Below, piece by piece: positions 1 through 52,492 of a stretch of DNA of 52,492 nt. Numbering within the stretch: position 1 is the first letter of the stretch; every line of letters starts with the position of its first letter. The notes below the pieces were generated by a model. The model had not been told where the DNA came from. It did not search any database and saw only the letters and a list, made by a program, of their open reading frames with translations. The stretch comes from a virus: IMG/VR virus record IMGVR_UViG_3300046558_000096, positions 1 to 52,492 of that record. The stretch is one strand, 5' to 3'. The position numbers and the translations under genes were made by a program.

Positions 1-432
1 GTGCCGCGTGACCTCGCAGCGAAGGTGCGGGCCAAAGCCGATGCGATAGTTTCAGCGTCGATGGTTTCAGCAACAGTTTCAACTGAAACCAAACCGAGCG
101 ATGCACGCATCATTGACGACAGTGCGCAGGCCGTTGCCGTCATTCGCCTGACGCACCGGAATGACATCCAGCGCATGCGCAAGTTGCTGGTGGAATACAT
201 CGGCGAGCTGGAGCAGGCGGACAAGGAAAAGATGTCGCTCCAGACCAGGGTGGCTATCTCGCAGAAGATTGCTGAGACCCACAAGACCGTGGTGAACATG
301 GAGCGCGAGCACTTCGGCATCACCGCCGCGCACGGCGACGAGGACAATCCCGCGCTGGCACCGACCGAGCCGGTGGAACTGGCGCGCAAGATCGCATTTC
401 TATTTGCAACCGCAATTAACAAGGGAGCGTGA
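1..432 (+). CDS. Putative terminase small subunit, 3' part
   Basis: This is the continuation of the gene that starts at 52213. The GTG at position 1 is only where the assembly was cut, not a true start. The 143 residues here form the helical C-terminal half, with a charged segment at about residues 40-95 of this part (IRLTHRNDIQRMRKLL, later QTRVAISQKI) that would suit oligomerisation of a small terminase. The stop codon overlaps the next gene's start region. The catalytic large subunit lies about 3 kb downstream, with head and fibre genes between, an arrangement also seen in other podovirus-type phages. Confidence 0.65.
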   Translation: MPRDLAAKVRAKADAIVSASMVSATVSTETKPSDARIIDDSAQAVAVIRLTHRNDIQRMRKLLVEYIGELEQADKEKMSLQTRVAISQKIAETHKTVVNMEREHFGITAAHGDEDNPALAPTEPVELARKIAFLFATAINKGA

Positions 433-434
433 CC

Positions 435-827
435 GTGGACATGGTGGACATGAAGCTGACCCCGAAAGAGGTCAAGGAAGAAAAGCAGGAGGCGAAGGAT
501 TATTCACCTCCTCCGTATCCGTGGGGCCTGTGTATCCGGCTGGAGAAGGACGAACTGGACAAGCTCAAGCTGGCCACGCTGCCCAATGTGGGCGACGAAG
601 TGCATATCACCGCCGTGGGCCGCGTGACTGGCGTATCCAGCGCCATGCGTGACCAGAAGGACGAGGACAAGACCGTCTCGATCCAGATCGTGATGCTGGC
701 GCTGGATGATGAGGGCGCGGACGATGGCGACGAGTCGGCCAAGGCTGAGAACGCCGAGAACAAGGCCAAGTCCGCGCCGAAGAAGGCCGGCACCATCATG
801 TCGACATACGGGGGCAGCGGTGGCTAA
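435..827 (+). CDS. Capsid staple/head decoration-like protein
   Basis: This 130-residue acidic protein has a short N-terminal helix, then YPWGL and a two-strand pattern (L..L.LA.LPNVGDEVHI......GVSS). That layout is typical of small capsid 'staple' or cementing proteins of tailed phages, in which the N-terminal arm clips adjoining capsomers and a compact beta domain sits on the shell. The C-terminal 40 residues are low-complexity Asp/Glu/Lys/Ala. An AGGGAG site (422-427) is 7 bases before the GTG at 435. The GTG at 429, overlapping the upstream stop, is too close to it, and an ATG at 441 is another option. The family call is from pattern memory, so moderate. Confidence 0.55.
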   Translation: MDMVDMKLTPKEVKEEKQEAKDYSPPPYPWGLCIRLEKDELDKLKLATLPNVGDEVHITAVGRVTGVSSAMRDQKDEDKTVSIQIVMLALDDEGADDGDESAKAENAENKAKSAPKKAGTIMSTYGGSGG

Positions 828-975
828 AGCGAAGATCAAGGTGCCGAAGCAAGCGCTGTCGGACCGCACGCAGCCAGTGGCGTCCACCGTCATGGGCAAG
901 ATCGAGGCTCCGGCCAAGGCAGCGGCCAAGCCGGTCAACTACAACACCATCCTCGGGGGCAGCCGTGGCAAATAA
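820..975 (+). CDS. Small basic hypothetical protein (51 aa)
   Basis: The GTG at 820 overlaps the end of the decoration gene by 8 bases, and the stop overlaps the next gene. The product is Lys/Ala-rich (AKAKIKVPKQ at the start, NYNTILGGSRGK at the end) with no domain I recognise. The tight overlap on both sides and the order within the head cluster argue that it is translated. A minor virion protein is possible. A longer reading from 706 would overlap the decoration gene by 120 bases and gives an Arg/Pro-rich N-terminus, so I reject it. Confidence 0.5.
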   Translation: MAKAKIKVPKQALSDRTQPVASTVMGKIEAPAKAAAKPVNYNTILGGSRGK

Positions 976-1315
976 CATCTACTCGCCTGGTCCGCAGACC
1001 ATTTTCAACTCGTCCGCGCTGGGCGGCGGATCCTGGTATCGGCTGCACCCGCAGGTGCGCAACGTGACGTTCCAGGCGCTGCAAGTTGGATCCAGCGTGG
1101 GCGTGGTGGTCGGGTCGACCATCTACATCGAGGTGTCGAACGATGGCATCAACGCGCTGGCTACCAAAGCGGGCACCATCGCCTTCAATGGCGCTTCGCC
1201 GCAGTCGGATGGATTCACGCTGGATGCGCACTATGAATATGTGCGTGCGAACCTGAACTCAGCCACCACCGGCCTGGTCAGCATCATCGCCAGCGCACAG
1301 TTCGGGAGCCAATGA
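965..1315 (+). CDS. Putative virion structural protein (116 aa)
   Basis: It starts with GTG at 965, overlapping the preceding small gene. The protein is beta-rich and Gly/Ser/Asn-rich with segments such as STIYIEVSNDG and YVRANLNS, resembling small phage surface or decoration domains that form an all-beta sandwich. No catalytic motif is visible. It stands in the head/fibre cluster between the small terminase and the large terminase, and its stop overlaps the next start (ATGATG). A fibre accessory protein is the alternative. Confidence 0.5.
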   Translation: MANNIYSPGPQTIFNSSALGGGSWYRLHPQVRNVTFQALQVGSSVGVVVGSTIYIEVSNDGINALATKAGTIAFNGASPQSDGFTLDAHYEYVRANLNSATTGLVSIIASAQFGSQ

Positions 1316-1980
1316 TGCGCAAACTGCTATTGCTTCTGGCGCTGGTGTCATCTTCGCTGTTCGCGCAGGTGACGACCAGCAGCGTGGTCACAGGCGTTTC
1401 CAACACCGGGCTGACGCGCGATTCCGCCAGCGTCGTGTCCCAGCGCAGTGACGGTATTTCCCAAGCTTTCCACGTTTATAACACTTTCACTGACGCGGCC
1501 AATTATGAACGTGCTGTTTTTGACTGGTCTATCACGACCAATGCGCTGACGTTCATTACTCAAGCTTCTGGCACCGGAACTGCGAGACCTATTCGCTTTG
1601 GTGTCGGTAGTGCTCAATGGCAGATAACAGGTGCCAATAACATCACGCCATTAACTACCGGGACCGTTGGTCTCGGTAGTGCCAGTCTTGGTGTTAGTAA
1701 AATATATGTGGATTATACAAATACCGGAACGGTTGGCGCAGTGACCATCAACAAGGCATCGGGGCGTGTGAACCTGGCCGCCGCTGGAACGTCGCTGGTC
1801 GTGACCAATTCCACCGTGACCGCTGCAGCGCACTGCTTCCTGAATGCCGATGGCGCACCTGGCAACGTGGTGGCCGTTCAGCTGTACGCCGTAGCCGCCG
1901 CCGGATCCCTGACCATCAACGCGGTGCCAGCGGTAACGAACCAGACAGCAATCGATTTCTTTTGCGTGAACGCGGACTGA
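1312..1980 (+). CDS. Fibre-like virion protein with a predicted signal peptide
   Basis: The 222-residue product opens with a textbook Sec signal: MMRK, a Leu/Ala hydrophobic core, then SSLFA before QVTTSS, a likely signal peptidase I site after residue 19. The mature part is beta-rich and contains PLTTGTVGLGSASLGVSKIYVD, here split as a short repeat-like motif (GLGSASLGVSKIYVD) of the kind seen in tail fibres. The middle (about 1440-1740) is visibly richer in A+T than the flanks, suggesting an acquired segment. The start is ATG 1312 or 1315, preceded by GGGAG. A signal peptide is unusual for a virion gene; a secreted, host-surface role is the alternative. Confidence 0.55.
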   Translation: MMRKLLLLLALVSSSLFAQVTTSSVVTGVSNTGLTRDSASVVSQRSDGISQAFHVYNTFTDAANYERAVFDWSITTNALTFITQASGTGTARPIRFGVGSAQWQITGANNITPLTTGTVGLGSASLGVSKIYVDYTNTGTVGAVTINKASGRVNLAAAGTSLVVTNSTVTAAAHCFLNADGAPGNVVAVQLYAVAAAGSLTINAVPAVTNQTAIDFFCVNAD

Positions 1981-1993
1981 TGATTTAACCGTC

Positions 1994-2010
1994 GCCGGTC
2001 GGCTACCGGC
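1994..2010 (+). other. Intercistronic hairpin
   Basis: GCCGGT (1994-1999) and ACCGGC (2005-2010) form a 6-bp stem with loop CGGCT, between two structural genes. There is no U-run after it, so it is more likely an mRNA stability or pausing element than a terminator. Confidence 0.4.
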
Positions 2011-2043
2011 ATCCACTCAACAGTACCTACCGGGAGAATTACC

Positions 2044-2523
2044 ATGGCATTAGGCAGCACGAGCGTGGCCGCCATCACGCGAGAACAATGGCGCAGCAAG
2101 ATCCAGACTACGATGTTCGGCCGTAAGGCTGGCTATGATCAGCTGGGCTACGAGGTGGGTGAGCAGGACACGCGTCTGCCGGTCGACAACATCGGCACCA
2201 CGGCGCAGTCGTCGCTGTCGCCGAATGGCGCTTCGGTGTTGAGCTGCACGGCTGCATCAAGCGCCATTCAGACCATGCTGGACGCGGTGGCCGGCATCTA
2301 CAAGCAGATCACCCAGATCAGCTCCAGCACGCTCGGCATCGCCGTGCAGATGGGGCCGAACGCGCAGATCATCACCACCGCCGGCACTAGCTTCAACCAG
2401 GTGACGTTCGCAGGCGTGGGCCACACGGTCAATCTGTTCTGCGTGAGTTCGTCCACGGCCAACGGTCCGATCTGGCTGAATGCCAGCCCGGCATCGCCTG
2501 GTCTGTCGTACTCCACCTACTAA
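2044..2523 (+). CDS. Putative virion structural protein (159 aa)
   Basis: ATG 2044 follows a clear GGGAG site. The N-terminal third is helical with a conserved-looking QWRSKIQTTMFGRKAGYD segment. The rest is Thr/Ser-rich beta sequence ending in hydrophobic strands (VNLFCVSSST). The C-terminal strand pattern with a single Cys echoes the end of the gene at 1312, so the two may be related fibre or decoration parts. No enzyme motif is present. The place in the late operon supports a virion role. Confidence 0.5.
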   Translation: MALGSTSVAAITREQWRSKIQTTMFGRKAGYDQLGYEVGEQDTRLPVDNIGTTAQSSLSPNGASVLSCTAASSAIQTMLDAVAGIYKQITQISSSTLGIAVQMGPNAQIITTAGTSFNQVTFAGVGHTVNLFCVSSSTANGPIWLNASPASPGLSYSTY

Positions 2524-2549
2524 TCGCGTTTCTGAGGAGGGATTCGATT

Positions 2550-3374
2550 ATGCGCATCGCACTACTGGGCTCTGCCCCATCAAGCATCATGCTGGCGCCG
2601 TTCCGCGACCAGTCGTACCAGGAATTCGCAGGCGGCAAGACGCAGATCCAGCCGCCACTGCCGCACCTGAATGAACAATGGCTGATCTGGGCATGCAGTC
2701 CTGGAGCCTACGGCCGCGTCGAGCGCTGTGATGCCTACTTCGAGCTGCATCGCTGGGAACCGGGTAAGCCCTGGTTCTCGCCTGAATACGTGCAGTTCCT
2801 GCGCGAGTTCAAGGGTCCGGTCTACACCGGAGGCGTGGTGCCGGAACTGCCGACGCACGAGGTGTTCCCGATCCAGGCCATTGAGGCCGAGTTCTCCAGC
2901 TACTTCCTCACCTCGTCGCTGTCGATGATGTTCGCCCTGGCCATCTACAAGCTGGAGGAATACGACAAGGTGATGGCTGCCGCGGGCGAGCCGAAGGAAA
3001 AGCACACTATCGGCATGTGGGGCGTGGACATGGCGGCCAGCGAGGAATACGGCTACCAGCGTGCCGGCTGCCAGTTCTTCATCCTGGAAGCGCTGCGCCG
3101 TGGCATCGAGGTCTACGTGCCGCCTGAGTCCGACCTGCTGCGCCCTATGCCGGTCTATGGCATGTGCGAGTGGGATCACAACTGGATCAAGGCCACAGCT
3201 CGCATGCAGGAACTGCAGGTGCACGAGCAGAACCACATCGCGCAGATGCAGGCCGCACAGCGCTCGCTGGCCTTCTTCCAGGGCGCCAAGGAAAATCAGA
3301 AGTACAACATGGACACCTGGACCTCGCCGTATGGCATGCCGGCTGGCCAGTACATCAATCGCGTCGAGGTCTGA
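2550..3374 (+). CDS. Conserved phage Rossmann-like protein of unknown function
   Basis: The 274-residue protein begins MRIALLGSAPSS, a beta-strand followed by a Gly/Ser turn typical of a Rossmann-like nucleotide or sugar-nucleotide site. It continues with WLIWACSPGAYGRV, AYFELHRWEP and GMWGVDMAASEEYGYQ, the signature set of a family common beside phage terminases. No function is established that I know of. The fold is reminiscent of DUF115/MAF-type proteins, which act on nonulosonic acids, but I cannot show homology. GAGGAGG precedes ATG 2550, and its stop abuts the large terminase start at 3375. Confidence 0.6.
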   Translation: MRIALLGSAPSSIMLAPFRDQSYQEFAGGKTQIQPPLPHLNEQWLIWACSPGAYGRVERCDAYFELHRWEPGKPWFSPEYVQFLREFKGPVYTGGVVPELPTHEVFPIQAIEAEFSSYFLTSSLSMMFALAIYKLEEYDKVMAAAGEPKEKHTIGMWGVDMAASEEYGYQRAGCQFFILEALRRGIEVYVPPESDLLRPMPVYGMCEWDHNWIKATARMQELQVHEQNHIAQMQAAQRSLAFFQGAKENQKYNMDTWTSPYGMPAGQYINRVEV

Positions 3375-4985
3375 ATGAGCGCCCTGGACGACATGATCAC
3401 GCGCCTGGCCGGCCTGCCCGAAGCGGAACTGCGCCAGGTGGCCGCTGACACGTCCAAGGCGCTCGGCGATCTCAAGGTCAAGTGGGTGCCCAATCCGGGC
3501 CCGCAGACCGAGGCGTACTTCTGCAAGGCCGACGTGCTGCTGTATGGCGGTGAGCCGGGCGGCGGCAAGTCGCAGCTGTGCCTGGGCCTGGCCTTCAACG
3601 AGCACCAGCGCAGCGTGATCATGCGGCGCCAGTACAGCGACTTGGACCGGATTGTTGAGGACGCGCTGAAAATCCATGGCTCGCGCCAAGGCTTCAACGG
3701 CTCGCCGCCGCCCAAGCTCAAGATCAGCGACAAGCAGATCATCGACTTCGGTGCCGCCAATCGGGTGGGCGACGAGCAGGGCCAGATGGGTAAGGGGCGC
3801 GACCTGCTGTGCTTCGATGAGGCGACCCACTTCGCCGAGTCGCAGATCCGCTTCATGATGGGCTGGAACCGCACCGAGGATCCGAACCAGCGCTGCCGCG
3901 TGGTGCTGGCCACCAATCCGCCTCTGGCCGCCGAGGGCCTGTGGGTGCTCGACATGTTCGCGCCCTGGCTCAATCCGCAGTATCCGAAGCCGGCCAAGCC
4001 TGGCGAACTGCGCTGGGTGATCTCCGACGAGGAAGGCAAAGACCTGTGGGTGGACGGTCCTGACGACGAGCGCATGGTCAAGGGCAAGATGATCAAGCCC
4101 ACATCGCGCACCTACATCCCGGCGTCGGTCAAGGACAACCCGTATTACGTGGCCAGCGGCTACGAGCAGCAGCTGGACGCCATGCCCGAGCCATACCGCT
4201 CGCTGCTGATGGGCGGCTTCCGCACCGCGTTCAAGGACTTGCCGGACCAAATCATCCCGACCCGATGGGTGCAGCTGGCACAGGAGCGATGGACGCAGGA
4301 CCCGCACCCGCCGAAGAATATCCCCATGTGCACCATGGGCGTGGACGCTTCCGGCGGCGGCGACGACCCGATGATCATCGCTTCGCGCTACGACGGCTGG
4401 TTCGCGCCGCTGGTCGAGGTGGCCGGCAAGGACATCCCCATGGAGCGCGCGGGATCGTTCTGCGCTGGCGTGGTGCTGTCGCACCGCTGCGATCGGGCTC
4501 TTGTCGTGATCGACATGGGCGGCGGCTTCGGTGGCCCAATGTACGAGCACCTGTACGGTAACGCGGTCGATGTCAAGGCCTACAAGGGTGCTGAGACCAG
4601 CACGCGCCGCTCCAGCGACGGCAAGATGCATTTCACGAACAAGCGCACGGCCGCGCTGTGGGGCATGCGCGAGGCGCTCGATCCAGGCCAGCCTGGCGGC
4701 AGCCCTATCGCACTGCCACCCAGCGCCAAGTTGCTGGCCGATCTGACCGCACCGACGTTCGAGGTGACCGCCAACGGTATCAAGGCCGAGACCAAGGAGA
4801 AGGTCTGCAAGCGCCTGGGACGCTCGACCAACGAGGGCGACGCCGTGGTGATGTCGTGGTACGAGGGGCCGCGCATGCTCACTGACGCACTGGAGTGGAT
4901 GCAGCGCGCCGACAACATGGCGCCGATGACGCGCCGGCCGGTGGTGCTCAGTGGTGGGCGCCGGCCTCTTTCGGGGAAACGATGA
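3375..4985 (+). CDS. terL: Terminase large subunit
   Basis: This is the DNA-packaging motor, with an ATPase that drives DNA into the prohead and a nuclease that cuts concatemers. Visible motifs are Walker A GGEPGGGKS (residues 58-66), Walker B LLCFDEA (144-150, Asp148-Glu149) and coupling motif ATNPP (179-183). The C-terminal RNase H-like nuclease has acidic residues in VDASGG (Asp324) and VVIDMGG (Asp380), and a later GDAVVMSW near residue 496. The length of 536 residues is normal for the family. The start abuts the previous stop and the end overlaps the GNAT gene, indicating translational coupling. Confidence 0.95.
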   Translation: MSALDDMITRLAGLPEAELRQVAADTSKALGDLKVKWVPNPGPQTEAYFCKADVLLYGGEPGGGKSQLCLGLAFNEHQRSVIMRRQYSDLDRIVEDALKIHGSRQGFNGSPPPKLKISDKQIIDFGAANRVGDEQGQMGKGRDLLCFDEATHFAESQIRFMMGWNRTEDPNQRCRVVLATNPPLAAEGLWVLDMFAPWLNPQYPKPAKPGELRWVISDEEGKDLWVDGPDDERMVKGKMIKPTSRTYIPASVKDNPYYVASGYEQQLDAMPEPYRSLLMGGFRTAFKDLPDQIIPTRWVQLAQERWTQDPHPPKNIPMCTMGVDASGGGDDPMIIASRYDGWFAPLVEVAGKDIPMERAGSFCAGVVLSHRCDRALVVIDMGGGFGGPMYEHLYGNAVDVKAYKGAETSTRRSSDGKMHFTNKRTAALWGMREALDPGQPGGSPIALPPSAKLLADLTAPTFEVTANGIKAETKEKVCKRLGRSTNEGDAVVMSWYEGPRMLTDALEWMQRADNMAPMTRRPVVLSGGRRPLSGKR

Positions 4986-5482
4986 TGGACATGCACGCAA
5001 TCAGCACGCGCCACGCCGCCATTCAAGTGGTGGACTATGCCGACATCTACCGCGACCAGGTGATCGCCGGTGCGCACCAGATGCATGAGGATTCGATCTA
5101 CCGCGACCTGCCGCTGGACGAGGGCAAGGTGATTCGCCAGCTGGCCGCCTGTGGCAACCTGGTCCCGGACCGCTATTTCCGGCTGGCCGTGCGCAACGGC
5201 GAGGTGATGGGCGGCTTCTACGGCCATGTGCGGCGCACCTTCTTCTGTGACGAGCTGCTGGCGCACGACATGGGCTGGTGGGTATTGCGCGGTAAGCGCG
5301 GCTCGGCCGCCGCCGTGGTGCTGCTGGCCGACTTCGAGCGCTGGGCCGCAGGGCAGGGCGCGCGCAAGGTGATGGTCGGCCAGTCCACCGAGATCAACAT
5401 CGAGCGCACCACGAAGTTTTACGAGCACTGCGGCTTTCGCGTGATCGGGTTCAACACTGTGAAGGATATCAATCATGGCTGA
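4982..5482 (+). CDS. GNAT-family acetyltransferase-like protein
   Basis: This 166-residue protein starts at ATG 4982 (after GGGGAA) inside the terminase stop. It has the GNAT pattern: an acidic N-terminal strand/helix, a central beta segment (FRLAVRNGEVMGGFYGHV), a helix with ERWAAGQGARKVMVG, and a C-terminal FYEHCGFRVIGFN, the classic 'YxxxGF' end of the fold. Such genes often sit between terminase and portal in podophages. The acceptor is unknown and could be a virion or host protein. Confidence 0.7.
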   Translation: MMDMHAISTRHAAIQVVDYADIYRDQVIAGAHQMHEDSIYRDLPLDEGKVIRQLAACGNLVPDRYFRLAVRNGEVMGGFYGHVRRTFFCDELLAHDMGWWVLRGKRGSAAAVVLLADFERWAAGQGARKVMVGQSTEINIERTTKFYEHCGFRVIGFNTVKDINHG

Positions 5483-5927
5483 TGCAGGAATCGGTGAAGC
5501 GGCTGCGGCCGAGGGCGCCAAGAGTGCGGGTGAAGCTGCGGCTGCAACCGGCGCGGCGGAAGGTGGCGCTGCTGCCGCTGGTAGCGCTGGTGCAGGCGCT
5601 GCTGCTGCGGGTGCCGCAGAAGGCGCAGCCGCTGCCGGTGCGGCTGGCGCTGGAGCTGGTGCCGCTGCAGGTACAACGGCAGGCTTGACCATCGGCCAGC
5701 AATTGGCGGTAGGCGCTGGCTCGGCGCTGGCATCCGGTGTAATTCAGAAGGCACTCGCACCTGGCATTCCTGCGCTCGCGCCAAAGGCATCTGCCGTGCT
5801 GCAACAACCTACCGCTGACAGCACCGAGGTGGCTGCGGCGAAGAAGAAATCGATCATCGAGCAAATGGCTTCGCGTGGCCGGGCCAGCACGATCCTGACC
5901 GACACCACCGACAAACTGGGCGGCTGA
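5475..5927 (+). CDS. Ala/Gly-rich virion-associated protein
   Basis: The 150-residue protein has an almost pure Ala/Gly N-terminal half (residues 5-70), a hydrophobic stretch, and a conserved C-terminus with KKSIIEQMASRGRASTILT. The C-terminal 'RGRASTIL' motif recurs in small proteins encoded just before podovirus connector genes. The Ala/Gly tract would be disordered or membrane-seeking, which suits a DNA-ejection or head-interior protein. That role is inference. It overlaps the GNAT gene by 8 bases and is followed at once by the connector gene. Confidence 0.5.
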   Translation: MADAGIGEAAAAEGAKSAGEAAAATGAAEGGAAAAGSAGAGAAAAGAAEGAAAAGAAGAGAGAAAGTTAGLTIGQQLAVGAGSALASGVIQKALAPGIPALAPKASAVLQQPTADSTEVAAAKKKSIIEQMASRGRASTILTDTTDKLGG

Positions 5928-5928
5928 C

Positions 5929-7551
5929 ATGGAAGCAAAACAACTGCTGGACGTGGCCAACATGCTGTTCGTGAAGAAGCAGCCGTTGACCACGCTGCAC
6001 CAGGAGATCGCCGAGAACTTCTATCCGGAGCGCGCCGACTTCACGCTGACGCGCTCGCTGGGTGCGGACTTCGCTGCGAACCTGATGACCTCCTATCCGG
6101 TGCTGTGCCGGCGCGACCTAGGCAACCAGTTCGGCACAATGCTGCGCCCGACCGCGAAAAGCTGGTTCCATACAGGCATCCGCCACAAGCAGATGGACAG
6201 CAACGACAACGACACCAAGCGCTATCTGGAGTGGTTCCAGGAGACGCAGCGCCGCGCGATGTACGACCCGCTGGCCATGTTCACGCGCGCCACCAAAGAG
6301 GGCGACCACGATTTCGCCGCCTTTGGTCAGTGTGCCATTTCCGTCGAACTGAACAGCCGCGCCGATGGCATGCTCTACCGCTGCTGGCACCTGCGCGATA
6401 TGTGCTGGCAGGAGAACGAGAACGGCCGGATTGGCACCATCTTCCGCCGCTGGAAGCCGACCGCGCAGGTGCTCACGCGCATCTTCAAGAAGGTCAACCA
6501 GAAGGTGCGCGAAGCGGCCGCCAAGACGCCTTTCGAAGAAATCGACGTGATGCACATGGTGGTCGAGGCCGACATGTACGATGGCGATGCCAGCGGCCGG
6601 CCGTACTGGTCGATCTGGTACGACGTATCACACGGCGAACTGATCGAGGCAACACCGATCTGGACGCAGCACTATGTCATTCCGCGCTGGCAGACCGTCA
6701 GCAACAGCCAGTACAGCTACTCGCCGGCCACCGTGGCGGCGCTGCCCGATGCGCGGCTGATCCAGGCCATGACCTACACGCTACTGGAAGCGGGAGAGAA
6801 GGCCACCAGTCCGCCGATGATCGCCACGCAGGACGCGGTGCGCTCGGATGTGGCCATCTACGCCGGCGGCATCACCTGGGTGGACAACGAGTATGACGAG
6901 CGACTGGGCGAGGCGCTGCGCCCCATCGCGCAGGACTTCCGCGGCTTTAACTATGGCCTGGAAATGGCGGCCAGCAGCCGCAGCATGATCAACGAGGCGT
7001 TCTACTTGAACACCTTGAAAATGCCAGAGCGCGCGCCGGCCATGACCGCCTACGAGGTGGGCCAGCGCGTGCAGGAGTACATCCGCCAGGCGCTGCCCAT
7101 CTTTGAGCCGATGGAAACTGAGTACAACGCCACGCTGTGCGACCACACGTTCGATCTGCTGTGGCGCAATGGCGCGTTCGGTGATCCGCGCAGCTGGCCA
7201 AAGTCGCTGCGCGGCGCCGAGATCGAGTTCAGCTTCGAGAGCCCGTTGCATGACGCCATCGAGCAACAGAAGGGCCAGAAGTTCCAGGAGGCGCAAGGAC
7301 TGATCTCGGTGGCCGTCAGCCTGGATCCGTCGTGCGCCACGGTGCCGAAGGCCGAAACGGCGCTGCGCGATGCGCTTACCGGCATCGGCGTGCCGGCCAG
7401 CTGGATGAACAGCGAGCAGTATGTGCAAGAGGCCAAGAAGGCGCAGCAGCAACAGCAGGCGCAGCAGCAGCAGCTGGCCGCGCTGGAGCAGGGTTCCAAT
7501 GTCGTCAAGAACCTGGGCCAATCGGGAGGGCTGACCAATGCAGCAGCCTAA
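5929..7551 (+). CDS. Head-to-tail connector (portal) protein, T7 gp8 type
   Basis: The 540-residue protein matches the podovirus connector family (T7 gp8-like). It has an N-terminal helical region with NFYPERADF, LMTSYP and LGNQFGTMLRP, a central domain with AFGQCAISVE and YDVSHGELIEATPIW, and a C-terminal helical region that includes NLEMAASS-like and EVGQRVQEYIRQ segments. A Gln-rich tail lies at about residues 503-523. It would form the dodecameric ring at the capsid vertex through which DNA is packaged and to which the tail attaches. It overlaps the next gene by 14 bases. Confidence 0.9.
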   Translation: MEAKQLLDVANMLFVKKQPLTTLHQEIAENFYPERADFTLTRSLGADFAANLMTSYPVLCRRDLGNQFGTMLRPTAKSWFHTGIRHKQMDSNDNDTKRYLEWFQETQRRAMYDPLAMFTRATKEGDHDFAAFGQCAISVELNSRADGMLYRCWHLRDMCWQENENGRIGTIFRRWKPTAQVLTRIFKKVNQKVREAAAKTPFEEIDVMHMVVEADMYDGDASGRPYWSIWYDVSHGELIEATPIWTQHYVIPRWQTVSNSQYSYSPATVAALPDARLIQAMTYTLLEAGEKATSPPMIATQDAVRSDVAIYAGGITWVDNEYDERLGEALRPIAQDFRGFNYGLEMAASSRSMINEAFYLNTLKMPERAPAMTAYEVGQRVQEYIRQALPIFEPMETEYNATLCDHTFDLLWRNGAFGDPRSWPKSLRGAEIEFSFESPLHDAIEQQKGQKFQEAQGLISVAVSLDPSCATVPKAETALRDALTGIGVPASWMNSEQYVQEAKKAQQQQQAQQQQLAALEQGSNVVKNLGQSGGLTNAAA

Positions 7552-7831
7552 GCCGCAACGCAAGACGCGCGCTCTGGGGCCGCACATCCCGGCGCCGTAC
7601 ACCATCGCCGAGGCCGCCGCCATCCAGGCACTGGTGCGCGGTGACGCCGAGCCGCACCAGCAACAGATCGCTGTGCGCTGGCTCATCGAGCAGGCCGCCG
7701 GCGCCTACGAGTTCCAGTACTACCCGACTGATCGCGACACGGCCTTTGCGCTGGGTCGCGCGTTCGTTGGTCAGCAGATCGTGAAGTTATCGAAGTTGAA
7801 CACCCAAACCCTGAGGAGGGACGAAGAATGA
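7538..7831 (+). CDS. Small conserved phage protein, Bbp19-like
   Basis: The 97-residue protein lies between connector and scaffold genes, overlapping both. It has a helical middle (AVRWLIEQAAGAYEFQYYP) and a C-terminal TDRDTAFALGRAFVGQQIVKL. The pattern, ending in a 'tAFxxGRRxVGxxI' segment, resembles the Bbp19-type phage domain found at the same place in related phages. I know of no assigned function. A role in head assembly is suggested only by context. Confidence 0.5.
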   Translation: MQQPKPQRKTRALGPHIPAPYTIAEAAAIQALVRGDAEPHQQQIAVRWLIEQAAGAYEFQYYPTDRDTAFALGRAFVGQQIVKLSKLNTQTLRRDEE

Positions 7832-8877
7832 AATTCATCAAATGGTGGCAGAAGTATTTCCTGTTCATGGCTGACGGTGACGAGGGCGGCGGCGGTGCGG
7901 CTGGTGGTGATGGCGGTGCCGGCGGCGCTGCCGTGGTAGATGCTGGCGGTGAAGGCGGTGGTGAAGGCGGCGCGGCCGCACCAGCTGCTGCTGCTGCGCC
8001 TGCTGCGAAAGCTGGCGATCCACCGGCTGGCGATGGCAAAGCAGCGCCAGCCGCAGGCGCGGGCAAGGGCACTGAGGGCGGCTACTGGCCCGACGACTGG
8101 CGCACCCGCACCGCCAAGGGTGACGCCAAGCTGGAAGCGCGCTTGTCCCGCTACGCCAGCCCGGAGGCCGTGGCTACCGCCCTGATCGCGGCGCAGAACC
8201 GCATCAGTTCGGGTGAGCTGAAAACCCAGCTGGGCAAGAACCCATCGGCCGAGGAACTGACCGCGTGGCGCGCCGAGCAGGGCATCCCGGACGCACCCGA
8301 GAAGTACGACCTGGACCTGGGCGGCGGCTTTGTCATCGGCGATGACGACAAGCCGCTGGTGGCTGAGTTCCTCAAGGCTGCGCACGGCAGCAACCAGACG
8401 CCAGATCAGGTCAAGGCCTCGCTGCGCGCCTACTACGCCGTCAACGAGCAGATCACCGCCGAGCGGGCCGACAACGACCGCCGCATCCAGGAGGACGCCA
8501 CCGAGACGCTGCGCTCCGAATGGGGTCCGGACTTCCGCCGCAATATCACGCTGGTGCACAACCTGCTGGACGTGACCACGTCGCCCGAAGTCAAGCAGGC
8601 CTTCCTGGGCGGCCGGCTGGCGGATGGCACGCCTATCGGCAGCTCGCCCGAGGCGTTGAAGATGCTGCTGGGACTGGCGCTGGTCAACAACCCGAGCGCC
8701 ACCGTGGTGCCCGGTGCCACCGGCGGAAACCAGGCCGAGAAGGTAGACGAGGCCATCGAGACCATTGAGAAGGTCATGCGCACCAATCGCACGGCCTACA
8801 ACAAGGACGAAAAAATGCAGGCGCGCTACCGCGAGCTGCTGACCGTTCGGGAATCGCTTAACAAGCGAAAAACGTAA
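7828..8877 (+). CDS. Capsid scaffolding/assembly protein
   Basis: The 349-residue protein starts at ATG 7828 with a strong GAGGAGG site. Residues 13-80 are Gly/Ala/Asp low complexity, then YWPDDWR (about 85-91), a helical middle (TLRSEWGPDFRRNI) and a charged helical C-terminus ending in NKRKT. This is the usual build of podovirus scaffolds, which fill the prohead, shape it through their basic C-terminal helix and then leave. The position before the capsid gene fits. ATG 7867 is an alternative start. Confidence 0.8.
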   Translation: MKFIKWWQKYFLFMADGDEGGGGAAGGDGGAGGAAVVDAGGEGGGEGGAAAPAAAAAPAAKAGDPPAGDGKAAPAAGAGKGTEGGYWPDDWRTRTAKGDAKLEARLSRYASPEAVATALIAAQNRISSGELKTQLGKNPSAEELTAWRAEQGIPDAPEKYDLDLGGGFVIGDDDKPLVAEFLKAAHGSNQTPDQVKASLRAYYAVNEQITAERADNDRRIQEDATETLRSEWGPDFRRNITLVHNLLDVTTSPEVKQAFLGGRLADGTPIGSSPEALKMLLGLALVNNPSATVVPGATGGNQAEKVDEAIETIEKVMRTNRTAYNKDEKMQARYRELLTVRESLNKRKT

Positions 8878-8901
8878 CACTCACAACCAAGGGGCAATAG
8901 C

Positions 8902-9681
8902 ATGAGGCACGCATACGGCGACACCACCGGCGATCTATCCGCAGACATCATCCTGGGCCTGGTTCCAGGGGTATCGCGCGTAGCCGTGCTAGGGATCAGG
9001 ACTATTGCCACCGCCATTTCCACGCCGGCGGCCGAGGCGCATATCTGGGGCGGTGCTGCCGCCACCTACCCGTTGCCGACCGCTGCCGTGGCCTTGGAGG
9101 CGGTGTCGGATAGTGCGTCGGATACTGCCGCCGGCGTCGGCATGCAGGCGCTGGCGTTCGGCGGGTTGGACGCAAATTACGCAACCGTGGCGGCCACAGT
9201 CCAGATGAACGGGCTGACGCCAGTCGCATTGCCGACGGCATTCCGCATCAATTCGGCAGTGAATGTCAATGTCACGCCGACTACTGGCACGCAGCGCAAC
9301 GTCGGCACCATCACCATCCGCGATGCAGGCGGCGGCACCGTTCGCGCGATTATCCTGCCCGATGCCGGCACACTGCAGCAGGCCATCTACACCGTGCCAG
9401 CCGGTTTCAATTTCCTGATGCATTCCTTCGAAGGGCAGATCCTATCATCCGGTGGCGCCTCCGCGCGCGGCGCCGACTTCGCGCTGATATTCCGGCGGCC
9501 GCAGGGCAATGCCATCAAGCCGCGCCGCCTGGGCTGCACCGATGTCCAGCCGGCAGTGATCGATGCCAAGACGCGCATCTTGGTCCCGGAGAAGAACGAT
9601 TTCATCGTGAGCTGCGTCTACACCAGCAACAATGCTATGTCGGTGGGTGCCTCTTTTGAGGGCCACTTATACCGCGCGTAG
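8902..9681 (+). CDS. Virion structural protein (259 aa)
   Basis: It starts at ATG 8902 after AAGGGG. The protein has HIWGGAAATYPLP, LEAVSDSASDTAAG, ALAFGGLDANY and a set of beta strands (RNVGTITIRDAGGGTVRAIILPDAG, of which only short parts are typical). This is a recurrent family of phage structural proteins seen in many podo- and myovirus genomes, with a predicted all-beta fold. It is probably exposed on the capsid or is a fibre-base component. No enzymatic residues are seen. It is the last gene before the capsid promoter. Confidence 0.6.
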   Translation: MRHAYGDTTGDLSADIILGLVPGVSRVAVLGIRTIATAISTPAAEAHIWGGAAATYPLPTAAVALEAVSDSASDTAAGVGMQALAFGGLDANYATVAATVQMNGLTPVALPTAFRINSAVNVNVTPTTGTQRNVGTITIRDAGGGTVRAIILPDAGTLQQAIYTVPAGFNFLMHSFEGQILSSGGASARGADFALIFRRPQGNAIKPRRLGCTDVQPAVIDAKTRILVPEKNDFIVSCVYTSNNAMSVGASFEGHLYRA

Positions 9682-9702
9682 GATAAATGCAAGCTATAAA
9701 AG

Positions 9703-9731
9703 TTGCATAACAATAAAATGCAGTAGATAAT
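9703..9731 (+). promoter_or_regulatory. Sigma70-like promoter of the capsid gene
   Basis: TTGCAT (9703-9708) and GATAAT (9726-9731) are separated by exactly 17 bp, close to the host housekeeping consensus. It lies in a relatively A+T-rich pocket of an otherwise GC-rich genome and would start RNA near 9738, about 150 bases before the capsid start. Confidence 0.65.
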
Positions 9732-9887
9732 GCCTAGGCAGCGGCTAGTTTAGCGCTAGATAGGCAGTAGTCACCAGCAGCGAGGCCCCAAGTATGGCGG
9801 GCTCCGGCACCGCAAGGTCACCCCGGTAAATGCCAGATGGACACCCCAAGCGACGGTTAATCCCAATCGTTTTTAAGGAGTCCCATC
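9731..9887 (+). ncRNA. Structured leader of the capsid gene
   Basis: This is a 206-base gap without a gene. Three hairpins can be drawn. The first is TGCCTA (9731-9736) with TAGGCA (9761-9766), enclosing CTAG (9745-9748) with CTAG (9756-9759). The second is CGAGGCCC (9781-9788) with GGGCTCCG (9799-9806). The third is ACCG (9809-9812) with CGGT (9824-9827), flanked by GGC/GCC. A ribosome site AAGGAG precedes the GTG start. I do not recognise a known riboswitch. It may protect capsid mRNA or control its translation. Confidence 0.4.
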
Positions 9888-10739
9888 GTGGCTGATACCG
9901 CATTCCAGATTCAATATCGACAAGAGTTCATCCAGGCGTTCGAACAGCACCAGACGCTGCTGCGCGAAACCGTCACCACCGAAGCCGTGATCAAGGGCCA
10001 GCAGGCCGTGTTCCTGGTCTCCGGTTCCGGTGCCGCCGCCGCCGTCACGCGCGGCATCAACGGCCGCATTCCGGCGCGCTCGGATAGCAACACACAGAAC
10101 ACCTGCACGCTGACCGAATGGCACGATCTGGTCCGCAAGACCGGTTTCAACGTGTTCGCGTCGCAGGGCAATCAGCGTTCCATCATGCAGATGACGACCA
10201 TGGCCGTGATCAACCGCCAGATCGACTCGCTGATCATCAACGAGCTGGCCACCGGCACCGTCGCCATCGGCGCCGCCGGGACTATCCCGAACGTATCGCT
10301 GTTCCAGAATGGCCGCGTCAAGCTGTCCAACGCATCGGTCCCATGGGATTCGAACGTCACGCTGCTGTGCCAGCCGTCCTTCCTGGCGTACATGGAGCAG
10401 GCCACCGAGTTCGCCAATGCTCAATACGTGGACATCCGTCCCTACGCGGGTCAGGACAATCCGTCGTGGAAAGACAAGCCAATGGCCTACCGCTGGCGCA
10501 ACTGCCTGCTGGTCGAACACCCGAACCTGCCAGGTAAGGGCACGTCCAGCGAGAAGTCGTTCCTGTACCACAAGACGGCCATCGGCCATGCCATGGACAC
10601 CGCCGGCGTCGAGTCGCCAGTGGGCTACGACGAGGAGCAGAGCTACTCCTGGGCGCGCTGCTCGGCCTTCATGGGCGCCAAGCTCCTGCAGAACACCGGC
10701 GTCGTGGTTATAACTCATGATGGTTCCGCATACGCTTAA
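9888..10739 (+). CDS. Major capsid protein
   Basis: The 283-residue protein starts with GTG 9888 behind AAGGAG. It opens with a helical N-arm (FQIQYRQEFIQAFEQHQTLLR), then a beta-rich body with RGINGRIPARSD, TLTEWHDLVRKTGFNVFASQGNQR-type segments and ALSNASVPW-type strands typical of the capsid family in podoviruses of this build. It follows the scaffold gene and has its own promoter, as expected of the most abundant virion protein. No head-maturation protease gene was seen. The family is inferred from context and size more than from a unique motif. Confidence 0.8.
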   Translation: MADTAFQIQYRQEFIQAFEQHQTLLRETVTTEAVIKGQQAVFLVSGSGAAAAVTRGINGRIPARSDSNTQNTCTLTEWHDLVRKTGFNVFASQGNQRSIMQMTTMAVINRQIDSLIINELATGTVAIGAAGTIPNVSLFQNGRVKLSNASVPWDSNVTLLCQPSFLAYMEQATEFANAQYVDIRPYAGQDNPSWKDKPMAYRWRNCLLVEHPNLPGKGTSSEKSFLYHKTAIGHAMDTAGVESPVGYDEEQSYSWARCSAFMGAKLLQNTGVVVITHDGSAYA

Positions 10740-10763
10740 TTAACTTTCGAAGGAGTCATCACC

Positions 10764-11081
10764 ATGGCTGCACTTTACGTAGGCACCACGGCGGCGAGCA
10801 GCATCGCCAATCCGCCATATCAACTGCTGGACACGCTCAGCGGGCAGGGCAACCGCCCGGCACCCGGCAGCGCGCTGTGGGGCTACTGCTCCACCAACAC
10901 TTCGACCGAGGTCACCACGGCCAACTTCTTCACCGATGGTCAGGCACTGGGCATGAGCGCCGGCGACATCATCTTCGTCAACTACTGCACCAGCCTGGGC
11001 TCGACGTCGATCATCCCGTACATGGGAACCATCGGCGCCGTGTCCACTAACGGTGCCACGCTGCACACGCTGACGTCGTAA
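10764..11081 (+). CDS. Small virion protein after the capsid gene
   Basis: It starts at ATG 10764 behind GAAGGAG. The 105-residue product is Ser/Thr/Gly-rich with ALWGYCSTNTSTEV, FFTDGQALGMSAGDIIFV and a short beta C-terminus. Proteins of this kind regularly follow the capsid gene in related phages and are probably decoration or head-completion proteins. No catalytic motif is present. A strong terminator 27 bases downstream closes this two-gene unit. Confidence 0.55.
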   Translation: MAALYVGTTAASSIANPPYQLLDTLSGQGNRPAPGSALWGYCSTNTSTEVTTANFFTDGQALGMSAGDIIFVNYCTSLGSTSIIPYMGTIGAVSTNGATLHTLTS

Positions 11082-11107
11082 TCCATCACGACAATCAGCG
11101 ACAACGT

Positions 11108-11131
11108 GAGGGGCTTCGGCCCCTCTTTTTT
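11108..11131 (+). terminator. Intrinsic terminator after the capsid unit
   Basis: GAGGGGC, loop TTCG and GCCCCTC, followed by six T. It is a perfect 7-bp GC-rich stem with a stable UUCG loop. It ends the capsid transcript and would boost capsid over downstream tail genes. Confidence 0.92.
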
Positions 11132-11150
11132 AAACTCTGAGGAGAGTAAA

Positions 11151-11603
11151 TTGGAACAGCAAAAACCGAAGCGCGACCTGGTCTTGACCCCCGGCCGCAT
11201 GGCCCTGGCCGAGCACTGGCGCCAGGACTGGTGCATCAACGCAGAAGGCGGCACTACGCCGGAAGACATTACCAAGTCGGGCTACTTCGCCCACGTGGCC
11301 GAAATGCTCAAACCCTACGATCACATCGAAGTGCGCAGCGAAGACGGCGCATGGATGGCGCGCCTGATCGTGATCAACGCCGACCGCAACTGGGCCCACG
11401 TCAAGATGCTGGACTTCTTCGAACTGGCCGAAGGCGGCACCGATGTCGAAGCAGCGGCGAAAAAGAACTCCGTGGAATTCAAAGGACCGCATCACAAGTG
11501 GTCGGTGATCCGCCTGGTGGACGGCGAGAAGATCAAGACCGGCTGCGCCAGCCGCGATGAGGCGACCACCTGGATGAACGAATACGAGAAAGTGGCAGGC
11601 TAA
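11151..11603 (+). CDS. Conserved hypothetical virion-region protein (150 aa)
   Basis: A TTG at 11151 follows GAGGAG by six bases. An upstream GTG (11106) lies in the terminator hairpin and is rejected. The product has an N-terminal basic helix, then GYFAHVAEMLKPYDHIEV, AWMARLIVINADRNWAHV and a C-terminal helical clamp (KWSVIRLVDGEKI.TGCASRDEA). The last part resembles small beta-beta-alpha modules found in many phage proteins. The function is unknown. It lies between capsid and tail-tube genes and overlaps neither. Confidence 0.5.
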   Translation: MEQQKPKRDLVLTPGRMALAEHWRQDWCINAEGGTTPEDITKSGYFAHVAEMLKPYDHIEVRSEDGAWMARLIVINADRNWAHVKMLDFFELAEGGTDVEAAAKKNSVEFKGPHHKWSVIRLVDGEKIKTGCASRDEATTWMNEYEKVAG

Positions 11604-11604
11604 A

Positions 11605-12249
11605 ATGACGACCCAGCTCACGCTCTATAACGATGCGCTCCTGCTATGTGGCGAGCGCTTCCTGGTCTCGCTGGCTGAGGAGCGTGAGCCGCGGCGCCTG
11701 CTGGATCAAGCCTGGTCCAGCAATGCCGTCAAGACCTGCCTGGAAGAAGGCCAATGGTTCTTCGCCATGCGCACCATCCAGATCGATTACGACACCGCCG
11801 TCGAGCCCTCCTTCGGCTACAACCGAGCCTTCCAGAAGCCGATCGACTGGGCCGTGACATGCGGTCTATGCTCGGACGAGTTCTTCCGCACGCCGCTGAC
11901 GCAGTACACCGACGAGGCCGGCTACTGGTACGCGACACTGGACACGATCTACGTGCGCTATGTGTCCAGTGACGTCACCTACGGCCTGGACATGAACAAG
12001 TGGCCCGAGACCTTCCGCGAACTGGTGGCCGCGCACCTGGCGACTAAGATCGTGCTGAAAATCACCAACGACGAAAACAAGCTGCGGGTATTGGAGCAAA
12101 TAAAAAAGGACTGCCTGCTGAAAGCGAAGAATGCTTCCGCCATGGCCGGCCCGTCACTGACGCCAGCGCAAGGCAACTGGTCTCGCGCCCGCACGCGCTT
12201 CAGCGGGCGCTTTGACCGTGGCAACATCAGCGGCAACCTGATCGGATAA
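11605..12249 (+). CDS. Tail tubular protein A (T7 gp11-like adaptor)
   Basis: The 214-residue protein begins TLYNDALLLCGE, then LLDQAWSSNAVKTCLEEGQWFFAM, PIDWAV and YVSSDVTYGLDMNKWPETFRELVAAHLA, all hallmarks of the podovirus gp11-type adaptor. This ring binds under the connector and links it to the nozzle. The C-terminus is basic (RARTRFSGRFDR). It is followed after three bases by the nozzle gene, the standard order. Confidence 0.88.
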   Translation: MTTQLTLYNDALLLCGERFLVSLAEEREPRRLLDQAWSSNAVKTCLEEGQWFFAMRTIQIDYDTAVEPSFGYNRAFQKPIDWAVTCGLCSDEFFRTPLTQYTDEAGYWYATLDTIYVRYVSSDVTYGLDMNKWPETFRELVAAHLATKIVLKITNDENKLRVLEQIKKDCLLKAKNASAMAGPSLTPAQGNWSRARTRFSGRFDRGNISGNLIG

Positions 12250-12252
12250 GAC

Positions 12253-14973
12253 ATGGCACGCCCGCTCCTCAGCCTGCTCTCGTTTAACCGTGGACTGATC
12301 GACCGGCGTGGCCTGGCGCGAGTGGACATCAAGCGCACGGCGCTGTCCGCGCAGATCATGACCAACTGGATGCCGCGCGTGCTGGGCTCCATGTCGATCC
12401 GGCCCGGTCTGAAGTATATCGGCGCCACGCTGGGCAATGCGGCCGCGCGCTTCCTGCCGTTTGTTTTTTCCACCACCGATACGGCGCTGATCGAATTTAC
12501 CAATACCGTCTTTCGCGTGTGGGTAGCCGATGCGCTGGTCACGCGCGTGGCTGTTGCCACCACCGTCACGAACGGGACATTTCCTACGGATCTGTCTGGC
12601 TGGACCGACAACAGCACGCTTGGTGGCGTGACTACATGGTCGGCACCGAATTTCATGCAGCTGGTCAGCGATGGCACAGCAACCGCTATCCGCGATCAGC
12701 AGGTGTCGGTATCCGGCGCCGACATCAACAAGGAACATGCACTGCGCATCGTGATCGCGCGCGGCCCGGTGACGCTGCGCGTTGGCTCGGCGCTAGGCGA
12801 CGATAGCTACATCAGCGAGACGGTGCTGAACACCGGCACCCATTCGCTGGCCTTGATCCCTGGTGGCAACATCTTCATCCGTTTCCTGTCCCAACAAATT
12901 CCGAAGGTATGGGTGAGCCAGTGCACGATTGAGGCGGCCGGCGTGATGTCGCTGCCCACGCCCTACCTAAGCACGGACCTGGGCGCTATCCGCAGCGACC
13001 AGTCGGCAGACGTACTGTTCATCGCCTGCTTTGGCTACCAGCAGCGCCGGATTGAGCGCCGCGGCAAACATTCGTGGTCCATCGTTGCCTATACCGCGCC
13101 AGATGGTCCCTTCCGCGTGCAGAACACCACCAACAATACGCTCGCGTCCAGCGGGTTGACCGGCAATGTCACGCTGACCGCATCCGTACCCACCTTCAAG
13201 GCGACCCATGTCGGCGCGATATTCAGCCTGACATCGAATGGACAGAACGTGTTTAGAAGTATCTCCGCGCAAAACGTGTGGAGCAATCCGATTGCCGTTA
13301 CCGGCACCAGCTTTGACCGCAATGTCGCCATCGGGATCAGTGGCACCTTCGTAGCGACCGTATCGCTGCAGCGATCCATCGGCTCGGATGCTGGTCCGTG
13401 GGTGGACCTGGCGACACCGACCTGGACAACCGAGATAGCCGCCAGCTTTAACGACACCCTCAACAACCAACTGATCTACTACCGGATCGGCATCAAGACC
13501 GGCAATTACACCAGCGGCACGGCGGACGTTGCGATGTCAATCGCCACTGGTTCAATCACTGGCGTGGCGCGTGTGACGGATTTCACGTCGAGCACGGTGG
13601 TGTCTGCCGAAGTTCTCACCGCCTTTGGTGCCAACTCTGGCGCTACTGTTGATTGGGCCGAGGGGGCCTGGTCTGATGCCCGCGGCTGGCCGAGCAGCGT
13701 GGCCTTCCATGAGGGGCGTTTGTGGTGGGCTGGCAAGGGCAACGTGTGGGCATCGATATCGGATGCCTACAACAGTTTCGACGCCAATCTGGTGGGCGAC
13801 GCCGGTACGATTTCACGCTCCATAGGCTCTGGCCCGGTGGATACGATCAACTGGCTCATGAGCCTGCAGCGCCTGATGATGGGCGCGCAAGGGTCCGAGT
13901 TCACGATTTCATCGACCGCATTGGGCGAGACGGTCACGCCCACCAATTTCAACCTCCGCGCCGGCAGCACGCAGGGCAGTGGCGGCATCCGCCCGGTGAA
14001 GGTGGATCAGCATGGCGTGTTCGTCAATCGCACTGGCATCCGGGTGTTTGAGCTGGCCGCCGGCAGCAACTACCCGTTCTATGACTACGTGGCCAGCGAC
14101 ATGATGGCGGTAGTCCCGGAACTGGGCCGTCCCGGTATCGTGCGCCTGGATGTGCAGCGCCAGCCGGATACGCGCATTCATTGCGTGCGCTCTGACGGCG
14201 TTGCCATCGTGGCCGTGTCCGATAAGGACGAGGATGTTCTGGCATGGGTGCAGGTGCAGACGGATGGCGTGATCGAGGACGTGGTAACGTTGCCGGCTTT
14301 GGTCGGCGATATTGACGATCAGGTCTACTACGTCGTGAACCGCACCATCAATGGTTCCACCGTGCGTTATCTGGAGAAGTGGGCGCAGGAGATCAACTGC
14401 CGCGGCGACCAGGCGCTGTGCGATCTGGCCGACTCCTACATAAGTCAGACCTTCGGCAGCCCGGTTACGGTGGTCACCGGCCTGGGCACGCTGGAAGGCC
14501 GCCAGGTGGTCGTGTGGGCCGATGGTGCCGATGTTGGCACCGACGACAGCGTGACGCCCTGGGTGCAGCGTTACACCGTATCCGGCGGCCAGATCACACT
14601 GGCAGCGCCGGCCACGAATATTGTGGTCGGGCTAGCCTATACGGCGCAGTTCCAGAGCACCAAGCTGGGCGAGGCCACGCAGGATGTACCGAGCCCGCTC
14701 AACGCGCAGAAGAAAATCAACCATCTGGGCCTGATCATGGCCGATGTGCACACCAAGGGCGTGCGCTACGGCGCCGACTTCGATCACCTGGACGACCTGC
14801 CCAGCCACATCAACGGCGTGGATACCGGCCAGCTGGTGCTCGCCGACTACGACGAGAACCCAAGCGAATTCCCCGGCATCTGGGACACCGATTCACGGCT
14901 TTGCCTGCAGGCGCAGGCACCGCGCCCCTGCACGATGCTGGCCGCCACGCTGGACATGGAGCAATACAAGTGA
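12253..14973 (+). CDS. Tail tubular protein B (T7 gp12-like nozzle)
   Basis: The 906-residue protein starts with the typical nozzle N-terminus: FNRGLIDRRGLARVD, MTNWMPRVLGSMSIRPGLKYIG (RPG motif near residue 50) and FVFSTTDTALIEF. It also has RLWWAGKGNVWASISDAYNSFD and LMSLQRLMMGAQGSEFTIS further on, matching beta-propeller segments of gp12. It forms the lower tail through which DNA leaves. It is somewhat longer than T7 gp12 (about 794 aa), owing to an extra Ig-like/beta insert near residues 290-430. Confidence 0.88.
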   Translation: MARPLLSLLSFNRGLIDRRGLARVDIKRTALSAQIMTNWMPRVLGSMSIRPGLKYIGATLGNAAARFLPFVFSTTDTALIEFTNTVFRVWVADALVTRVAVATTVTNGTFPTDLSGWTDNSTLGGVTTWSAPNFMQLVSDGTATAIRDQQVSVSGADINKEHALRIVIARGPVTLRVGSALGDDSYISETVLNTGTHSLALIPGGNIFIRFLSQQIPKVWVSQCTIEAAGVMSLPTPYLSTDLGAIRSDQSADVLFIACFGYQQRRIERRGKHSWSIVAYTAPDGPFRVQNTTNNTLASSGLTGNVTLTASVPTFKATHVGAIFSLTSNGQNVFRSISAQNVWSNPIAVTGTSFDRNVAIGISGTFVATVSLQRSIGSDAGPWVDLATPTWTTEIAASFNDTLNNQLIYYRIGIKTGNYTSGTADVAMSIATGSITGVARVTDFTSSTVVSAEVLTAFGANSGATVDWAEGAWSDARGWPSSVAFHEGRLWWAGKGNVWASISDAYNSFDANLVGDAGTISRSIGSGPVDTINWLMSLQRLMMGAQGSEFTISSTALGETVTPTNFNLRAGSTQGSGGIRPVKVDQHGVFVNRTGIRVFELAAGSNYPFYDYVASDMMAVVPELGRPGIVRLDVQRQPDTRIHCVRSDGVAIVAVSDKDEDVLAWVQVQTDGVIEDVVTLPALVGDIDDQVYYVVNRTINGSTVRYLEKWAQEINCRGDQALCDLADSYISQTFGSPVTVVTGLGTLEGRQVVVWADGADVGTDDSVTPWVQRYTVSGGQITLAAPATNIVVGLAYTAQFQSTKLGEATQDVPSPLNAQKKINHLGLIMADVHTKGVRYGADFDHLDDLPSHINGVDTGQLVLADYDENPSEFPGIWDTDSRLCLQAQAPRPCTMLAATLDMEQYK

Positions 14974-15311
14974 GGATCGTCGACGCCACCGCCGCGCACC
15001 TGCGCGTCTTCTATCCGAACCAGCCCAAGACCTGCCGGGCCTGGGCGGTGGTCGATGGCGAGCGCCTGCTGGGCGTGTGCGGCTACTTCCGCGAGGGGCC
15101 GGGCAATGTGGTCTTTACCGAGATCGGCGACGAACTGCGCCGGCATCCGCGCCTGATCGTGCTGGCCGCGCGGCTGGTGCTGGCCGAGCTGCTGCGCAAG
15201 CGCCTGCCGGTGTTCGCCGTATGCGATCAGTCGGTCGCCGCCTCTGCAAACTTCCTGCGCCATTTCGGCTTCGCGCCAACACATAACGGGGTCTACCAAT
15301 GGCAAATATGA
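14970..15311 (+). CDS. GNAT-fold internal virion protein, T7 gp13-like
   Basis: GTG 14970 overlaps the nozzle stop. The 113-residue protein has a GNAT core: AWAVVDGERLLGVCGYF, RLIVLAARLVLAELLRKRL and a C-terminal ANFLRHFGFAPTHNGVYQW. Its place between the nozzle gene and two internal-protein genes equals that of T7 gp13, which is known to have a GNAT-like fold. The acetyl-CoA loop is poorly kept, so it may be structural. The next gene overlaps by 13 bases. Confidence 0.6.
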   Translation: MRIVDATAAHLRVFYPNQPKTCRAWAVVDGERLLGVCGYFREGPGNVVFTEIGDELRRHPRLIVLAARLVLAELLRKRLPVFAVCDQSVAASANFLRHFGFAPTHNGVYQWQI

Positions 15312-15901
15312 TGCAAAACATCGGGCAATCCGGCGCCTCCACCGGCACCGGCAGCCTAGGCGCGACCCTGGGCGTGGCCGGCACCTTCCTGTCGGCGATG
15401 GGCCAGCTGCAGGCCGGCGCCAGCCAGGCGGAAGTCGGGCGACACGCGCAGCAGCTGGCGCAGTTCCAGGCCGAGCAGCTGCGCCAGAACGCCGGCACCG
15501 ATGTGGCTGCCGCGCAGCGTTCGGCGGTGGACATTCAGCGCCAATCAGACTACGTCGCCTCACGCGCGCTGGCCGTGGCCGCTGCCAGCGGGGGCGGCGC
15601 CTCTGACCCGACCGTCATCAACCTGATTGCACGCACTGCCGGCGAGACGGCTTACCGCAAATCGGTGGCGCTGTACCAGGGCGACCAAGCCGCGCGCGCC
15701 GCCAACACGCAGGCCGATGCTACCGAATATGGCGGCGAGATAGCGGCGGCCAAAGGCAAGCAGGTCGCCGCTGCTTCCGACATCGGCGCGGCCACCACGC
15801 TGGTTAAGGGCGGCGCCTCGCTGTTCTCCAAATACGGTATGGGCGGCCCGGCGGTCGATTCCAGCGCCGTCTACTCTAACAATGACTGGCTGACCTCCTG
15901 A
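15299..15901 (+). CDS. Internal virion protein, T7 gp14-like
   Basis: The 200-residue protein is Ala/Gly/Gln-rich with a hydrophobic N-terminal helix (TLGVAGTFLSAMGQLQAGA) and long helices (AQLAQFQAEQLRQNAG, RSAVDIQRQSDYVASRALAVAAASGG). That composition and the neat place after a gp13-like gene match the ejected channel-forming protein gp14, which would sit in the host outer membrane after infection. Start and stop overlap both neighbours. Confidence 0.65.
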   Translation: MANMMQNIGQSGASTGTGSLGATLGVAGTFLSAMGQLQAGASQAEVGRHAQQLAQFQAEQLRQNAGTDVAAAQRSAVDIQRQSDYVASRALAVAAASGGGASDPTVINLIARTAGETAYRKSVALYQGDQAARAANTQADATEYGGEIAAAKGKQVAAASDIGAATTLVKGGASLFSKYGMGGPAVDSSAVYSNNDWLTS

Positions 15902-18216
15902 TGGCTATCCTGCCCGACTCCACCGCGCTGGGCGAGCGCCCGCAAATCCAGCCGCGCACCAGTGTCGCCTCGTACGACCTGCCGAACCTACGCACCGCCG
16001 GCATGGCCGGCCAGCAGCTGGAGCGCGCCGGCAATGAACTGTCGCAGGCTGGTTCCATCATCGAGCAGACGAACCAGAAATACGATGCGATCTCGGCCGA
16101 GGACGCCTTCAACAAGCTGAAGGAGCAGGCCGGCGCGCTGCAGTTTGACCCGCAGACTGGTTTCGCGCAGGCGCGCGGCGGCAACGCTGTGGGACAGGAA
16201 TTCAACAAGGCCTATACCGAGCAATTCAACGGGGCGGTGGCAAAGATCGGCGACGGCCTCCAGAACCAGCAGCAAAAGCTGATGTTCCAGCAGCGGGCGG
16301 CCATTGCGACCGGCCAGTTTCAGGCGGCGCTTCTGCAGCACCAGGCGCAGCAGACCACGGTGTTTGCCAACGACACGGACAATTCCACCGTCAAGAACGG
16401 CCTGTCGGCCATCGCCGCGAACCCGTACGACCAGGTACGCTACGACACCGAAATGCTGGGCATCAATGCCACCCTGGCGGCGAAGTTCCAGCGCAATGGC
16501 TACTCGGCGCCGATGGCCGACAGCGAGCGTCGCACCATCACCAGCGCCGCGCTGGCCTCGCGAGTGGGCGGCATGATGCTGGACGACCCGCTCAAGGCGG
16601 CGGCGTTTTACCACGACCACGAAACCGAATTCGACCCGGCGCAGCGGCTGGAACTAGGCCGCCAGCTGAAGACCACCACCGACGCGCAGACCTCGCGCTT
16701 GGATGGACAGGTGGCCTACCAGACCGCCATCGCGCCGCCTGCACCCGCCGCGCTGCCGGCCAATCTGGGCGCCGATACCGTCAAGCCGTACGACGCCACC
16801 CGCATCACCGACCTAGTGAAAGCCGTCAAGGCGCCGAGCCAGTACGATGCCCTGATCAAAGAGGCGGCCACGCAGTACGGTGTCAGCCCGACCGAGCTGA
16901 AGCTGCGCATGATCGCCGAATCGGGCGGCAATGTCAGTGCGGCCAGCTCACAGGGCGCCGCCGGCTTGATGCAGCTGACCGCCGAGACGGCGCAGTCGCT
17001 GGGCGTGACCGACCGCAATGATCCGAAGCAGTCGATCATGGCCGGTGCCAAGCTGATGGCGCAATACGGCGGCACAGTGGGCGGCGACATGTCCAAGGTG
17101 GACCAGATGTACTACGGCCCCGGCACGCCGAACGGCTTGAACACGAAACAGTACATGGCCAACCTGGCCGCGGTGCGCCGGCAGCTGTTCGGCGCCGCTG
17201 CTGCGCCGGTGACCGAGGCCGACATGCTGGCTTCCGAGGGCAAGGTGGTGGCCACGGCCAAGGACGCCGCCGCCGCCCGCCGCCCGGGTGATCTGGTCTA
17301 CCAGGATCAGGTCGTTTCCGAGGCGCGCAAGAACTGGGCATCGGATCTGCAGGCGCTCAAGGGCAAGGAATATAGCGACTACTCCAGCATTCTCGGCGTG
17401 TCGGTGGGCGATGCTGGCGCCAAGAGCCTGAGCGACCTGACGCCAGCGCTGCAGACCACGTTCGCCGGCCTGACGCCGCAGAACCAGCACTCCCTGATGA
17501 ACCTGTGGGCGTCGAACCAGCGCGCGGAGGACCGCGCCGACAAGATCGTGCCGACCGTCGAGACCAATCGCAAGACGCTGTCGCTACTCGGTCAGGCGCT
17601 GAACGACCCACTGGCCTTCAAGTCGCGCGACATCGCCGCCGATATCGCCGACCTGCCGAAAGGCAGCCAGGGCCAGGTGATGAATGCCTGGGTCACCATC
17701 GACAAGAACATGGCCAAGGGCGCCAACTACCAGCATGCGCTGCAGGTCATGAAGCCGTCCATGGAGATCGCCAAGATCAAGATCCCAAACGCTGGCGAGA
17801 AGGGCAGCGAGAAGTCGTTTGACGACTACAACGCCTACACCTCGCTGCTCAGTAGCGCCGTGGACGGCTTCCAGGAGTCCAACAAGCGCGCGCCGACCGA
17901 CAAGGAGATCCGCGACCTGGCCACGCCACTACTGAGCCAGGCGTCGATCACCGGCGGCTCGTGGCTGGGCTTCGGCGACAAGCAGGTAAAGGCCTTCCAG
18001 ATCACGCCGGAAAACGAGTCACGCGCAGCGATCACCATGAACCCGGCCGAGAAGACCTCCATCACCACCCGCCTGACGCAGCGCTACGGCTACACTCCGA
18101 GCGAATCGCAGATCCAGCAGGCGAAGGTGCTCTCCGTGCTGCACGCAAATGATCCTACCGCATTGAAAACTTTCGATGCGACAATGCGGTCCGCTAAACC
18201 GAAACAGGGGAAATGA
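15901..18216 (+). CDS. Internal virion protein with lytic transglycosylase domain (gp15 position)
   Basis: The 771-residue protein has a helical N-terminal half and a soluble lytic transglycosylase (SLT, goose-lysozyme-like) domain at about residues 315-435. The catalytic Glu340 lies in RMIAESGGN, followed by GAAGLMQLT (355-) and later a Tyr-rich MYYGPGTPNG. It is expected to be ejected and to cut peptidoglycan so the DNA channel can cross the periplasm. In T7 this domain is in gp16, while here it is in the protein at the gp15 place. The helical C-terminal half has no known domain. Confidence 0.82.
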   Translation: MAILPDSTALGERPQIQPRTSVASYDLPNLRTAGMAGQQLERAGNELSQAGSIIEQTNQKYDAISAEDAFNKLKEQAGALQFDPQTGFAQARGGNAVGQEFNKAYTEQFNGAVAKIGDGLQNQQQKLMFQQRAAIATGQFQAALLQHQAQQTTVFANDTDNSTVKNGLSAIAANPYDQVRYDTEMLGINATLAAKFQRNGYSAPMADSERRTITSAALASRVGGMMLDDPLKAAAFYHDHETEFDPAQRLELGRQLKTTTDAQTSRLDGQVAYQTAIAPPAPAALPANLGADTVKPYDATRITDLVKAVKAPSQYDALIKEAATQYGVSPTELKLRMIAESGGNVSAASSQGAAGLMQLTAETAQSLGVTDRNDPKQSIMAGAKLMAQYGGTVGGDMSKVDQMYYGPGTPNGLNTKQYMANLAAVRRQLFGAAAAPVTEADMLASEGKVVATAKDAAAARRPGDLVYQDQVVSEARKNWASDLQALKGKEYSDYSSILGVSVGDAGAKSLSDLTPALQTTFAGLTPQNQHSLMNLWASNQRAEDRADKIVPTVETNRKTLSLLGQALNDPLAFKSRDIAADIADLPKGSQGQVMNAWVTIDKNMAKGANYQHALQVMKPSMEIAKIKIPNAGEKGSEKSFDDYNAYTSLLSSAVDGFQESNKRAPTDKEIRDLATPLLSQASITGGSWLGFGDKQVKAFQITPENESRAAITMNPAEKTSITTRLTQRYGYTPSESQIQQAKVLSVLHANDPTALKTFDATMRSAKPKQGK

Positions 18217-21200
18217 TGGCTGACCAGCTCGACGCGATGTTCGCGACCATGGACAAGACGGACGCCACGCGCGCGCCAGTATCGCCAGCCGCACCGGCCG
18301 CGCCAGCACGCCAGCCCGATGCTGTCGATGCCATGTTCTCCAACATGGACCGCGCCACTTCCGTGGTCGCCACGCAGAACCTGCTGGCCGCGCAGGGCGC
18401 CGATCCGGACAAGGCCGCCAAGGCCGCCGCTCTGTCACGCGCGAACGGCATGCCGCAGCCAGTCGTTGAGCAAGACCTGACGAGTTTCGAGCAGCAGGCC
18501 GCGCTGGCGCAGAACGTCGATGCGCTCGATCAGCATCCTGGCCTGGCCTCTTTCGTGGCCGACAACCCGCTGGCCGCGCGCATGGCGCAGGACGATTTCG
18601 CCAAGCTCGGCTTCCTGGAGAAATCCTGGGACGCGATCAAGACCGGGGCAGTGGGCGCCATCAAGCAGAATGAACTGGGCCGGCTGGGCAACCTCAAACA
18701 GATCGGCAACGCCACCGGCATCGCCACGCCAGAAACAGACCAACAAGTCAAGGCATTGGGACAGCAAATCCAGAGCCAGCCGAAACTGACCGGCGGCTTT
18801 GGCTTCGTGCAGCAATTCGCCGGCTTCGCTTCCGGCCTGCTGGATAACGCCATGCAGGGCGCAGTCGGCGGCGCGGTGGCGGGCGGCGCGGCCGGTGCGG
18901 CCGTGGGCTCGCTGGCCGCTGGCGTCGGTGCCGCACCGGGCGCGGCGGCCGGCTTCGGCACTGGTGCCGTGATCGGCTTTAACGCCGACATGGCGCGCGT
19001 GGCCGCCGGCAATGCCTACCTGAAAATGGACAACCTACGTGGCAGCGATGGACAAGCGCTGTCCGAGCCGGCCAAGCAATTCGGCGCGCTGTTCACCGGC
19101 GCGGCCACCTATGCCATCGGCACCTACGCCGCGGCGCTGGAAAGCAAGCTGTTCGGCGAGACCGCCGACGCACTGGCGGCCCGGGCGCTGGACCAGGCGC
19201 TGACCAAGCCGACCTTCACACAGGCGCTGGCCACCTTCGGCAAGGGCGTGGCCACCGGCTCGGCACAAGGTGCTGGCATCATTACCGCCATCGAGGGCTC
19301 AGCCATCATCGGCGAGGAACTCAGCAAGGCGCTCAGTCCCGGCCACTTCGATACCAACGCGCAGGAGATTGTCGATCGACTGGAAGAGGCGGCCCTGAGC
19401 GGCGCCGCGCTGCTGGGCGCGCTGCACGGCACCACGCGCGGCCTGGGCCTGTATGGCGATTTCCGCGCAGCGCAGCGCGCCGACTCCAATGCCGCCATGT
19501 TCAAGAACCTGCTGGACGGATCTGCTGAATCGAAACTGCGCGAGCGTGACCAGCAGGCCTTTCAGGAATTCATGGCGAAGCAGACCGATGGCACGCCAGT
19601 GGAAAACCTGTACGTGCCGGCCGAGAAGGTGCGCGAACTGTACCAGTCCCTGAACGTCGACCACACGCTGGCCGACCGCGCGCAGGATCCGCTGTTCGGC
19701 TTCGTGAAGGACATGCCACAGCAGCTGGACGAGGCGGCGGCCACCGGCGGCGACGTGGTGATCCCGGCTGCCGACTACCTGGCGCACCTGGCCGGCACGC
19801 CGCTGGCCGACAAGATGCTGCCGGACCTGCGCGTCGGCGCGAACGCGATGTCGGTCAACGACGCGAAAGCCTTCAACGAGGAATACCAGACGCGCCTGAA
19901 AGAGGCGGCTGATGTCGCGGCCAGCGCGCCGGAAACGGCAAACCCCACGCAGACCATCTACGACGACGTCAAGCAGCAGGCCATGGCCGCCGGCCGCTCC
20001 GAGGTGGAGGCCCGCCACGCCGCCGCCATCTACGCCAGCCGCTACGCCGCGCGCGCCGAGCGCCTGGGCGTCGATCCGCTGGATGCCTATCGGGCGTCGG
20101 GCCTGACGATCACGCAGCGCGAAGCGCCGGCGGAAGCGGGCAGTAAGCAGTTTAACCAGGCCACGCGCGGATCGATCCAGCTGGGCGACTCCACCGCGCT
20201 GATCTCGCTGTTCAAGGATGCCGACCACTCCACGCTGATCCACGAGACAGGCCACCTGTGGCTGGACGAACTGACGCGGGATGCTGGCATCGAGGGCGCG
20301 CCAGAGCAGCTCAAGACCGACATGCAGGCCACCATGAAGTGGTTGGGCGTGGAGAGTTCCGACCAGATCGGTGTCGAGCAGCACGAGCAATTCGCGCGCG
20401 CTGTGGAGGCCTATTTCCTGGAAGGGAAGGCGCCAAGTCGCGAGCTGGCCGGTGTGTTCTCGCGCTTCAAGGCCTGGCTGACCAAGATCTACCAGAACGT
20501 CAAGAACCTGAACACGCCGATCAACGATGAGATTCGCGGCGTGTTCGACCGGCTGCTGGCCACCGACGACCAGATCGAGGCGGCCAAGCAGGACCAGGGC
20601 CTAACACCGGCATTCCGCAGCAAGGAAGAGGCCGGCATGACCACGGCCGAGTGGAAGTCCTACACCGGCGCCATCGACAAGGCGAACCAGGCGGCCGAGT
20701 CGACCATGCTGGCCAAGATGATGGTCAAGGTGCGGCGCCAGCGCACGGCCGAGTACAAGGAGGCGCTGACCGCCGAGAAGGAGAAGGCGGCCGCGCAGGT
20801 GGACCAGCGGCCCGATATCCAGGCGCTGACGCTGCTGACCAAAGGCAAACTGCCGGATGGCACCGCCGAGCCAGGCGCCAAGCTTTCACGCGGAGATATC
20901 GAGGCTACCTACGGCAAGAAGGGCATCACCGATCTGCCTAAGGGCGTCACCGCCGTCAACGGCGTGCATCCTGACCACGTGGCGGAAATGTTCGGCTTCG
21001 CGTCCGGCGACGACATGGTCAAGGCCCTGACGGCGCTGGAGCAGCAGCAGCGCGAAATTCGCCTACAGGAAGGCGAGAAGCGCGGCATCCGCCAGTACCT
21101 GATCGACAAGGAAGCCGGCGCGCAGATGGACGCGAAGTACGGCGACGTGCTCGACGAGGCATCCATGGAGCAGGAGGCGCTGGCCGCCATCCACTCCGAC

Positions 21201-24125
21201 AAGCAGACCGAACTGCTAGCTACCGAACTGCGCTATCTGAAACGCATGGGCGCGCAGGCGCTGGTCGAACGCGGTGCGGGCCGGCGCGCGGTGGAGGAAG
21301 TCCAGACAGGAGCGGATTGGAATGCCGCCGAAACTGATCTGGTGCATCGGATGGAAGTGGCAAAGCTCAAGCAGGGATCAGCAGACACTACCGCTGCACT
21401 GCGCGAGGCTACTGCCATCACCAAGCCGATGCTGGAATCCGTGCGTGCGTATGTTGCCGACCTGTTGCAATATAAGACCACCGACGAGATCGGCGATTTC
21501 AACAAGTATTTGCGCGACGAGCGCAAGGCGGCACGCGAGGTGCAGCAAGCGATCCTGTCCAAAGACTGGAACAAAGCCGCTGCCGCCAAGCAGCGCCAGA
21601 TCCTGGCCAATATCCTGTATGTGAAGGCGAAGGAGGCATCCGCCGAAGTCGACAAGGGCAAGGCCGTGATGACGCGCATGGCCGCCAAGAAGTCCTTCGG
21701 CAGCATCGCGCAGGATTACGTGAACCAGATCCACGACCTGATCGCGCGCTTCGGCTTCGACTCCGGGCGCGGCGAGGAACTGCAGCGCACCAAAGGCGCG
21801 ACGCTGGAAGAGTTCGTCAAGAACAAGTCGCTGGAAGAGGGTATTGAACTGCCGGTGGACGCCACGCTGTTCGGCACGGCCGGCGGTCCAGTAGGCAAGA
21901 TGACGCTGGCCGAGTTCCGCAAACTGGACCTGGCCGTGCGCGGCATGCGCGAAGTGGGGCAGAGCGACAAGATCATCACCGTCGACGGCGTGCAGCGCGA
22001 ATTCAACGACGTCAAGAATCAGATCGTGGACACCATCCGCGCGCTGCCGGAACGGGAGAAGTCGGCCTACCTGAACCCCAAGAGCCTGCCCTTCCTGGAA
22101 GCGAAGAAGGCCGCGCTGTACGCCGCCGGCCGGGGCACCGACGCGCTGCTGGTAAAAATGGAAGAACTGTTTTCCCAGCTGGACCAGCGCGACCCGCATG
22201 GCATCCTGAGCATCGCCGTCTTCAAGCGTTTGAAGGACGCTGAGCACGACCGCAACAAGTGGTCCGAGCAGAGCGCCAAGAATTTCAAAGAGGCCGCCGA
22301 CGCCGCATCGAAGGGCTGGCTCAAGCGCCTGCGCGACACGGTGCCGGAGGATCCGCTGCTGATCGATCCCGAGACGCGCCGGCCGGCCAAGCTGGCGCGC
22401 AAGGACATGCTGGGCATGATGCTCAACTGGGGCAACGAGGGTAATCGCGCGCGCCTGGCGGACGGCTACAAGTGGGACCAGGCCAACATCAAGGCCTTCT
22501 TCGACCGCAATGCCACGAAGGACGATTGGGATTTCGTGCAGAAGATCTGGAACGCCTTCGACCGCTACAAGGAACCGCTAGATGCGCTGCAGGTGCGCGT
22601 CACTGGCGTGGGGCTGGACATGGTAAAGGCCGAGCCGGTCGACACGCCACACGGCCGCTATGATGGCGGCTACTATCCCATCGTGGAGGACAAGTCGCGC
22701 AGCTACCGCGCCGAGACGCACGCCGAGAAGGCGACCGAGGCCATGTTCCCGAACGGCTATTCGCGCGCCACTACGCCGCACGGCAACACCATCAGCCGCG
22801 TCGGCGGCGAACGGCCGATATCGATCGACCTGGACATCGCGCCGTGGAAGATCGGCCAGACCATCCACGACATCGCCATGCGCGAGGCGCTGATGGATGC
22901 CGACCGGCTGCTCAGCCATCCGGACGTGAAGAAGGCGATGGACGACGTCATGGGGCCGGAATACCGCAAGCTGATGCGCCCGTGGCTGCAGACCATCGCC
23001 AACTCGCGCAACATCGACGACGCCGCGCTGAGCACCTGGAACCGCATTCTGTCGACCGCGCGCACCAACGTCGTCATGGTGGGCATCGGCTTCCGCGCGA
23101 TGACGGCAGTGAAGCACGGCACCACGGCGCTGTCGAATTCGATTGGCGAGCTGGGCTCGAAATGGATGCTGGCCGGCACCAAGGAATTCTACGGCCCCGG
23201 CATGGCCGAGAAATGGGAGTGGATCAAGTCGAAGTCGCCGGACATGGCCTACCGCCTAAAGCACTACGACCAGGACGTGGGCGGCCAGTACGCGAACCAG
23301 TTCAAGGACAGCGCCTATACCAAGTTCCAGCAGCAGGCGCAGTACTTCGGCCACATCACGATTTCCTACCTGGACCTGGGCTCGGCCGCGCCGACCTGGC
23401 TAGGCGCCTACCGCAAGGGGCTGGCCGAGAAGATGAGCGATGCCGATGCCATCTACTACGCTGATCAGACCGTGCGCAACGCCCACGGCGGCACCGGCAT
23501 CACCGACCGCTCGGCGATCCAGAACCAGAAGGGATTCCTGCAACTGTTCACCATGTTCTACGGATTCTTCAACCACATCTACAACCGCCAGCGCCTGATC
23601 GCCATCGACACATCGACCGGCATCAGCAACGTCAAGGCCGGCGAGTACAAGCAGGCCACGCGCGACTTCGGCCGCGTGCTGGCGCGCAGCTGGTTCTATG
23701 TGGCCATGCCGGCCTTCATCGAGGCGCTGGCGCACGGTGGTCCGGACGAGGACAAGGACGAGGGCTGGGCTGGATGGGCGGCCAAGGCTATCGCTGCCGA
23801 GATTCCAGCCGGCGTGCCGCTGATGCGCGACGTCGCCAAGGCGGCCATTGAAGGGCGCCACTACGAAATGAGCCCGGTCGCGCGCGCAGTCGATACGGTG
23901 GTGCAGTCCGGACGCGACATCTACCAGGCAGCCACCGGGGACGAGGCGCCGAAAGATACGGCCAAGCATGCGGTCGAGGCGGCCGGCTACCTCACCGGGC
24001 TGCCGACCGCGGCGCCGTTCACTGCCGGCAAATTCATCTGGGATTACGCCGATGGCAGCGCGGATCCACAAGACCTGTCCGAATGGATCCAGGGTCTGCT
24101 GCACGGAAAGATCAAAGACAAATGA
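18213..24125 (+). CDS. Giant internal virion/large polyvalent protein with metallopeptidase motif (gp16 position)
   Basis: At 1970 residues this is the largest protein in the genome. Residues about 200-265 are a Gly/Ala-rich glycine-zipper-like membrane segment. A zinc metallopeptidase motif HETGH lies at 677-681, with a downstream EQFARAVEAYF (about 722-735) that could supply the third ligand, as in 'large polyvalent proteins' of phages. The rest is mostly helical, with a conserved C-terminal block (LDLGSAAPTWLGAY, GFLQLFTMFYGFFNHIYNRQR). It fills the gp16 place, so it is likely ejected into the host to form the inner-membrane DNA conduit. Its protease substrate is unknown. Confidence 0.75.
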   Translation: MMADQLDAMFATMDKTDATRAPVSPAAPAAPARQPDAVDAMFSNMDRATSVVATQNLLAAQGADPDKAAKAAALSRANGMPQPVVEQDLTSFEQQAALAQNVDALDQHPGLASFVADNPLAARMAQDDFAKLGFLEKSWDAIKTGAVGAIKQNELGRLGNLKQIGNATGIATPETDQQVKALGQQIQSQPKLTGGFGFVQQFAGFASGLLDNAMQGAVGGAVAGGAAGAAVGSLAAGVGAAPGAAAGFGTGAVIGFNADMARVAAGNAYLKMDNLRGSDGQALSEPAKQFGALFTGAATYAIGTYAAALESKLFGETADALAARALDQALTKPTFTQALATFGKGVATGSAQGAGIITAIEGSAIIGEELSKALSPGHFDTNAQEIVDRLEEAALSGAALLGALHGTTRGLGLYGDFRAAQRADSNAAMFKNLLDGSAESKLRERDQQAFQEFMAKQTDGTPVENLYVPAEKVRELYQSLNVDHTLADRAQDPLFGFVKDMPQQLDEAAATGGDVVIPAADYLAHLAGTPLADKMLPDLRVGANAMSVNDAKAFNEEYQTRLKEAADVAASAPETANPTQTIYDDVKQQAMAAGRSEVEARHAAAIYASRYAARAERLGVDPLDAYRASGLTITQREAPAEAGSKQFNQATRGSIQLGDSTALISLFKDADHSTLIHETGHLWLDELTRDAGIEGAPEQLKTDMQATMKWLGVESSDQIGVEQHEQFARAVEAYFLEGKAPSRELAGVFSRFKAWLTKIYQNVKNLNTPINDEIRGVFDRLLATDDQIEAAKQDQGLTPAFRSKEEAGMTTAEWKSYTGAIDKANQAAESTMLAKMMVKVRRQRTAEYKEALTAEKEKAAAQVDQRPDIQALTLLTKGKLPDGTAEPGAKLSRGDIEATYGKKGITDLPKGVTAVNGVHPDHVAEMFGFASGDDMVKALTALEQQQREIRLQEGEKRGIRQYLIDKEAGAQMDAKYGDVLDEASMEQEALAAIHSDKQTELLATELRYLKRMGAQALVERGAGRRAVEEVQTGADWNAAETDLVHRMEVAKLKQGSADTTAALREATAITKPMLESVRAYVADLLQYKTTDEIGDFNKYLRDERKAAREVQQAILSKDWNKAAAAKQRQILANILYVKAKEASAEVDKGKAVMTRMAAKKSFGSIAQDYVNQIHDLIARFGFDSGRGEELQRTKGATLEEFVKNKSLEEGIELPVDATLFGTAGGPVGKMTLAEFRKLDLAVRGMREVGQSDKIITVDGVQREFNDVKNQIVDTIRALPEREKSAYLNPKSLPFLEAKKAALYAAGRGTDALLVKMEELFSQLDQRDPHGILSIAVFKRLKDAEHDRNKWSEQSAKNFKEAADAASKGWLKRLRDTVPEDPLLIDPETRRPAKLARKDMLGMMLNWGNEGNRARLADGYKWDQANIKAFFDRNATKDDWDFVQKIWNAFDRYKEPLDALQVRVTGVGLDMVKAEPVDTPHGRYDGGYYPIVEDKSRSYRAETHAEKATEAMFPNGYSRATTPHGNTISRVGGERPISIDLDIAPWKIGQTIHDIAMREALMDADRLLSHPDVKKAMDDVMGPEYRKLMRPWLQTIANSRNIDDAALSTWNRILSTARTNVVMVGIGFRAMTAVKHGTTALSNSIGELGSKWMLAGTKEFYGPGMAEKWEWIKSKSPDMAYRLKHYDQDVGGQYANQFKDSAYTKFQQQAQYFGHITISYLDLGSAAPTWLGAYRKGLAEKMSDADAIYYADQTVRNAHGGTGITDRSAIQNQKGFLQLFTMFYGFFNHIYNRQRLIAIDTSTGISNVKAGEYKQATRDFGRVLARSWFYVAMPAFIEALAHGGPDEDKDEGWAGWAAKAIAAEIPAGVPLMRDVAKAAIEGRHYEMSPVARAVDTVVQSGRDIYQAATGDEAPKDTAKHAVEAAGYLTGLPTAAPFTAGKFIWDYADGSADPQDLSEWIQGLLHGKIKDK

Positions 24126-24235
24126 ACACCGACCGAACCAAGGCGCAGGCGATGACGCCGGGCTGTTCCCTCCTCACGGCTGGGCTGAATCGCCTGCATC
24201 CTTGGTTAATGCATTTAAATTTTAAGGGTCATTAA
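24122..24235 (+). CDS. Possible 37-aa leader ORF before the tailspikes
   Basis: An ATG at 24122 overlaps the previous stop and reads 37 codons, ending one base before the tailspike ATG at 24237. The product (MNTDRTKAQAM..., ending HLNFKGH) matches nothing I know. The tight overlaps suggest translational coupling, but no ribosome site is evident, so it may be only spacer. No terminator is seen in this 111-base gap. Confidence 0.25.
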   Translation: MNTDRTKAQAMTPGCSLLTAGLNRLHPWLMHLNFKGH

Positions 24236-24236
24236 A

Positions 24237-26090
24237 ATGGCATCAGCAATTACTGATCGTCGCGTGGGACTGACCGCCGACAAGGGCATCAAGGCGCCGG
24301 TGCAGGTCGCTACCACGGCCAATATCGCCCTGTCTGGCGAGCAGACCATCGATGGCGTGTTCGTCAGGGCGTTCGGGAGCGGAGGCTATCCCGACCGCGT
24401 GCTGGTGAAAAACCAGTCCAACCCGGTGCAAAACGGCATCTACGACGTGGCCACCGGACCCTGGACACGTGCACAAGATGCCAATGGGTCGCAGGACTGG
24501 GCCAGCGGCTCGGCTGTCGTGGTTGCAGGTGGAACCCAGGCATCGCAATTTCTGACGGTGCTGACGCAAAATCCAATTATTCCAGGCACGACGCCGATCA
24601 CGTTCTCCACGCCCAATCCGAATCTGGCGGTGCTGGCCGCGCCTTCCGGCGCTTCATTCATCGGCGGCGGCGTGCGGGTGGTGTCATCGATATCCTCCTT
24701 GCGCGGCCTGCTAAAAACCAGCCCGGCCAGCACTGCTATCGTCACCGGCTACTACGCCGCTGGGGATGGTGGTGGCGGACCTTATTGGTGCGACGCGAGC
24801 GACACTACCAGCACGGATAACGGCGGCAGCATCATCGTGGCCTCCGATGGCGGCCGCTGGAAATTGCTCCACCAGGGGCCGGTCACGGCACGGCAATTCG
24901 GCGTCAAGGCCGATGGTGTCACCGACGATATTGTCGCCATGAACAATGCCATCGCCTCGCTGCCTGTGACCGGGGGCACGATTGACTGCCGCGACTGCGC
25001 GGTGATCGCCATCAGTCTGGCACTCATTATTGGCAATGGCACGACGACTACGGCCAGCACGCGCAACGGTGTGACCCTGCTGGGCGCTGGTGGCAGCGAT
25101 GTATTTGCCGGCACTGGAACCACATTGAAATGGATCGGCGCAACGGGTGGCACGACCACTGTCTGCGCGTTCTTAGGATCGATGATCGGCGGCGGACTAC
25201 TGGGCAATTGGATCATCGACCCGAATGGCAAAGCATCGCATGGCCTGTATGTCAACCATCTGGTGGACGGCGATTTCGGCAACATCAATATCAAGCAGTG
25301 CACCGGCATTGCCTGCAACTTGTCCACGCAAACCTCGCCGGATCCTTACGGCGGATGCCGTAATAATCAGTTCAAGTCGCTGAGCATCAACAGCGTCCCC
25401 AGCGGCGGCACCGGCTTGAAGATGGACGGCATCCTGACCATCCCCGGCAATATTTTGCAGAACCGTTTTGATATTCTGGAAATAAACAACATGGCGCAAA
25501 ACGGCGCCACCGGACTCTTGCTTGGCTGGGCCGACTTCAACGTTTTCGATCTGGTCGACATCACCGGGACGGCAGGAGGAACCTCGGTGGGCGTACTGTT
25601 CCAGGGCCAGGACTCGACGCACGTTTCGTTTCAGAATAAATTTGGTTGCTTCGCTAATAACATGGGTATGACCACCTTTGCCGGGCAGAAGCCATACGGC
25701 AATTTCATCGAAGTGTTCGACTACGCTGATTCCAATGTCACTATCCCGACTGCGACTGGCGTGTGCGGCTTTTCCAATCTGTACGCGCCAGGCCCTGGGC
25801 ATATCCTCTCTCATGCCTTCGGCTTTCAGTCGTTTGGATTCGACACCACCACGCCGGCAGTTCCAGCTGCCGGCATCGGCAATGCCGTCACCAACACCAA
25901 CACATATCCAGTGTCCATCTATCTGACCCCGGCGTCCGGTTCCAACGTTCCGGGGGTACACATCATCGACCAGCACGGTAGCGACTCAGCGATAGGGCCG
26001 CCGCTTTACTTAAAATTACGGCCTGGCGAGAAGGTGTATTTCGCCGCCAGCGCACCAGGCGCATGGACTTGGTACGGTGATGTTTTTTAA
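24237..26090 (+). CDS. Tailspike 1 (parallel beta-helix receptor-binding protein)
   Basis: The 617-residue protein has an N-terminal anchor module (residues 1-125: LTADKGIKAPVQVAT, SGEQTIDGV, NGIYDV, TRAQDANG) that docks receptor-binding proteins to the tail. It is followed by a linker and RQFGVKADGVTDD (about 219-231), the usual entry motif to pectate-lyase-like beta-helices. The helix region (GGTIDCRDCAV, GNIIQNRFDIL-like coils) would bind or cut a surface polysaccharide. The C-terminal ~90 residues form a separate domain. Its anchor is shared with the next gene. Confidence 0.82.
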   Translation: MASAITDRRVGLTADKGIKAPVQVATTANIALSGEQTIDGVFVRAFGSGGYPDRVLVKNQSNPVQNGIYDVATGPWTRAQDANGSQDWASGSAVVVAGGTQASQFLTVLTQNPIIPGTTPITFSTPNPNLAVLAAPSGASFIGGGVRVVSSISSLRGLLKTSPASTAIVTGYYAAGDGGGGPYWCDASDTTSTDNGGSIIVASDGGRWKLLHQGPVTARQFGVKADGVTDDIVAMNNAIASLPVTGGTIDCRDCAVIAISLALIIGNGTTTTASTRNGVTLLGAGGSDVFAGTGTTLKWIGATGGTTTVCAFLGSMIGGGLLGNWIIDPNGKASHGLYVNHLVDGDFGNINIKQCTGIACNLSTQTSPDPYGGCRNNQFKSLSINSVPSGGTGLKMDGILTIPGNILQNRFDILEINNMAQNGATGLLLGWADFNVFDLVDITGTAGGTSVGVLFQGQDSTHVSFQNKFGCFANNMGMTTFAGQKPYGNFIEVFDYADSNVTIPTATGVCGFSNLYAPGPGHILSHAFGFQSFGFDTTTPAVPAAGIGNAVTNTNTYPVSIYLTPASGSNVPGVHIIDQHGSDSAIGPPLYLKLRPGEKVYFAASAPGAWTWYGDVF

Positions 26091-26101
26091 AGGAAAATAA
26101 A

Positions 26102-27973
26102 ATGGCATCCGCAACGACAGATCGACGCCAGGGCCTAACTGGCGACAAGGGCATCAAGGCACCTGTTCTAGTAGCCACCACAGGCAACATCATATTATCT
26201 GGTGAGCAGACTATTGATGGCGTGGCGGTCAAGGCCGTCGGTGTAAGTGGCTATCCCGACCGTGTCTTGGTCTGGAAGCAGAACGACCCAGCCACCAATG
26301 GAATATGGGATGTCTCGACCGCATCCTGGACCCGCTCACAGGATGCCAATGGAACACAGGATATTGTGACTGGCACAATAGGCCTGATCACTAGTGGAAC
26401 TCTCTATGCAAATCAGCAATGGGTGTTCACGACAACCGGGGTGATTTCCTTCGGTTCGACGGCATTAAATTTCCAAGTCTTGCGCAGATGGAGAACACCT
26501 TATGATTTTGGCTGTGTTGGTGATGGCATCGCCGACGACACGGTAAATTTCCAGAAGATGGTCGATACGTGCCCCGATATCGACCTGGCCGCAGGTACGT
26601 TCAAGATCAGTCGCATCAATTTCCCCAATACCTTCAAACGCATGCGCGGGCGCGGCGCAGCGAGTCGGATAGTGGCAGGTGGAGTTATTACTCCAGGCAA
26701 TCCATTCTTGTTCTTTAACCTCCCGACCAACATTGATGTTGGCGATTTTGTTGTCAACATATCGTCAATTACCTATCCTACAATTTTGGCTTTCCAATTC
26801 GGTGCAGTGAATGGCGGGCTTGTAAGCAATATTCTCATTGAGGATGGAGCTTATATTGCTGTCTATGCTCCTGGCTGTACCGGTGTGATCTTTGACAATA
26901 TTACAGTAACCACTTTCATCCAGACGATATTTCTTGCTGAGAGCTCACCAAGTAATTTAACAGTTAAAAATATTCGTTCTGCACATTCAGCAAGTGGCCA
27001 CGGTATTGGCATACAGGGTGGCCAATACCATAGTATTGAAAATTGTTTTGTTACCGGCAATGGCGCATCATTTTTCTCGATTAACCTCTATCAATCTTCA
27101 AATTCAACTATCAAGAATTGCAGGGTATTCCCAGCTACCCGTGAGGGAATTCAGGTAACTGATGGGAGCTTTAACCGAGTTATTGATAACTTCGTCCTTT
27201 GTCAAGCTGGACATAATGATTTTGGTATCTCCATTTTTGCAGATGGTGTAGATATAAAAGGAAATCAAGTTTCAGGAAATTTCGTTATTGGTTCAGGCGG
27301 TTCCGGCATTGGCGTTTCCGCATCCTATACGCCTGTTATCCGCATTTGCCAGCTCAACAGTATTACGGATAATTTCATTGCCAACCCAAACCAGCGCGGT
27401 GATGTTGAGGGGTCTGGTGTCCTGTTACTTGGAGGAGCCACGTGCACAGGCAATATAGTTGCAAATAACACTTGCACTGATGAATCAAACAAGATGCGCT
27501 ATGGTGTAAATGAGTGGAACAGTGGAGGTAATCCTAATAACAACAAGTTGATTAATAATTCATGCTTTGGCGGTGCCGTATTTATATCGGAAGGTAATGT
27601 TGTAGGGCCATTGTCTGAAGTATATGATTTGGCATGGCAAAACTTTGCAACAACCGTTACATCACAAACTGGTACGATTACAACGGTTAACACTGCTTTG
27701 ACTTATTTTAAATATAAGCGTGCAGGACGTGAGGCGCGTATTTCAGCCCGAGCAGCAATAACAACAAATGGTACAGGTGCTGCCTCTGTTCAAATGTCTA
27801 TGCCATTTACAATGCAAGGTGGAATTTTATCCGGGAGGGAAAATGGTGTTTCAGGGGCCATGCTTCAAGGATTCTCGGGAGGTGCTAATTTATTGCGTAT
27901 CGCAACCTATGTCCCGGCCTACCCAGGAGCCAATGGAGCACAGTGTGTCGTATCTGGAATAGTTGAGATTTAA
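26102..27973 (+). CDS. Tailspike 2 (parallel beta-helix receptor-binding protein)
   Basis: The 623-residue protein starts 11 bases after tailspike 1 and has the same anchor type (LTGDKGIKAPVLVAT, SGEQTIDGV, NGIWDV, SQDANG), then YDFGCVGDGIADDTVNFQ (about 134-150) and a right-handed beta-helix rich in Asn ladders. From about 26680 to 27960 the DNA is markedly A+T-rich compared with the rest of the genome, so the receptor-binding part was probably acquired from another source. Substrate specificity must differ from tailspike 1. Confidence 0.8.
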   Translation: MASATTDRRQGLTGDKGIKAPVLVATTGNIILSGEQTIDGVAVKAVGVSGYPDRVLVWKQNDPATNGIWDVSTASWTRSQDANGTQDIVTGTIGLITSGTLYANQQWVFTTTGVISFGSTALNFQVLRRWRTPYDFGCVGDGIADDTVNFQKMVDTCPDIDLAAGTFKISRINFPNTFKRMRGRGAASRIVAGGVITPGNPFLFFNLPTNIDVGDFVVNISSITYPTILAFQFGAVNGGLVSNILIEDGAYIAVYAPGCTGVIFDNITVTTFIQTIFLAESSPSNLTVKNIRSAHSASGHGIGIQGGQYHSIENCFVTGNGASFFSINLYQSSNSTIKNCRVFPATREGIQVTDGSFNRVIDNFVLCQAGHNDFGISIFADGVDIKGNQVSGNFVIGSGGSGIGVSASYTPVIRICQLNSITDNFIANPNQRGDVEGSGVLLLGGATCTGNIVANNTCTDESNKMRYGVNEWNSGGNPNNNKLINNSCFGGAVFISEGNVVGPLSEVYDLAWQNFATTVTSQTGTITTVNTALTYFKYKRAGREARISARAAITTNGTGAASVQMSMPFTMQGGILSGRENGVSGAMLQGFSGGANLLRIATYVPAYPGANGAQCVVSGIVEI

Positions 27974-28014
27974 CACAGCCAGTTCAACTACTTAATATAA
28001 CAAAGAGGGGCGCT

Positions 28015-28362
28015 ATGCAGGAACTTTGGCAAAAAGAAGCGGAGCAAATGGGCGGCCCTGAATTGGCCAGGGTCTTGACCGAAATGCGCGATGCGCAGCG
28101 CCAGCTGATCATCGTGGTCGAGGGCCTGAAACAGCGCGATATCGAAGACCGCGCCGTCATCGACAAGCTGATCACCGGGTTCCCCGCTGGTGATACGGAA
28201 AGCCACCGCCGCTACCACGAGGCGGTGATCGAGTGGCGAGAGTTGCGCAACAAGCTGGTGCGCGAGGCGCTGATTAAGGTCACGCAGGCCGGCGCGCTGG
28301 CCGCCTTCGGCTGGCTGGCGCTGGCCATCTGGCAATCCTTCAAACTCACGGTGAAACAATGA
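28015..28362 (+). CDS. Single-span membrane protein of the lysis cassette
   Basis: The 115-residue protein has a charged coiled helical N-terminus (residues 1-85) and one transmembrane helix at about 88-108 (TQAGALAAFGWLALAIW). The GAGGGG site precedes ATG 28015, and the stop overlaps the endolysin start. Similar small proteins precede endolysins in many phages and are called putative holins or tail-associated membrane proteins. With a better holin candidate downstream, this could be a second holin, an antiholin or a pinholin-like protein. Confidence 0.5.
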   Translation: MQELWQKEAEQMGGPELARVLTEMRDAQRQLIIVVEGLKQRDIEDRAVIDKLITGFPAGDTESHRRYHEAVIEWRELRNKLVREALIKVTQAGALAAFGWLALAIWQSFKLTVKQ

Positions 28363-28820
28363 AACCCCAAGACTTTATCAGCATGATCATGGCCGCGGCG
28401 CAAGACTGCCAGCGCGCCAGCGGCATCCCTGCGTCATTCACCATCGCCCAGGCCGCGCTGGAGTCTGGCTGGGGTGAGCGCATCCAGGGCTGCAACCTGT
28501 TCGGCATCAAGGCCGACAAGGCATGGCCGGGCGCCATCGTCATGATCGCCACGCACGAGGTCGTCAATGGCCAGCGCGTGGCCATTACTGACAAGTTCCG
28601 CTGCTACCGCAACTGGGACGAGTGCCTGGCCGACCGGGCCGCGTTCTTCAAGAACAACCACCGCTACGATGCGTGCTTCTTCGAGACCACCGGCCACGGC
28701 TGGGCGCGCGCGGTGGCCAAGGCCGGCTACGCCACGGATCCGGCCTATGCCAGCAAGCTGATCGCCATCATGGACGGGCGCAACATGGTGCAATACGACG
28801 TCAAGAAAGAGGGGGCGTGA
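28359..28820 (+). CDS. Endolysin, glucosaminidase (GH73/FlgJ-like)
   Basis: The 153-residue enzyme has the glucosaminidase fold: FTIAQAALESGWGE with the catalytic Glu35, then CNLFGIKA and a C-terminal YATDPAYASKLIAIM helix. It would hydrolyse peptidoglycan glycan strands to burst the cell. There is no signal peptide or SAR anchor, so it needs a holin to reach the wall. It overlaps the membrane-protein gene by 4 bases and the next gene by 1 base. Confidence 0.88.
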   Translation: MKPQDFISMIMAAAQDCQRASGIPASFTIAQAALESGWGERIQGCNLFGIKADKAWPGAIVMIATHEVVNGQRVAITDKFRCYRNWDECLADRAAFFKNNHRYDACFFETTGHGWARAVAKAGYATDPAYASKLIAIMDGRNMVQYDVKKEGA

Positions 28821-29347
28821 TGGACTTCACCGCGATCATCAAAACCGTGGCGCCATGGATCGGCACCGCATTGGGCGGACCGCTGGGCGGCATGGCTGTC
28901 GAAGCTGCCAGCAATGCGCTGGGCCTGACCGACAAGACCACCGACGCGCTAAAGCAGGCGCTGGGCGGCGCCACGCCGGAACAGATGCTGGCGTTGAAGC
29001 AGGCGGATCAGGCTTTCGCTCTGTCCATGCAGCAGCTGGGATTCAAACAGGTGGAGGACCTGGAGGCGATTGCCGCCGGCGATCGCAAGGATGCGCGCGA
29101 CATGCAGAAGATCACGCGCTCGAACGTCCCGGCCGTGCTGTCGATTTCCATCACGCTCGGCTACTTCCTTATCCTGACAGGCCTGATGGTGGGCTTCCTC
29201 AAGGTGGCGGACTCGCAAGCCTTGCTTCTGATGCTGGGCTCGCTGTCCACCGGATGGGGTATCGTGATTTCCTTCTGGTTTGGCACCACGCACAGTTCAG
29301 GAGAGAAGACCGCGCTGCTGGCGCAGTCCACGCCACCCAAGGTCTAG
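28820..29347 (+). CDS. Holin-like membrane protein (3TM type)
   Basis: ATG 28820 overlaps the endolysin stop. The 175 residues comprise an amphipathic, Gly/Ala-rich N-terminal segment (10-34), a charged helix, then two hydrophobic spans at about 103-127 (VPAVLSISITLGYFLIL) and 133-155 (ALLLMLGSLSTGWGIVI), with a polar tail. This matches the phage '3TM holin' family. Its stop shares the CTAG with the convergent minus-strand operon. Confidence 0.7.
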   Translation: MDFTAIIKTVAPWIGTALGGPLGGMAVEAASNALGLTDKTTDALKQALGGATPEQMLALKQADQAFALSMQQLGFKQVEDLEAIAAGDRKDARDMQKITRSNVPAVLSISITLGYFLILTGLMVGFLKVADSQALLLMLGSLSTGWGIVISFWFGTTHSSGEKTALLAQSTPPKV

Positions 29348-29613
29348 CCGTCCACTTCCTTGCACACGGCGTCAGCACAGAATGGCGCCGTCCCATCGCA
29401 GGTCAGGCAGCGCCGCCGGTCATGCTGGCGGCGGTCTTCGAAGACGATATCAACCTGAGCCTGGCGCCGCTCGCGCTTCTTGACGATCAGCGATTCGACC
29501 AGCGCAAGGCTTTCTTCCAGCTTCGCGTAATCGGCCGCAGACAGCCGCTGCACCGTGCTCGTGTAGTTGTGCAGCGCCTTGAGCCGATCTTCAATTGGGA
29601 TAGCGTTTTCCAT
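29344..29613 (-). CDS. Small protein with C-terminal Cys motif
   Basis: This is the last gene of the minus-strand operon. The 89 residues are helical at first (IEDRLKALHNYTSTVQRL, KLEESLALVESLIVKK), then strongly basic, and end in CLTCDGTAPFCADAVC, four Cys that could bind zinc. The function is unknown. It ends convergently with the holin gene, the two stops sharing CTAG, and no terminator is seen between them. Confidence 0.5.
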   Translation of the reverse strand: MENAIPIEDRLKALHNYTSTVQRLSAADYAKLEESLALVESLIVKKRERRQAQVDIVFEDRRQHDRRRCLTCDGTAPFCADAVCKEVDG

Positions 29614-29615
29614 GG

Positions 29616-30410
29616 TTATCCCTTTTCCGTGAATTCAATCTGCTGCGCACCGAAGATGTGTAGCATACCCTTGGGCTCGTCAAATTCGAACACATAACGT
29701 GGTACACCGGCCAGCGTGCGGAACTCGCTGACGATCGTTCCTTCGGCCTGGTAGCTGCCGCCTACCTTGCGGGCGCGGCGGGGCTGGTTTGTCGTCATAT
29801 GCGGGAATGCATCTTTCAACGTCCTGAACTCGCCCTTGGCCTTTGTGCGTGCCATGGCGAGGGCGGGGTTGCCTCTGAAAGGACCGGGCTCCTTGGCCGT
29901 CAGCGCCGCTTCGGATTTCTCAGTTCTAGCTAAGGCCACAGCATAATCATGTGCAAGCTCGCTTGGCCAGGTGACGCCGCAATCATCGGTGAATTGGCGA
30001 TTGGTGAGTGCCGCCTCCGTCTTCTCGGCGCGCTCGCGCTCGTATTTATACGCCAATGTGACCTGATCCAGATTGCGTTGGACTTCCTCGCGCTGCTGGT
30101 GGCCGTAGGCGGTCATTGCGGCGTTGATGTGGGCGATTACTGCCGCCAGATTGCCGGGATGCGGCGTGCTGCCAGCGAATGAATAAGCCGTCGAGTAGAA
30201 CTTTTCCATGAGCGCCTGAAATTCCGGCGTATCAATGCTCGCCGCCTGCGCGGGAATGGCTTCGGCTACTGGTGGCGCGGCATCTTCCACAAGCAGGCCG
30301 GTGCCGTCACATGGCATGCAGCGCACAGTATCGATGGAAAGCATGCCCTGACGTTTTCCTCGTCCGTTGCAGAAATTGCATGGCGTTGGCAATTTAGTTT
30401 CGTTCATCAT
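29616..30410 (-). CDS. Zinc-knuckle and coiled-coil accessory protein
   Basis: The 264-residue protein starts with two DnaJ-type Cys pairs (CNFCNGRG and CMPCDGTG, residues 11-40), then a coiled middle with repeats of the type EKTEAAL/EKSEAAL. It ends in a compact domain GGSYQAEGTIVSEFRTLAGVPR with YVFEFDEPKGMLHIF, an SH3-like fold that often occurs alone as a small protein. It looks like a fusion of independent modules. The function is unknown. It is encoded two bases from the 89-aa gene. Confidence 0.5.
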   Translation of the reverse strand: MMNETKLPTPCNFCNGRGKRQGMLSIDTVRCMPCDGTGLLVEDAAPPVAEAIPAQAASIDTPEFQALMEKFYSTAYSFAGSTPHPGNLAAVIAHINAAMTAYGHQQREEVQRNLDQVTLAYKYERERAEKTEAALTNRQFTDDCGVTWPSELAHDYAVALARTEKSEAALTAKEPGPFRGNPALAMARTKAKGEFRTLKDAFPHMTTNQPRRARKVGGSYQAEGTIVSEFRTLAGVPRYVFEFDEPKGMLHIFGAQQIEFTEKG

Positions 30411-30437
30411 GTTCTTTCGTGCCCTGTGGGCGAAGGG

Positions 30438-30653
30438 TTATTGTTTGATCTCGACGACAACGTTCGGCTCGTACCATTCGGCACAGAAGATGACGCGGCC
30501 ATGCATGTAGCCTTTCATGTGCGCCACCAATTCAATAAGCGCCTTATGTTTGTCGTCGTGTTCATGCGTCATGGTTTCCCAGCGGCGGTGGCCGCGCTTC
30601 CTGCGCTGGCCGATGTAGACGCCAGCGGGTGCGTGAATGTGAACGTGGCTCAT
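30438..30653 (-). CDS. Small His-rich hypothetical protein (71 aa)
   Basis: It begins MSHVHIHAPAGVYIG and has many His and basic residues, then a C-terminal amphipathic part (MHGRVIFCAEWYEPNVVVEIK). The start overlaps the stop of the 303-residue gene (ATGA type), supporting coupled translation. No known family. Confidence 0.4.
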   Translation of the reverse strand: MSHVHIHAPAGVYIGQRRKRGHRRWETMTHEHDDKHKALIELVAHMKGYMHGRVIFCAEWYEPNVVVEIKQ

Positions 30654-31561
30654 TTCCCTGCCTCCTTAGCGGCCAGGGCGGCGTAGAGCGCATGCATAAG
30701 CCGCCGCTCAACCAAGTCCTTCAGACGCTCATCTGTCGTTTCTGAAAGTACTTGAGCGAGCCCTTCCGCTTCAGCAGCGCGGAAGCAGCCAATCACTTCT
30801 TCCATCACATCTTGTTTTACGAAGTAGCCGCCAGCACATGCCGCCTCATGGGTAGCTTGGCATTCAGCAGAGTGCGAGCGCCCATCTGTTGCGCCGCAAT
30901 TTGGTCCTTTGCAGGCTGGGTATTGGCTATCCTGCCTTTGGCTGCTACCGGCAGCGGCGAGCAATTCCCGGATGCTGCTTAAAAGGCTTCTCTGCTCAGC
31001 CTTAGTAAGATTTTCCCATGCAAAACCGGGCCTATCTATATGCTGCTCAATTTCCTCATCACTCAGCGTGGCCGGTGCTGGCGCGGCAGCAGCGAGGCGA
31101 GCCATGCCGTGAGCGACGGCAGCAACGTCATCAGGGCATTCAATTGCGGCACAAGGCCCTTCATGTCCTGCGCCGCGTGTGCAGCGCCATCCGAATGGCG
31201 GGATTTGGCATTCTAGGTCCGCGTCATACGCTGGCGCTTTGGCTTCGCCCTGCTGCGCTTGGAGAGCTGCTTCCGCTTTATCAGCACGCTGTTTCTGCTC
31301 GCTGTACATCTTGTTGTACATTGATGCGGTCTCAAGCATGCGTTTTGCCTCAGCCTCCGCTTTCTCAGCGCGATATTCTGCCAGGATCAGATTTGTTTCC
31401 CGTGGCCATTGGCTACCTTTATTTTCATGCTGCGCCTGGAGGGCTGCGCGGAGGTCGGCTATTTCGTCAGCCATAAATTTCTCATCGTCTTCCAATGAGA
31501 AAACTTCCACAGAGAAGTGCTCAAACTGACGTTCCTGCCACGTTGGAATATGCGCGCTCAT
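30650..31561 (-). CDS. Coiled-coil, Cys-rich accessory protein (303 aa)
   Basis: The N-terminal half is a long coiled coil (EDDEKFMADEIADLRAALQ, later AEKAEAEAKRMLE, RADKAEAAL). The middle has CQIPPFGWRCTRGAGHEGPC, and the later part has CKGPNCGATDGRSHSAEC, both likely zinc-binding. Such 'CTRxxGHEGPC' and 'CxGPNCGxxDGxSHSxEC' motifs recur in Burkholderiales phage and prophage accessory proteins of unknown role. It lies in the minus-strand early operon. Confidence 0.45.
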   Translation of the reverse strand: MSAHIPTWQERQFEHFSVEVFSLEDDEKFMADEIADLRAALQAQHENKGSQWPRETNLILAEYRAEKAEAEAKRMLETASMYNKMYSEQKQRADKAEAALQAQQGEAKAPAYDADLECQIPPFGWRCTRGAGHEGPCAAIECPDDVAAVAHGMARLAAAAPAPATLSDEEIEQHIDRPGFAWENLTKAEQRSLLSSIRELLAAAGSSQRQDSQYPACKGPNCGATDGRSHSAECQATHEAACAGGYFVKQDVMEEVIGCFRAAEAEGLAQVLSETTDERLKDLVERRLMHALYAALAAKEAGK

Positions 31562-31570
31562 GGCTGTCCT

Positions 31571-31864
31571 TTAGTAAAGATCTTCACTGAACAAAACTTC
31601 TGGGAAAACGTCATCGTAGCGCGCCAGTTGGCCCGACTCCTTGGCAGCAATTGCGGCCTCTCTACGATCCATAAACACGCCGTTCTGGTCGATAAAGCCT
31701 TGGACTTCGCCATGCTGCTTCCGCAGTGCCGGGATGTCGTATGACTTCATGTTAAAAACCATCACGGGGCAGAAGTGGCGCACGCCAGTGAAGATCAGTT
31801 CGCCATACTTGTTGGCTGCGCACACGACAGAGCGCGCTGGCCGGTCTTGGTATCGGTCAGACAT
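31571..31864 (-). CDS. Conserved small phage protein (97 aa)
   Basis: The protein has VCAANKYGELIFTGVRHFCPVM in parts, a central FIDQNGVFMDRREAAIAAKESGQ and ends in LFSEDLY. This order ('AANxxG... GxRH... G.F..R.EA..iA...GQ ... LFSEDLY') is a widespread phage and prophage family of unknown function. It overlaps the next upstream gene's stop. Confidence 0.55.
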   Translation of the reverse strand: MSDRYQDRPARSVVCAANKYGELIFTGVRHFCPVMVFNMKSYDIPALRKQHGEVQGFIDQNGVFMDRREAAIAAKESGQLARYDDVFPEVLFSEDLY

Positions 31865-33116
31865 GGCTACCTCCTACTGGAGCAGATGGCGTGCAATCGC
31901 AGCCGTAGCCCTCGTTGTTCGGGCAGTTCGCCGGGTCTTTGCTGCACTCCGCAACAGTGAGCCCGGATTCCAATTGGTGAATTACCCCTCGTAGGCGCTT
32001 CATAGTGGGGATGATGCCCGTCGTTGGCACCGGCAGTTTTTCCATCCACGCATAGACCTTTCGCAAGCCGACGATCATGCCTTCCGCATCAAGAGGTGCG
32101 ACGGCCGGTACAGGTGGTGGTGCAGAGTGGCGAGCGATGATGGCGCGCAGATCGATCTCACTGACCTCTATCATGTCCAGCACCGTATCGCTGCTGTAGT
32201 CCAGCTCGGCGATATCTCGCACGATCAAGTCCAGCGCCACCGGCCCTGCTTGCGCTGCTACTGGCTGTGCTGGGGCGGCGGTCAATCTTTCAACCGCAGC
32301 GACTACACTGGAAGGAATTGGCTCGTCGTCCGTCAAGCCCAGCAGGCGGGCGCACTTCACCAAGCAACTGAACCAGTACAGCCCTTTTTCATGCGGGTCT
32401 TTTTTCTCGGCAGGCTGGCGCAGGGCCATGCAGGCGCGGCCGTAGGCGTGCATCTGGTCGGCGGTGTATCCGGCACATTCCGATACCTTCCCGTAAGACA
32501 ACATGCGCATTTTTGGATACTTTGGCGGCGGCAGTTCCTCGCCCATGGCTGGGGCCGGGGTGGCTGGCTGGGGTGCCAACGCGATTCGCTTCTTGGTGGC
32601 GTACGAAGTGACAGACTGGAATTGAAGCATCATTGCACGCAGCGCCATCACTGAGCCAAAGGTGATTTCGTCCTTACTGTTCTCCCATGCGCCGACGTGC
32701 TCATACCATTGCTTTACGGTCCAGCCTACGCGCTCGGCCAGTTTTTGCTCATGCGCTGATGGCTCTGCCGCTACAGCCTGGTCGGCTTCCGCCTTCGCTG
32801 GCTGTGCTGCGATGGATAGGTGCTGCACGGCCAGCTTATAAATCTCCTTGATCGTGTCCCAGCCTACCATAACGTCTTGCGATACGCGCCCAGTGTTTTC
32901 GCATGCATGGCAATCGAAATCATCATCAGCGCCGTCGCAATCTGGACATGTGACCTCAATGGACTCTTTGAACTCCCCCATGAACAGAGACTTAGCGCCA
33001 TTCTCTGAGGTTAAGCGATCCGGCATAAGAACGTAGCCTTTTTGCACTTCTTTCCGCTCATCCGGCGCTGCGCACTGTGCCTTGCCCATCTTGTCATCCA
33101 GTGGATTCAGGTCCAT
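31857..33116 (-). CDS. Cys-rich multi-module accessory protein (419 aa)
   Basis: I chose the ATG at 33116, just after an AAAGGAA site. A longer reading to 33272 would run into the next gene. The protein has an N-terminal zinc-like CPDCDG...CHACENTG, a region with WTVKQWYEHVGAWENSKDEITF, Pro/Ala linkers, a helical AYGRACMALRQ segment, and a C-terminal Cys cluster (CSKDPANCPN, CDC). The composition resembles mosaic early proteins of Burkholderiales phages. The function is unknown. Confidence 0.5.
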   Translation of the reverse strand: MDLNPLDDKMGKAQCAAPDERKEVQKGYVLMPDRLTSENGAKSLFMGEFKESIEVTCPDCDGADDDFDCHACENTGRVSQDVMVGWDTIKEIYKLAVQHLSIAAQPAKAEADQAVAAEPSAHEQKLAERVGWTVKQWYEHVGAWENSKDEITFGSVMALRAMMLQFQSVTSYATKKRIALAPQPATPAPAMGEELPPPKYPKMRMLSYGKVSECAGYTADQMHAYGRACMALRQPAEKKDPHEKGLYWFSCLVKCARLLGLTDDEPIPSSVVAAVERLTAAPAQPVAAQAGPVALDLIVRDIAELDYSSDTVLDMIEVSEIDLRAIIARHSAPPPVPAVAPLDAEGMIVGLRKVYAWMEKLPVPTTGIIPTMKRLRGVIHQLESGLTVAECSKDPANCPNNEGYGCDCTPSAPVGGSHV

Positions 33117-33126
33117 ACAATTCCTT

Positions 33127-33360
33127 TCAGTAAATTTCGTGACGTTCGGATTCCATACGCTCCAGCACTTGCGCGTGGATGCGCGCGCCATCCGCTTTGA
33201 ACGGGTGGCGCAACTGGAATGCAGGGCTGAACTGCGCTTCGTACTCGGCGCGCGCGGACGCTTCGATCTCAACGTACAGTGCCGCGTAGCGCTCGCGCTC
33301 CAGATCGTCGCGGGCCGCGCGCTCGTCGGCCGTCAGGCGTCGAATGCTGCGGCCGCACAT
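33127..33360 (-). CDS. Small helical hypothetical protein (77 aa)
   Basis: It starts MCGRSIRRLTADERAARDDLERERYAA in short pieces: a Cys-Gly start, then long charged helices and HEIY at the end. Its ATG overlaps the stop of the ATPase gene (ATGA). The longer open reading from 33819 only shadows the ATPase gene. The function is unknown. Confidence 0.5.
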   Translation of the reverse strand: MCGRSIRRLTADERAARDDLERERYAALYVEIEASARAEYEAQFSPAFQLRHPFKADGARIHAQVLERMESERHEIY

Positions 33361-35144
33361 CAGGCTACCGCCTTCTCGCGCGCGCTGGCAATGGTGCCGT
33401 TCTCGACCCAGAAGCATTCGACGGTATCGGCCAGACCTTCCGGCGGCGCCTTCAGGGTGGCGAACAGCAGTGCGGTGTCGATCACCTCCAGGTCGGCCAG
33501 CGCGTCGAGCCAGCCGAACAACTGCGCGCGGCCCGGCAGGTCGAGCACATCGCATCGATCTAAACAAACAATTTTCAGGCCCGACAACTCGGCCACCACC
33601 TGGGCGATCATCGCATCGCTGCGCCACTGCTCGGATTCGCTCAACAGCGGATATGGCCGGCCGGCGGCGATGATCGCCATGTCGGCGCCAATGACGACCC
33701 GCATCCAGTCGGTGTCCAGCGCGGCCTGCTCCAGCGCGGCATTGACCGGCGCCAGCGCGTCGGCCAGGATCTCGGCGGGGATGCCGTCCGGCGCCAGCGC
33801 ATCGGCCAGCTTTGTCCATTCGATCACCGCCTTGTGGTGGGACATGGCCTCGTCGGTCTTCGTGGCGGCGGCATTGCTCGCCTTGATCGCCACCTCGATG
33901 TCCAGCCGCTTGTTCTCGGCGGCAGCGCGCGCGGTCCTGGCGCTGTCCAGCAAGCCCTGCACCTCGGCGATCTCGGCCGATGCGTCCACGGCTTCATCAG
34001 CAGGCGCCAGCGCGTCGAACTGGCCTTTCATCTGTACGGCGCTGTCCAGGTCGCGCTGCAGGTTCTTGACGCGGTTCTGCATCACCAGCAAGCCTTTCTC
34101 GTGCTCGGGCAGGGCGGCCTGGGCGGCGGTGTCAACCTTGCCCGCGTCCGGCATCGGCCCGTATTCCTTACCGTAGGCCGCCATGATCTTGGCATGCGCA
34201 ACAGCGCGCTCTTTCGTCATGTCGGCCGATGGCTCTCCCATAATCAGGCGCATCATGTCGTGCACCAGCCCTACCCGTTCAGTGCCGCCAGCGCGCGCGC
34301 GCAGCGCCACCACGGTAGGCTCGTACTGCGCCAGATCAGCCTTCGCGTGTGCCAGCTGATCGGTGATGCTCTTGACCTTGGCCGGCGCCTCGGCCAGCGT
34401 GGCGCGCTTACTGGCCGCTTCCGCCGCCGTGCGCGCCGCGTTCTTGATCGCGCCCAGATTCTCGTTCAGTCCGGCGATGCGCTTGTCGTAGTCGGCCACC
34501 TCGGCCGCCAGCGCGGTAGGGCTGCCATCAGGCAGGGCAGGGAATGGCGCCTCCCACGCCTGAGCCTTGACTGCGCCGTAGGTCTCGCCGGTCAGCGCGC
34601 GCCATGCGCCATTCGCCTCGGTCGCCTTGCCCTTGGCGTGCTCGCACACCGATGGGAAGCCAGTGCGCAGCAGCGGCAGCACCGCGTCTACCTTCACCTC
34701 GTCGCAGCCGAGCGCCAGCATGCGGTCCCGTACGGCCGCCGCGTTCGGCTTGCACTTGGTCAGCTCAAACAGGAAGGTGCGCCGCTCGTCCGGCTTCATG
34801 CCGGCAAAGCGCTGGCCATGCAACGCCACGCGCATGGCGTCGCTGATCGCCGGGCCGCTGAACTCGCCCTTGGGCATGTTGAAGGCGAAGGTGGTATCGG
34901 GGTTGTTGTCCAGCGTAATCTGCGCGCCGCCGGCCTTCGCACCATCGTGCACCAGCGCGCCGAATTCCTTCTTGACCGTCACATCGCGAACGTGGTCCTG
35001 GGTGATGGCCATGCGCACGGCTTCCTGAATTGACGATTTTCCGCTGCCATTGCGGCCGGCGAACAGTGTGATCGCCGTGGCCAGCTTGATGTCGATCGAC
35101 TGGATGCCGAGTACGTTATCGGCTTGAATGCGCGTTACCTTCAT
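33360..35144 (-). CDS. SbcC/RecF-like AAA ATPase
   Basis: The 594-residue ATPase has Walker A GRNGSGKSS (residues 30-38) in an N-terminal RecF/SMC head, a long coiled-coil middle (about 195-440), and a C-terminal half-head with signature-like LSESEQWR and Walker B-like IVCLDRCDVLD near residues 533-543. Such proteins hold DNA ends and power nucleases or annealing. The usual Walker B Glu after the Asp is replaced by Arg, so hydrolysis may be slow or another residue may act. It stands in one operon with a nuclease and a RecT-like protein, implying recombination or exonuclease function. Confidence 0.75.
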   Translation of the reverse strand: MKVTRIQADNVLGIQSIDIKLATAITLFAGRNGSGKSSIQEAVRMAITQDHVRDVTVKKEFGALVHDGAKAGGAQITLDNNPDTTFAFNMPKGEFSGPAISDAMRVALHGQRFAGMKPDERRTFLFELTKCKPNAAAVRDRMLALGCDEVKVDAVLPLLRTGFPSVCEHAKGKATEANGAWRALTGETYGAVKAQAWEAPFPALPDGSPTALAAEVADYDKRIAGLNENLGAIKNAARTAAEAASKRATLAEAPAKVKSITDQLAHAKADLAQYEPTVVALRARAGGTERVGLVHDMMRLIMGEPSADMTKERAVAHAKIMAAYGKEYGPMPDAGKVDTAAQAALPEHEKGLLVMQNRVKNLQRDLDSAVQMKGQFDALAPADEAVDASAEIAEVQGLLDSARTARAAAENKRLDIEVAIKASNAAATKTDEAMSHHKAVIEWTKLADALAPDGIPAEILADALAPVNAALEQAALDTDWMRVVIGADMAIIAAGRPYPLLSESEQWRSDAMIAQVVAELSGLKIVCLDRCDVLDLPGRAQLFGWLDALADLEVIDTALLFATLKAPPEGLADTVECFWVENGTIASAREKAVA

Positions 35145-35165
35145 GTGTTGCTCCTCGTGTGATGG

Positions 35166-35183
35166 TTCCCGCCGAAGCGGGAA
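35166..35183 (-). other. Hairpin in the ATPase gene leader
   Basis: TTCCCGC and GCGGGAA form a 7-bp stem with a UUCG loop in the minus-strand RNA between the 238-aa gene and the ATPase. No U-run follows on that strand, so it is more likely an mRNA processing or stability element than a terminator. Read on the plus strand it precedes TATTTTAT. Confidence 0.4.
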
Positions 35184-35208
35184 TATTTTATGGAATATTT
35201 TGTGGTGC

Positions 35209-35925
35209 TTATTCGATTTCGGCCGCAGCCTTTTTCTTGCCGCCGCGCTTACCCTTGATCGGCGTCACGGTGGCGACCGGCGCCGCTTCCTCAAAAAACT
35301 CGGCATCGACCACATCGCCAAGCAATTCCATATCGCTCGGCGGTGCGCTGAACAGGCTTTCAGCTTCCAGGCGTGCGGCGCTGGGCTCGGCGCCGGTCAA
35401 TGACAGCTGCTCGACCTGGTCGAAATTGTCCAGCGCCGCGTCCTCGTCCACGCATTCCAGCGACACCGGTACTTTCTGATTCAGCACGCGCATCAGGCGC
35501 GCCACCTGTTCCTCGTCCGGCTTGGAGAACTGCACACGGAATTTCCAATTGACCGTGCCACCCTCCTTCAAGGTCAGCTTGAATTTGTTGGTGCGGCCGC
35601 CGCCCAGCACCACGTCATGCTGCTCGTCATCGATGTCGTGCACGCGCAGCTGGGTACGCGGGATTTCCAGATCCCACGCCACCGGCCCCATCAGCGGCAG
35701 ACGCAGGTGCGGCATGTGGTCGCCGATCAGGTCTTGCGTGTCGGCCGCGCGGTAGAACGTGGCGCGCAGGTCCGCGTGCAGCTTGGCCAGCAGGTTGTTC
35801 GCGCTGTCGAACTCCAGCGCAATGTCGATGGCGCTCTCGCGCTGGTCGCCGTGCATTTCGGTACGGATGTTTAAATTCACCAGCAGGCAGCGCTCGCGTA
35901 CAAGTTGGAAGGTTTCTAATGGCAT
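35209..35925 (-). CDS. Conserved recombination-operon protein (238 aa)
   Basis: The N-terminal 130 residues are beta-rich (NIRTEMHGDQRESAIDI, PLMGPVAWDLEIPRTQLRV), followed by KFKLTLKEGGTVNWKFRV and an acidic, then Lys-rich C-terminus (KGKRGGKKKAA). It lies between RecT-like and SbcC-like genes. It has the size and tail of a single-strand DNA-binding or exonuclease-partner protein, but no motif proves that. Proteins of this type are common beside phage recT genes. Confidence 0.5.
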   Translation of the reverse strand: MPLETFQLVRERCLLVNLNIRTEMHGDQRESAIDIALEFDSANNLLAKLHADLRATFYRAADTQDLIGDHMPHLRLPLMGPVAWDLEIPRTQLRVHDIDDEQHDVVLGGGRTNKFKLTLKEGGTVNWKFRVQFSKPDEEQVARLMRVLNQKVPVSLECVDEDAALDNFDQVEQLSLTGAEPSAARLEAESLFSAPPSDMELLGDVVDAEFFEEAAPVATVTPIKGKRGGKKKAAAEIE

Positions 35926-35952
35926 CTTCTTCTTTCAGGGTGGTGGGTAAAA

Positions 35953-36987
35953 TTATTCAGCGGTGCCGGCGCCAGTAGTGCGCGTGCGGCGCGTGCGCGC
36001 GGCCGGCGCCGTTGGTTCGGCAGCAGGTTCAGGCTTGTCTTCAACAGCCGGTTTGGGTTCCTCTGCGGCTGGCTGATCGGCAGCGGCAGAATCCTTGGCC
36101 GGTTCAACGTCCCTGATTTCAACAGGTTCAGGCTCGTCCTCGCTGGCGGCCTGGCGATCAGCATCCGGCGCGCCGGTGCTGCGCAATTCGTTCAGGGTGG
36201 TGGTCGCGGCGACATACTGCCCATTCGGTTGCTGCTCGACGTCAATGATGTCGTGCGCTTCTTCCGCCGTCTGCAGGCCCATAAGCAGCTCAGGCGCGTA
36301 CAGTTTGCCGAAGAAGGCGGCGGCCCGGTAGCGCAGCATCACTTCCGGCATGGTCTGCCACTTGCTGCCGTTCTTCTGGATCCAGCCTTCGGCGACGGCC
36401 ATGTCCATGGAAACGACCGGAGACTCCAGGCGGTCCCCGCTGGCCAGTTCGATCGCCCATGCGACGCAGGTGCGCGGCGACACCTTGAGCGTTTTTTTTG
36501 TCTCGCGCCGCTGGTCCTTCTGCCCCTGTACCTTGACCCATTCGGTCGCGGTATATTCGACGTCCTTGGGCTGCCCGATCTCGCTCAATTCAAAGCGCAG
36601 TGGCGAGTAGCGGCCGCAGGAATTGATGGCCGCGATGATGAACTGGCTCGACCAGGATGGGCGGCCTTCCACGATATACAGGTTCTGCATCACCATCAAC
36701 GGATCCGCACCCATACGCTGTGCCATGTTCAGCGCGACCACGCAGTTCGGTAGGGCGCTGTCGTTGCTCTCGTAACCGACTACCTTGCCGTATTCCTTCA
36801 CTTCGCGCTGCACGCGGTAGGCAACCGGAACCAGTGTGCTATGCGCCAGCATCTTCGCCGCGCGCTGCATCAGCTCGAACGACTGCAGGCTGCCGAAGCC
36901 CATCGTGACGGCCGGCAGGTTCGCTTCGCGGCTGGGGTTCTTCAATTCCGCCAGCGACTGCGCCGGCTTGTCTTTAGGGTCTTGCAT
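35953..36987 (-). CDS. recT: RecT-like single-strand annealing protein
   Basis: The 344-residue protein has the RecT core: NMAQRMGADPLMVMQNLY, EGRPSWSSQF (107-116), CGRYSPLRFE and YRAAAFFGKLYAPELLMG (about 223-240). The C-terminal 60 residues are a Pro/Glu/Ala-rich tail with a basic end, probably flexible. It would coat resected single strands and anneal homologous DNA for recombination-dependent replication. It starts at ATG 36987 behind AAGGAG, 9 bases from the upstream 98-aa gene. Confidence 0.85.
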   Translation of the reverse strand: MQDPKDKPAQSLAELKNPSREANLPAVTMGFGSLQSFELMQRAAKMLAHSTLVPVAYRVQREVKEYGKVVGYESNDSALPNCVVALNMAQRMGADPLMVMQNLYIVEGRPSWSSQFIIAAINSCGRYSPLRFELSEIGQPKDVEYTATEWVKVQGQKDQRRETKKTLKVSPRTCVAWAIELASGDRLESPVVSMDMAVAEGWIQKNGSKWQTMPEVMLRYRAAAFFGKLYAPELLMGLQTAEEAHDIIDVEQQPNGQYVAATTTLNELRSTGAPDADRQAASEDEPEPVEIRDVEPAKDSAAADQPAAEEPKPAVEDKPEPAAEPTAPAARTRRTRTTGAGTAE

Positions 36988-36996
36988 GGATTCTCC

Positions 36997-37293
36997 TTAA
37001 TTCTTATTAGATGCAGTCTCGGCGCCAGCTTCATAGGCGATATCCGAGATATATTCTTTCAGCAGCACCATCAGCTTGCTTTCCAGCGTCGGCTCCGGCT
37101 CGGCTTCCTGTCCTTTTGGCGGGGATATCAAATTCAGCTTGCGGGCGACGTCGATATGAATCAGTTTCTGCTGCGAGGTTTTATCGTAGTAGCCGTCCAC
37201 AAGCTTTTGAGCGGTGATATCCACTTTCACAAAATCTTTTTGCTCGCCTTGTTTTCCAGTCACATCGCAAACGTATGTCGTAATAATTGCCAT
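36997..37293 (-). CDS. Hypothetical protein between recT and nuclease (98 aa)
   Basis: The protein starts MAIITTYVCDVTGKQGEQKDF and continues with beta and helical segments (HIDVARKLNLI, LMVLLKEYISDIAYEAG). The opening CDVTGK-like strand pair recalls small phage DNA-binding or dsDNA-mimic domains, but this is not secure. It is tightly packed in the recombination operon. Confidence 0.45.
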   Translation of the reverse strand: MAIITTYVCDVTGKQGEQKDFVKVDITAQKLVDGYYDKTSQQKLIHIDVARKLNLISPPKGQEAEPEPTLESKLMVLLKEYISDIAYEAGAETASNKN

Positions 37294-37320
37294 TTCATTG
37301 CTCCTTCAAAGGTGGATAAG

Positions 37321-38127
37321 TCAATCGTGGTATTTGCAGGTGCCCCAGCGCGAGCAGTATTTCTGATCGCACAGGACGGATTGCGGGTTTGGCGGGAACA
37401 GTCCAATCTTGAACATCTTCGCCGCCATTTCGATCAGGCCCGGCGTCTCGTCGGTGCCGAGCATCATTGCTTTCGGCTGGAACACTTTTGACACGCCGAC
37501 CTGGGTAGTGCTGGACGTTTGCAACGCGATGATCTGGCTGCCCGCCGTCTCCTCGCCGTCCGTGTGCTCGCTCAAAATCTCGTACGTGCCCAGCTGCGCG
37601 GCGCGGCCCTTGGTGCTGACCACGCCTTCACGGATCAGGCGTCCGCCGGTCTTGACGTCGGCGATCACCTTGCCGTAGCTGGTGCGAACCTGGCGCGCGC
37701 GGTCCAGCGTGCCGGTCAGGCGGATCACCAGGTTGTCGCCGCAATCGATGTCCAGCGGAATCAGCGGCATTTCGACCGAGGTGTATTGCATCGTCGGCGC
37801 AATCTCTGCGCAGTAACGCGCATGCAGCGTCAGGCCGATCACCTCGGCCTGTTTCATCGACAGCGTCTTGTCCTTGTAATCGACATCCTCGCTGGCGTGA
37901 TACAGCTTGTCGATGAAGGTGTCGGCCGCATCGTTGGCACTGATCGGCGCACCATCGATACCGGCCTGGTCGAAAGCCGCCGTACTGGCGTGGATGCTGG
38001 TGCCGAGCCACGCGCGCAAACTGCTGGGCCGGTACAGTTTCAGCAGCTGCTCGCCTTCAAAGCGATACGCGCAATCGAACAGTCCGCCGAACGACGACGC
38101 GCGCACCGGGATGACTTTCTTTTCCAT
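37321..38127 (-). CDS. PD-(D/E)XK exonuclease with Cas4/RecB-type Fe-S cysteines
   Basis: The 268-residue enzyme starts at ATG 38127 (the 38313 start is too long and lacks a ribosome site). It has LGTSIHA (His46), LTGTLDRA (Asp142), IADVKTGG (Asp157, Lys159) and QLGTYE, the active-site series of RecB/Cas4/RecE-type nucleases. Cys19 together with Cys253, Cys258 and Cys264 gives the four-cysteine iron-sulphur pattern of Cas4 and AddB. It would resect DNA ends for the RecT-like protein. No CRISPR genes are nearby, so a Cas role is not implied. Confidence 0.8.
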   Translation of the reverse strand: MEKKVIPVRASSFGGLFDCAYRFEGEQLLKLYRPSSLRAWLGTSIHASTAAFDQAGIDGAPISANDAADTFIDKLYHASEDVDYKDKTLSMKQAEVIGLTLHARYCAEIAPTMQYTSVEMPLIPLDIDCGDNLVIRLTGTLDRARQVRTSYGKVIADVKTGGRLIREGVVSTKGRAAQLGTYEILSEHTDGEETAGSQIIALQTSSTTQVGVSKVFQPKAMMLGTDETPGLIEMAAKMFKIGLFPPNPQSVLCDQKYCSRWGTCKYHD

Positions 38128-38273
38128 CACGGCCCCGCCTGCTCGACGTAGTTGACCAGAATCAGCAGCACCAGGACGATAGCCATCGGCAGAAATGGAT
38201 GGCGTTCCAGCGCATCCCAGAACCAGAGGGCGGCGCGCACAATGCTGTGGCGCTGCGTGGGGATAGGTTTCAT
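38127..38273 (-). CDS. Small single-span membrane protein (48 aa)
   Basis: The start at 38273 lies behind AAAGGAAG and the stop overlaps the nuclease start (TGATG). Residues 28-41 are strongly hydrophobic (MAIVLVLLILVNYV) after a short basic-aromatic N-terminus. It is a predicted one-span membrane protein with no known family. The two overlaps support a real gene in the minus-strand operon. Confidence 0.55.
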   Translation of the reverse strand: MKPIPTQRHSIVRAALWFWDALERHPFLPMAIVLVLLILVNYVEQAGP

Positions 38274-38431
38274 CAGGTACTTCCTTTCTGCGCGGTGGCG
38301 CGTTCCTCTTCAATCATGTTCCAGCCCAGTTCGCGGCGGATCTGTTCGGGCGTTTGCGGCGGCGTGATGGCCTGGCTGCGGCCGTGCATATAGTCTCTGA
38401 CCTTTTGCTTATCTGGCTTCGTGGCTGTCAT
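38273..38431 (-). CDS. Small hypothetical protein (52 aa)
   Basis: It reads MTATKPDKQKVRDYMHGRSQ at the start and has a C-terminal helix with RRELGWNMIEEERA. The stop overlaps the 48-aa gene start. AGAGG lies before the ATG. It resembles short helical phage proteins of the 'PxQIRRELGW' type, function unknown. Confidence 0.5.
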   Translation of the reverse strand: MTATKPDKQKVRDYMHGRSQAITPPQTPEQIRRELGWNMIEEERATAQKGST

Positions 38432-38446
38432 GGCTGGCCTCTTCGT

Positions 38447-38626
38447 TTAATCGTTCAGCGCTGCGAGAAATTCCATGAACTGGAAATCGTCCATGTCCGT
38501 GCAATCGATGTAGCCCAGCATGCCCGGCAGCGTTTCCGCCGGATGCAACCATGCCGCGTGTTCTGTTTCCTTGTTCACCATCAGGCGAAATCCTTGCTCC
38601 TTCAGATTGCCCATCATTTTTGACAT
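38447..38626 (-). CDS. First gene of the leftward operon (59 aa)
   Basis: The ATG at 38626 has GGAGAAG upstream. The protein begins MSKMMGNLKEQGFRLMV and continues with WLHPAETLPGMLGYIDCTDMDD. It is small, mixed alpha/beta and unknown. It lies directly below the leftward promoter in the divergent control region, the place of the earliest-expressed genes. Confidence 0.55.
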   Translation of the reverse strand: MSKMMGNLKEQGFRLMVNKETEHAAWLHPAETLPGMLGYIDCTDMDDFQFMEFLAALND

Positions 38627-38658
38627 GTTCTTCTCCAGTTATGTAATTCAGAACCCAC

Positions 38659-38687
38659 AGTTTGCCACCAGTGAAAATGCTCGTCAA
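38659..38687 (-). promoter_or_regulatory. Leftward early promoter
   Basis: On the minus strand, TTGACG (38682-38687) and CAAACT (38659-38664) are 17 bp apart. The spacer contains one copy of the operator-like 11-mer CCAGTGAAAAT. It would drive the recombination operon. Confidence 0.5.
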
Positions 38688-38713
38688 GTGAATTATTATT
38701 CGCCAGTGAAAAT
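38668..38713. repeat. Operator-like repeats in the divergent control region
   Basis: CCAGTGAAAAT occurs exactly at 38668-38678 and 38703-38713, 35 bp apart, with a degenerate TCAAGTGAATT between them (38684-38694) and an inverted relative AATTTCACCAG at 38747-38757. All share GTGAA. They overlap or flank both promoters of the 156-base gap, as repressor operators do. Confidence 0.5.
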
Positions 38714-38719
38714 TTATTC

Positions 38720-38748
38720 TTGCGTTACGCAGCATGTCATGCCACAAT
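38720..38748 (+). promoter_or_regulatory. Rightward early promoter
   Basis: TTGCGT (38720-38725) and CACAAT (38743-38748) are separated by 17 bp, just before the HTH gene at 38783, whose ribosome site is GAGGAG (38770-38775). The inverted operator-like element overlaps the expected start of transcription. Confidence 0.5.
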
Positions 38749-38782
38749 TTCACCAGCAGCTTAACAACCGAGGAGTATTGCA

Positions 38783-39016
38783 ATGAGGAAGCCACAGGGG
38801 CCGGACAATTCCGGCAAGTTATTCGACAACATCAAGAAGAAATATCGCGTGACGACAGACACGGCGCTGGCTGACATCATTGATGAGCACGTGTCCGCCG
38901 TCAGCGCGATCCGTAACGGCAAGCGCGAGATCAGCGACAAGCTGCTGGTGCGCATCTGCGACAACACCGGCATCACGTTGAAGTCGGCACGCGCCCAGAT
39001 CGCGGCCCGCGACTGA
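38783..39016 (+). CDS. Small HTH regulator (Cro/XRE-like)
   Basis: The 77-residue protein has an XRE-like helix-turn-helix at about residues 26-50 (TALADIIDEHVSAVSAIRNGKREI). It is the first rightward gene and lies next to a region with repeated operator-like sites, so it is probably the Cro- or CI-like regulator of the switch. No larger two-domain repressor is present. The start is ATG 38783 behind GAGGAG. Confidence 0.6.
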   Translation: MRKPQGPDNSGKLFDNIKKKYRVTTDTALADIIDEHVSAVSAIRNGKREISDKLLVRICDNTGITLKSARAQIAARD

Positions 39017-39017
39017 T

Positions 39018-39539
39018 ATGGAAATCGTGTTGGTCAAGCAGACCGACGATCAGCTGAGCGAAGCGGATGCGGCGGTGGTGCGCAAGTTCCTGTTCGGGCA
39101 CTTGTCCGGCGCGACCGACAAGGACACGCGCGGCTGGAATCGTTTTGTGCGCGCGCTGGACCAGGCCGGAAGCGGCGAGTTCTTCACGGTGACCATCAAG
39201 CGGCAGCGTGTCGGCTGGTTCCACCGTAAGCACATGGCGCTGATTTCGAAGGTATTCAAGGCGCAGGAGCGGATAGACGATTTCGAAGCCTACCGGCTCT
39301 GGCTGAAACTGGGCAGCGGCTTCGTGACCTGGATGCCCGGGCCAAAGGGCGGCGTGTTTCCTGTGCCGCGCTCGATCAATTTCAACACGTGCAGCGAGGA
39401 GGACATGCGCGAGTTTCACGACGGTGTAATTGCTTTCCTGCGCAAAGAACATGCGCAAAAATATCTCTGGCCTAATGTTGCGCCATCGCTGGCCGCAGAA
39501 GGCGTGGAGGCAATCTTAAATTCATTTGAAAGGACATGA
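39018..39539 (+). CDS. DUF1367-family phage protein
   Basis: The 173-residue protein has the family's marks: TVTIKRQRVGWFHRKHMALIS, YRLWLKLGSGF, VPRSINFNTCSEEDM, FLRKEHAQKYLW. The family is common in early regions of lambdoid and related phages beside NinB- and RusA-type genes. No biochemical role is established. A replication or recombination link is inferred from context. Confidence 0.75.
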   Translation: MEIVLVKQTDDQLSEADAAVVRKFLFGHLSGATDKDTRGWNRFVRALDQAGSGEFFTVTIKRQRVGWFHRKHMALISKVFKAQERIDDFEAYRLWLKLGSGFVTWMPGPKGGVFPVPRSINFNTCSEEDMREFHDGVIAFLRKEHAQKYLWPNVAPSLAAEGVEAILNSFERT

Positions 39540-39778
39540 ACATGAAGAACAATGGTGGCTCAGCATTCCCAAGGCCATATAGCAGGGATGATCGCAGCGA
39601 TCATTTCGATCCTGACTATGCACAGGAAGGCATGAGCCTGCGTGACTATTTCGCGGCCAAGGCGCCATCTGCTCCCATTGATTTCCCATATGCCAACGGT
39701 GAATCTGACTCATATCAACGTCAAGTTCGCTGGAATTATTTCTATGCCGATGCCATGTTAGTGGAGCGCGAAAAATGA
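39536..39778 (+). CDS. Small conserved phage protein (80 aa)
   Basis: It starts at ATG 39536 (or 39542) and overlaps the DUF1367 gene. It contains NGGSAFPRP, GMSLRDYFAAKAP and a C-terminal YADAMLVEREK. This 'GGxAFP...GMsLRDYFAaka...ADAMLxER' layout is frequent among phage proteins of unknown function. Confidence 0.6.
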   Translation: MNMKNNGGSAFPRPYSRDDRSDHFDPDYAQEGMSLRDYFAAKAPSAPIDFPYANGESDSYQRQVRWNYFYADAMLVEREK

Positions 39779-40260
39779 AGCCATCCAAGAAAGACGCCCG
39801 GACGCTCGCGCTGCTGGAACGTGTCGAGAAAATGTGCGAGCTGATGCTGGTCGCCGACCGGACCATGTGCGAGCTGGCGGAAGCCCTGAGCGTGTCCACA
39901 TCGGGTGCGCGCAACTACATGCGCCATCTGCGGCACGCCGACCTGGTCGAAGTGGTGGGCCAACGACTCTACAGCAAATTCGTGTCCTACGATCTGCTGC
40001 GCATCAAGCAGGACCGGCCGGCCATCGCCGCCATGCTCAAGGACTTGCGCGAGCAGCCGCGCACCGTGGACCTGCACCAGCGCGCCAAGCGCGCATTAAA
40101 GCAGTCGCTGCTGTCCGACAAAACGCGCCGCCTGCACATGATGAAAGACGATGCGCCGTTCCTGCCTAAGACCGCGCCAGCGCAGCCGCCAGGCCGGCAC
40201 TGGATGGATTTAGCGATGTTCGGCGATGGGCCGGCACCTAGCCTGGCGGGGAGCGCATGA
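39775..40260 (+). CDS. Winged-helix DNA-binding protein
   Basis: The 161-residue protein has a winged HTH at about residues 10-66 (LLERVEKMCELML, CELAEALSVSTSGARNYMRHL, ADLVEVVGQRLYSKF) and a basic, helical C-terminal half. It is probably a regulator of the early or middle genes. Its stop overlaps the methyltransferase start (ATGA). Confidence 0.6.
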   Translation: MKPSKKDARTLALLERVEKMCELMLVADRTMCELAEALSVSTSGARNYMRHLRHADLVEVVGQRLYSKFVSYDLLRIKQDRPAIAAMLKDLREQPRTVDLHQRAKRALKQSLLSDKTRRLHMMKDDAPFLPKTAPAQPPGRHWMDLAMFGDGPAPSLAGSA

Positions 40261-41153
40261 ATGAGCTGGCTCTTTTCGCAGGCGCTGGCGGAGGAATTCT
40301 CGGCGGGCACCTCCTTGGCTGGACAACAGTTTGCGCAGTTGAACGTGATGCCTACGCCGCACAAGTTCTGGCGCAGCGACAAAACGATCGAATCCTCCGA
40401 CCATTCCCGATTTGGTCTGACGTCACAACTTTTGACGGAAGGCCATGGCGAGGAATTATTGACTGCCTTTCTGGCGGATTCCCATGCCAGGATATCAGCT
40501 CAGCAGGAAAAGGAGCAGGTATCGAGGGGGAGCGAAGTGGGCTTTGGAACCACATGCGCCGCGTCATTCGCGAAGTACGACCAAAGCGAGTCCTTGTGGA
40601 AAACAGCCCAGCGCTCACTTCTAGGGGACTCGGAAAAGTTCTCGGAGACCTGGCCGCGATGGGGTTCAATGCGGAATGGGGAGTCATTTCTGCGGCCGAT
40701 ACCGGCGCTCCCCATTTGCGAGAGCGCATCTGGATTGTGGCCGACCATGACGGTTCATGGGAACTACAACCAGCCGGGGATGAGCAAGAACTCTGGTATG
40801 GGCCTGGCTTCAGCTGTGAAACTTTGGCAGACGCCAGTAGCGGACGACGCGGTGGAGCGGAAGCGCGGCAAATACAACAGTCGCGGCGAACCGAAGTTAT
40901 CAGCACAAGTGAAGTTGATTCCAACGCCGACAGCAATGAACTTTACGGGCGGGGCCGCAATGTGCAAATGGGGCGGGGCAGGAGCCAGGGCAAAGATGAA
41001 GACTATGTTCAGCTCAGAAGAAATAAATGGCCAATTGAACCCCGAGTGGGTCGAGTGGTTGATGGGATGGTGCATAGGGTGGACCGACTTAAAGCCCTTG
41101 GCAATGGACAAGTTCCACGAGTGGCGGCAACAGCATGGGAACTTCTGACATGA
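40257..41153 (+). CDS. C5 cytosine DNA methyltransferase
   Basis: The 298-residue enzyme has motif I ALFAGAGG (residues 5-12), motif IV GGFPCQD with catalytic Cys77, motif VI VENS (114-117), motif VIII RERIWIVA (155-162) and a C-terminal LKALGNGQVP. The target-recognition region (about 175-260) is hydrophilic and unusual, with recurrent VADHDG/LADASS/SNADSN-like phrases. It would methylate phage DNA against host restriction. A second ORF of 295 codons fills the same DNA in another frame (next entry). Confidence 0.88.
   Translation: MNELALFAGAGGGILGGHLLGWTTVCAVERDAYAAQVLAQRQNDRILRPFPIWSDVTTFDGRPWRGIIDCLSGGFPCQDISSAGKGAGIEGERSGLWNHMRRVIREVRPKRVLVENSPALTSRGLGKVLGDLAAMGFNAEWGVISAADTGAPHLRERIWIVADHDGSWELQPAGDEQELWYGPGFSCETLADASSGRRGGAEARQIQQSRRTEVISTSEVDSNADSNELYGRGRNVQMGRGRSQGKDEDYVQLRRNKWPIEPRVGRVVDGMVHRVDRLKALGNGQVPRVAATAWELLT
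40261..41148 (+). CDS. Nested alternative-frame ORF inside the methyltransferase gene
   Basis: An ATG four bases after the methyltransferase ATG opens a 295-codon ORF in the next frame that stops five bases before the methyltransferase stop. The product begins MSWLFSQALAEEF and ends with LNPEWVEWLMGWCIGWTDL. Between lie three 'L-W/I-P-T/Q'-type repeats (LWPTMTV, LWQTPVA, LIPTPTA) that correspond in DNA to the VADHDG/LADASS phrases of the enzyme. I recall database proteins of this type inside phage methyltransferase genes. Whether it is translated is unproven; long shadow ORFs are common in GC-rich DNA. Confidence 0.4.
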   Translation: MSWLFSQALAEEFSAGTSLAGQQFAQLNVMPTPHKFWRSDKTIESSDHSRFGLTSQLLTEGHGEELLTAFLADSHARISAQQEKEQVSRGSEVGFGTTCAASFAKYDQSESLWKTAQRSLLGDSEKFSETWPRWGSMRNGESFLRPIPALPICESASGLWPTMTVHGNYNQPGMSKNSGMGLASAVKLWQTPVADDAVERKRGKYNSRGEPKLSAQVKLIPTPTAMNFTGGAAMCKWGGAGARAKMKTMFSSEEINGQLNPEWVEWLMGWCIGWTDLKPLAMDKFHEWRQQHGNF

Positions 41154-41548
41154 AACGCACCGCCCTCCGCCCGAGCAGCAAGCCCATGGCGCGCGCCGCG
41201 TTCAAGCCAGCGGCCGAGCGTAAGCCGATGAAGTCGCGTGGCCCGCACATGACGCCGATCCGCAAGTCGGCAAAGAACCAGGACTGCACGCTGCGCATCC
41301 CCGGCGTGTGCAATTACAACCCGGAAACGACGGTGCTGTGCCACTCGCCGTTTCTGGAATCCGGGCGCGGCATGGGCCTGAAGGCGCCGGACGACGAGGC
41401 GTGCTTCGGTTGCAGTGCATGCCACGACGTTCTCGACCGGCGCGTGCCCTGGCCATCCTGGCTGACGCCGTTCAAGCTGGAGGGCGCGTTCATCCGGGCG
41501 CGCAATCTGACCCATGAAATTTTGAAGAAGAAAGGGCTCATTCCATGA
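41150..41548 (+). CDS. YbcO-like putative nuclease (DUF1364)
   Basis: The ATG at 41150 overlaps the methyltransferase stop. The 132-residue protein has a basic N-terminus and the YbcO pattern: QDCTLRIPGVCNYNPETTVLCH (Cys46, Cys54, His65, given here in part), then CFGCSACHDVLDRR (Cys88, Cys91, His92). This family has an HNH-like zinc fold and is thought to be a nuclease acting near recombination genes. It lies just before RusA, as in lambdoid phages. Confidence 0.75.
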   Translation: MKRTALRPSSKPMARAAFKPAAERKPMKSRGPHMTPIRKSAKNQDCTLRIPGVCNYNPETTVLCHSPFLESGRGMGLKAPDDEACFGCSACHDVLDRRVPWPSWLTPFKLEGAFIRARNLTHEILKKKGLIP

Positions 41549-42018
41549 CCGTGACGCTGCGACTTCCCTATCCCATATCTGCGAATCGCTACTGGGCTAC
41601 GCGCACCGTCACGCCGAAGGGTGGACGCGCCATGGCGATGACCTACGTGACGCCAGAGGCCAAGGCGTTTAAGGCCGAGGTGCAGCGCATCGCTCGTATT
41701 GCTGGCGTGTGCGCGCCGATCCTGGGCCGGGTGCAACTGGAAATCTGGCTGTACCCGCACCGGCCGCAGGACTGGCAGAAGCGCCAGCGCCAGCTTGGCG
41801 CGAGCTGGGACGAAAGCGTGCAGTGCATCGACCTGGACAACGCCACCAAGGTGCTGCTGGACGCCATGAAGGATGTGGTTATGGCCGACGACAAGTTCGT
41901 TTTCCGCATCGCCAGCCAGCGCATGGAGCCAGACGACCAGCCGGCGCGCGTGGTGGTGCGCGTGACGCCGATTGCAGTGAAGCAGCCGCAGGCCGATCTG
42001 CTGGACGCCACGCAGTGA
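41545..42018 (+). CDS. rusA: RusA-type Holliday junction resolvase
   Basis: The 157-residue protein opens with LRLPYPISANRYW and has CIDLDNATKVLLDAMKD (Asp96, Asp98, Asn99, Lys102, Asp106) followed by MADDKFV, the acidic catalytic cluster of RusA. It resolves four-way junctions formed during recombination and replication. It is slightly longer than E. coli RusA (120 aa). It overlaps the YbcO-like gene by 4 bases. Confidence 0.88.
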   Translation: MTVTLRLPYPISANRYWATRTVTPKGGRAMAMTYVTPEAKAFKAEVQRIARIAGVCAPILGRVQLEIWLYPHRPQDWQKRQRQLGASWDESVQCIDLDNATKVLLDAMKDVVMADDKFVFRIASQRMEPDDQPARVVVRVTPIAVKQPQADLLDATQ

Positions 42019-42104
42019 CTTCCATGCCGATAACCCGGCACGCTGCTCTTGCTGTGTCGCATCGTTTCCTGAAAAAGTCAACGACGTTTTTTTCTTTTAA
42101 ACAA

Positions 42105-42133
42105 TTGACATTCTGAAACTTCCACATGAAAAT
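42105..42133 (+). promoter_or_regulatory. Strong sigma70-like promoter of the small RNA
   Basis: A perfect TTGACA (42105-42110), a 17-bp spacer and GAAAAT (42128-42133). The preceding 30 bases are A+T-rich (UP-element-like). Transcription should start near 42140, right at the first hairpin of the downstream RNA. Confidence 0.75.
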
Positions 42134-42138
42134 ACGTC

Positions 42139-42257
42139 TTGCCTTGGCGGGCAGAAATAAATACCACAAAGGCTTCAAATGCATCGTGCCAGGTTCTGTG
42201 GTCCTGGTCCGCCAACACCCCGTAAAGGGTGACGGTGCATTTGAGGCCTTTTTTTTC
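42139..42257 (+). ncRNA. Putative small structured RNA: hairpin plus three-way junction ending in a terminator
   Basis: There is no protein gene in 42019-42283. The predicted RNA begins with a hairpin TGCC/GGCA (42140-42143 with 42150-42153, loop TTGGCG). Then P1, 20 bp with two G-U pairs, joins 42168-42187 to 42232-42251. Inside it are P2 (CCAGG 42189-42193 with CCTGG 42203-42207) and P3 (CACCC 42216-42220 with GGGTG 42227-42231). The joining strand CGCCAA (42210-42215) is fully complementary to the first loop, a likely pseudoknot. P1 is followed by eight T. It is an independent sRNA or an attenuator of the replication gene; no known family recognised. Confidence 0.65.
42168..42256 (+). terminator. 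Intrinsic terminator formed by the RNA's outer stem
   Basis: The 20-bp outer stem (P1) closes directly before a run of T (42249-42256). The branched interior makes it an unusual terminator. If it works constitutively, the downstream gene needs read-through or another promoter. Confidence 0.65.
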
Positions 42258-42283
42258 GCTTAAAAATAGGCCCAAAAAACGCC

Positions 42284-43192
42284 ATGAATTACTACAGTCA
42301 TCACATCGGGGACTTTGACCGCGCCACGCGGCACCTGACCCGCATCGAACGCAGCATTTATCGTGATCTGATGGACGTGTACTACGACACCGAGCAGCCG
42401 TTGACCTCTGATGTCGCCGTGCTGTGTCGCAAAATCGTTGCGCGCAGCGAAGAGGAAAAGGCGGCCGTGATCGGCATACTTGATGAATTTTTCATCACCA
42501 CGCCTTCCGGTTGGTATCACGAGCGCTGCGAACAAGAGTTGGATTCCTACCGCAAAACTAACTCGCAAAAGTCAGCGGCTGGCAAAGCTTCGGCCGCCGC
42601 CCGTGCAGCGCGCCTTCAAGGACTGATCAACAGCACTTCAACGGCTGTTCCAACGGCTGTTCAACTAACCAATAACCAAGAACCAATAACCAAGAACCAT
42701 AAACCAAGAACCATAAACCAAGAACCAGAACCCAACCAAGTTCAAGAACAACCCCAACAGCAACCCCATTCCGACGCCGTGCCGGCTTCGGCCCCGCAAA
42801 AACGGACTCGCAAACCGGCCAAGGCCGAGCCGGGAACCGGCAAGGTGTGGGTTGCCTACGCCACGGCCTACTGGAACCGCTACGGTGTCGAGCCTGTTCG
42901 CAACGCCATGGTCAACGGCCAGCTGTCGAACCTGGTCAAGCGCATTGGCCTGGACGATGCCGAGCATGTGGCGGCGTTTTTCGTCGGACACCAGCACCGC
43001 TTCTACGTCGAGAAAATGCATGCAGTCGGGCTGATGCTGGCCGACTGCGAGAAGCTACGCACCGAGTGGGCGACCAGCACGCAGATGACGAACACCAGGG
43101 CCGTGCAGCAGGACCGCACGCAAACGAATTTCGACGCCTTCGCACCGCTGATCGCGGAAGCGCGGGCAAGGGAAGCAGAAAATGCCAACTGA
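42284..43192 (+). CDS. DUF1376 replication protein (origin-binding initiator-like)
   Basis: The 302-residue protein has the DUF1376/YdaU N-terminal domain (MNYYSHHIGDFDRATRHL, RIERSIYRDLMDVYYDTE, GWYHERCEQEL; residues 1-90), a Gln/Asn/Pro-rich linker, and a C-terminal helical domain (KVWVAYATAYWNRYGVEPVRNAMV). Such proteins act as phage replication initiators. The linker DNA carries four 14-bp tandem repeats, as in lambda O with its iterons. The ribosome site is weak (AGG 42268, 13 bases away), and the upstream RNA may control translation. Confidence 0.7.
   Translation: MNYYSHHIGDFDRATRHLTRIERSIYRDLMDVYYDTEQPLTSDVAVLCRKIVARSEEEKAAVIGILDEFFITTPSGWYHERCEQELDSYRKTNSQKSAAGKASAAARAARLQGLINSTSTAVPTAVQLTNNQEPITKNHKPRTINQEPEPNQVQEQPQQQPHSDAVPASAPQKRTRKPAKAEPGTGKVWVAYATAYWNRYGVEPVRNAMVNGQLSNLVKRIGLDDAEHVAAFFVGHQHRFYVEKMHAVGLMLADCEKLRTEWATSTQMTNTRAVQQDRTQTNFDAFAPLIAEARAREAENAN
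42669..42724. repeat. Four 14-bp iterons, candidate replication origin
   Basis: CCAATAACCAAGAA occurs at 42669 and 42683, and CCATAAACCAAGAA at 42697 and 42711. A fifth, degenerate copy begins at 42725. The period is exactly 14 bp, which is not a multiple of three, so the encoded peptide is not itself a repeat. The selection is therefore on DNA. The tract is A+T-rich within a GC-rich gene. Confidence 0.65.
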
Positions 43193-43847
43193 AAAATTGA
43201 TCATGGCCATAGCGGCCACTGCCGAGCTGTGCGGCAAAGTGTACTCGCCGGCCGCCGCGCGCATGCTGGCGCAGGACCTGGACGGCTACGATGAGGACGG
43301 CGTGATGGCGGCGTTGACGCGCTGCCGCAAGGAGCTGGACGGCAAGCCGTTCAACGTGGCGGCCATCATTGCGCGCATCGAAGACGGGCATCCCGGCGTG
43401 GAGGAAGCATGGGCCATGATGCCCGTGGACGAATCGCAGTCGGTGGTGTGGACGCTGCAGATGGCTGAAGCCTTCGGCGCGGCCCAGCCGCTGCTGGACG
43501 CTGGTGACCGTATCGGTGCGCGCATGACGTTCAAGGAGGCGTACACGAAATTGCTGGTCCTGGCGCGAGATGCCAAGCAGCCGGCCAAGTTCACGCCGTC
43601 GCTGGGGACCGATGTAGGCGGGCGCGAAGTAGCGATCAAGCAGGCCGTGGACAAGGGACGGCTGTCGATTGCGCACGCACAGACCATCGCGCCCATGCTG
43701 GAATTCGCTGGTGCACCGCAGACGATGCAGCAACTGGGCGCCCCGAAGCGCACGCCCGGCGCCAAGCCTGACCTGAAAGCGCTGCTGCTCACGCTCAAAC
43801 CCAAAACCATGCCACCACCGGAGGCGCGCGATTATGACTTCAGCTGA
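43182..43847 (+). CDS. Putative replication accessory protein (helicase-loader-like)
   Basis: The 221-residue protein begins with a helical domain (IAATAELCGKVYSPAAARMLAQDL, ALTRCRKELDGKPFNVAAIIARIEDGHPG) and has EEAWAMMPVDESQSVVWT in the middle. This is a common phage family found directly after replication initiators, at the place of lambda P. Loader function is inferred from context only. It overlaps the initiator gene by 11 bases. Confidence 0.55.
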   Translation: MPTEKLIMAIAATAELCGKVYSPAAARMLAQDLDGYDEDGVMAALTRCRKELDGKPFNVAAIIARIEDGHPGVEEAWAMMPVDESQSVVWTLQMAEAFGAAQPLLDAGDRIGARMTFKEAYTKLLVLARDAKQPAKFTPSLGTDVGGREVAIKQAVDKGRLSIAHAQTIAPMLEFAGAPQTMQQLGAPKRTPGAKPDLKALLLTLKPKTMPPPEARDYDFS

Positions 43848-44223
43848 AACGCAAGTGCAGACCTGCGACTGCGCCGCGCACCACTGCCCGCTGTACGGCA
43901 CCAGCACGCGCAGCACCAGTGGCACGACCGAGTGGTATTGCTTCATCCACTTCGGCGCCGAGGCGCGGGACTGGCCGCACATCAGCGCCGAGCTAAACCG
44001 CCTGGGCTGGCTGGTGGACATCGTGCGCGGCCTGCGCAAGCTGGCCTACACAAAAGTCGTGCCGCCGGGCTTCATGGAAGAGGCGCGCAAGGCGATAGCG
44101 CTGTGCCAGCGCAGCGACCTGCAACCGCGTGAGACCGAGACCACCGTCGGCTGGATGATCCGCCTGGAAGGCGTGCTCGCGCAGTCCTGCAAAGACAGTA
44201 TCGTCCCCAAGGGAGCATGGTAG
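43834..44223 (+). CDS. Zinc-finger-like small phage protein (129 aa)
   Basis: The N-terminus has CDCAAHHCPLYGTST and WYCFIHFG, a Cys/His set that could bind zinc. The rest is helical (DWPHISAELNRLGWLVDIVRGLR). Similar proteins follow replication genes in Burkholderiales phages. The function is unknown; a DNA- or primase-related role is possible. Confidence 0.5.
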   Translation: MTSAETQVQTCDCAAHHCPLYGTSTRSTSGTTEWYCFIHFGAEARDWPHISAELNRLGWLVDIVRGLRKLAYTKVVPPGFMEEARKAIALCQRSDLQPRETETTVGWMIRLEGVLAQSCKDSIVPKGAW

Positions 44224-44225
44224 CC

Positions 44226-44474
44226 ATGAACCGCGACGACTACCTGATGCGCGCGCACGAGTTCGCCCCGCGCGGCGCGGCCCTGCCGCAGACCAGGCTC
44301 AAGCCTAACGACGTGCAGGCCATCCGCCAGGCCGTGGAGAAGCGCGACGACCTGCGCGCCCACATCCGCGAGACCCTGATCAACGAGGCGCTGGCAGCCC
44401 GCTTCGGCGTGCACGTGCGCACCATCGAGAAGGCCATCCAGTACGGCAGCCATCGCCAGGTGGCTGACAATTGA
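44226..44474 (+). CDS. Small HTH-type DNA-binding protein (82 aa)
   Basis: I chose the ATG at 44226, ten bases after AAGGGAG. The ATG at 44217 is only one base from it. The C-terminal part (INEALAARFGVHVRTIEKAIQYGSH) reads as a helix-turn-helix, preceded by charged helices. It may be a middle/late gene regulator. A hairpin follows 8 bases after the stop. Confidence 0.5.
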   Translation: MNRDDYLMRAHEFAPRGAALPQTRLKPNDVQAIRQAVEKRDDLRAHIRETLINEALAARFGVHVRTIEKAIQYGSHRQVADN

Positions 44475-44482
44475 ACCGCGCA

Positions 44483-44504
44483 GCCGCCCCGCGCTCCGGG
44501 CGGC
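44483..44504 (+). other. Intercistronic hairpin 1
   Basis: GCCGCCC (44483-44489) with GGGCGGC (44498-44504), a 7-bp GC stem without a U-run, directly before the ribosome site of the Gp49-like gene. Confidence 0.55.
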
Positions 44505-44522
44505 ACCATGAGGAGAACCACA

Positions 44523-44963
44523 ATGTCGGACGAAGCAATCGAGCAGGAAATCCAGGCCAAGGGCAAGACGGCGCCGCGCATCACGCCAGCCATCATTGAA
44601 TCGGCCATCGTCAGCGAGTATTTCTTTACTGCGGCTGATGGTCTGGTGGGTGCCAAGCCTTCCGCGCAAAGCGATCCCAGTCATGCATGGGAACCGCTGA
44701 GCCTGCTGACGTTCTGTGTACTGGTCCTGTACAACGGCTTCACTGTCACCGGCGAAAGCGCCTGCGCCAGCCCGGAAAACTTCGATCCTGAAATCGGCCG
44801 CATGATCGCGCGCCAGAACGCGGTGCAGAAAATCTGGGCGCTGGAAGGCTATGCATTGAAGGGGCGCCTGCACGAGGAGGCCAAGCGCGCCGCCGTACTG
44901 GATGACGGACGTCCAGCGGTCGATGCCCTGGCCGACGACAGCGTGGACTACGACAAGCCGTAA
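44523..44963 (+). CDS. Gp49-like phage protein
   Basis: The ATG at 44523 follows AGGAGA. The 146-residue protein carries PRITPAIIESAIVSEYFFTAADG, LTFCVLVLYNGFTVTGESACAS and FDPEIGRMIARQNAVQKIW, the signature of the Gp49/Gp66-like family found in very many phages. Its function is unproven. It lies among small middle genes, each separated by a hairpin. Confidence 0.8.
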   Translation: MSDEAIEQEIQAKGKTAPRITPAIIESAIVSEYFFTAADGLVGAKPSAQSDPSHAWEPLSLLTFCVLVLYNGFTVTGESACASPENFDPEIGRMIARQNAVQKIWALEGYALKGRLHEEAKRAAVLDDGRPAVDALADDSVDYDKP

Positions 44964-44977
44964 AGCATTTTCGGGCA

Positions 44978-44999
44978 GCCGCGCCCCGCTTTGCGCGGC
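44978..44999 (+). other. Intercistronic hairpin 2
   Basis: GCCGCGC (44978-44984) with GCGCGGC (44993-44999), loop of 8, no U-run. It lies before the gene at 45016. Confidence 0.55.
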
Positions 45000-45015
45000 A
45001 TTCTAAGAGGACATC

Positions 45016-45378
45016 ATGATCACTCCAACTATCGGCCGCGTCATCTGGTTTGTCGATCCCATCGTGCAGGCCACCGAGGAAAACCCGCAGCCGTGGCCGG
45101 CATTCATCTGCTACGTGCACGACGACCGCATGGTGAACGTGGCCGGCTTCATGGCCAACGGCGAAACCTTCCGCGCCACCAAGGTGCAACTGCTGCAGGA
45201 CGACGACGTGGTGCCGGACGGCTACTACTACGCCATGTGGATGCCGTACCAGGTCAGCGCGGCCGCCAAGAATGCCGCGCCCGATCCGGCGCCGGCCGCC
45301 CTGCTGACGCCGCCACCCGCGCTGCCTGCAGATGCGCCAGCCCAAGACGACACGGTTACCGAAGGCACGCAGGTCTAA
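45016..45378 (+). CDS. Conserved small phage protein with Pro/Ala tail (120 aa)
   Basis: The first 85 residues contain PTIGRVIWFVDP, WPAFICYVHDDRMVNVAGF and YYYAMWMPYQVS, a common phage family with a small beta fold. The last 35 residues are Pro/Ala-rich and disordered. The role is unknown. AGAGG precedes the ATG. Confidence 0.6.
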   Translation: MITPTIGRVIWFVDPIVQATEENPQPWPAFICYVHDDRMVNVAGFMANGETFRATKVQLLQDDDVVPDGYYYAMWMPYQVSAAAKNAAPDPAPAALLTPPPALPADAPAQDDTVTEGTQV

Positions 45379-45386
45379 ACCATCCC

Positions 45387-45406
45387 GCCCGGCGACCGGG
45401 CATTTT
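45387..45406 (+). terminator. Weak terminator-like hairpin 3
   Basis: GCCCGG, loop CGA and CCGGGC, followed by ATTTT. It is a short stem with a short U-run, so it is likely to terminate partially. It lies before the gene at 45420. Confidence 0.55.
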
Positions 45407-45419
45407 CATCGGAGGAATC

Positions 45420-45629
45420 ATGGCTGTACTGAAAGCGAAGCAGAGGAAAGCACTTCCCGCGTCCAAGTTCGCAGGCCCGGATCGGTCCTATCCGGTGCCG
45501 GACAAGGCCCATGCGGCGAATGCGAAAGCACGCGCCACGCAGCAGGTCAAGGCCGGCAACCTCAGTCCCGCGGCGGCAAAGAAGATCGACGCCAAGGCTA
45601 ACAAGGTGCTGAAAAAAGGCAGCAAGTAA
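45420..45629 (+). CDS. Small basic conserved protein (69 aa)
   Basis: The ATG at 45420 follows GGAGGAA. The protein has KQRKALPASKFAGPDRSYPV and PDKAHAANAKARATQQV, then a Lys/Ala-rich C-terminus. Its 'ALPxSxFagPxrsYPvpDkaHAxNAkAR' pattern occurs in many phages and prophages. It might bind DNA or capsid, unknown. Confidence 0.6.
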   Translation: MAVLKAKQRKALPASKFAGPDRSYPVPDKAHAANAKARATQQVKAGNLSPAAAKKIDAKANKVLKKGSK

Positions 45630-45643
45630 GCCCATCCAATTCC

Positions 45644-45664
45644 GCCCGGTTCGCCGGGCTTTTT
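45644..45664 (+). terminator. Intrinsic terminator 4
   Basis: GCCCGG, loop TTCG and CCGGGC, followed by five T (45660-45664). It closes the small-gene cluster. Only one short ORF lies between it and the promoter of the sugar operon. Confidence 0.75.
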
Positions 45665-45678
45665 ACAAGGAAGTCGCC

Positions 45679-45795
45679 ATGATGCTCGCTCTTGGAATCG
45701 TTCTGGGTATTGGAATCACCGCCGCTGTCAGCGTGGCCGCCGGGTTTTTCATCAGCGAGCACAGCACGGATGACGACGAAAGCATGGGGCCGTAA
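45679..45795 (+). CDS. Small single-span membrane protein (38 aa)
   Basis: The ATG at 45679 follows AAGGAAG. The product has one hydrophobic span (residues 3-24, ALGIVLGIGITAAVSVAAGFF in parts) and an acidic tail (STDDDES). It is a tiny membrane protein after terminator 4. The role is unknown. Confidence 0.5.
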   Translation: MMLALGIVLGIGITAAVSVAAGFFISEHSTDDDESMGP

Positions 45796-45814
45796 AAGTT
45801 TCCGCGTATTTACA

Positions 45815-45842
45815 TTGCGCTTCTGCAAGACACGGATAAAAT
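45815..45842 (+). promoter_or_regulatory. Promoter of the nonulosonate operon
   Basis: TTGCGC (45815-45820), a 16-bp spacer and TAAAAT (45837-45842). A very strong AGGAGG ribosome site follows before ATG 45866. The -35 is weak. Confidence 0.45.
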
Positions 45843-45865
45843 GGTGAAAACTTTAGGAGGGATGA

Positions 45866-46717
45866 ATGAAATTTGGCAGCGTTTTAATTACAGGGGGATC
45901 GGGCTTTTTCGGGCAGGGACTGGTGCGCGAGCTGTTGCGCCAGAACCTGTCGGAGAGGATCTGCATCTATAGCCGCGATGAATACAAGCAGGCGACGATG
46001 CGCGCTGAACTCAAGGACGATGCCCGTCTGCGCTGGTTCATTGGTGACGTACGTGATGCGCAGCGCCTGCGGCGCGCGATGCTGCACGGCGTCGACCTGG
46101 TGGTGCACGCCGCGGCGCTGAAGCGGGTGGAGGTGGGCGAATACAATCCCGATGAAATGGTCAAGACCAACATCATCGGCAGCATGAACGTGATCGAAGC
46201 GGCGATTGACGTCGGCGTGGCACGCGTGGTGGCGCTGTCCACCGACAAGGCCTGCGAGCCGGCCAACGCCTACGGCGCATCGAAGCTGGTGCTGGAGAAG
46301 CTGTTCCTGGCCGCGAACAATGTGACGGGTGCCGAAGGCCCGCGCTTCGCCGTCTGCCGCTACGGCAACGTGGCCAACAGCACCGGATCCGTCATCCCGA
46401 CTTGGCTTGCGGCCGGCGCCGACCAGGTGGTCAACCTGACGCACCCGGACTGCACGCGCTTCTACATGAGCCTGGCCGACGCGGTGCGGCTGGTGCTGAA
46501 CACGGCGCGCACCATGAAGGGCGGCGAGCTGGCGATACCGAACCTGCCGGCCTACCGCCTGGGCGACCTGGCCCATGCCCTGGGCGTCAAGTTCCGCGAG
46601 ACCGGGCTGGGCGCGGGCGAGAAGATGCACGAGTCGATGGTGGCTGGCCAGACCAGCCAGCACGCACGCCGCATGACGGTCGAGGAAATCCGGGAGGCGC
46701 TGCGCCATGTCCTATAA
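45866..46717 (+). CDS. pseB: PseB-like UDP-GlcNAc 4,6-dehydratase
   Basis: The 283-residue protein is an extended short-chain dehydrogenase with nucleotide motif GGSGFFG (10-16), STDKA (125-129, Asp127 and Lys128) and YGASK (136-140), the catalytic set of PseB/FlaA1 inverting dehydratases. It makes the first intermediate of pseudaminic-type acid synthesis from UDP-GlcNAc. Usual length is about 330, so this one is short by about 50 residues at the C-terminus. It leads a tightly packed operon and overlaps the next gene by 11 bases. Confidence 0.85.
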   Translation: MKFGSVLITGGSGFFGQGLVRELLRQNLSERICIYSRDEYKQATMRAELKDDARLRWFIGDVRDAQRLRRAMLHGVDLVVHAAALKRVEVGEYNPDEMVKTNIIGSMNVIEAAIDVGVARVVALSTDKACEPANAYGASKLVLEKLFLAANNVTGAEGPRFAVCRYGNVANSTGSVIPTWLAAGADQVVNLTHPDCTRFYMSLADAVRLVLNTARTMKGGELAIPNLPAYRLGDLAHALGVKFRETGLGAGEKMHESMVAGQTSQHARRMTVEEIREALRHVL

Positions 46718-47336
46718 CCCCCACCAGGTCACAAAAGACTTCGAAGCCGCGCTGGCCGAATACACAGGCGCGCCGTTCGTGGTCACGACCACCAGCTGCA
46801 CGCAGGCTATCCTGATGGCGCTGGCGTGCCTGCGCTACACCACGCATCAGGACTCCTTCTGCCCCGTCGTTTCCATGCCCAAGCTATCCTACCTTGGCGT
46901 GCCTGCCGCGATCCTTAATGCCGGGTTTAGCCGGGTGGCGTTCAAAGACGAAGACTGGCAGGGCGAATACGAGTTCGGATGGGATGTGGCCGGCGTGTGG
47001 GACAGCGCGCGCCGCTTCACCAGCGGCATGTACCGGCCTGGCGCTATGCAGTGCGTGTCCTTCCACTGGTCGAAAATCTTGGGACTGAGCCAGGGCGGGG
47101 CCATTCTGCTGGACGACCCAATCGCTGCCGCCTGGCTGCGGCGCGCGCGCTTCGACGGCCGCACCGAAGGCGTGGATCCGAAAGACGACCAGGTGCAATT
47201 CCCCAGCTGGCATGCCTATTTATCGCCCGAGGTGGCCGCCCATGGCCTGATGAAACTGGCGCTGCTGCCACGCCACAACGCCGACCTGCCGCGCTCGGAT
47301 TATCCTGACCTGTCCAAACTGAAAGCCTTCCAATGA
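46707..47336 (+). CDS. Truncated PseC-like aminotransferase
   Basis: The 209-residue protein resembles the large domain of DegT/DnrJ/EryC1 PLP-dependent sugar aminotransferases. The N-terminal VVTTTSCTQAILMALACLRY holds the cofactor-phosphate loop, and SFHWSKILGLSQGGAILLDD contains the putative Schiff-base Lys. PseC enzymes are about 380 residues, so roughly 170 C-terminal residues are missing. It may be a minimal enzyme, may need a partner, or may be defective. The context after pseB supports PseC. Confidence 0.65.
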   Translation: MSYNPHQVTKDFEAALAEYTGAPFVVTTTSCTQAILMALACLRYTTHQDSFCPVVSMPKLSYLGVPAAILNAGFSRVAFKDEDWQGEYEFGWDVAGVWDSARRFTSGMYRPGAMQCVSFHWSKILGLSQGGAILLDDPIAAAWLRRARFDGRTEGVDPKDDQVQFPSWHAYLSPEVAAHGLMKLALLPRHNADLPRSDYPDLSKLKAFQ

Positions 47337-47698
47337 CTGAAATCCGACACGACTTGCTGGCCCAGATCGTCCAGCGCGAGGGCAAGGTGATGCTGCTGTT
47401 CAGCCGCCGCCACGAGGCCAGCGGCGCGCTGATGCCCGAGAAGACCGACCACTACATGGTGGATCCAGAAGGCGCGCTGGCGATGGCCGAATTGCTGAGC
47501 ACCCTAGCATTCGAAGCGGACACTGGCCTGAAGCCAGTCGGCACGGCGCTGAAGGCATCGCTGGTGCAGGAGCACCGCAAGAAGCTGGAGCCGCGCCTAG
47601 CCGTGATGCTGAACTCGCTGCGCGAGAACCGCCTGGTCACGAACAAGAACCTGGCGCGGCAGGTGATCGACACCATCTTCAGCGAGATTTTCTCGTGA
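47333..47698 (+). CDS. Unknown protein inside the sugar operon (121 aa)
   Basis: The start overlaps the aminotransferase stop and the end overlaps the cytidylyltransferase gene. The product has YMVDPEGALAMAELLSTLAF, ASLVQEHRKKLEPRLAVMLNSLREN and a helical end (NLARQVIDTIFSEIF). It is helical, with no enzyme motif, and resembles small proteins of other phages rather than any Pse enzyme. It may have been inserted in the operon by chance. Confidence 0.45.
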   Translation: MTEIRHDLLAQIVQREGKVMLLFSRRHEASGALMPEKTDHYMVDPEGALAMAELLSTLAFEADTGLKPVGTALKASLVQEHRKKLEPRLAVMLNSLRENRLVTNKNLARQVIDTIFSEIFS

Positions 47699-48282
47699 CC
47701 AGCGCAGTGGCCATCATCCCGGCGAGGGGCGGCAGCCGGCGTATTCCCGGCAAAAATCATCGCCTCTTTCATGGGCAGCCCATCATCGCCTACTCCATTC
47801 AGGCAGCGCAGGTATCCGGCCTGTTCGACCTGGTGGTGGTCTCCACCGACAGTGACCACATCGGTGACATCGCCGAGATCTACGGCGCGTCGGTCCTGAA
47901 GCGCGACGAGGAGCATTCAGCCGACGCCGTGGGCACGCAGGCGGTGGCGCGCAACGTGCTGGAGGAACTGGCCGCCAGCGGCATGAAATACGACCTGGCC
48001 TGCGTGATCTACGCCACCGCGCCGCTGATGAGCGTGGAAGACCTGAAGCGCGGCATGACCGAACTGGAGGACCAGCAAGCCGTGTTTGCGATGTCGGTCG
48101 GCACTGAGCCACTGTCCGATGCCGCGCAGTTCTATTTAGGTGTGGCCAGCGCCTTCGGCAACACCCCGCTGATCGACACGCGCACGGTCATGATCCACAT
48201 CGACCCGGCGCGCGTGTGCGACATCAACACGGAACAGGATTGGCAAAAAGCGGAACAGATGTACGCAAAACTGAAACGGTGA
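47695..48282 (+). CDS. pseF: PseF-like CMP-nonulosonate cytidylyltransferase
   Basis: It starts with GTG 47695 on the stop of the previous gene. The 195 residues include IIPARGGSRRIPGKN (7-21), the nucleotide-binding signature of CMP-sialic/pseudaminic acid synthetases, then YSIQAAQVSGLFDLVVVSTDS and CVIYATAPL, which point to PseF rather than NeuA. It activates the nine-carbon sugar with CMP. It is shorter than usual (about 230). Confidence 0.85.
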   Translation: MTSAVAIIPARGGSRRIPGKNHRLFHGQPIIAYSIQAAQVSGLFDLVVVSTDSDHIGDIAEIYGASVLKRDEEHSADAVGTQAVARNVLEELAASGMKYDLACVIYATAPLMSVEDLKRGMTELEDQQAVFAMSVGTEPLSDAAQFYLGVASAFGNTPLIDTRTVMIHIDPARVCDINTEQDWQKAEQMYAKLKR

Positions 48283-48288
48283 CCGGCC

Positions 48289-48510
48289 ATGGACATCACT
48301 CCCAACCTGTTTCTGAGCGCGTGCGCCGGTAAGGTGGTGTTCGATACCTACTCGCATGCGCGCCGGTCGATGCGGAAAACAGATCGCGGCGTCCAGCCCT
48401 ACCACTGCCGGGTGTGCGGTAAGTGGCACATGGGCAGCAACACCAACACGCGCGGGCGCAAGCTGCAGCGCAAGATTTTCAACCAGAAGAAGGAGCAAAC
48501 TCATGATTAA
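48289..48510 (+). CDS. Small zinc-ribbon-like protein (73 aa)
   Basis: The protein has YHCRVCGKWHMGSN with Cys, Cys and His spaced like a half zinc ribbon, in a basic context (ARRSMRKTDRG, TRGRKLQRK). Similar small proteins occur in many phages. It overlaps the following PseA-like gene by 8 bases. The function is unknown. Confidence 0.55.
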   Translation: MDITPNLFLSACAGKVVFDTYSHARRSMRKTDRGVQPYHCRVCGKWHMGSNTNTRGRKLQRKIFNQKKEQTHD

Positions 48511-49621
48511 GTGGTGCAGAACCTGCTGCATACCGGACACCAGGCCGGATACCTATTTCGACGCCAGCGGCCAGTGCAGCGCCTGCGTGTCGCACGCCAA
48601 GCGGCCGTTGATCGACTGGCCAGCGCGCGAGGCCGAGTTGATCAAGCTGTTGGAGACCACGCCGCGCAATGGCAGCGGCTACGACTGCATCGTGCCCAGC
48701 TCGGGCGGCAAGGACAGCACTTGGCAGGTGCTCAAGATGATCGAACTGGGCGCGCGGCCGCTGGTGGTCACTGCCACCACCTGCCACCTGACGCCGGTCG
48801 GTCGCCTAAACATCGACAACCTGGCACGCTACGCGACCACCATCGAGGTCACCGCCAACCGCACGGTGCGCGCCAAGCTTAACCGGCTGGCGCTGGAAAT
48901 GGTGGGCGACATATCGTGGCCCGAGCATTGCACCATCTTCACCACGCCCTTCAAGATGGCGGTGGACCTGGGCATTCCGCTGATCTTCTACGGCGAGAAC
49001 CCGCAGGAGGCCTACGGTGGCCCGCAGGGCAGCGACGAGGCGCGCCAGATGACGCGGCGCTGGGTGAGCGAGTTCGGCGGCTTCCTGGGCCTGCGCCCGG
49101 CCGATTTCGTTGGCCTGGACGGTATCAGCGCGCGCGACATGGCTGACTACCTGCCGCCGGCCGCCGCCGACATCGAGCGCGTGGGCGTGCAGGCGCACTT
49201 CCTGGGCCAGTACTACCAGTGGAACAGCCGGCGCAACGCCGATGTGGCGCGCACGCACGGTATGCAGTACCAGCTGCCATGTGAGGCGAACTGGTGGGCC
49301 GACGAGAACCTGGACAACGCGGTGCACGGCCTGCACGACTGGTTCGGCTACCTGAAATATGGCTACGGGCGCGGCGCGGCGCAGATCAGCGTTGACGTGC
49401 GCAATGGCGAGATCTCGCGCGCTGAGGCGATCCGGTGGGTAGCGGAATATGACGGGATGTTCCAGCCCTTCTATATGGATGTGCTGCTGGTGGAAATCCT
49501 GGATAGGATCGGCATGACGCGAGATCAGCTGATTGCCTGCGCCGACCGCTTCGCCAATCTCGATATCTTCAACGACAAGGTCGGCCCGTTCGGCTACGAG
49601 CTGAAAGACCTGCCATGCTGA
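48503..49621 (+). CDS. pseA: PseA/WbpG-like N-acetyl sugar amidotransferase
   Basis: I chose ATG 48503, after AAGGAG. The longer reading from 48356 overlaps the zinc-ribbon gene. The 372-residue protein has Cys5, Cys8, Cys9, Cys25 and Cys28 around CCIPDTRP, and a PP-loop SGGKDS (67-72) for ATP. Later blocks GENPQEAYGG and QYYQWNSRRNAD are typical of PseA/WbpG, which add an acetamidino (amidine) group to a sugar. Its usual partners are a HisH-like glutaminase and a HisF-like protein; only the latter is present. Confidence 0.85.
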   Translation: MIKWCRTCCIPDTRPDTYFDASGQCSACVSHAKRPLIDWPAREAELIKLLETTPRNGSGYDCIVPSSGGKDSTWQVLKMIELGARPLVVTATTCHLTPVGRLNIDNLARYATTIEVTANRTVRAKLNRLALEMVGDISWPEHCTIFTTPFKMAVDLGIPLIFYGENPQEAYGGPQGSDEARQMTRRWVSEFGGFLGLRPADFVGLDGISARDMADYLPPAAADIERVGVQAHFLGQYYQWNSRRNADVARTHGMQYQLPCEANWWADENLDNAVHGLHDWFGYLKYGYGRGAAQISVDVRNGEISRAEAIRWVAEYDGMFQPFYMDVLLVEILDRIGMTRDQLIACADRFANLDIFNDKVGPFGYELKDLPC

Positions 49622-50376
49622 CCAAGCGCATCATCCCGGCGCTGCTAGTTCGCGGTCACCAGCTGGTCAAGGGCAAGCGATTCGTCAACGGGCGTAGCGT
49701 CGGCGCAGCCGAGCAGGCCGCCCGCATCTACGCGCGGCGCGGTGTCGATGAGCTGATCATCCTGGATATCGCCGCCACGCCGGCCGGGCGCGGCCCCGAT
49801 TTTGAAATGGTCGAGCGTATGACCGAGGGGAACTTCTGCCCGGTGTCGGTGGGAGGCGGCGTGCGCAGCGTGCATGATGTGCGCGCGCTGCTGGCCGCCG
49901 GCGCCGACAAGGTGGTGATCGGTACGGCCGCGCTGGACCTGGACTTGGTGAGCAACTGCATCAGCCGCTTCGGGAGCCAAGCCATCACCGTGGCGCTGGA
50001 CTACGCCGGCGATGCCTGGTACACGCATTGCGGGGCTACCGAGTGGCGCGCGCCCGGTGTCGAACGCCACCAAGTCATTGACCGCGCCATTGACATCGCG
50101 CAGGCCGGTGCTGGCGAGATCATCCTGACCTGCATCAACCGCGACGGCGTGATGGATGGCTACGATCTGGACATGATCCGCGCCGTGTCAAACGCCGTGG
50201 ATATCCCGCTGGTCGCCGCCGGCGGCTGCGGCACCTACCAGCACATGTACGAGGCCATCCAGGCCGGCGCCGATGCTGTTGCCGCTGGCGCCATGTTTCT
50301 GTTCACCGATGCCACCCCAGCCGGGGCGGCCGCTTATCTCACTGAAAGGGGAATACCATGCAGAACTACGACCTGA
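49615..50376 (+). CDS. WbuZ/HisF-like amidation-associated protein
   Basis: The 253-residue (beta/alpha)8 barrel starts MLTKRIIPALLVRGHQLVKGKRF in parts, with DELIILDIAATPAGRGPDF, SVGGGVRSVHDVR and AAGGCGTY. It is a HisF homologue, but the catalytic Asp at position 11 of HisF is Leu here, as in the WbuZ group that channels ammonia to PseA/WbpG. Histidine synthesis is therefore unlikely. No HisH-like glutaminase is seen beside it. Confidence 0.8.
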   Translation: MLTKRIIPALLVRGHQLVKGKRFVNGRSVGAAEQAARIYARRGVDELIILDIAATPAGRGPDFEMVERMTEGNFCPVSVGGGVRSVHDVRALLAAGADKVVIGTAALDLDLVSNCISRFGSQAITVALDYAGDAWYTHCGATEWRAPGVERHQVIDRAIDIAQAGAGEIILTCINRDGVMDGYDLDMIRAVSNAVDIPLVAAGGCGTYQHMYEAIQAGADAVAAGAMFLFTDATPAGAAAYLTERGIPCRTTT

Positions 50377-50489
50377 AAGAGCGCCAGAAGGATGCAGCGG
50401 ACAAGAAGCGCCTGGACCGCATCCTCAATTTCATCGCCATTCTCGGCGTGGTGGCGCTGGTCTGCATTCTGTTCCATGACAAGGGCTGA
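50358..50489 (+). CDS. Small single-span membrane protein (43 aa)
   Basis: It starts at ATG 50358 after AAGGGGA, overlapping the HisF-like gene. A highly charged start (KERQKDAADKKRLDR) precedes one transmembrane span (ILNFIAILGVVALVCIL). A membrane-bound helper of the sugar pathway is possible. No family recognised. Confidence 0.5.
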   Translation: MQNYDLKERQKDAADKKRLDRILNFIAILGVVALVCILFHDKG

Positions 50490-50490
50490 C

Positions 50491-50913
50491 ATGCGAAAAC
50501 TGACACTGGTGTCGGTCTACGAGGACCGCGCTATCTCCGCTGTGCAACTGCTTTTTACGCTGTTGCAAGAGCGCACGCCGGCACAGAGCATCAGCCACAA
50601 GGCCATGCCGACGTTCGAGCAGCACGTCAGTTTCGTCATGTCGCGCCCGTACGACGACAACTGGTATCTGGTACACATCGAGGGCGTCGGTGCTGTCGGG
50701 TGCGTCTACCTGACGCCGCAGCGCGAGATTGGCGTGTCGATCCTGCGGAAGCATCAGGGTCAGGGCTACGGCACGCGCGCGGTGCAGGAGCTGATGGACG
50801 CTTTCCACGGCCGCCAGTTCCTGGCCAACATCAACCCAGCCAACGCCGCGTCCATCGCCATGTTCGCGAGGCTCGGCTTTAACCACATTCAGAACACCTA
50901 CGCCTATGAATAA
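50491..50913 (+). CDS. GNAT acetyltransferase (PseH-like position)
   Basis: The 140-residue protein has GNAT motifs: WYLVHIEGVGAVGCVYL, GVSILRKHQGQGYGTRAV (the acetyl-CoA loop Q-G-x-G-T) and the NPANAASIAMFARLGF end. In the Pse pathway PseH N-acetylates the amino sugar made by PseC, so this is the best candidate. PseH is usually somewhat longer. It overlaps pseI by 8 bases. Confidence 0.7.
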   Translation: MRKLTLVSVYEDRAISAVQLLFTLLQERTPAQSISHKAMPTFEQHVSFVMSRPYDDNWYLVHIEGVGAVGCVYLTPQREIGVSILRKHQGQGYGTRAVQELMDAFHGRQFLANINPANAASIAMFARLGFNHIQNTYAYE

Positions 50914-51892
50914 ACCATTAATTTGTGCTGAAATGTCGGCCAATCACCTGGGCGACCTGGGCCGCGCGCTGGCTATCGTGGACGCGGCTGCCGATGCTGG
51001 TGCTGATGCCCTGAAAATTCAGACCTGGTTCCCAGATACCATGTGCCTGGACCGCAGCTACACGCTGGACAGCGGCCCCTGGGCTGGCCGCAAGTTATTC
51101 GACCTGTACAAGGAAGCATGGCTGCCATGGACTTGGCATCCGGCCATCTTCGCGCGCGCCGCCGAGCGCGGCATCGAATGCTTCAGCGCGCCATTCGATC
51201 GCCAGTCCGTGGACTTCCTGGAGGCGCTTGGCTGCCCGCGCTACAAGATCGCCAGCTTCGAACTGGTGGACCTGGAGCTGATCCGCTACGCCGCCAGCAA
51301 GGGCAAGCCGATGATCCTGTCCACCGGCATGGCCAGCTCGGATGAGATCGAGGCTGCACTGGGTGCCGTGGAATCGCAGCAGGGCGTGAATACCGCCACG
51401 GTGCTGAAGTGCACCAGCGCCTACCCAGCCGACGCCAGTGATGCGAATCTGTGCCATGGCCGCGCCTGGGGCTCGAAGTGGGGCGTGTCCGACCATACGC
51501 CTGGCATTGGTGTGGCCGTGGCTGCCGCCGCTCTGGGCGCGACCATGATCGAGAAGCACCTGACGCTGTCGCGCGCCGATGGTGGGCCGGATGCCGGTTT
51601 CAGCATGGAGCCGCACGAGTTCAAGCAGATGGTCATCGAGTGCCGCCGCGCCGCCGCCGCTATCGGTGAGCCCAAGTTCGGCCCCGGACCCAATGAGTCG
51701 ACCGCGCTGCGCCGCTCGCTGTACATAGCCAGGGACATCGCCGAGGGCGAAATACTGACTGCCGTGCATGTGTGCACCGCGCGCCCGGCCATGGGCCTGG
51801 CACCGCAGCAGCTTGGCATGGTGGTGGGTCTGCGCATGACCCGCGCGGCGCAGCGTGGCCAGCCCCTCACCGCCGACATGGTGCAGCCTTGA
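50906..51892 (+). CDS. pseI: PseI-like pseudaminic/nonulosonic acid synthase
   Basis: The 328-residue protein has the NeuB barrel (ICAEMSANHLGDLGRA, DALKIQTWFPDT, LSTGMASSDEIEAA, KCTSAYP, WGVSDHTPG) and a C-terminal SAF antifreeze-like domain from about residue 270 (RSLYIARDIAEGEIL). The LYKEAWLPW block after the first third favours PseI over sialic acid synthase. It condenses the six-carbon amino sugar with phosphoenolpyruvate to the nine-carbon acid. It ends the pathway part of the operon. Confidence 0.88.
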   Translation: MNKPLICAEMSANHLGDLGRALAIVDAAADAGADALKIQTWFPDTMCLDRSYTLDSGPWAGRKLFDLYKEAWLPWTWHPAIFARAAERGIECFSAPFDRQSVDFLEALGCPRYKIASFELVDLELIRYAASKGKPMILSTGMASSDEIEAALGAVESQQGVNTATVLKCTSAYPADASDANLCHGRAWGSKWGVSDHTPGIGVAVAAAALGATMIEKHLTLSRADGGPDAGFSMEPHEFKQMVIECRRAAAAIGEPKFGPGPNESTALRRSLYIARDIAEGEILTAVHVCTARPAMGLAPQQLGMVVGLRMTRAAQRGQPLTADMVQP

Positions 51893-52095
51893 GCATCGAC
51901 TGGTTCCGCACCGTGACAGACCTGGAGCGCATCTACACGCTCCAGCAGATCGGCCGCGCTGTCGGCCGTGACGCCGCCACCATCCACCGCTACAAGCAGG
52001 GCGCCGAGCCTCGCTACTCGGTGGGCGTGGCCATTCTCCAACTGCACGCCAAGCTGATCCCCACCTCCCCACCGCTGTCCCTGTCCACCACCTGA
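51889..52095 (+). CDS. Small HTH protein at the operon end (68 aa)
   Basis: A TTG start at 51889 overlaps the pseI stop (TTGA), with no clear ribosome site, suggesting re-initiation. The product has an HTH-like YTLQQIGRAVGRDAATIHRYKQG and a short Pro/Ser tail. It might regulate the late genes next door. A terminator follows at once. Confidence 0.5.
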   Translation: MSIDWFRTVTDLERIYTLQQIGRAVGRDAATIHRYKQGAEPRYSVGVAILQLHAKLIPTSPPLSLSTT

Positions 52096-52097
52096 CC

Positions 52098-52122
52098 AAG
52101 AGGCCGTTCTGGCCTCTTTTTT
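52098..52122 (+). terminator. Intrinsic terminator after the nonulosonate operon
   Basis: AAGAGGCC, loop GTTCT and GGCCTCTT, followed by T (52117-52122). It is an 8-bp stem that separates the sugar operon from the packaging genes. Confidence 0.9.
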
Positions 52123-52157
52123 CATTCCGCCTCACGTTTCCTATTCAGCAAGTGGAT

Positions 52158-52198
52158 ATTGCGGAAGTGTCGATTGAATCGTCCGATAATTCCGCAAT
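52158..52198. repeat. Nested palindromes upstream of the small terminase
   Basis: ATTGCGGAA (52158-52166) and TTCCGCAAT (52190-52198) are a perfect 9-bp inverted repeat. Inside it lies the near-concentric palindrome CGATT-G-AATCG (52171-52181). A GATAAT box (52185-52190) is also present, but the nearest -35-like TTGCGG (52159-52164) is 20 bp away, which is long. The position, just before the small terminase gene, suits a terminase recognition (pac/cos) site or an operator. That role is inference. Confidence 0.45.
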
Positions 52199-52212
52199 TG
52201 AGCAGAGGAAAT

Positions 52213-52492
52213 ATGGCTGAAGCGAGAAAAATCGATTGGGAACGAATTGAAACCGGCTGGCGTGCTGGGCTCAAGAGCGTGATGCAGATCGCTTTCGAGT
52301 ACGAGCAGGCCACCGGACACAAGATTTCCCATACCGCGATCAACAAGCATTTCCGCAAGCTCGGCGTGCCGCGTGACCTCGCAGCGAAGGTGCGGGCCAA
52401 AGCCGATGCGATAGTTTCAGCGTCGATGGTTTCAGCAACAGTTTCAACTGAAACCAAACCGAGCGATGCACGCATCATTGACGACAGTGCGC
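52213..52492 (+). CDS. Putative terminase small subunit, 5' part (continues at position 1)
   Basis: The ATG at 52213 follows a GAGG ribosome site (52205-52208) and reads 51 codons in frame to 52366, where the sequence becomes identical to position 1. The gene therefore continues across the circular join to the stop at 432, giving 194 residues. The N-terminal part (residues 15-50) looks like a helix-turn-helix DNA-binding domain, ending in a KHFRKLGVPRD motif. It sits directly upstream of the head genes, the usual place for the protein that recognises phage DNA and recruits the large terminase. The function is inferred from position and fold. A generic HTH protein is the alternative. Confidence 0.65.
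   Translation, partial: MAEARKIDWERIETGWRAGLKSVMQIAFEYEQATGHKISHTAINKHFRKLGVPRDLAAKVRAKADAIVSASMVSATVSTETKPSDARIIDDSA
52366..52492. repeat. 127-bp terminal repeat, identical to 1-127
   Basis: The last 127 bases equal bases 1-127 exactly. Because the repeat lies inside an uninterrupted gene, it marks a circular assembly rather than a biological terminal repeat. 127 is also a common maximum k-mer length of short-read assemblers. Confidence 0.95.

What the first reader, a model, noticed from the sequence alone, without database searches (positions are those of the whole stretch)
42105..42257. Previously unnoticed small RNA with a hairpin, three-way junction, pseudoknot and built-in terminator
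A perfect TTGACA with a 17-bp spacer and GAAAAT should start RNA at about 42140. The RNA folds from its first base: a 4-bp hairpin with loop TTGGCG, then a 20-bp outer stem (42168-42187 with 42232-42251) enclosing two 5-bp hairpins with joining lengths 1, 8 and 0. The 8-base joining strand holds CGCCAA, exactly complementary to the first loop, which would lock a pseudoknot. The outer stem ends in eight T. Promoter, start, fold and stop agree, which is hard to explain by chance. It sits before the replication initiator, so it may be an sRNA or a ligand-controlled attenuator.
Basis: seen in the sequence. Interest (0 to 1): 0.88.

Follow-up and report, generated by a model that had tools for sequence, protein, structure and literature searches.

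The report
Phage early-gene RNA termination switch
A short RNA made just before a phage's DNA-replication gene can fold in two competing ways, one of which ends transcription; more than 60 copies in otherwise unrelated phages keep both folds although their letters change, so it looks like an undescribed on/off switch for early phage genes.

Summary
The ~117-nt element at 42140-42256 belongs to an undescribed RNA family. I found over 60 distinct homologs, nearly all in phages that otherwise share few genes, including cultured Burkholderia phages (BcepMigl, BcepIL02, DC1, CSP3). Nothing in Rfam 15 matches it. All four stems and the proposed loop-junction pairing covary. Across 56 homologs a -10 box lies 4-9 nt before the first hairpin base in 43. 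Where a start codon was assigned (59 loci), it lies a median of 13 nt after the U-tract, usually with a ribosome-binding site between. The two long-range pairings are nested in each other. They loop out the 5' strand of the terminator stem, with 17-19 nt between in all 56, and PK2 cannot coexist with the finished terminator. Without the last strand the nascent RNA is predicted to form the first pairing in 55/56; the complete RNA forms the terminator in 54/56. Best reading: a cis-acting transcription attenuator for replication, recombination and HNH genes. It was not tested experimentally, and the signal it reads is unknown.

The parts
42105..42110 (+). -35 box TTGACA
   Evidence: TTGACA or TTGCAA at 17 nt recurs in homologs
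42128..42133 (+). -10 box GAAAAT
   Evidence: -10 box ends 4-9 nt before the hairpin in 43/56 homologs
42140..42153 (+). first hairpin H0 (TGCC-TTGGCG-GGCA), predicted transcript 5' end
   Evidence: (compensatory changes in 2 of 3 pairs)
42144..42150 (+). PK1 5' strand TTGGCGG (loop of H0)
42163..42168 (+).
   Evidence: own partner 6.16 bp against 3.62 bp when swapped
42168..42187 (+). P1 5' strand, terminator stem; its inner part is loop 1 of the alternative fold
   Evidence: (13 of 14 modelled pairs compensated)
42188..42208 (+). P2 hairpin GCCAGG-TTCTGTGGT-CCTGGT, closed by a G-U pair seen in 56/56
42197..42202 (+). PK2 3' strand TGTGGT (loop of P2)
42209..42215 (+). PK1 3' strand CCGCCAA (junction)
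42216..42231 (+). P3 hairpin CACCC-CGTAAA-GGGTG
   Evidence: 4 of 4 modelled pairs compensated
42232..42251 (+). P1 3' strand
42249..42256 (+). U-tract of intrinsic terminator
42284..43192 (+). downstream gene: DUF1376 / primosomal, O-like replication initiation protein
   Evidence: (PF07120, E 1.1e-28)
41545..42018 (+). upstream gene: RusA resolvase (context)

Best explanation
The element is a self-contained early-gene leader: sigma-70 promoter, switch RNA, intrinsic terminator, ribosome-binding site, gene. Transcription starts at the first base of H0. As RNA emerges, H0 and P2 form; the linker pairs with the P2 loop (PK2) and the H0 loop pairs with the junction (PK1). PK1 and PK2 are nested in each other and loop out the 5' strand of the future terminator stem. 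When the P1 3' strand emerges it can invade and build the 18-20 bp P1 stem next to the U-tract, ending transcription and leaving a ~117-nt RNA. If the PK1/PK2 fold survives until polymerase has passed the U-tract, the replication gene is expressed. The element is therefore a transcription attenuator whose read-through depends on the lifetime of the early fold. Shown by computation: family, folds, covariation, promoter position, gene adjacency. Geometric inference: exclusion of PK2 by complete P1. Inferred: the order of folding, read-through, and that some host or cellular signal tunes it.
For: Covariation of all stems in 56 homologs: 96.1% of cells paired against 69.8% shuffled, 25 of 32 pairs with changes on both sides, covariation score 0.644 against 0.144, 0/500 shuffles. 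PK1 and PK2 match their own partner far better than swapped partners: PK2 6.16 against 3.62 bp, best of 200 shuffles 4.30; PK1 6.82 against 4.65, best 5.09. The PK2 strand ends 17-19 nt before P2 in all 56, and overlaps P1 in 52/56. In the transcript without the P1 3' strand, PK1 has probability >0.5 in 55/56 and PK2 in 28/56; in the full RNA P1 wins in 54/56. The junction strand is complete at nt ~68 and the P1 3' strand starts at nt ~83, so the early fold has a head start. A -10 box ends 4-9 nt before H0 in 43/56, against 7-13 in control stretches. Start codon a median 13 nt after the U-tract, with GG-rich sequence between in 54/59. Downstream genes are early functions: replication/primosomal, RecT/ERF, HNH, antirepressors. 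Carrier phages share few other genes and no gene is common to all.
Against: No transcript or termination data exist here. PK1 might coexist with P1 as a true pseudoknot, since the ~13-nt linker could span it; only PK2 is clearly incompatible. The finished terminator is much more stable (P1 median -29 kcal/mol) than PK1 plus PK2 (about -9 and -6), so read-through would have to be kinetic or assisted. In the nested folding model PK2 competes with P2 (probability >0.5 in only 28/56). Few unpaired conserved bases argue against a classical ligand pocket. BcepMigl lacks an obvious -10 box right before H0. In the window itself the start codon is 27 nt after the U-tract, farther than in most homologs.
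Confidence: 0.6

Rival explanations
1. A free-standing small RNA made by its own promoter and terminator that acts in trans (base pairing with or binding to a host or phage target); the downstream gene has another promoter or lives on read-through.
For: Own promoter, compact stable fold and terminator; a discrete ~117-nt RNA is expected whenever P1 forms.
Against: U-tract to start codon distance is tight (median 13 nt) and on the same strand as the gene, unnecessary for a trans RNA. The most conserved stretches are paired inside the molecule, so there is no free conserved seed.
Confidence: 0.17
2. A passive 5' leader: the 5'-terminal hairpin and pseudoknots protect the mRNA 5' end and insulate the ribosome-binding site, with a leaky terminator merely setting a low expression level and no regulation.
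For: RNA starts inside a hairpin; the ribosome-binding site lies right after the stem and U-tract; no shared phage partner gene.
Against: A passive terminator needs no PK1 and PK2 with strict own-partner covariation, nor a constant 17-19 nt spacing.
Confidence: 0.15
3. The pairings are made between molecules: PK2 (and PK1) join two or more copies into a dimer or ring, and the constant P1 length fixes the geometry, as in RNA-only assemblies or phage packaging RNA.
For: PK2 cannot form within one molecule when P1 is complete, and the spacing is nearly constant.
Against: The A/U-rich linker (median 6 nt, 85% A/U) suits an intramolecular double pairing; position before early genes, rarely near terminase; PK1 and PK2 are the predicted fold of a single nascent chain.
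Confidence: 0.05
4. Chance: a promoter, a hairpin and a terminator that happen to be near each other.
For: None beyond the weak significance of the promoter taken alone in this window.
Against: Over 60 covarying homologs; 0/500 shuffles; the structural descriptor finds 26 hits against 0 in reversed sequence.
Confidence: 0.01

Closest known systems
Transcription attenuators and riboswitches with an overlapping intrinsic terminator (for example crcB/fluoride and pfl/ZTP, whose terminators often overlap the motif; PMC2864571)
   Same: Leader RNA before a gene, two mutually exclusive folds, one a terminator with U-tract before the ribosome-binding site; pseudoknot-type pairing in the other fold
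   Different: No ligand or aptamer core identified; dedicated promoter at the first base; phage-specific; different sequence and topology; no Rfam match
C4 antisense RNA (RF01695)
   Same: Phage RNA of similar size with several stems
   Different: No covariance-model match; gene context is replication and recombination rather than ant alone
Polynucleobacter-1 RNA (RF01718)
   Same: Freshwater/Burkholderiales cis-regulatory candidate
   Different: No match in nine carrier records above cut-off, none at the element
ToxI antitoxin RNA of type III toxin-antitoxin systems
   Same: Promoter, pseudoknotted RNA, terminator, then a gene (from memory)
   Different: Single unit, not tandem repeats; downstream genes are not ToxN-like
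HK022 put RNA
   Same: Structured phage RNA that affects transcription termination (from memory)
   Different: put has no built-in terminator and no promoter at its first base; different fold (from memory)

Membership tests
Intrinsic-terminator attenuator (general kind) | Intrinsic terminator between promoter and gene, close before the ribosome-binding site | tested here: met
Intrinsic-terminator attenuator (general kind) | Alternative, mutually exclusive antiterminator pairing conserved by covariation | tested here: met
   (by computation; PK1 exclusion of P1 not certain)
Intrinsic-terminator attenuator (general kind) | Measured change in termination between conditions | not testable with these tools
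   needs transcription assays
Riboswitch | Direct binding of a small molecule or ion | not testable with these tools
   no ligand known
Riboswitch | Conserved unpaired aptamer core | tested here: inconclusive
   invariant bases lie mostly in pairs (UUGG/CCAA, G-U, U-A); two patterns used for collection fix part of these
C4 antisense RNA RF01695 | Match to the family covariance model | tested here: not met
Polynucleobacter-1 RF01718 | Match to the family covariance model at the element | tested here: not met
Any Rfam 15 family | Match at gathering score, or E-value below 1 at the element | tested here: not met
Type III antitoxin (ToxI) | Tandem antitoxin repeats followed by a ToxN-type toxin gene | tested here: not met

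The most novel reading that the evidence does not exclude
A phage-specific class of sensing RNA (riboswitch-like): a double long-range-paired fold senses a host metabolite, ion or host factor and decides by antitermination whether replication, recombination and homing-endonuclease genes are expressed. Because the carrier phages share no common gene, the signal would be host-derived.
Probability: 0.25. Interest if true: 0.88.

Novelty: new variant of a known kind. Interest (0 to 1): 0.78.

Why it matters
It is a covariation-supported RNA family, absent from Rfam, that sits directly before replication and recombination genes of phages that otherwise share few genes. If it works as an attenuator, many phages time early gene expression with an RNA that needs no phage protein, which makes a host signal for phage replication directly testable. 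Cultured carriers exist (BcepMigl, BcepIL02, DC1, CSP3), and in vitro tests need only E. coli RNA polymerase. It could also serve as a compact, portable expression switch.

Tried and rejected
Rfam at gathering and relaxed thresholds: nothing. Polynucleobacter-1 model: nothing at the element. Protein-coding reading (45-aa ORF 42126-42263): Pfam none; only 10-16 of 56 homologs keep any given frame open. Exact P1 strand pattern: no hits, since P1 sequence changes. Surveys of bacterial genomes: one match at E <= 0.01 in 399 Burkholderiales, none in 398 Pseudomonadota or 369 of a proteobacterial class, so it is essentially a phage element, although those scans used strict filters. Search for a shared phage partner gene: no family in more than 8 of 14 phages. 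tRNA-like reading (T-arm-like P2 plus a 7-bp 'acceptor' PK1): dropped, because P2 loop sequence covaries freely with the linker and no CCA end or tRNA elements are conserved. Minus-strand RNA: folds less well (z -3.5) and has no U-tract. Literature searches found no description; the library holds only openly licensed papers, and the 2017 catalogue of 224 candidate RNAs is not held.

Full report
OBSERVATION. The promoter by itself is not remarkable in this window. No Rfam family matches.

HOMOLOGS. Relatives of the downstream protein (DUF1376, replication initiation) were fetched. Two of them, L002 and L008, carry the same architecture directly upstream, with a changed outer stem and the same GCCTTGGCGGGC ... 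CCGCCAA pair. A pattern for that pair found about 20 true members among 52 hits in viral contigs. A covariance model (R1) then found second copies in two of these phages with a different loop-junction pair and one copy in a bacterial genome, again before a DUF1376 gene. A second pattern, built from those divergent copies, brought about 40 more. R1 aligned 56 members (A3). Model R2 added copies in further viral records, and BLAST plus R2 showed cultured Burkholderia phages BcepMigl, BcepIL02, DC1 and CSP3 and two Manatee Spring phage records. In total there are more than 60 distinct sequences. The structural descriptor found 26 places against 0 in reversed sequence; in its relaxed form it found 71 against 8.

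STRUCTURE. On 15 members and on 56 the named stems are supported beyond all shuffles and all slid registers. On A3, 96.1% of cells pair, 25 of 32 pairs have changes on both sides, and P1 has 13 of 14 modelled pairs compensated. PK1 keeps a UUGG/CCAA core while its other two modelled positions show three or more pair types each. A last U-A pair of P1 and a first G-U pair of P2 occur in 56/56; pattern 2 partly imposes the G-U, pattern 1 does not. The linker after H0 pairs with the P2 loop in the members with largely different sequences (PK2). Own partners give 6.16 Watson-Crick pairs on average against 3.62 for swapped partners, with the best of 200 shuffles at 4.30; for PK1 6.82 against 4.65, best 5.09. 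In the window PK2 is ACCACA 42163-42168 with TGTGGT 42197-42202. The element is not protein-coding.

PROMOTER AND GENE. A -10-like hexamer ends 4-9 nt before the outermost H0 pair in 43 of 56 members, against 7-13 in control stretches, often with TTGACA or TTGCAA 17 nt upstream. The start codon follows the U-tract at a median of 13 nt, and 54 of 59 have a GG-rich motif between. Downstream genes: 18 of 57 match DUF1376 in Pfam and about 20 match primosomal PHROGs; others are O-like or DnaD-like replication proteins, RecT/ERF annealing proteins, HNH endonucleases and antirepressors. The 14 carrier phages compared share few genes outside one related trio (G009, G011, G015) and the pair of the window's record with G007, and no gene is common to all. 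A required phage-encoded partner is therefore unlikely.

MECHANISM. PK1 and PK2 are nested in each other, and both cross P1. The PK2 strand ends 17-19 nt before P2 in all 56 members and overlaps P1 in 52. Its partner, the P2 loop, is at the far end of an 18-20 bp helix once P1 is complete, so PK2 and complete P1 exclude each other (geometric inference). PK1 might survive P1 through its linker; this is open. Folding the chain without the P1 3' strand gives PK1 with probability above 0.5 in 55/56 and PK2 in 28/56; with the strand P1 wins in 54/56. In order of synthesis the junction is complete at nt ~68 and P1's 3' strand starts at nt ~83. This is the logic of an attenuator: early fold, then terminator, then ribosome-binding site. 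P1 is much more stable (median -29 kcal/mol) than PK1 (-9) and PK2 (-6), so read-through would be a kinetic or assisted event. What assists it is unknown. I therefore commit to a cis-acting transcription attenuator (0.6), and I leave ligand sensing as the novel case (0.25).

COMPARISON. It works like attenuators and terminator-overlapping riboswitches such as crcB and pfl (PMC2864571), but it is not a member of any described family tested: Rfam 15 gives nothing and RF01718 nothing at the element. I found no paper describing it in the held library; one relevant catalogue is not held.

LIMITS. The two patterns used to collect members fix parts of PK1 or P2, so invariance at those bases must not be over-read. 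Members found without those patterns (L002 and L008 by protein; L101 and L056 second copies and L248 by model; Manatee and Lessievirus copies by BLAST) agree with the rest. L010, also found by protein, fits the layout by eye but is not matched by R2. Hosts of most phages are unknown, and no expression data were available.

Noticed in passing
L087:3445-3533 (- strand) and L348:8221-8309 (- strand): A related but different leader before an HNH gene: a terminator stem of about 20 bp plus a 12-bp upstream pairing (GGATCGACGGCT/AGCCGTCGATCC in L087) and a 6-bp outer one (GAAGGC/GCCTTC). Same two-fold logic with longer antiterminator helices; G009 carries it as well as two copies of the main element.
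   Followed up: partly
L012, L015, L022, L023, L028, L029, about 110 bases before locus position 2501: Another seemingly conserved structured leader before DUF1376 replication genes, with long hairpins (for example GTCCTTGGGCGGAC ... GTCCACCCAAGGAC) but no U-tract; possibly a separate RNA element.
   Followed up: no
L101:7022-7119 (-), L101:12578-12673 (+); L056:2216-2310 and 4031-4130: Two copies of the element in one phage before different genes, with different PK1 and PK2 sequences.
   Followed up: yes
L403:817-1059 (-), MW202462.1 protein UOF77143.1: A hypothetical protein is annotated across the RNA on the opposite strand; probably a spurious gene call.
   Followed up: no
P1 stem of most homologs (A3 columns 42/116): A mismatch inside P1 (CACAUG / CAGGUG, A opposite G) in up to 36 of 56 members, while the others pair normally; possibly a protein or tertiary contact site.
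   Followed up: no
L010 about 2400-2490: A more divergent candidate before a DUF1376 gene, with PK1 TCAGACC/GGTCTGA and PK2 TAACC/GGTTA and no P3; not matched by model R2, so the family may be wider than the models reach.
   Followed up: partly
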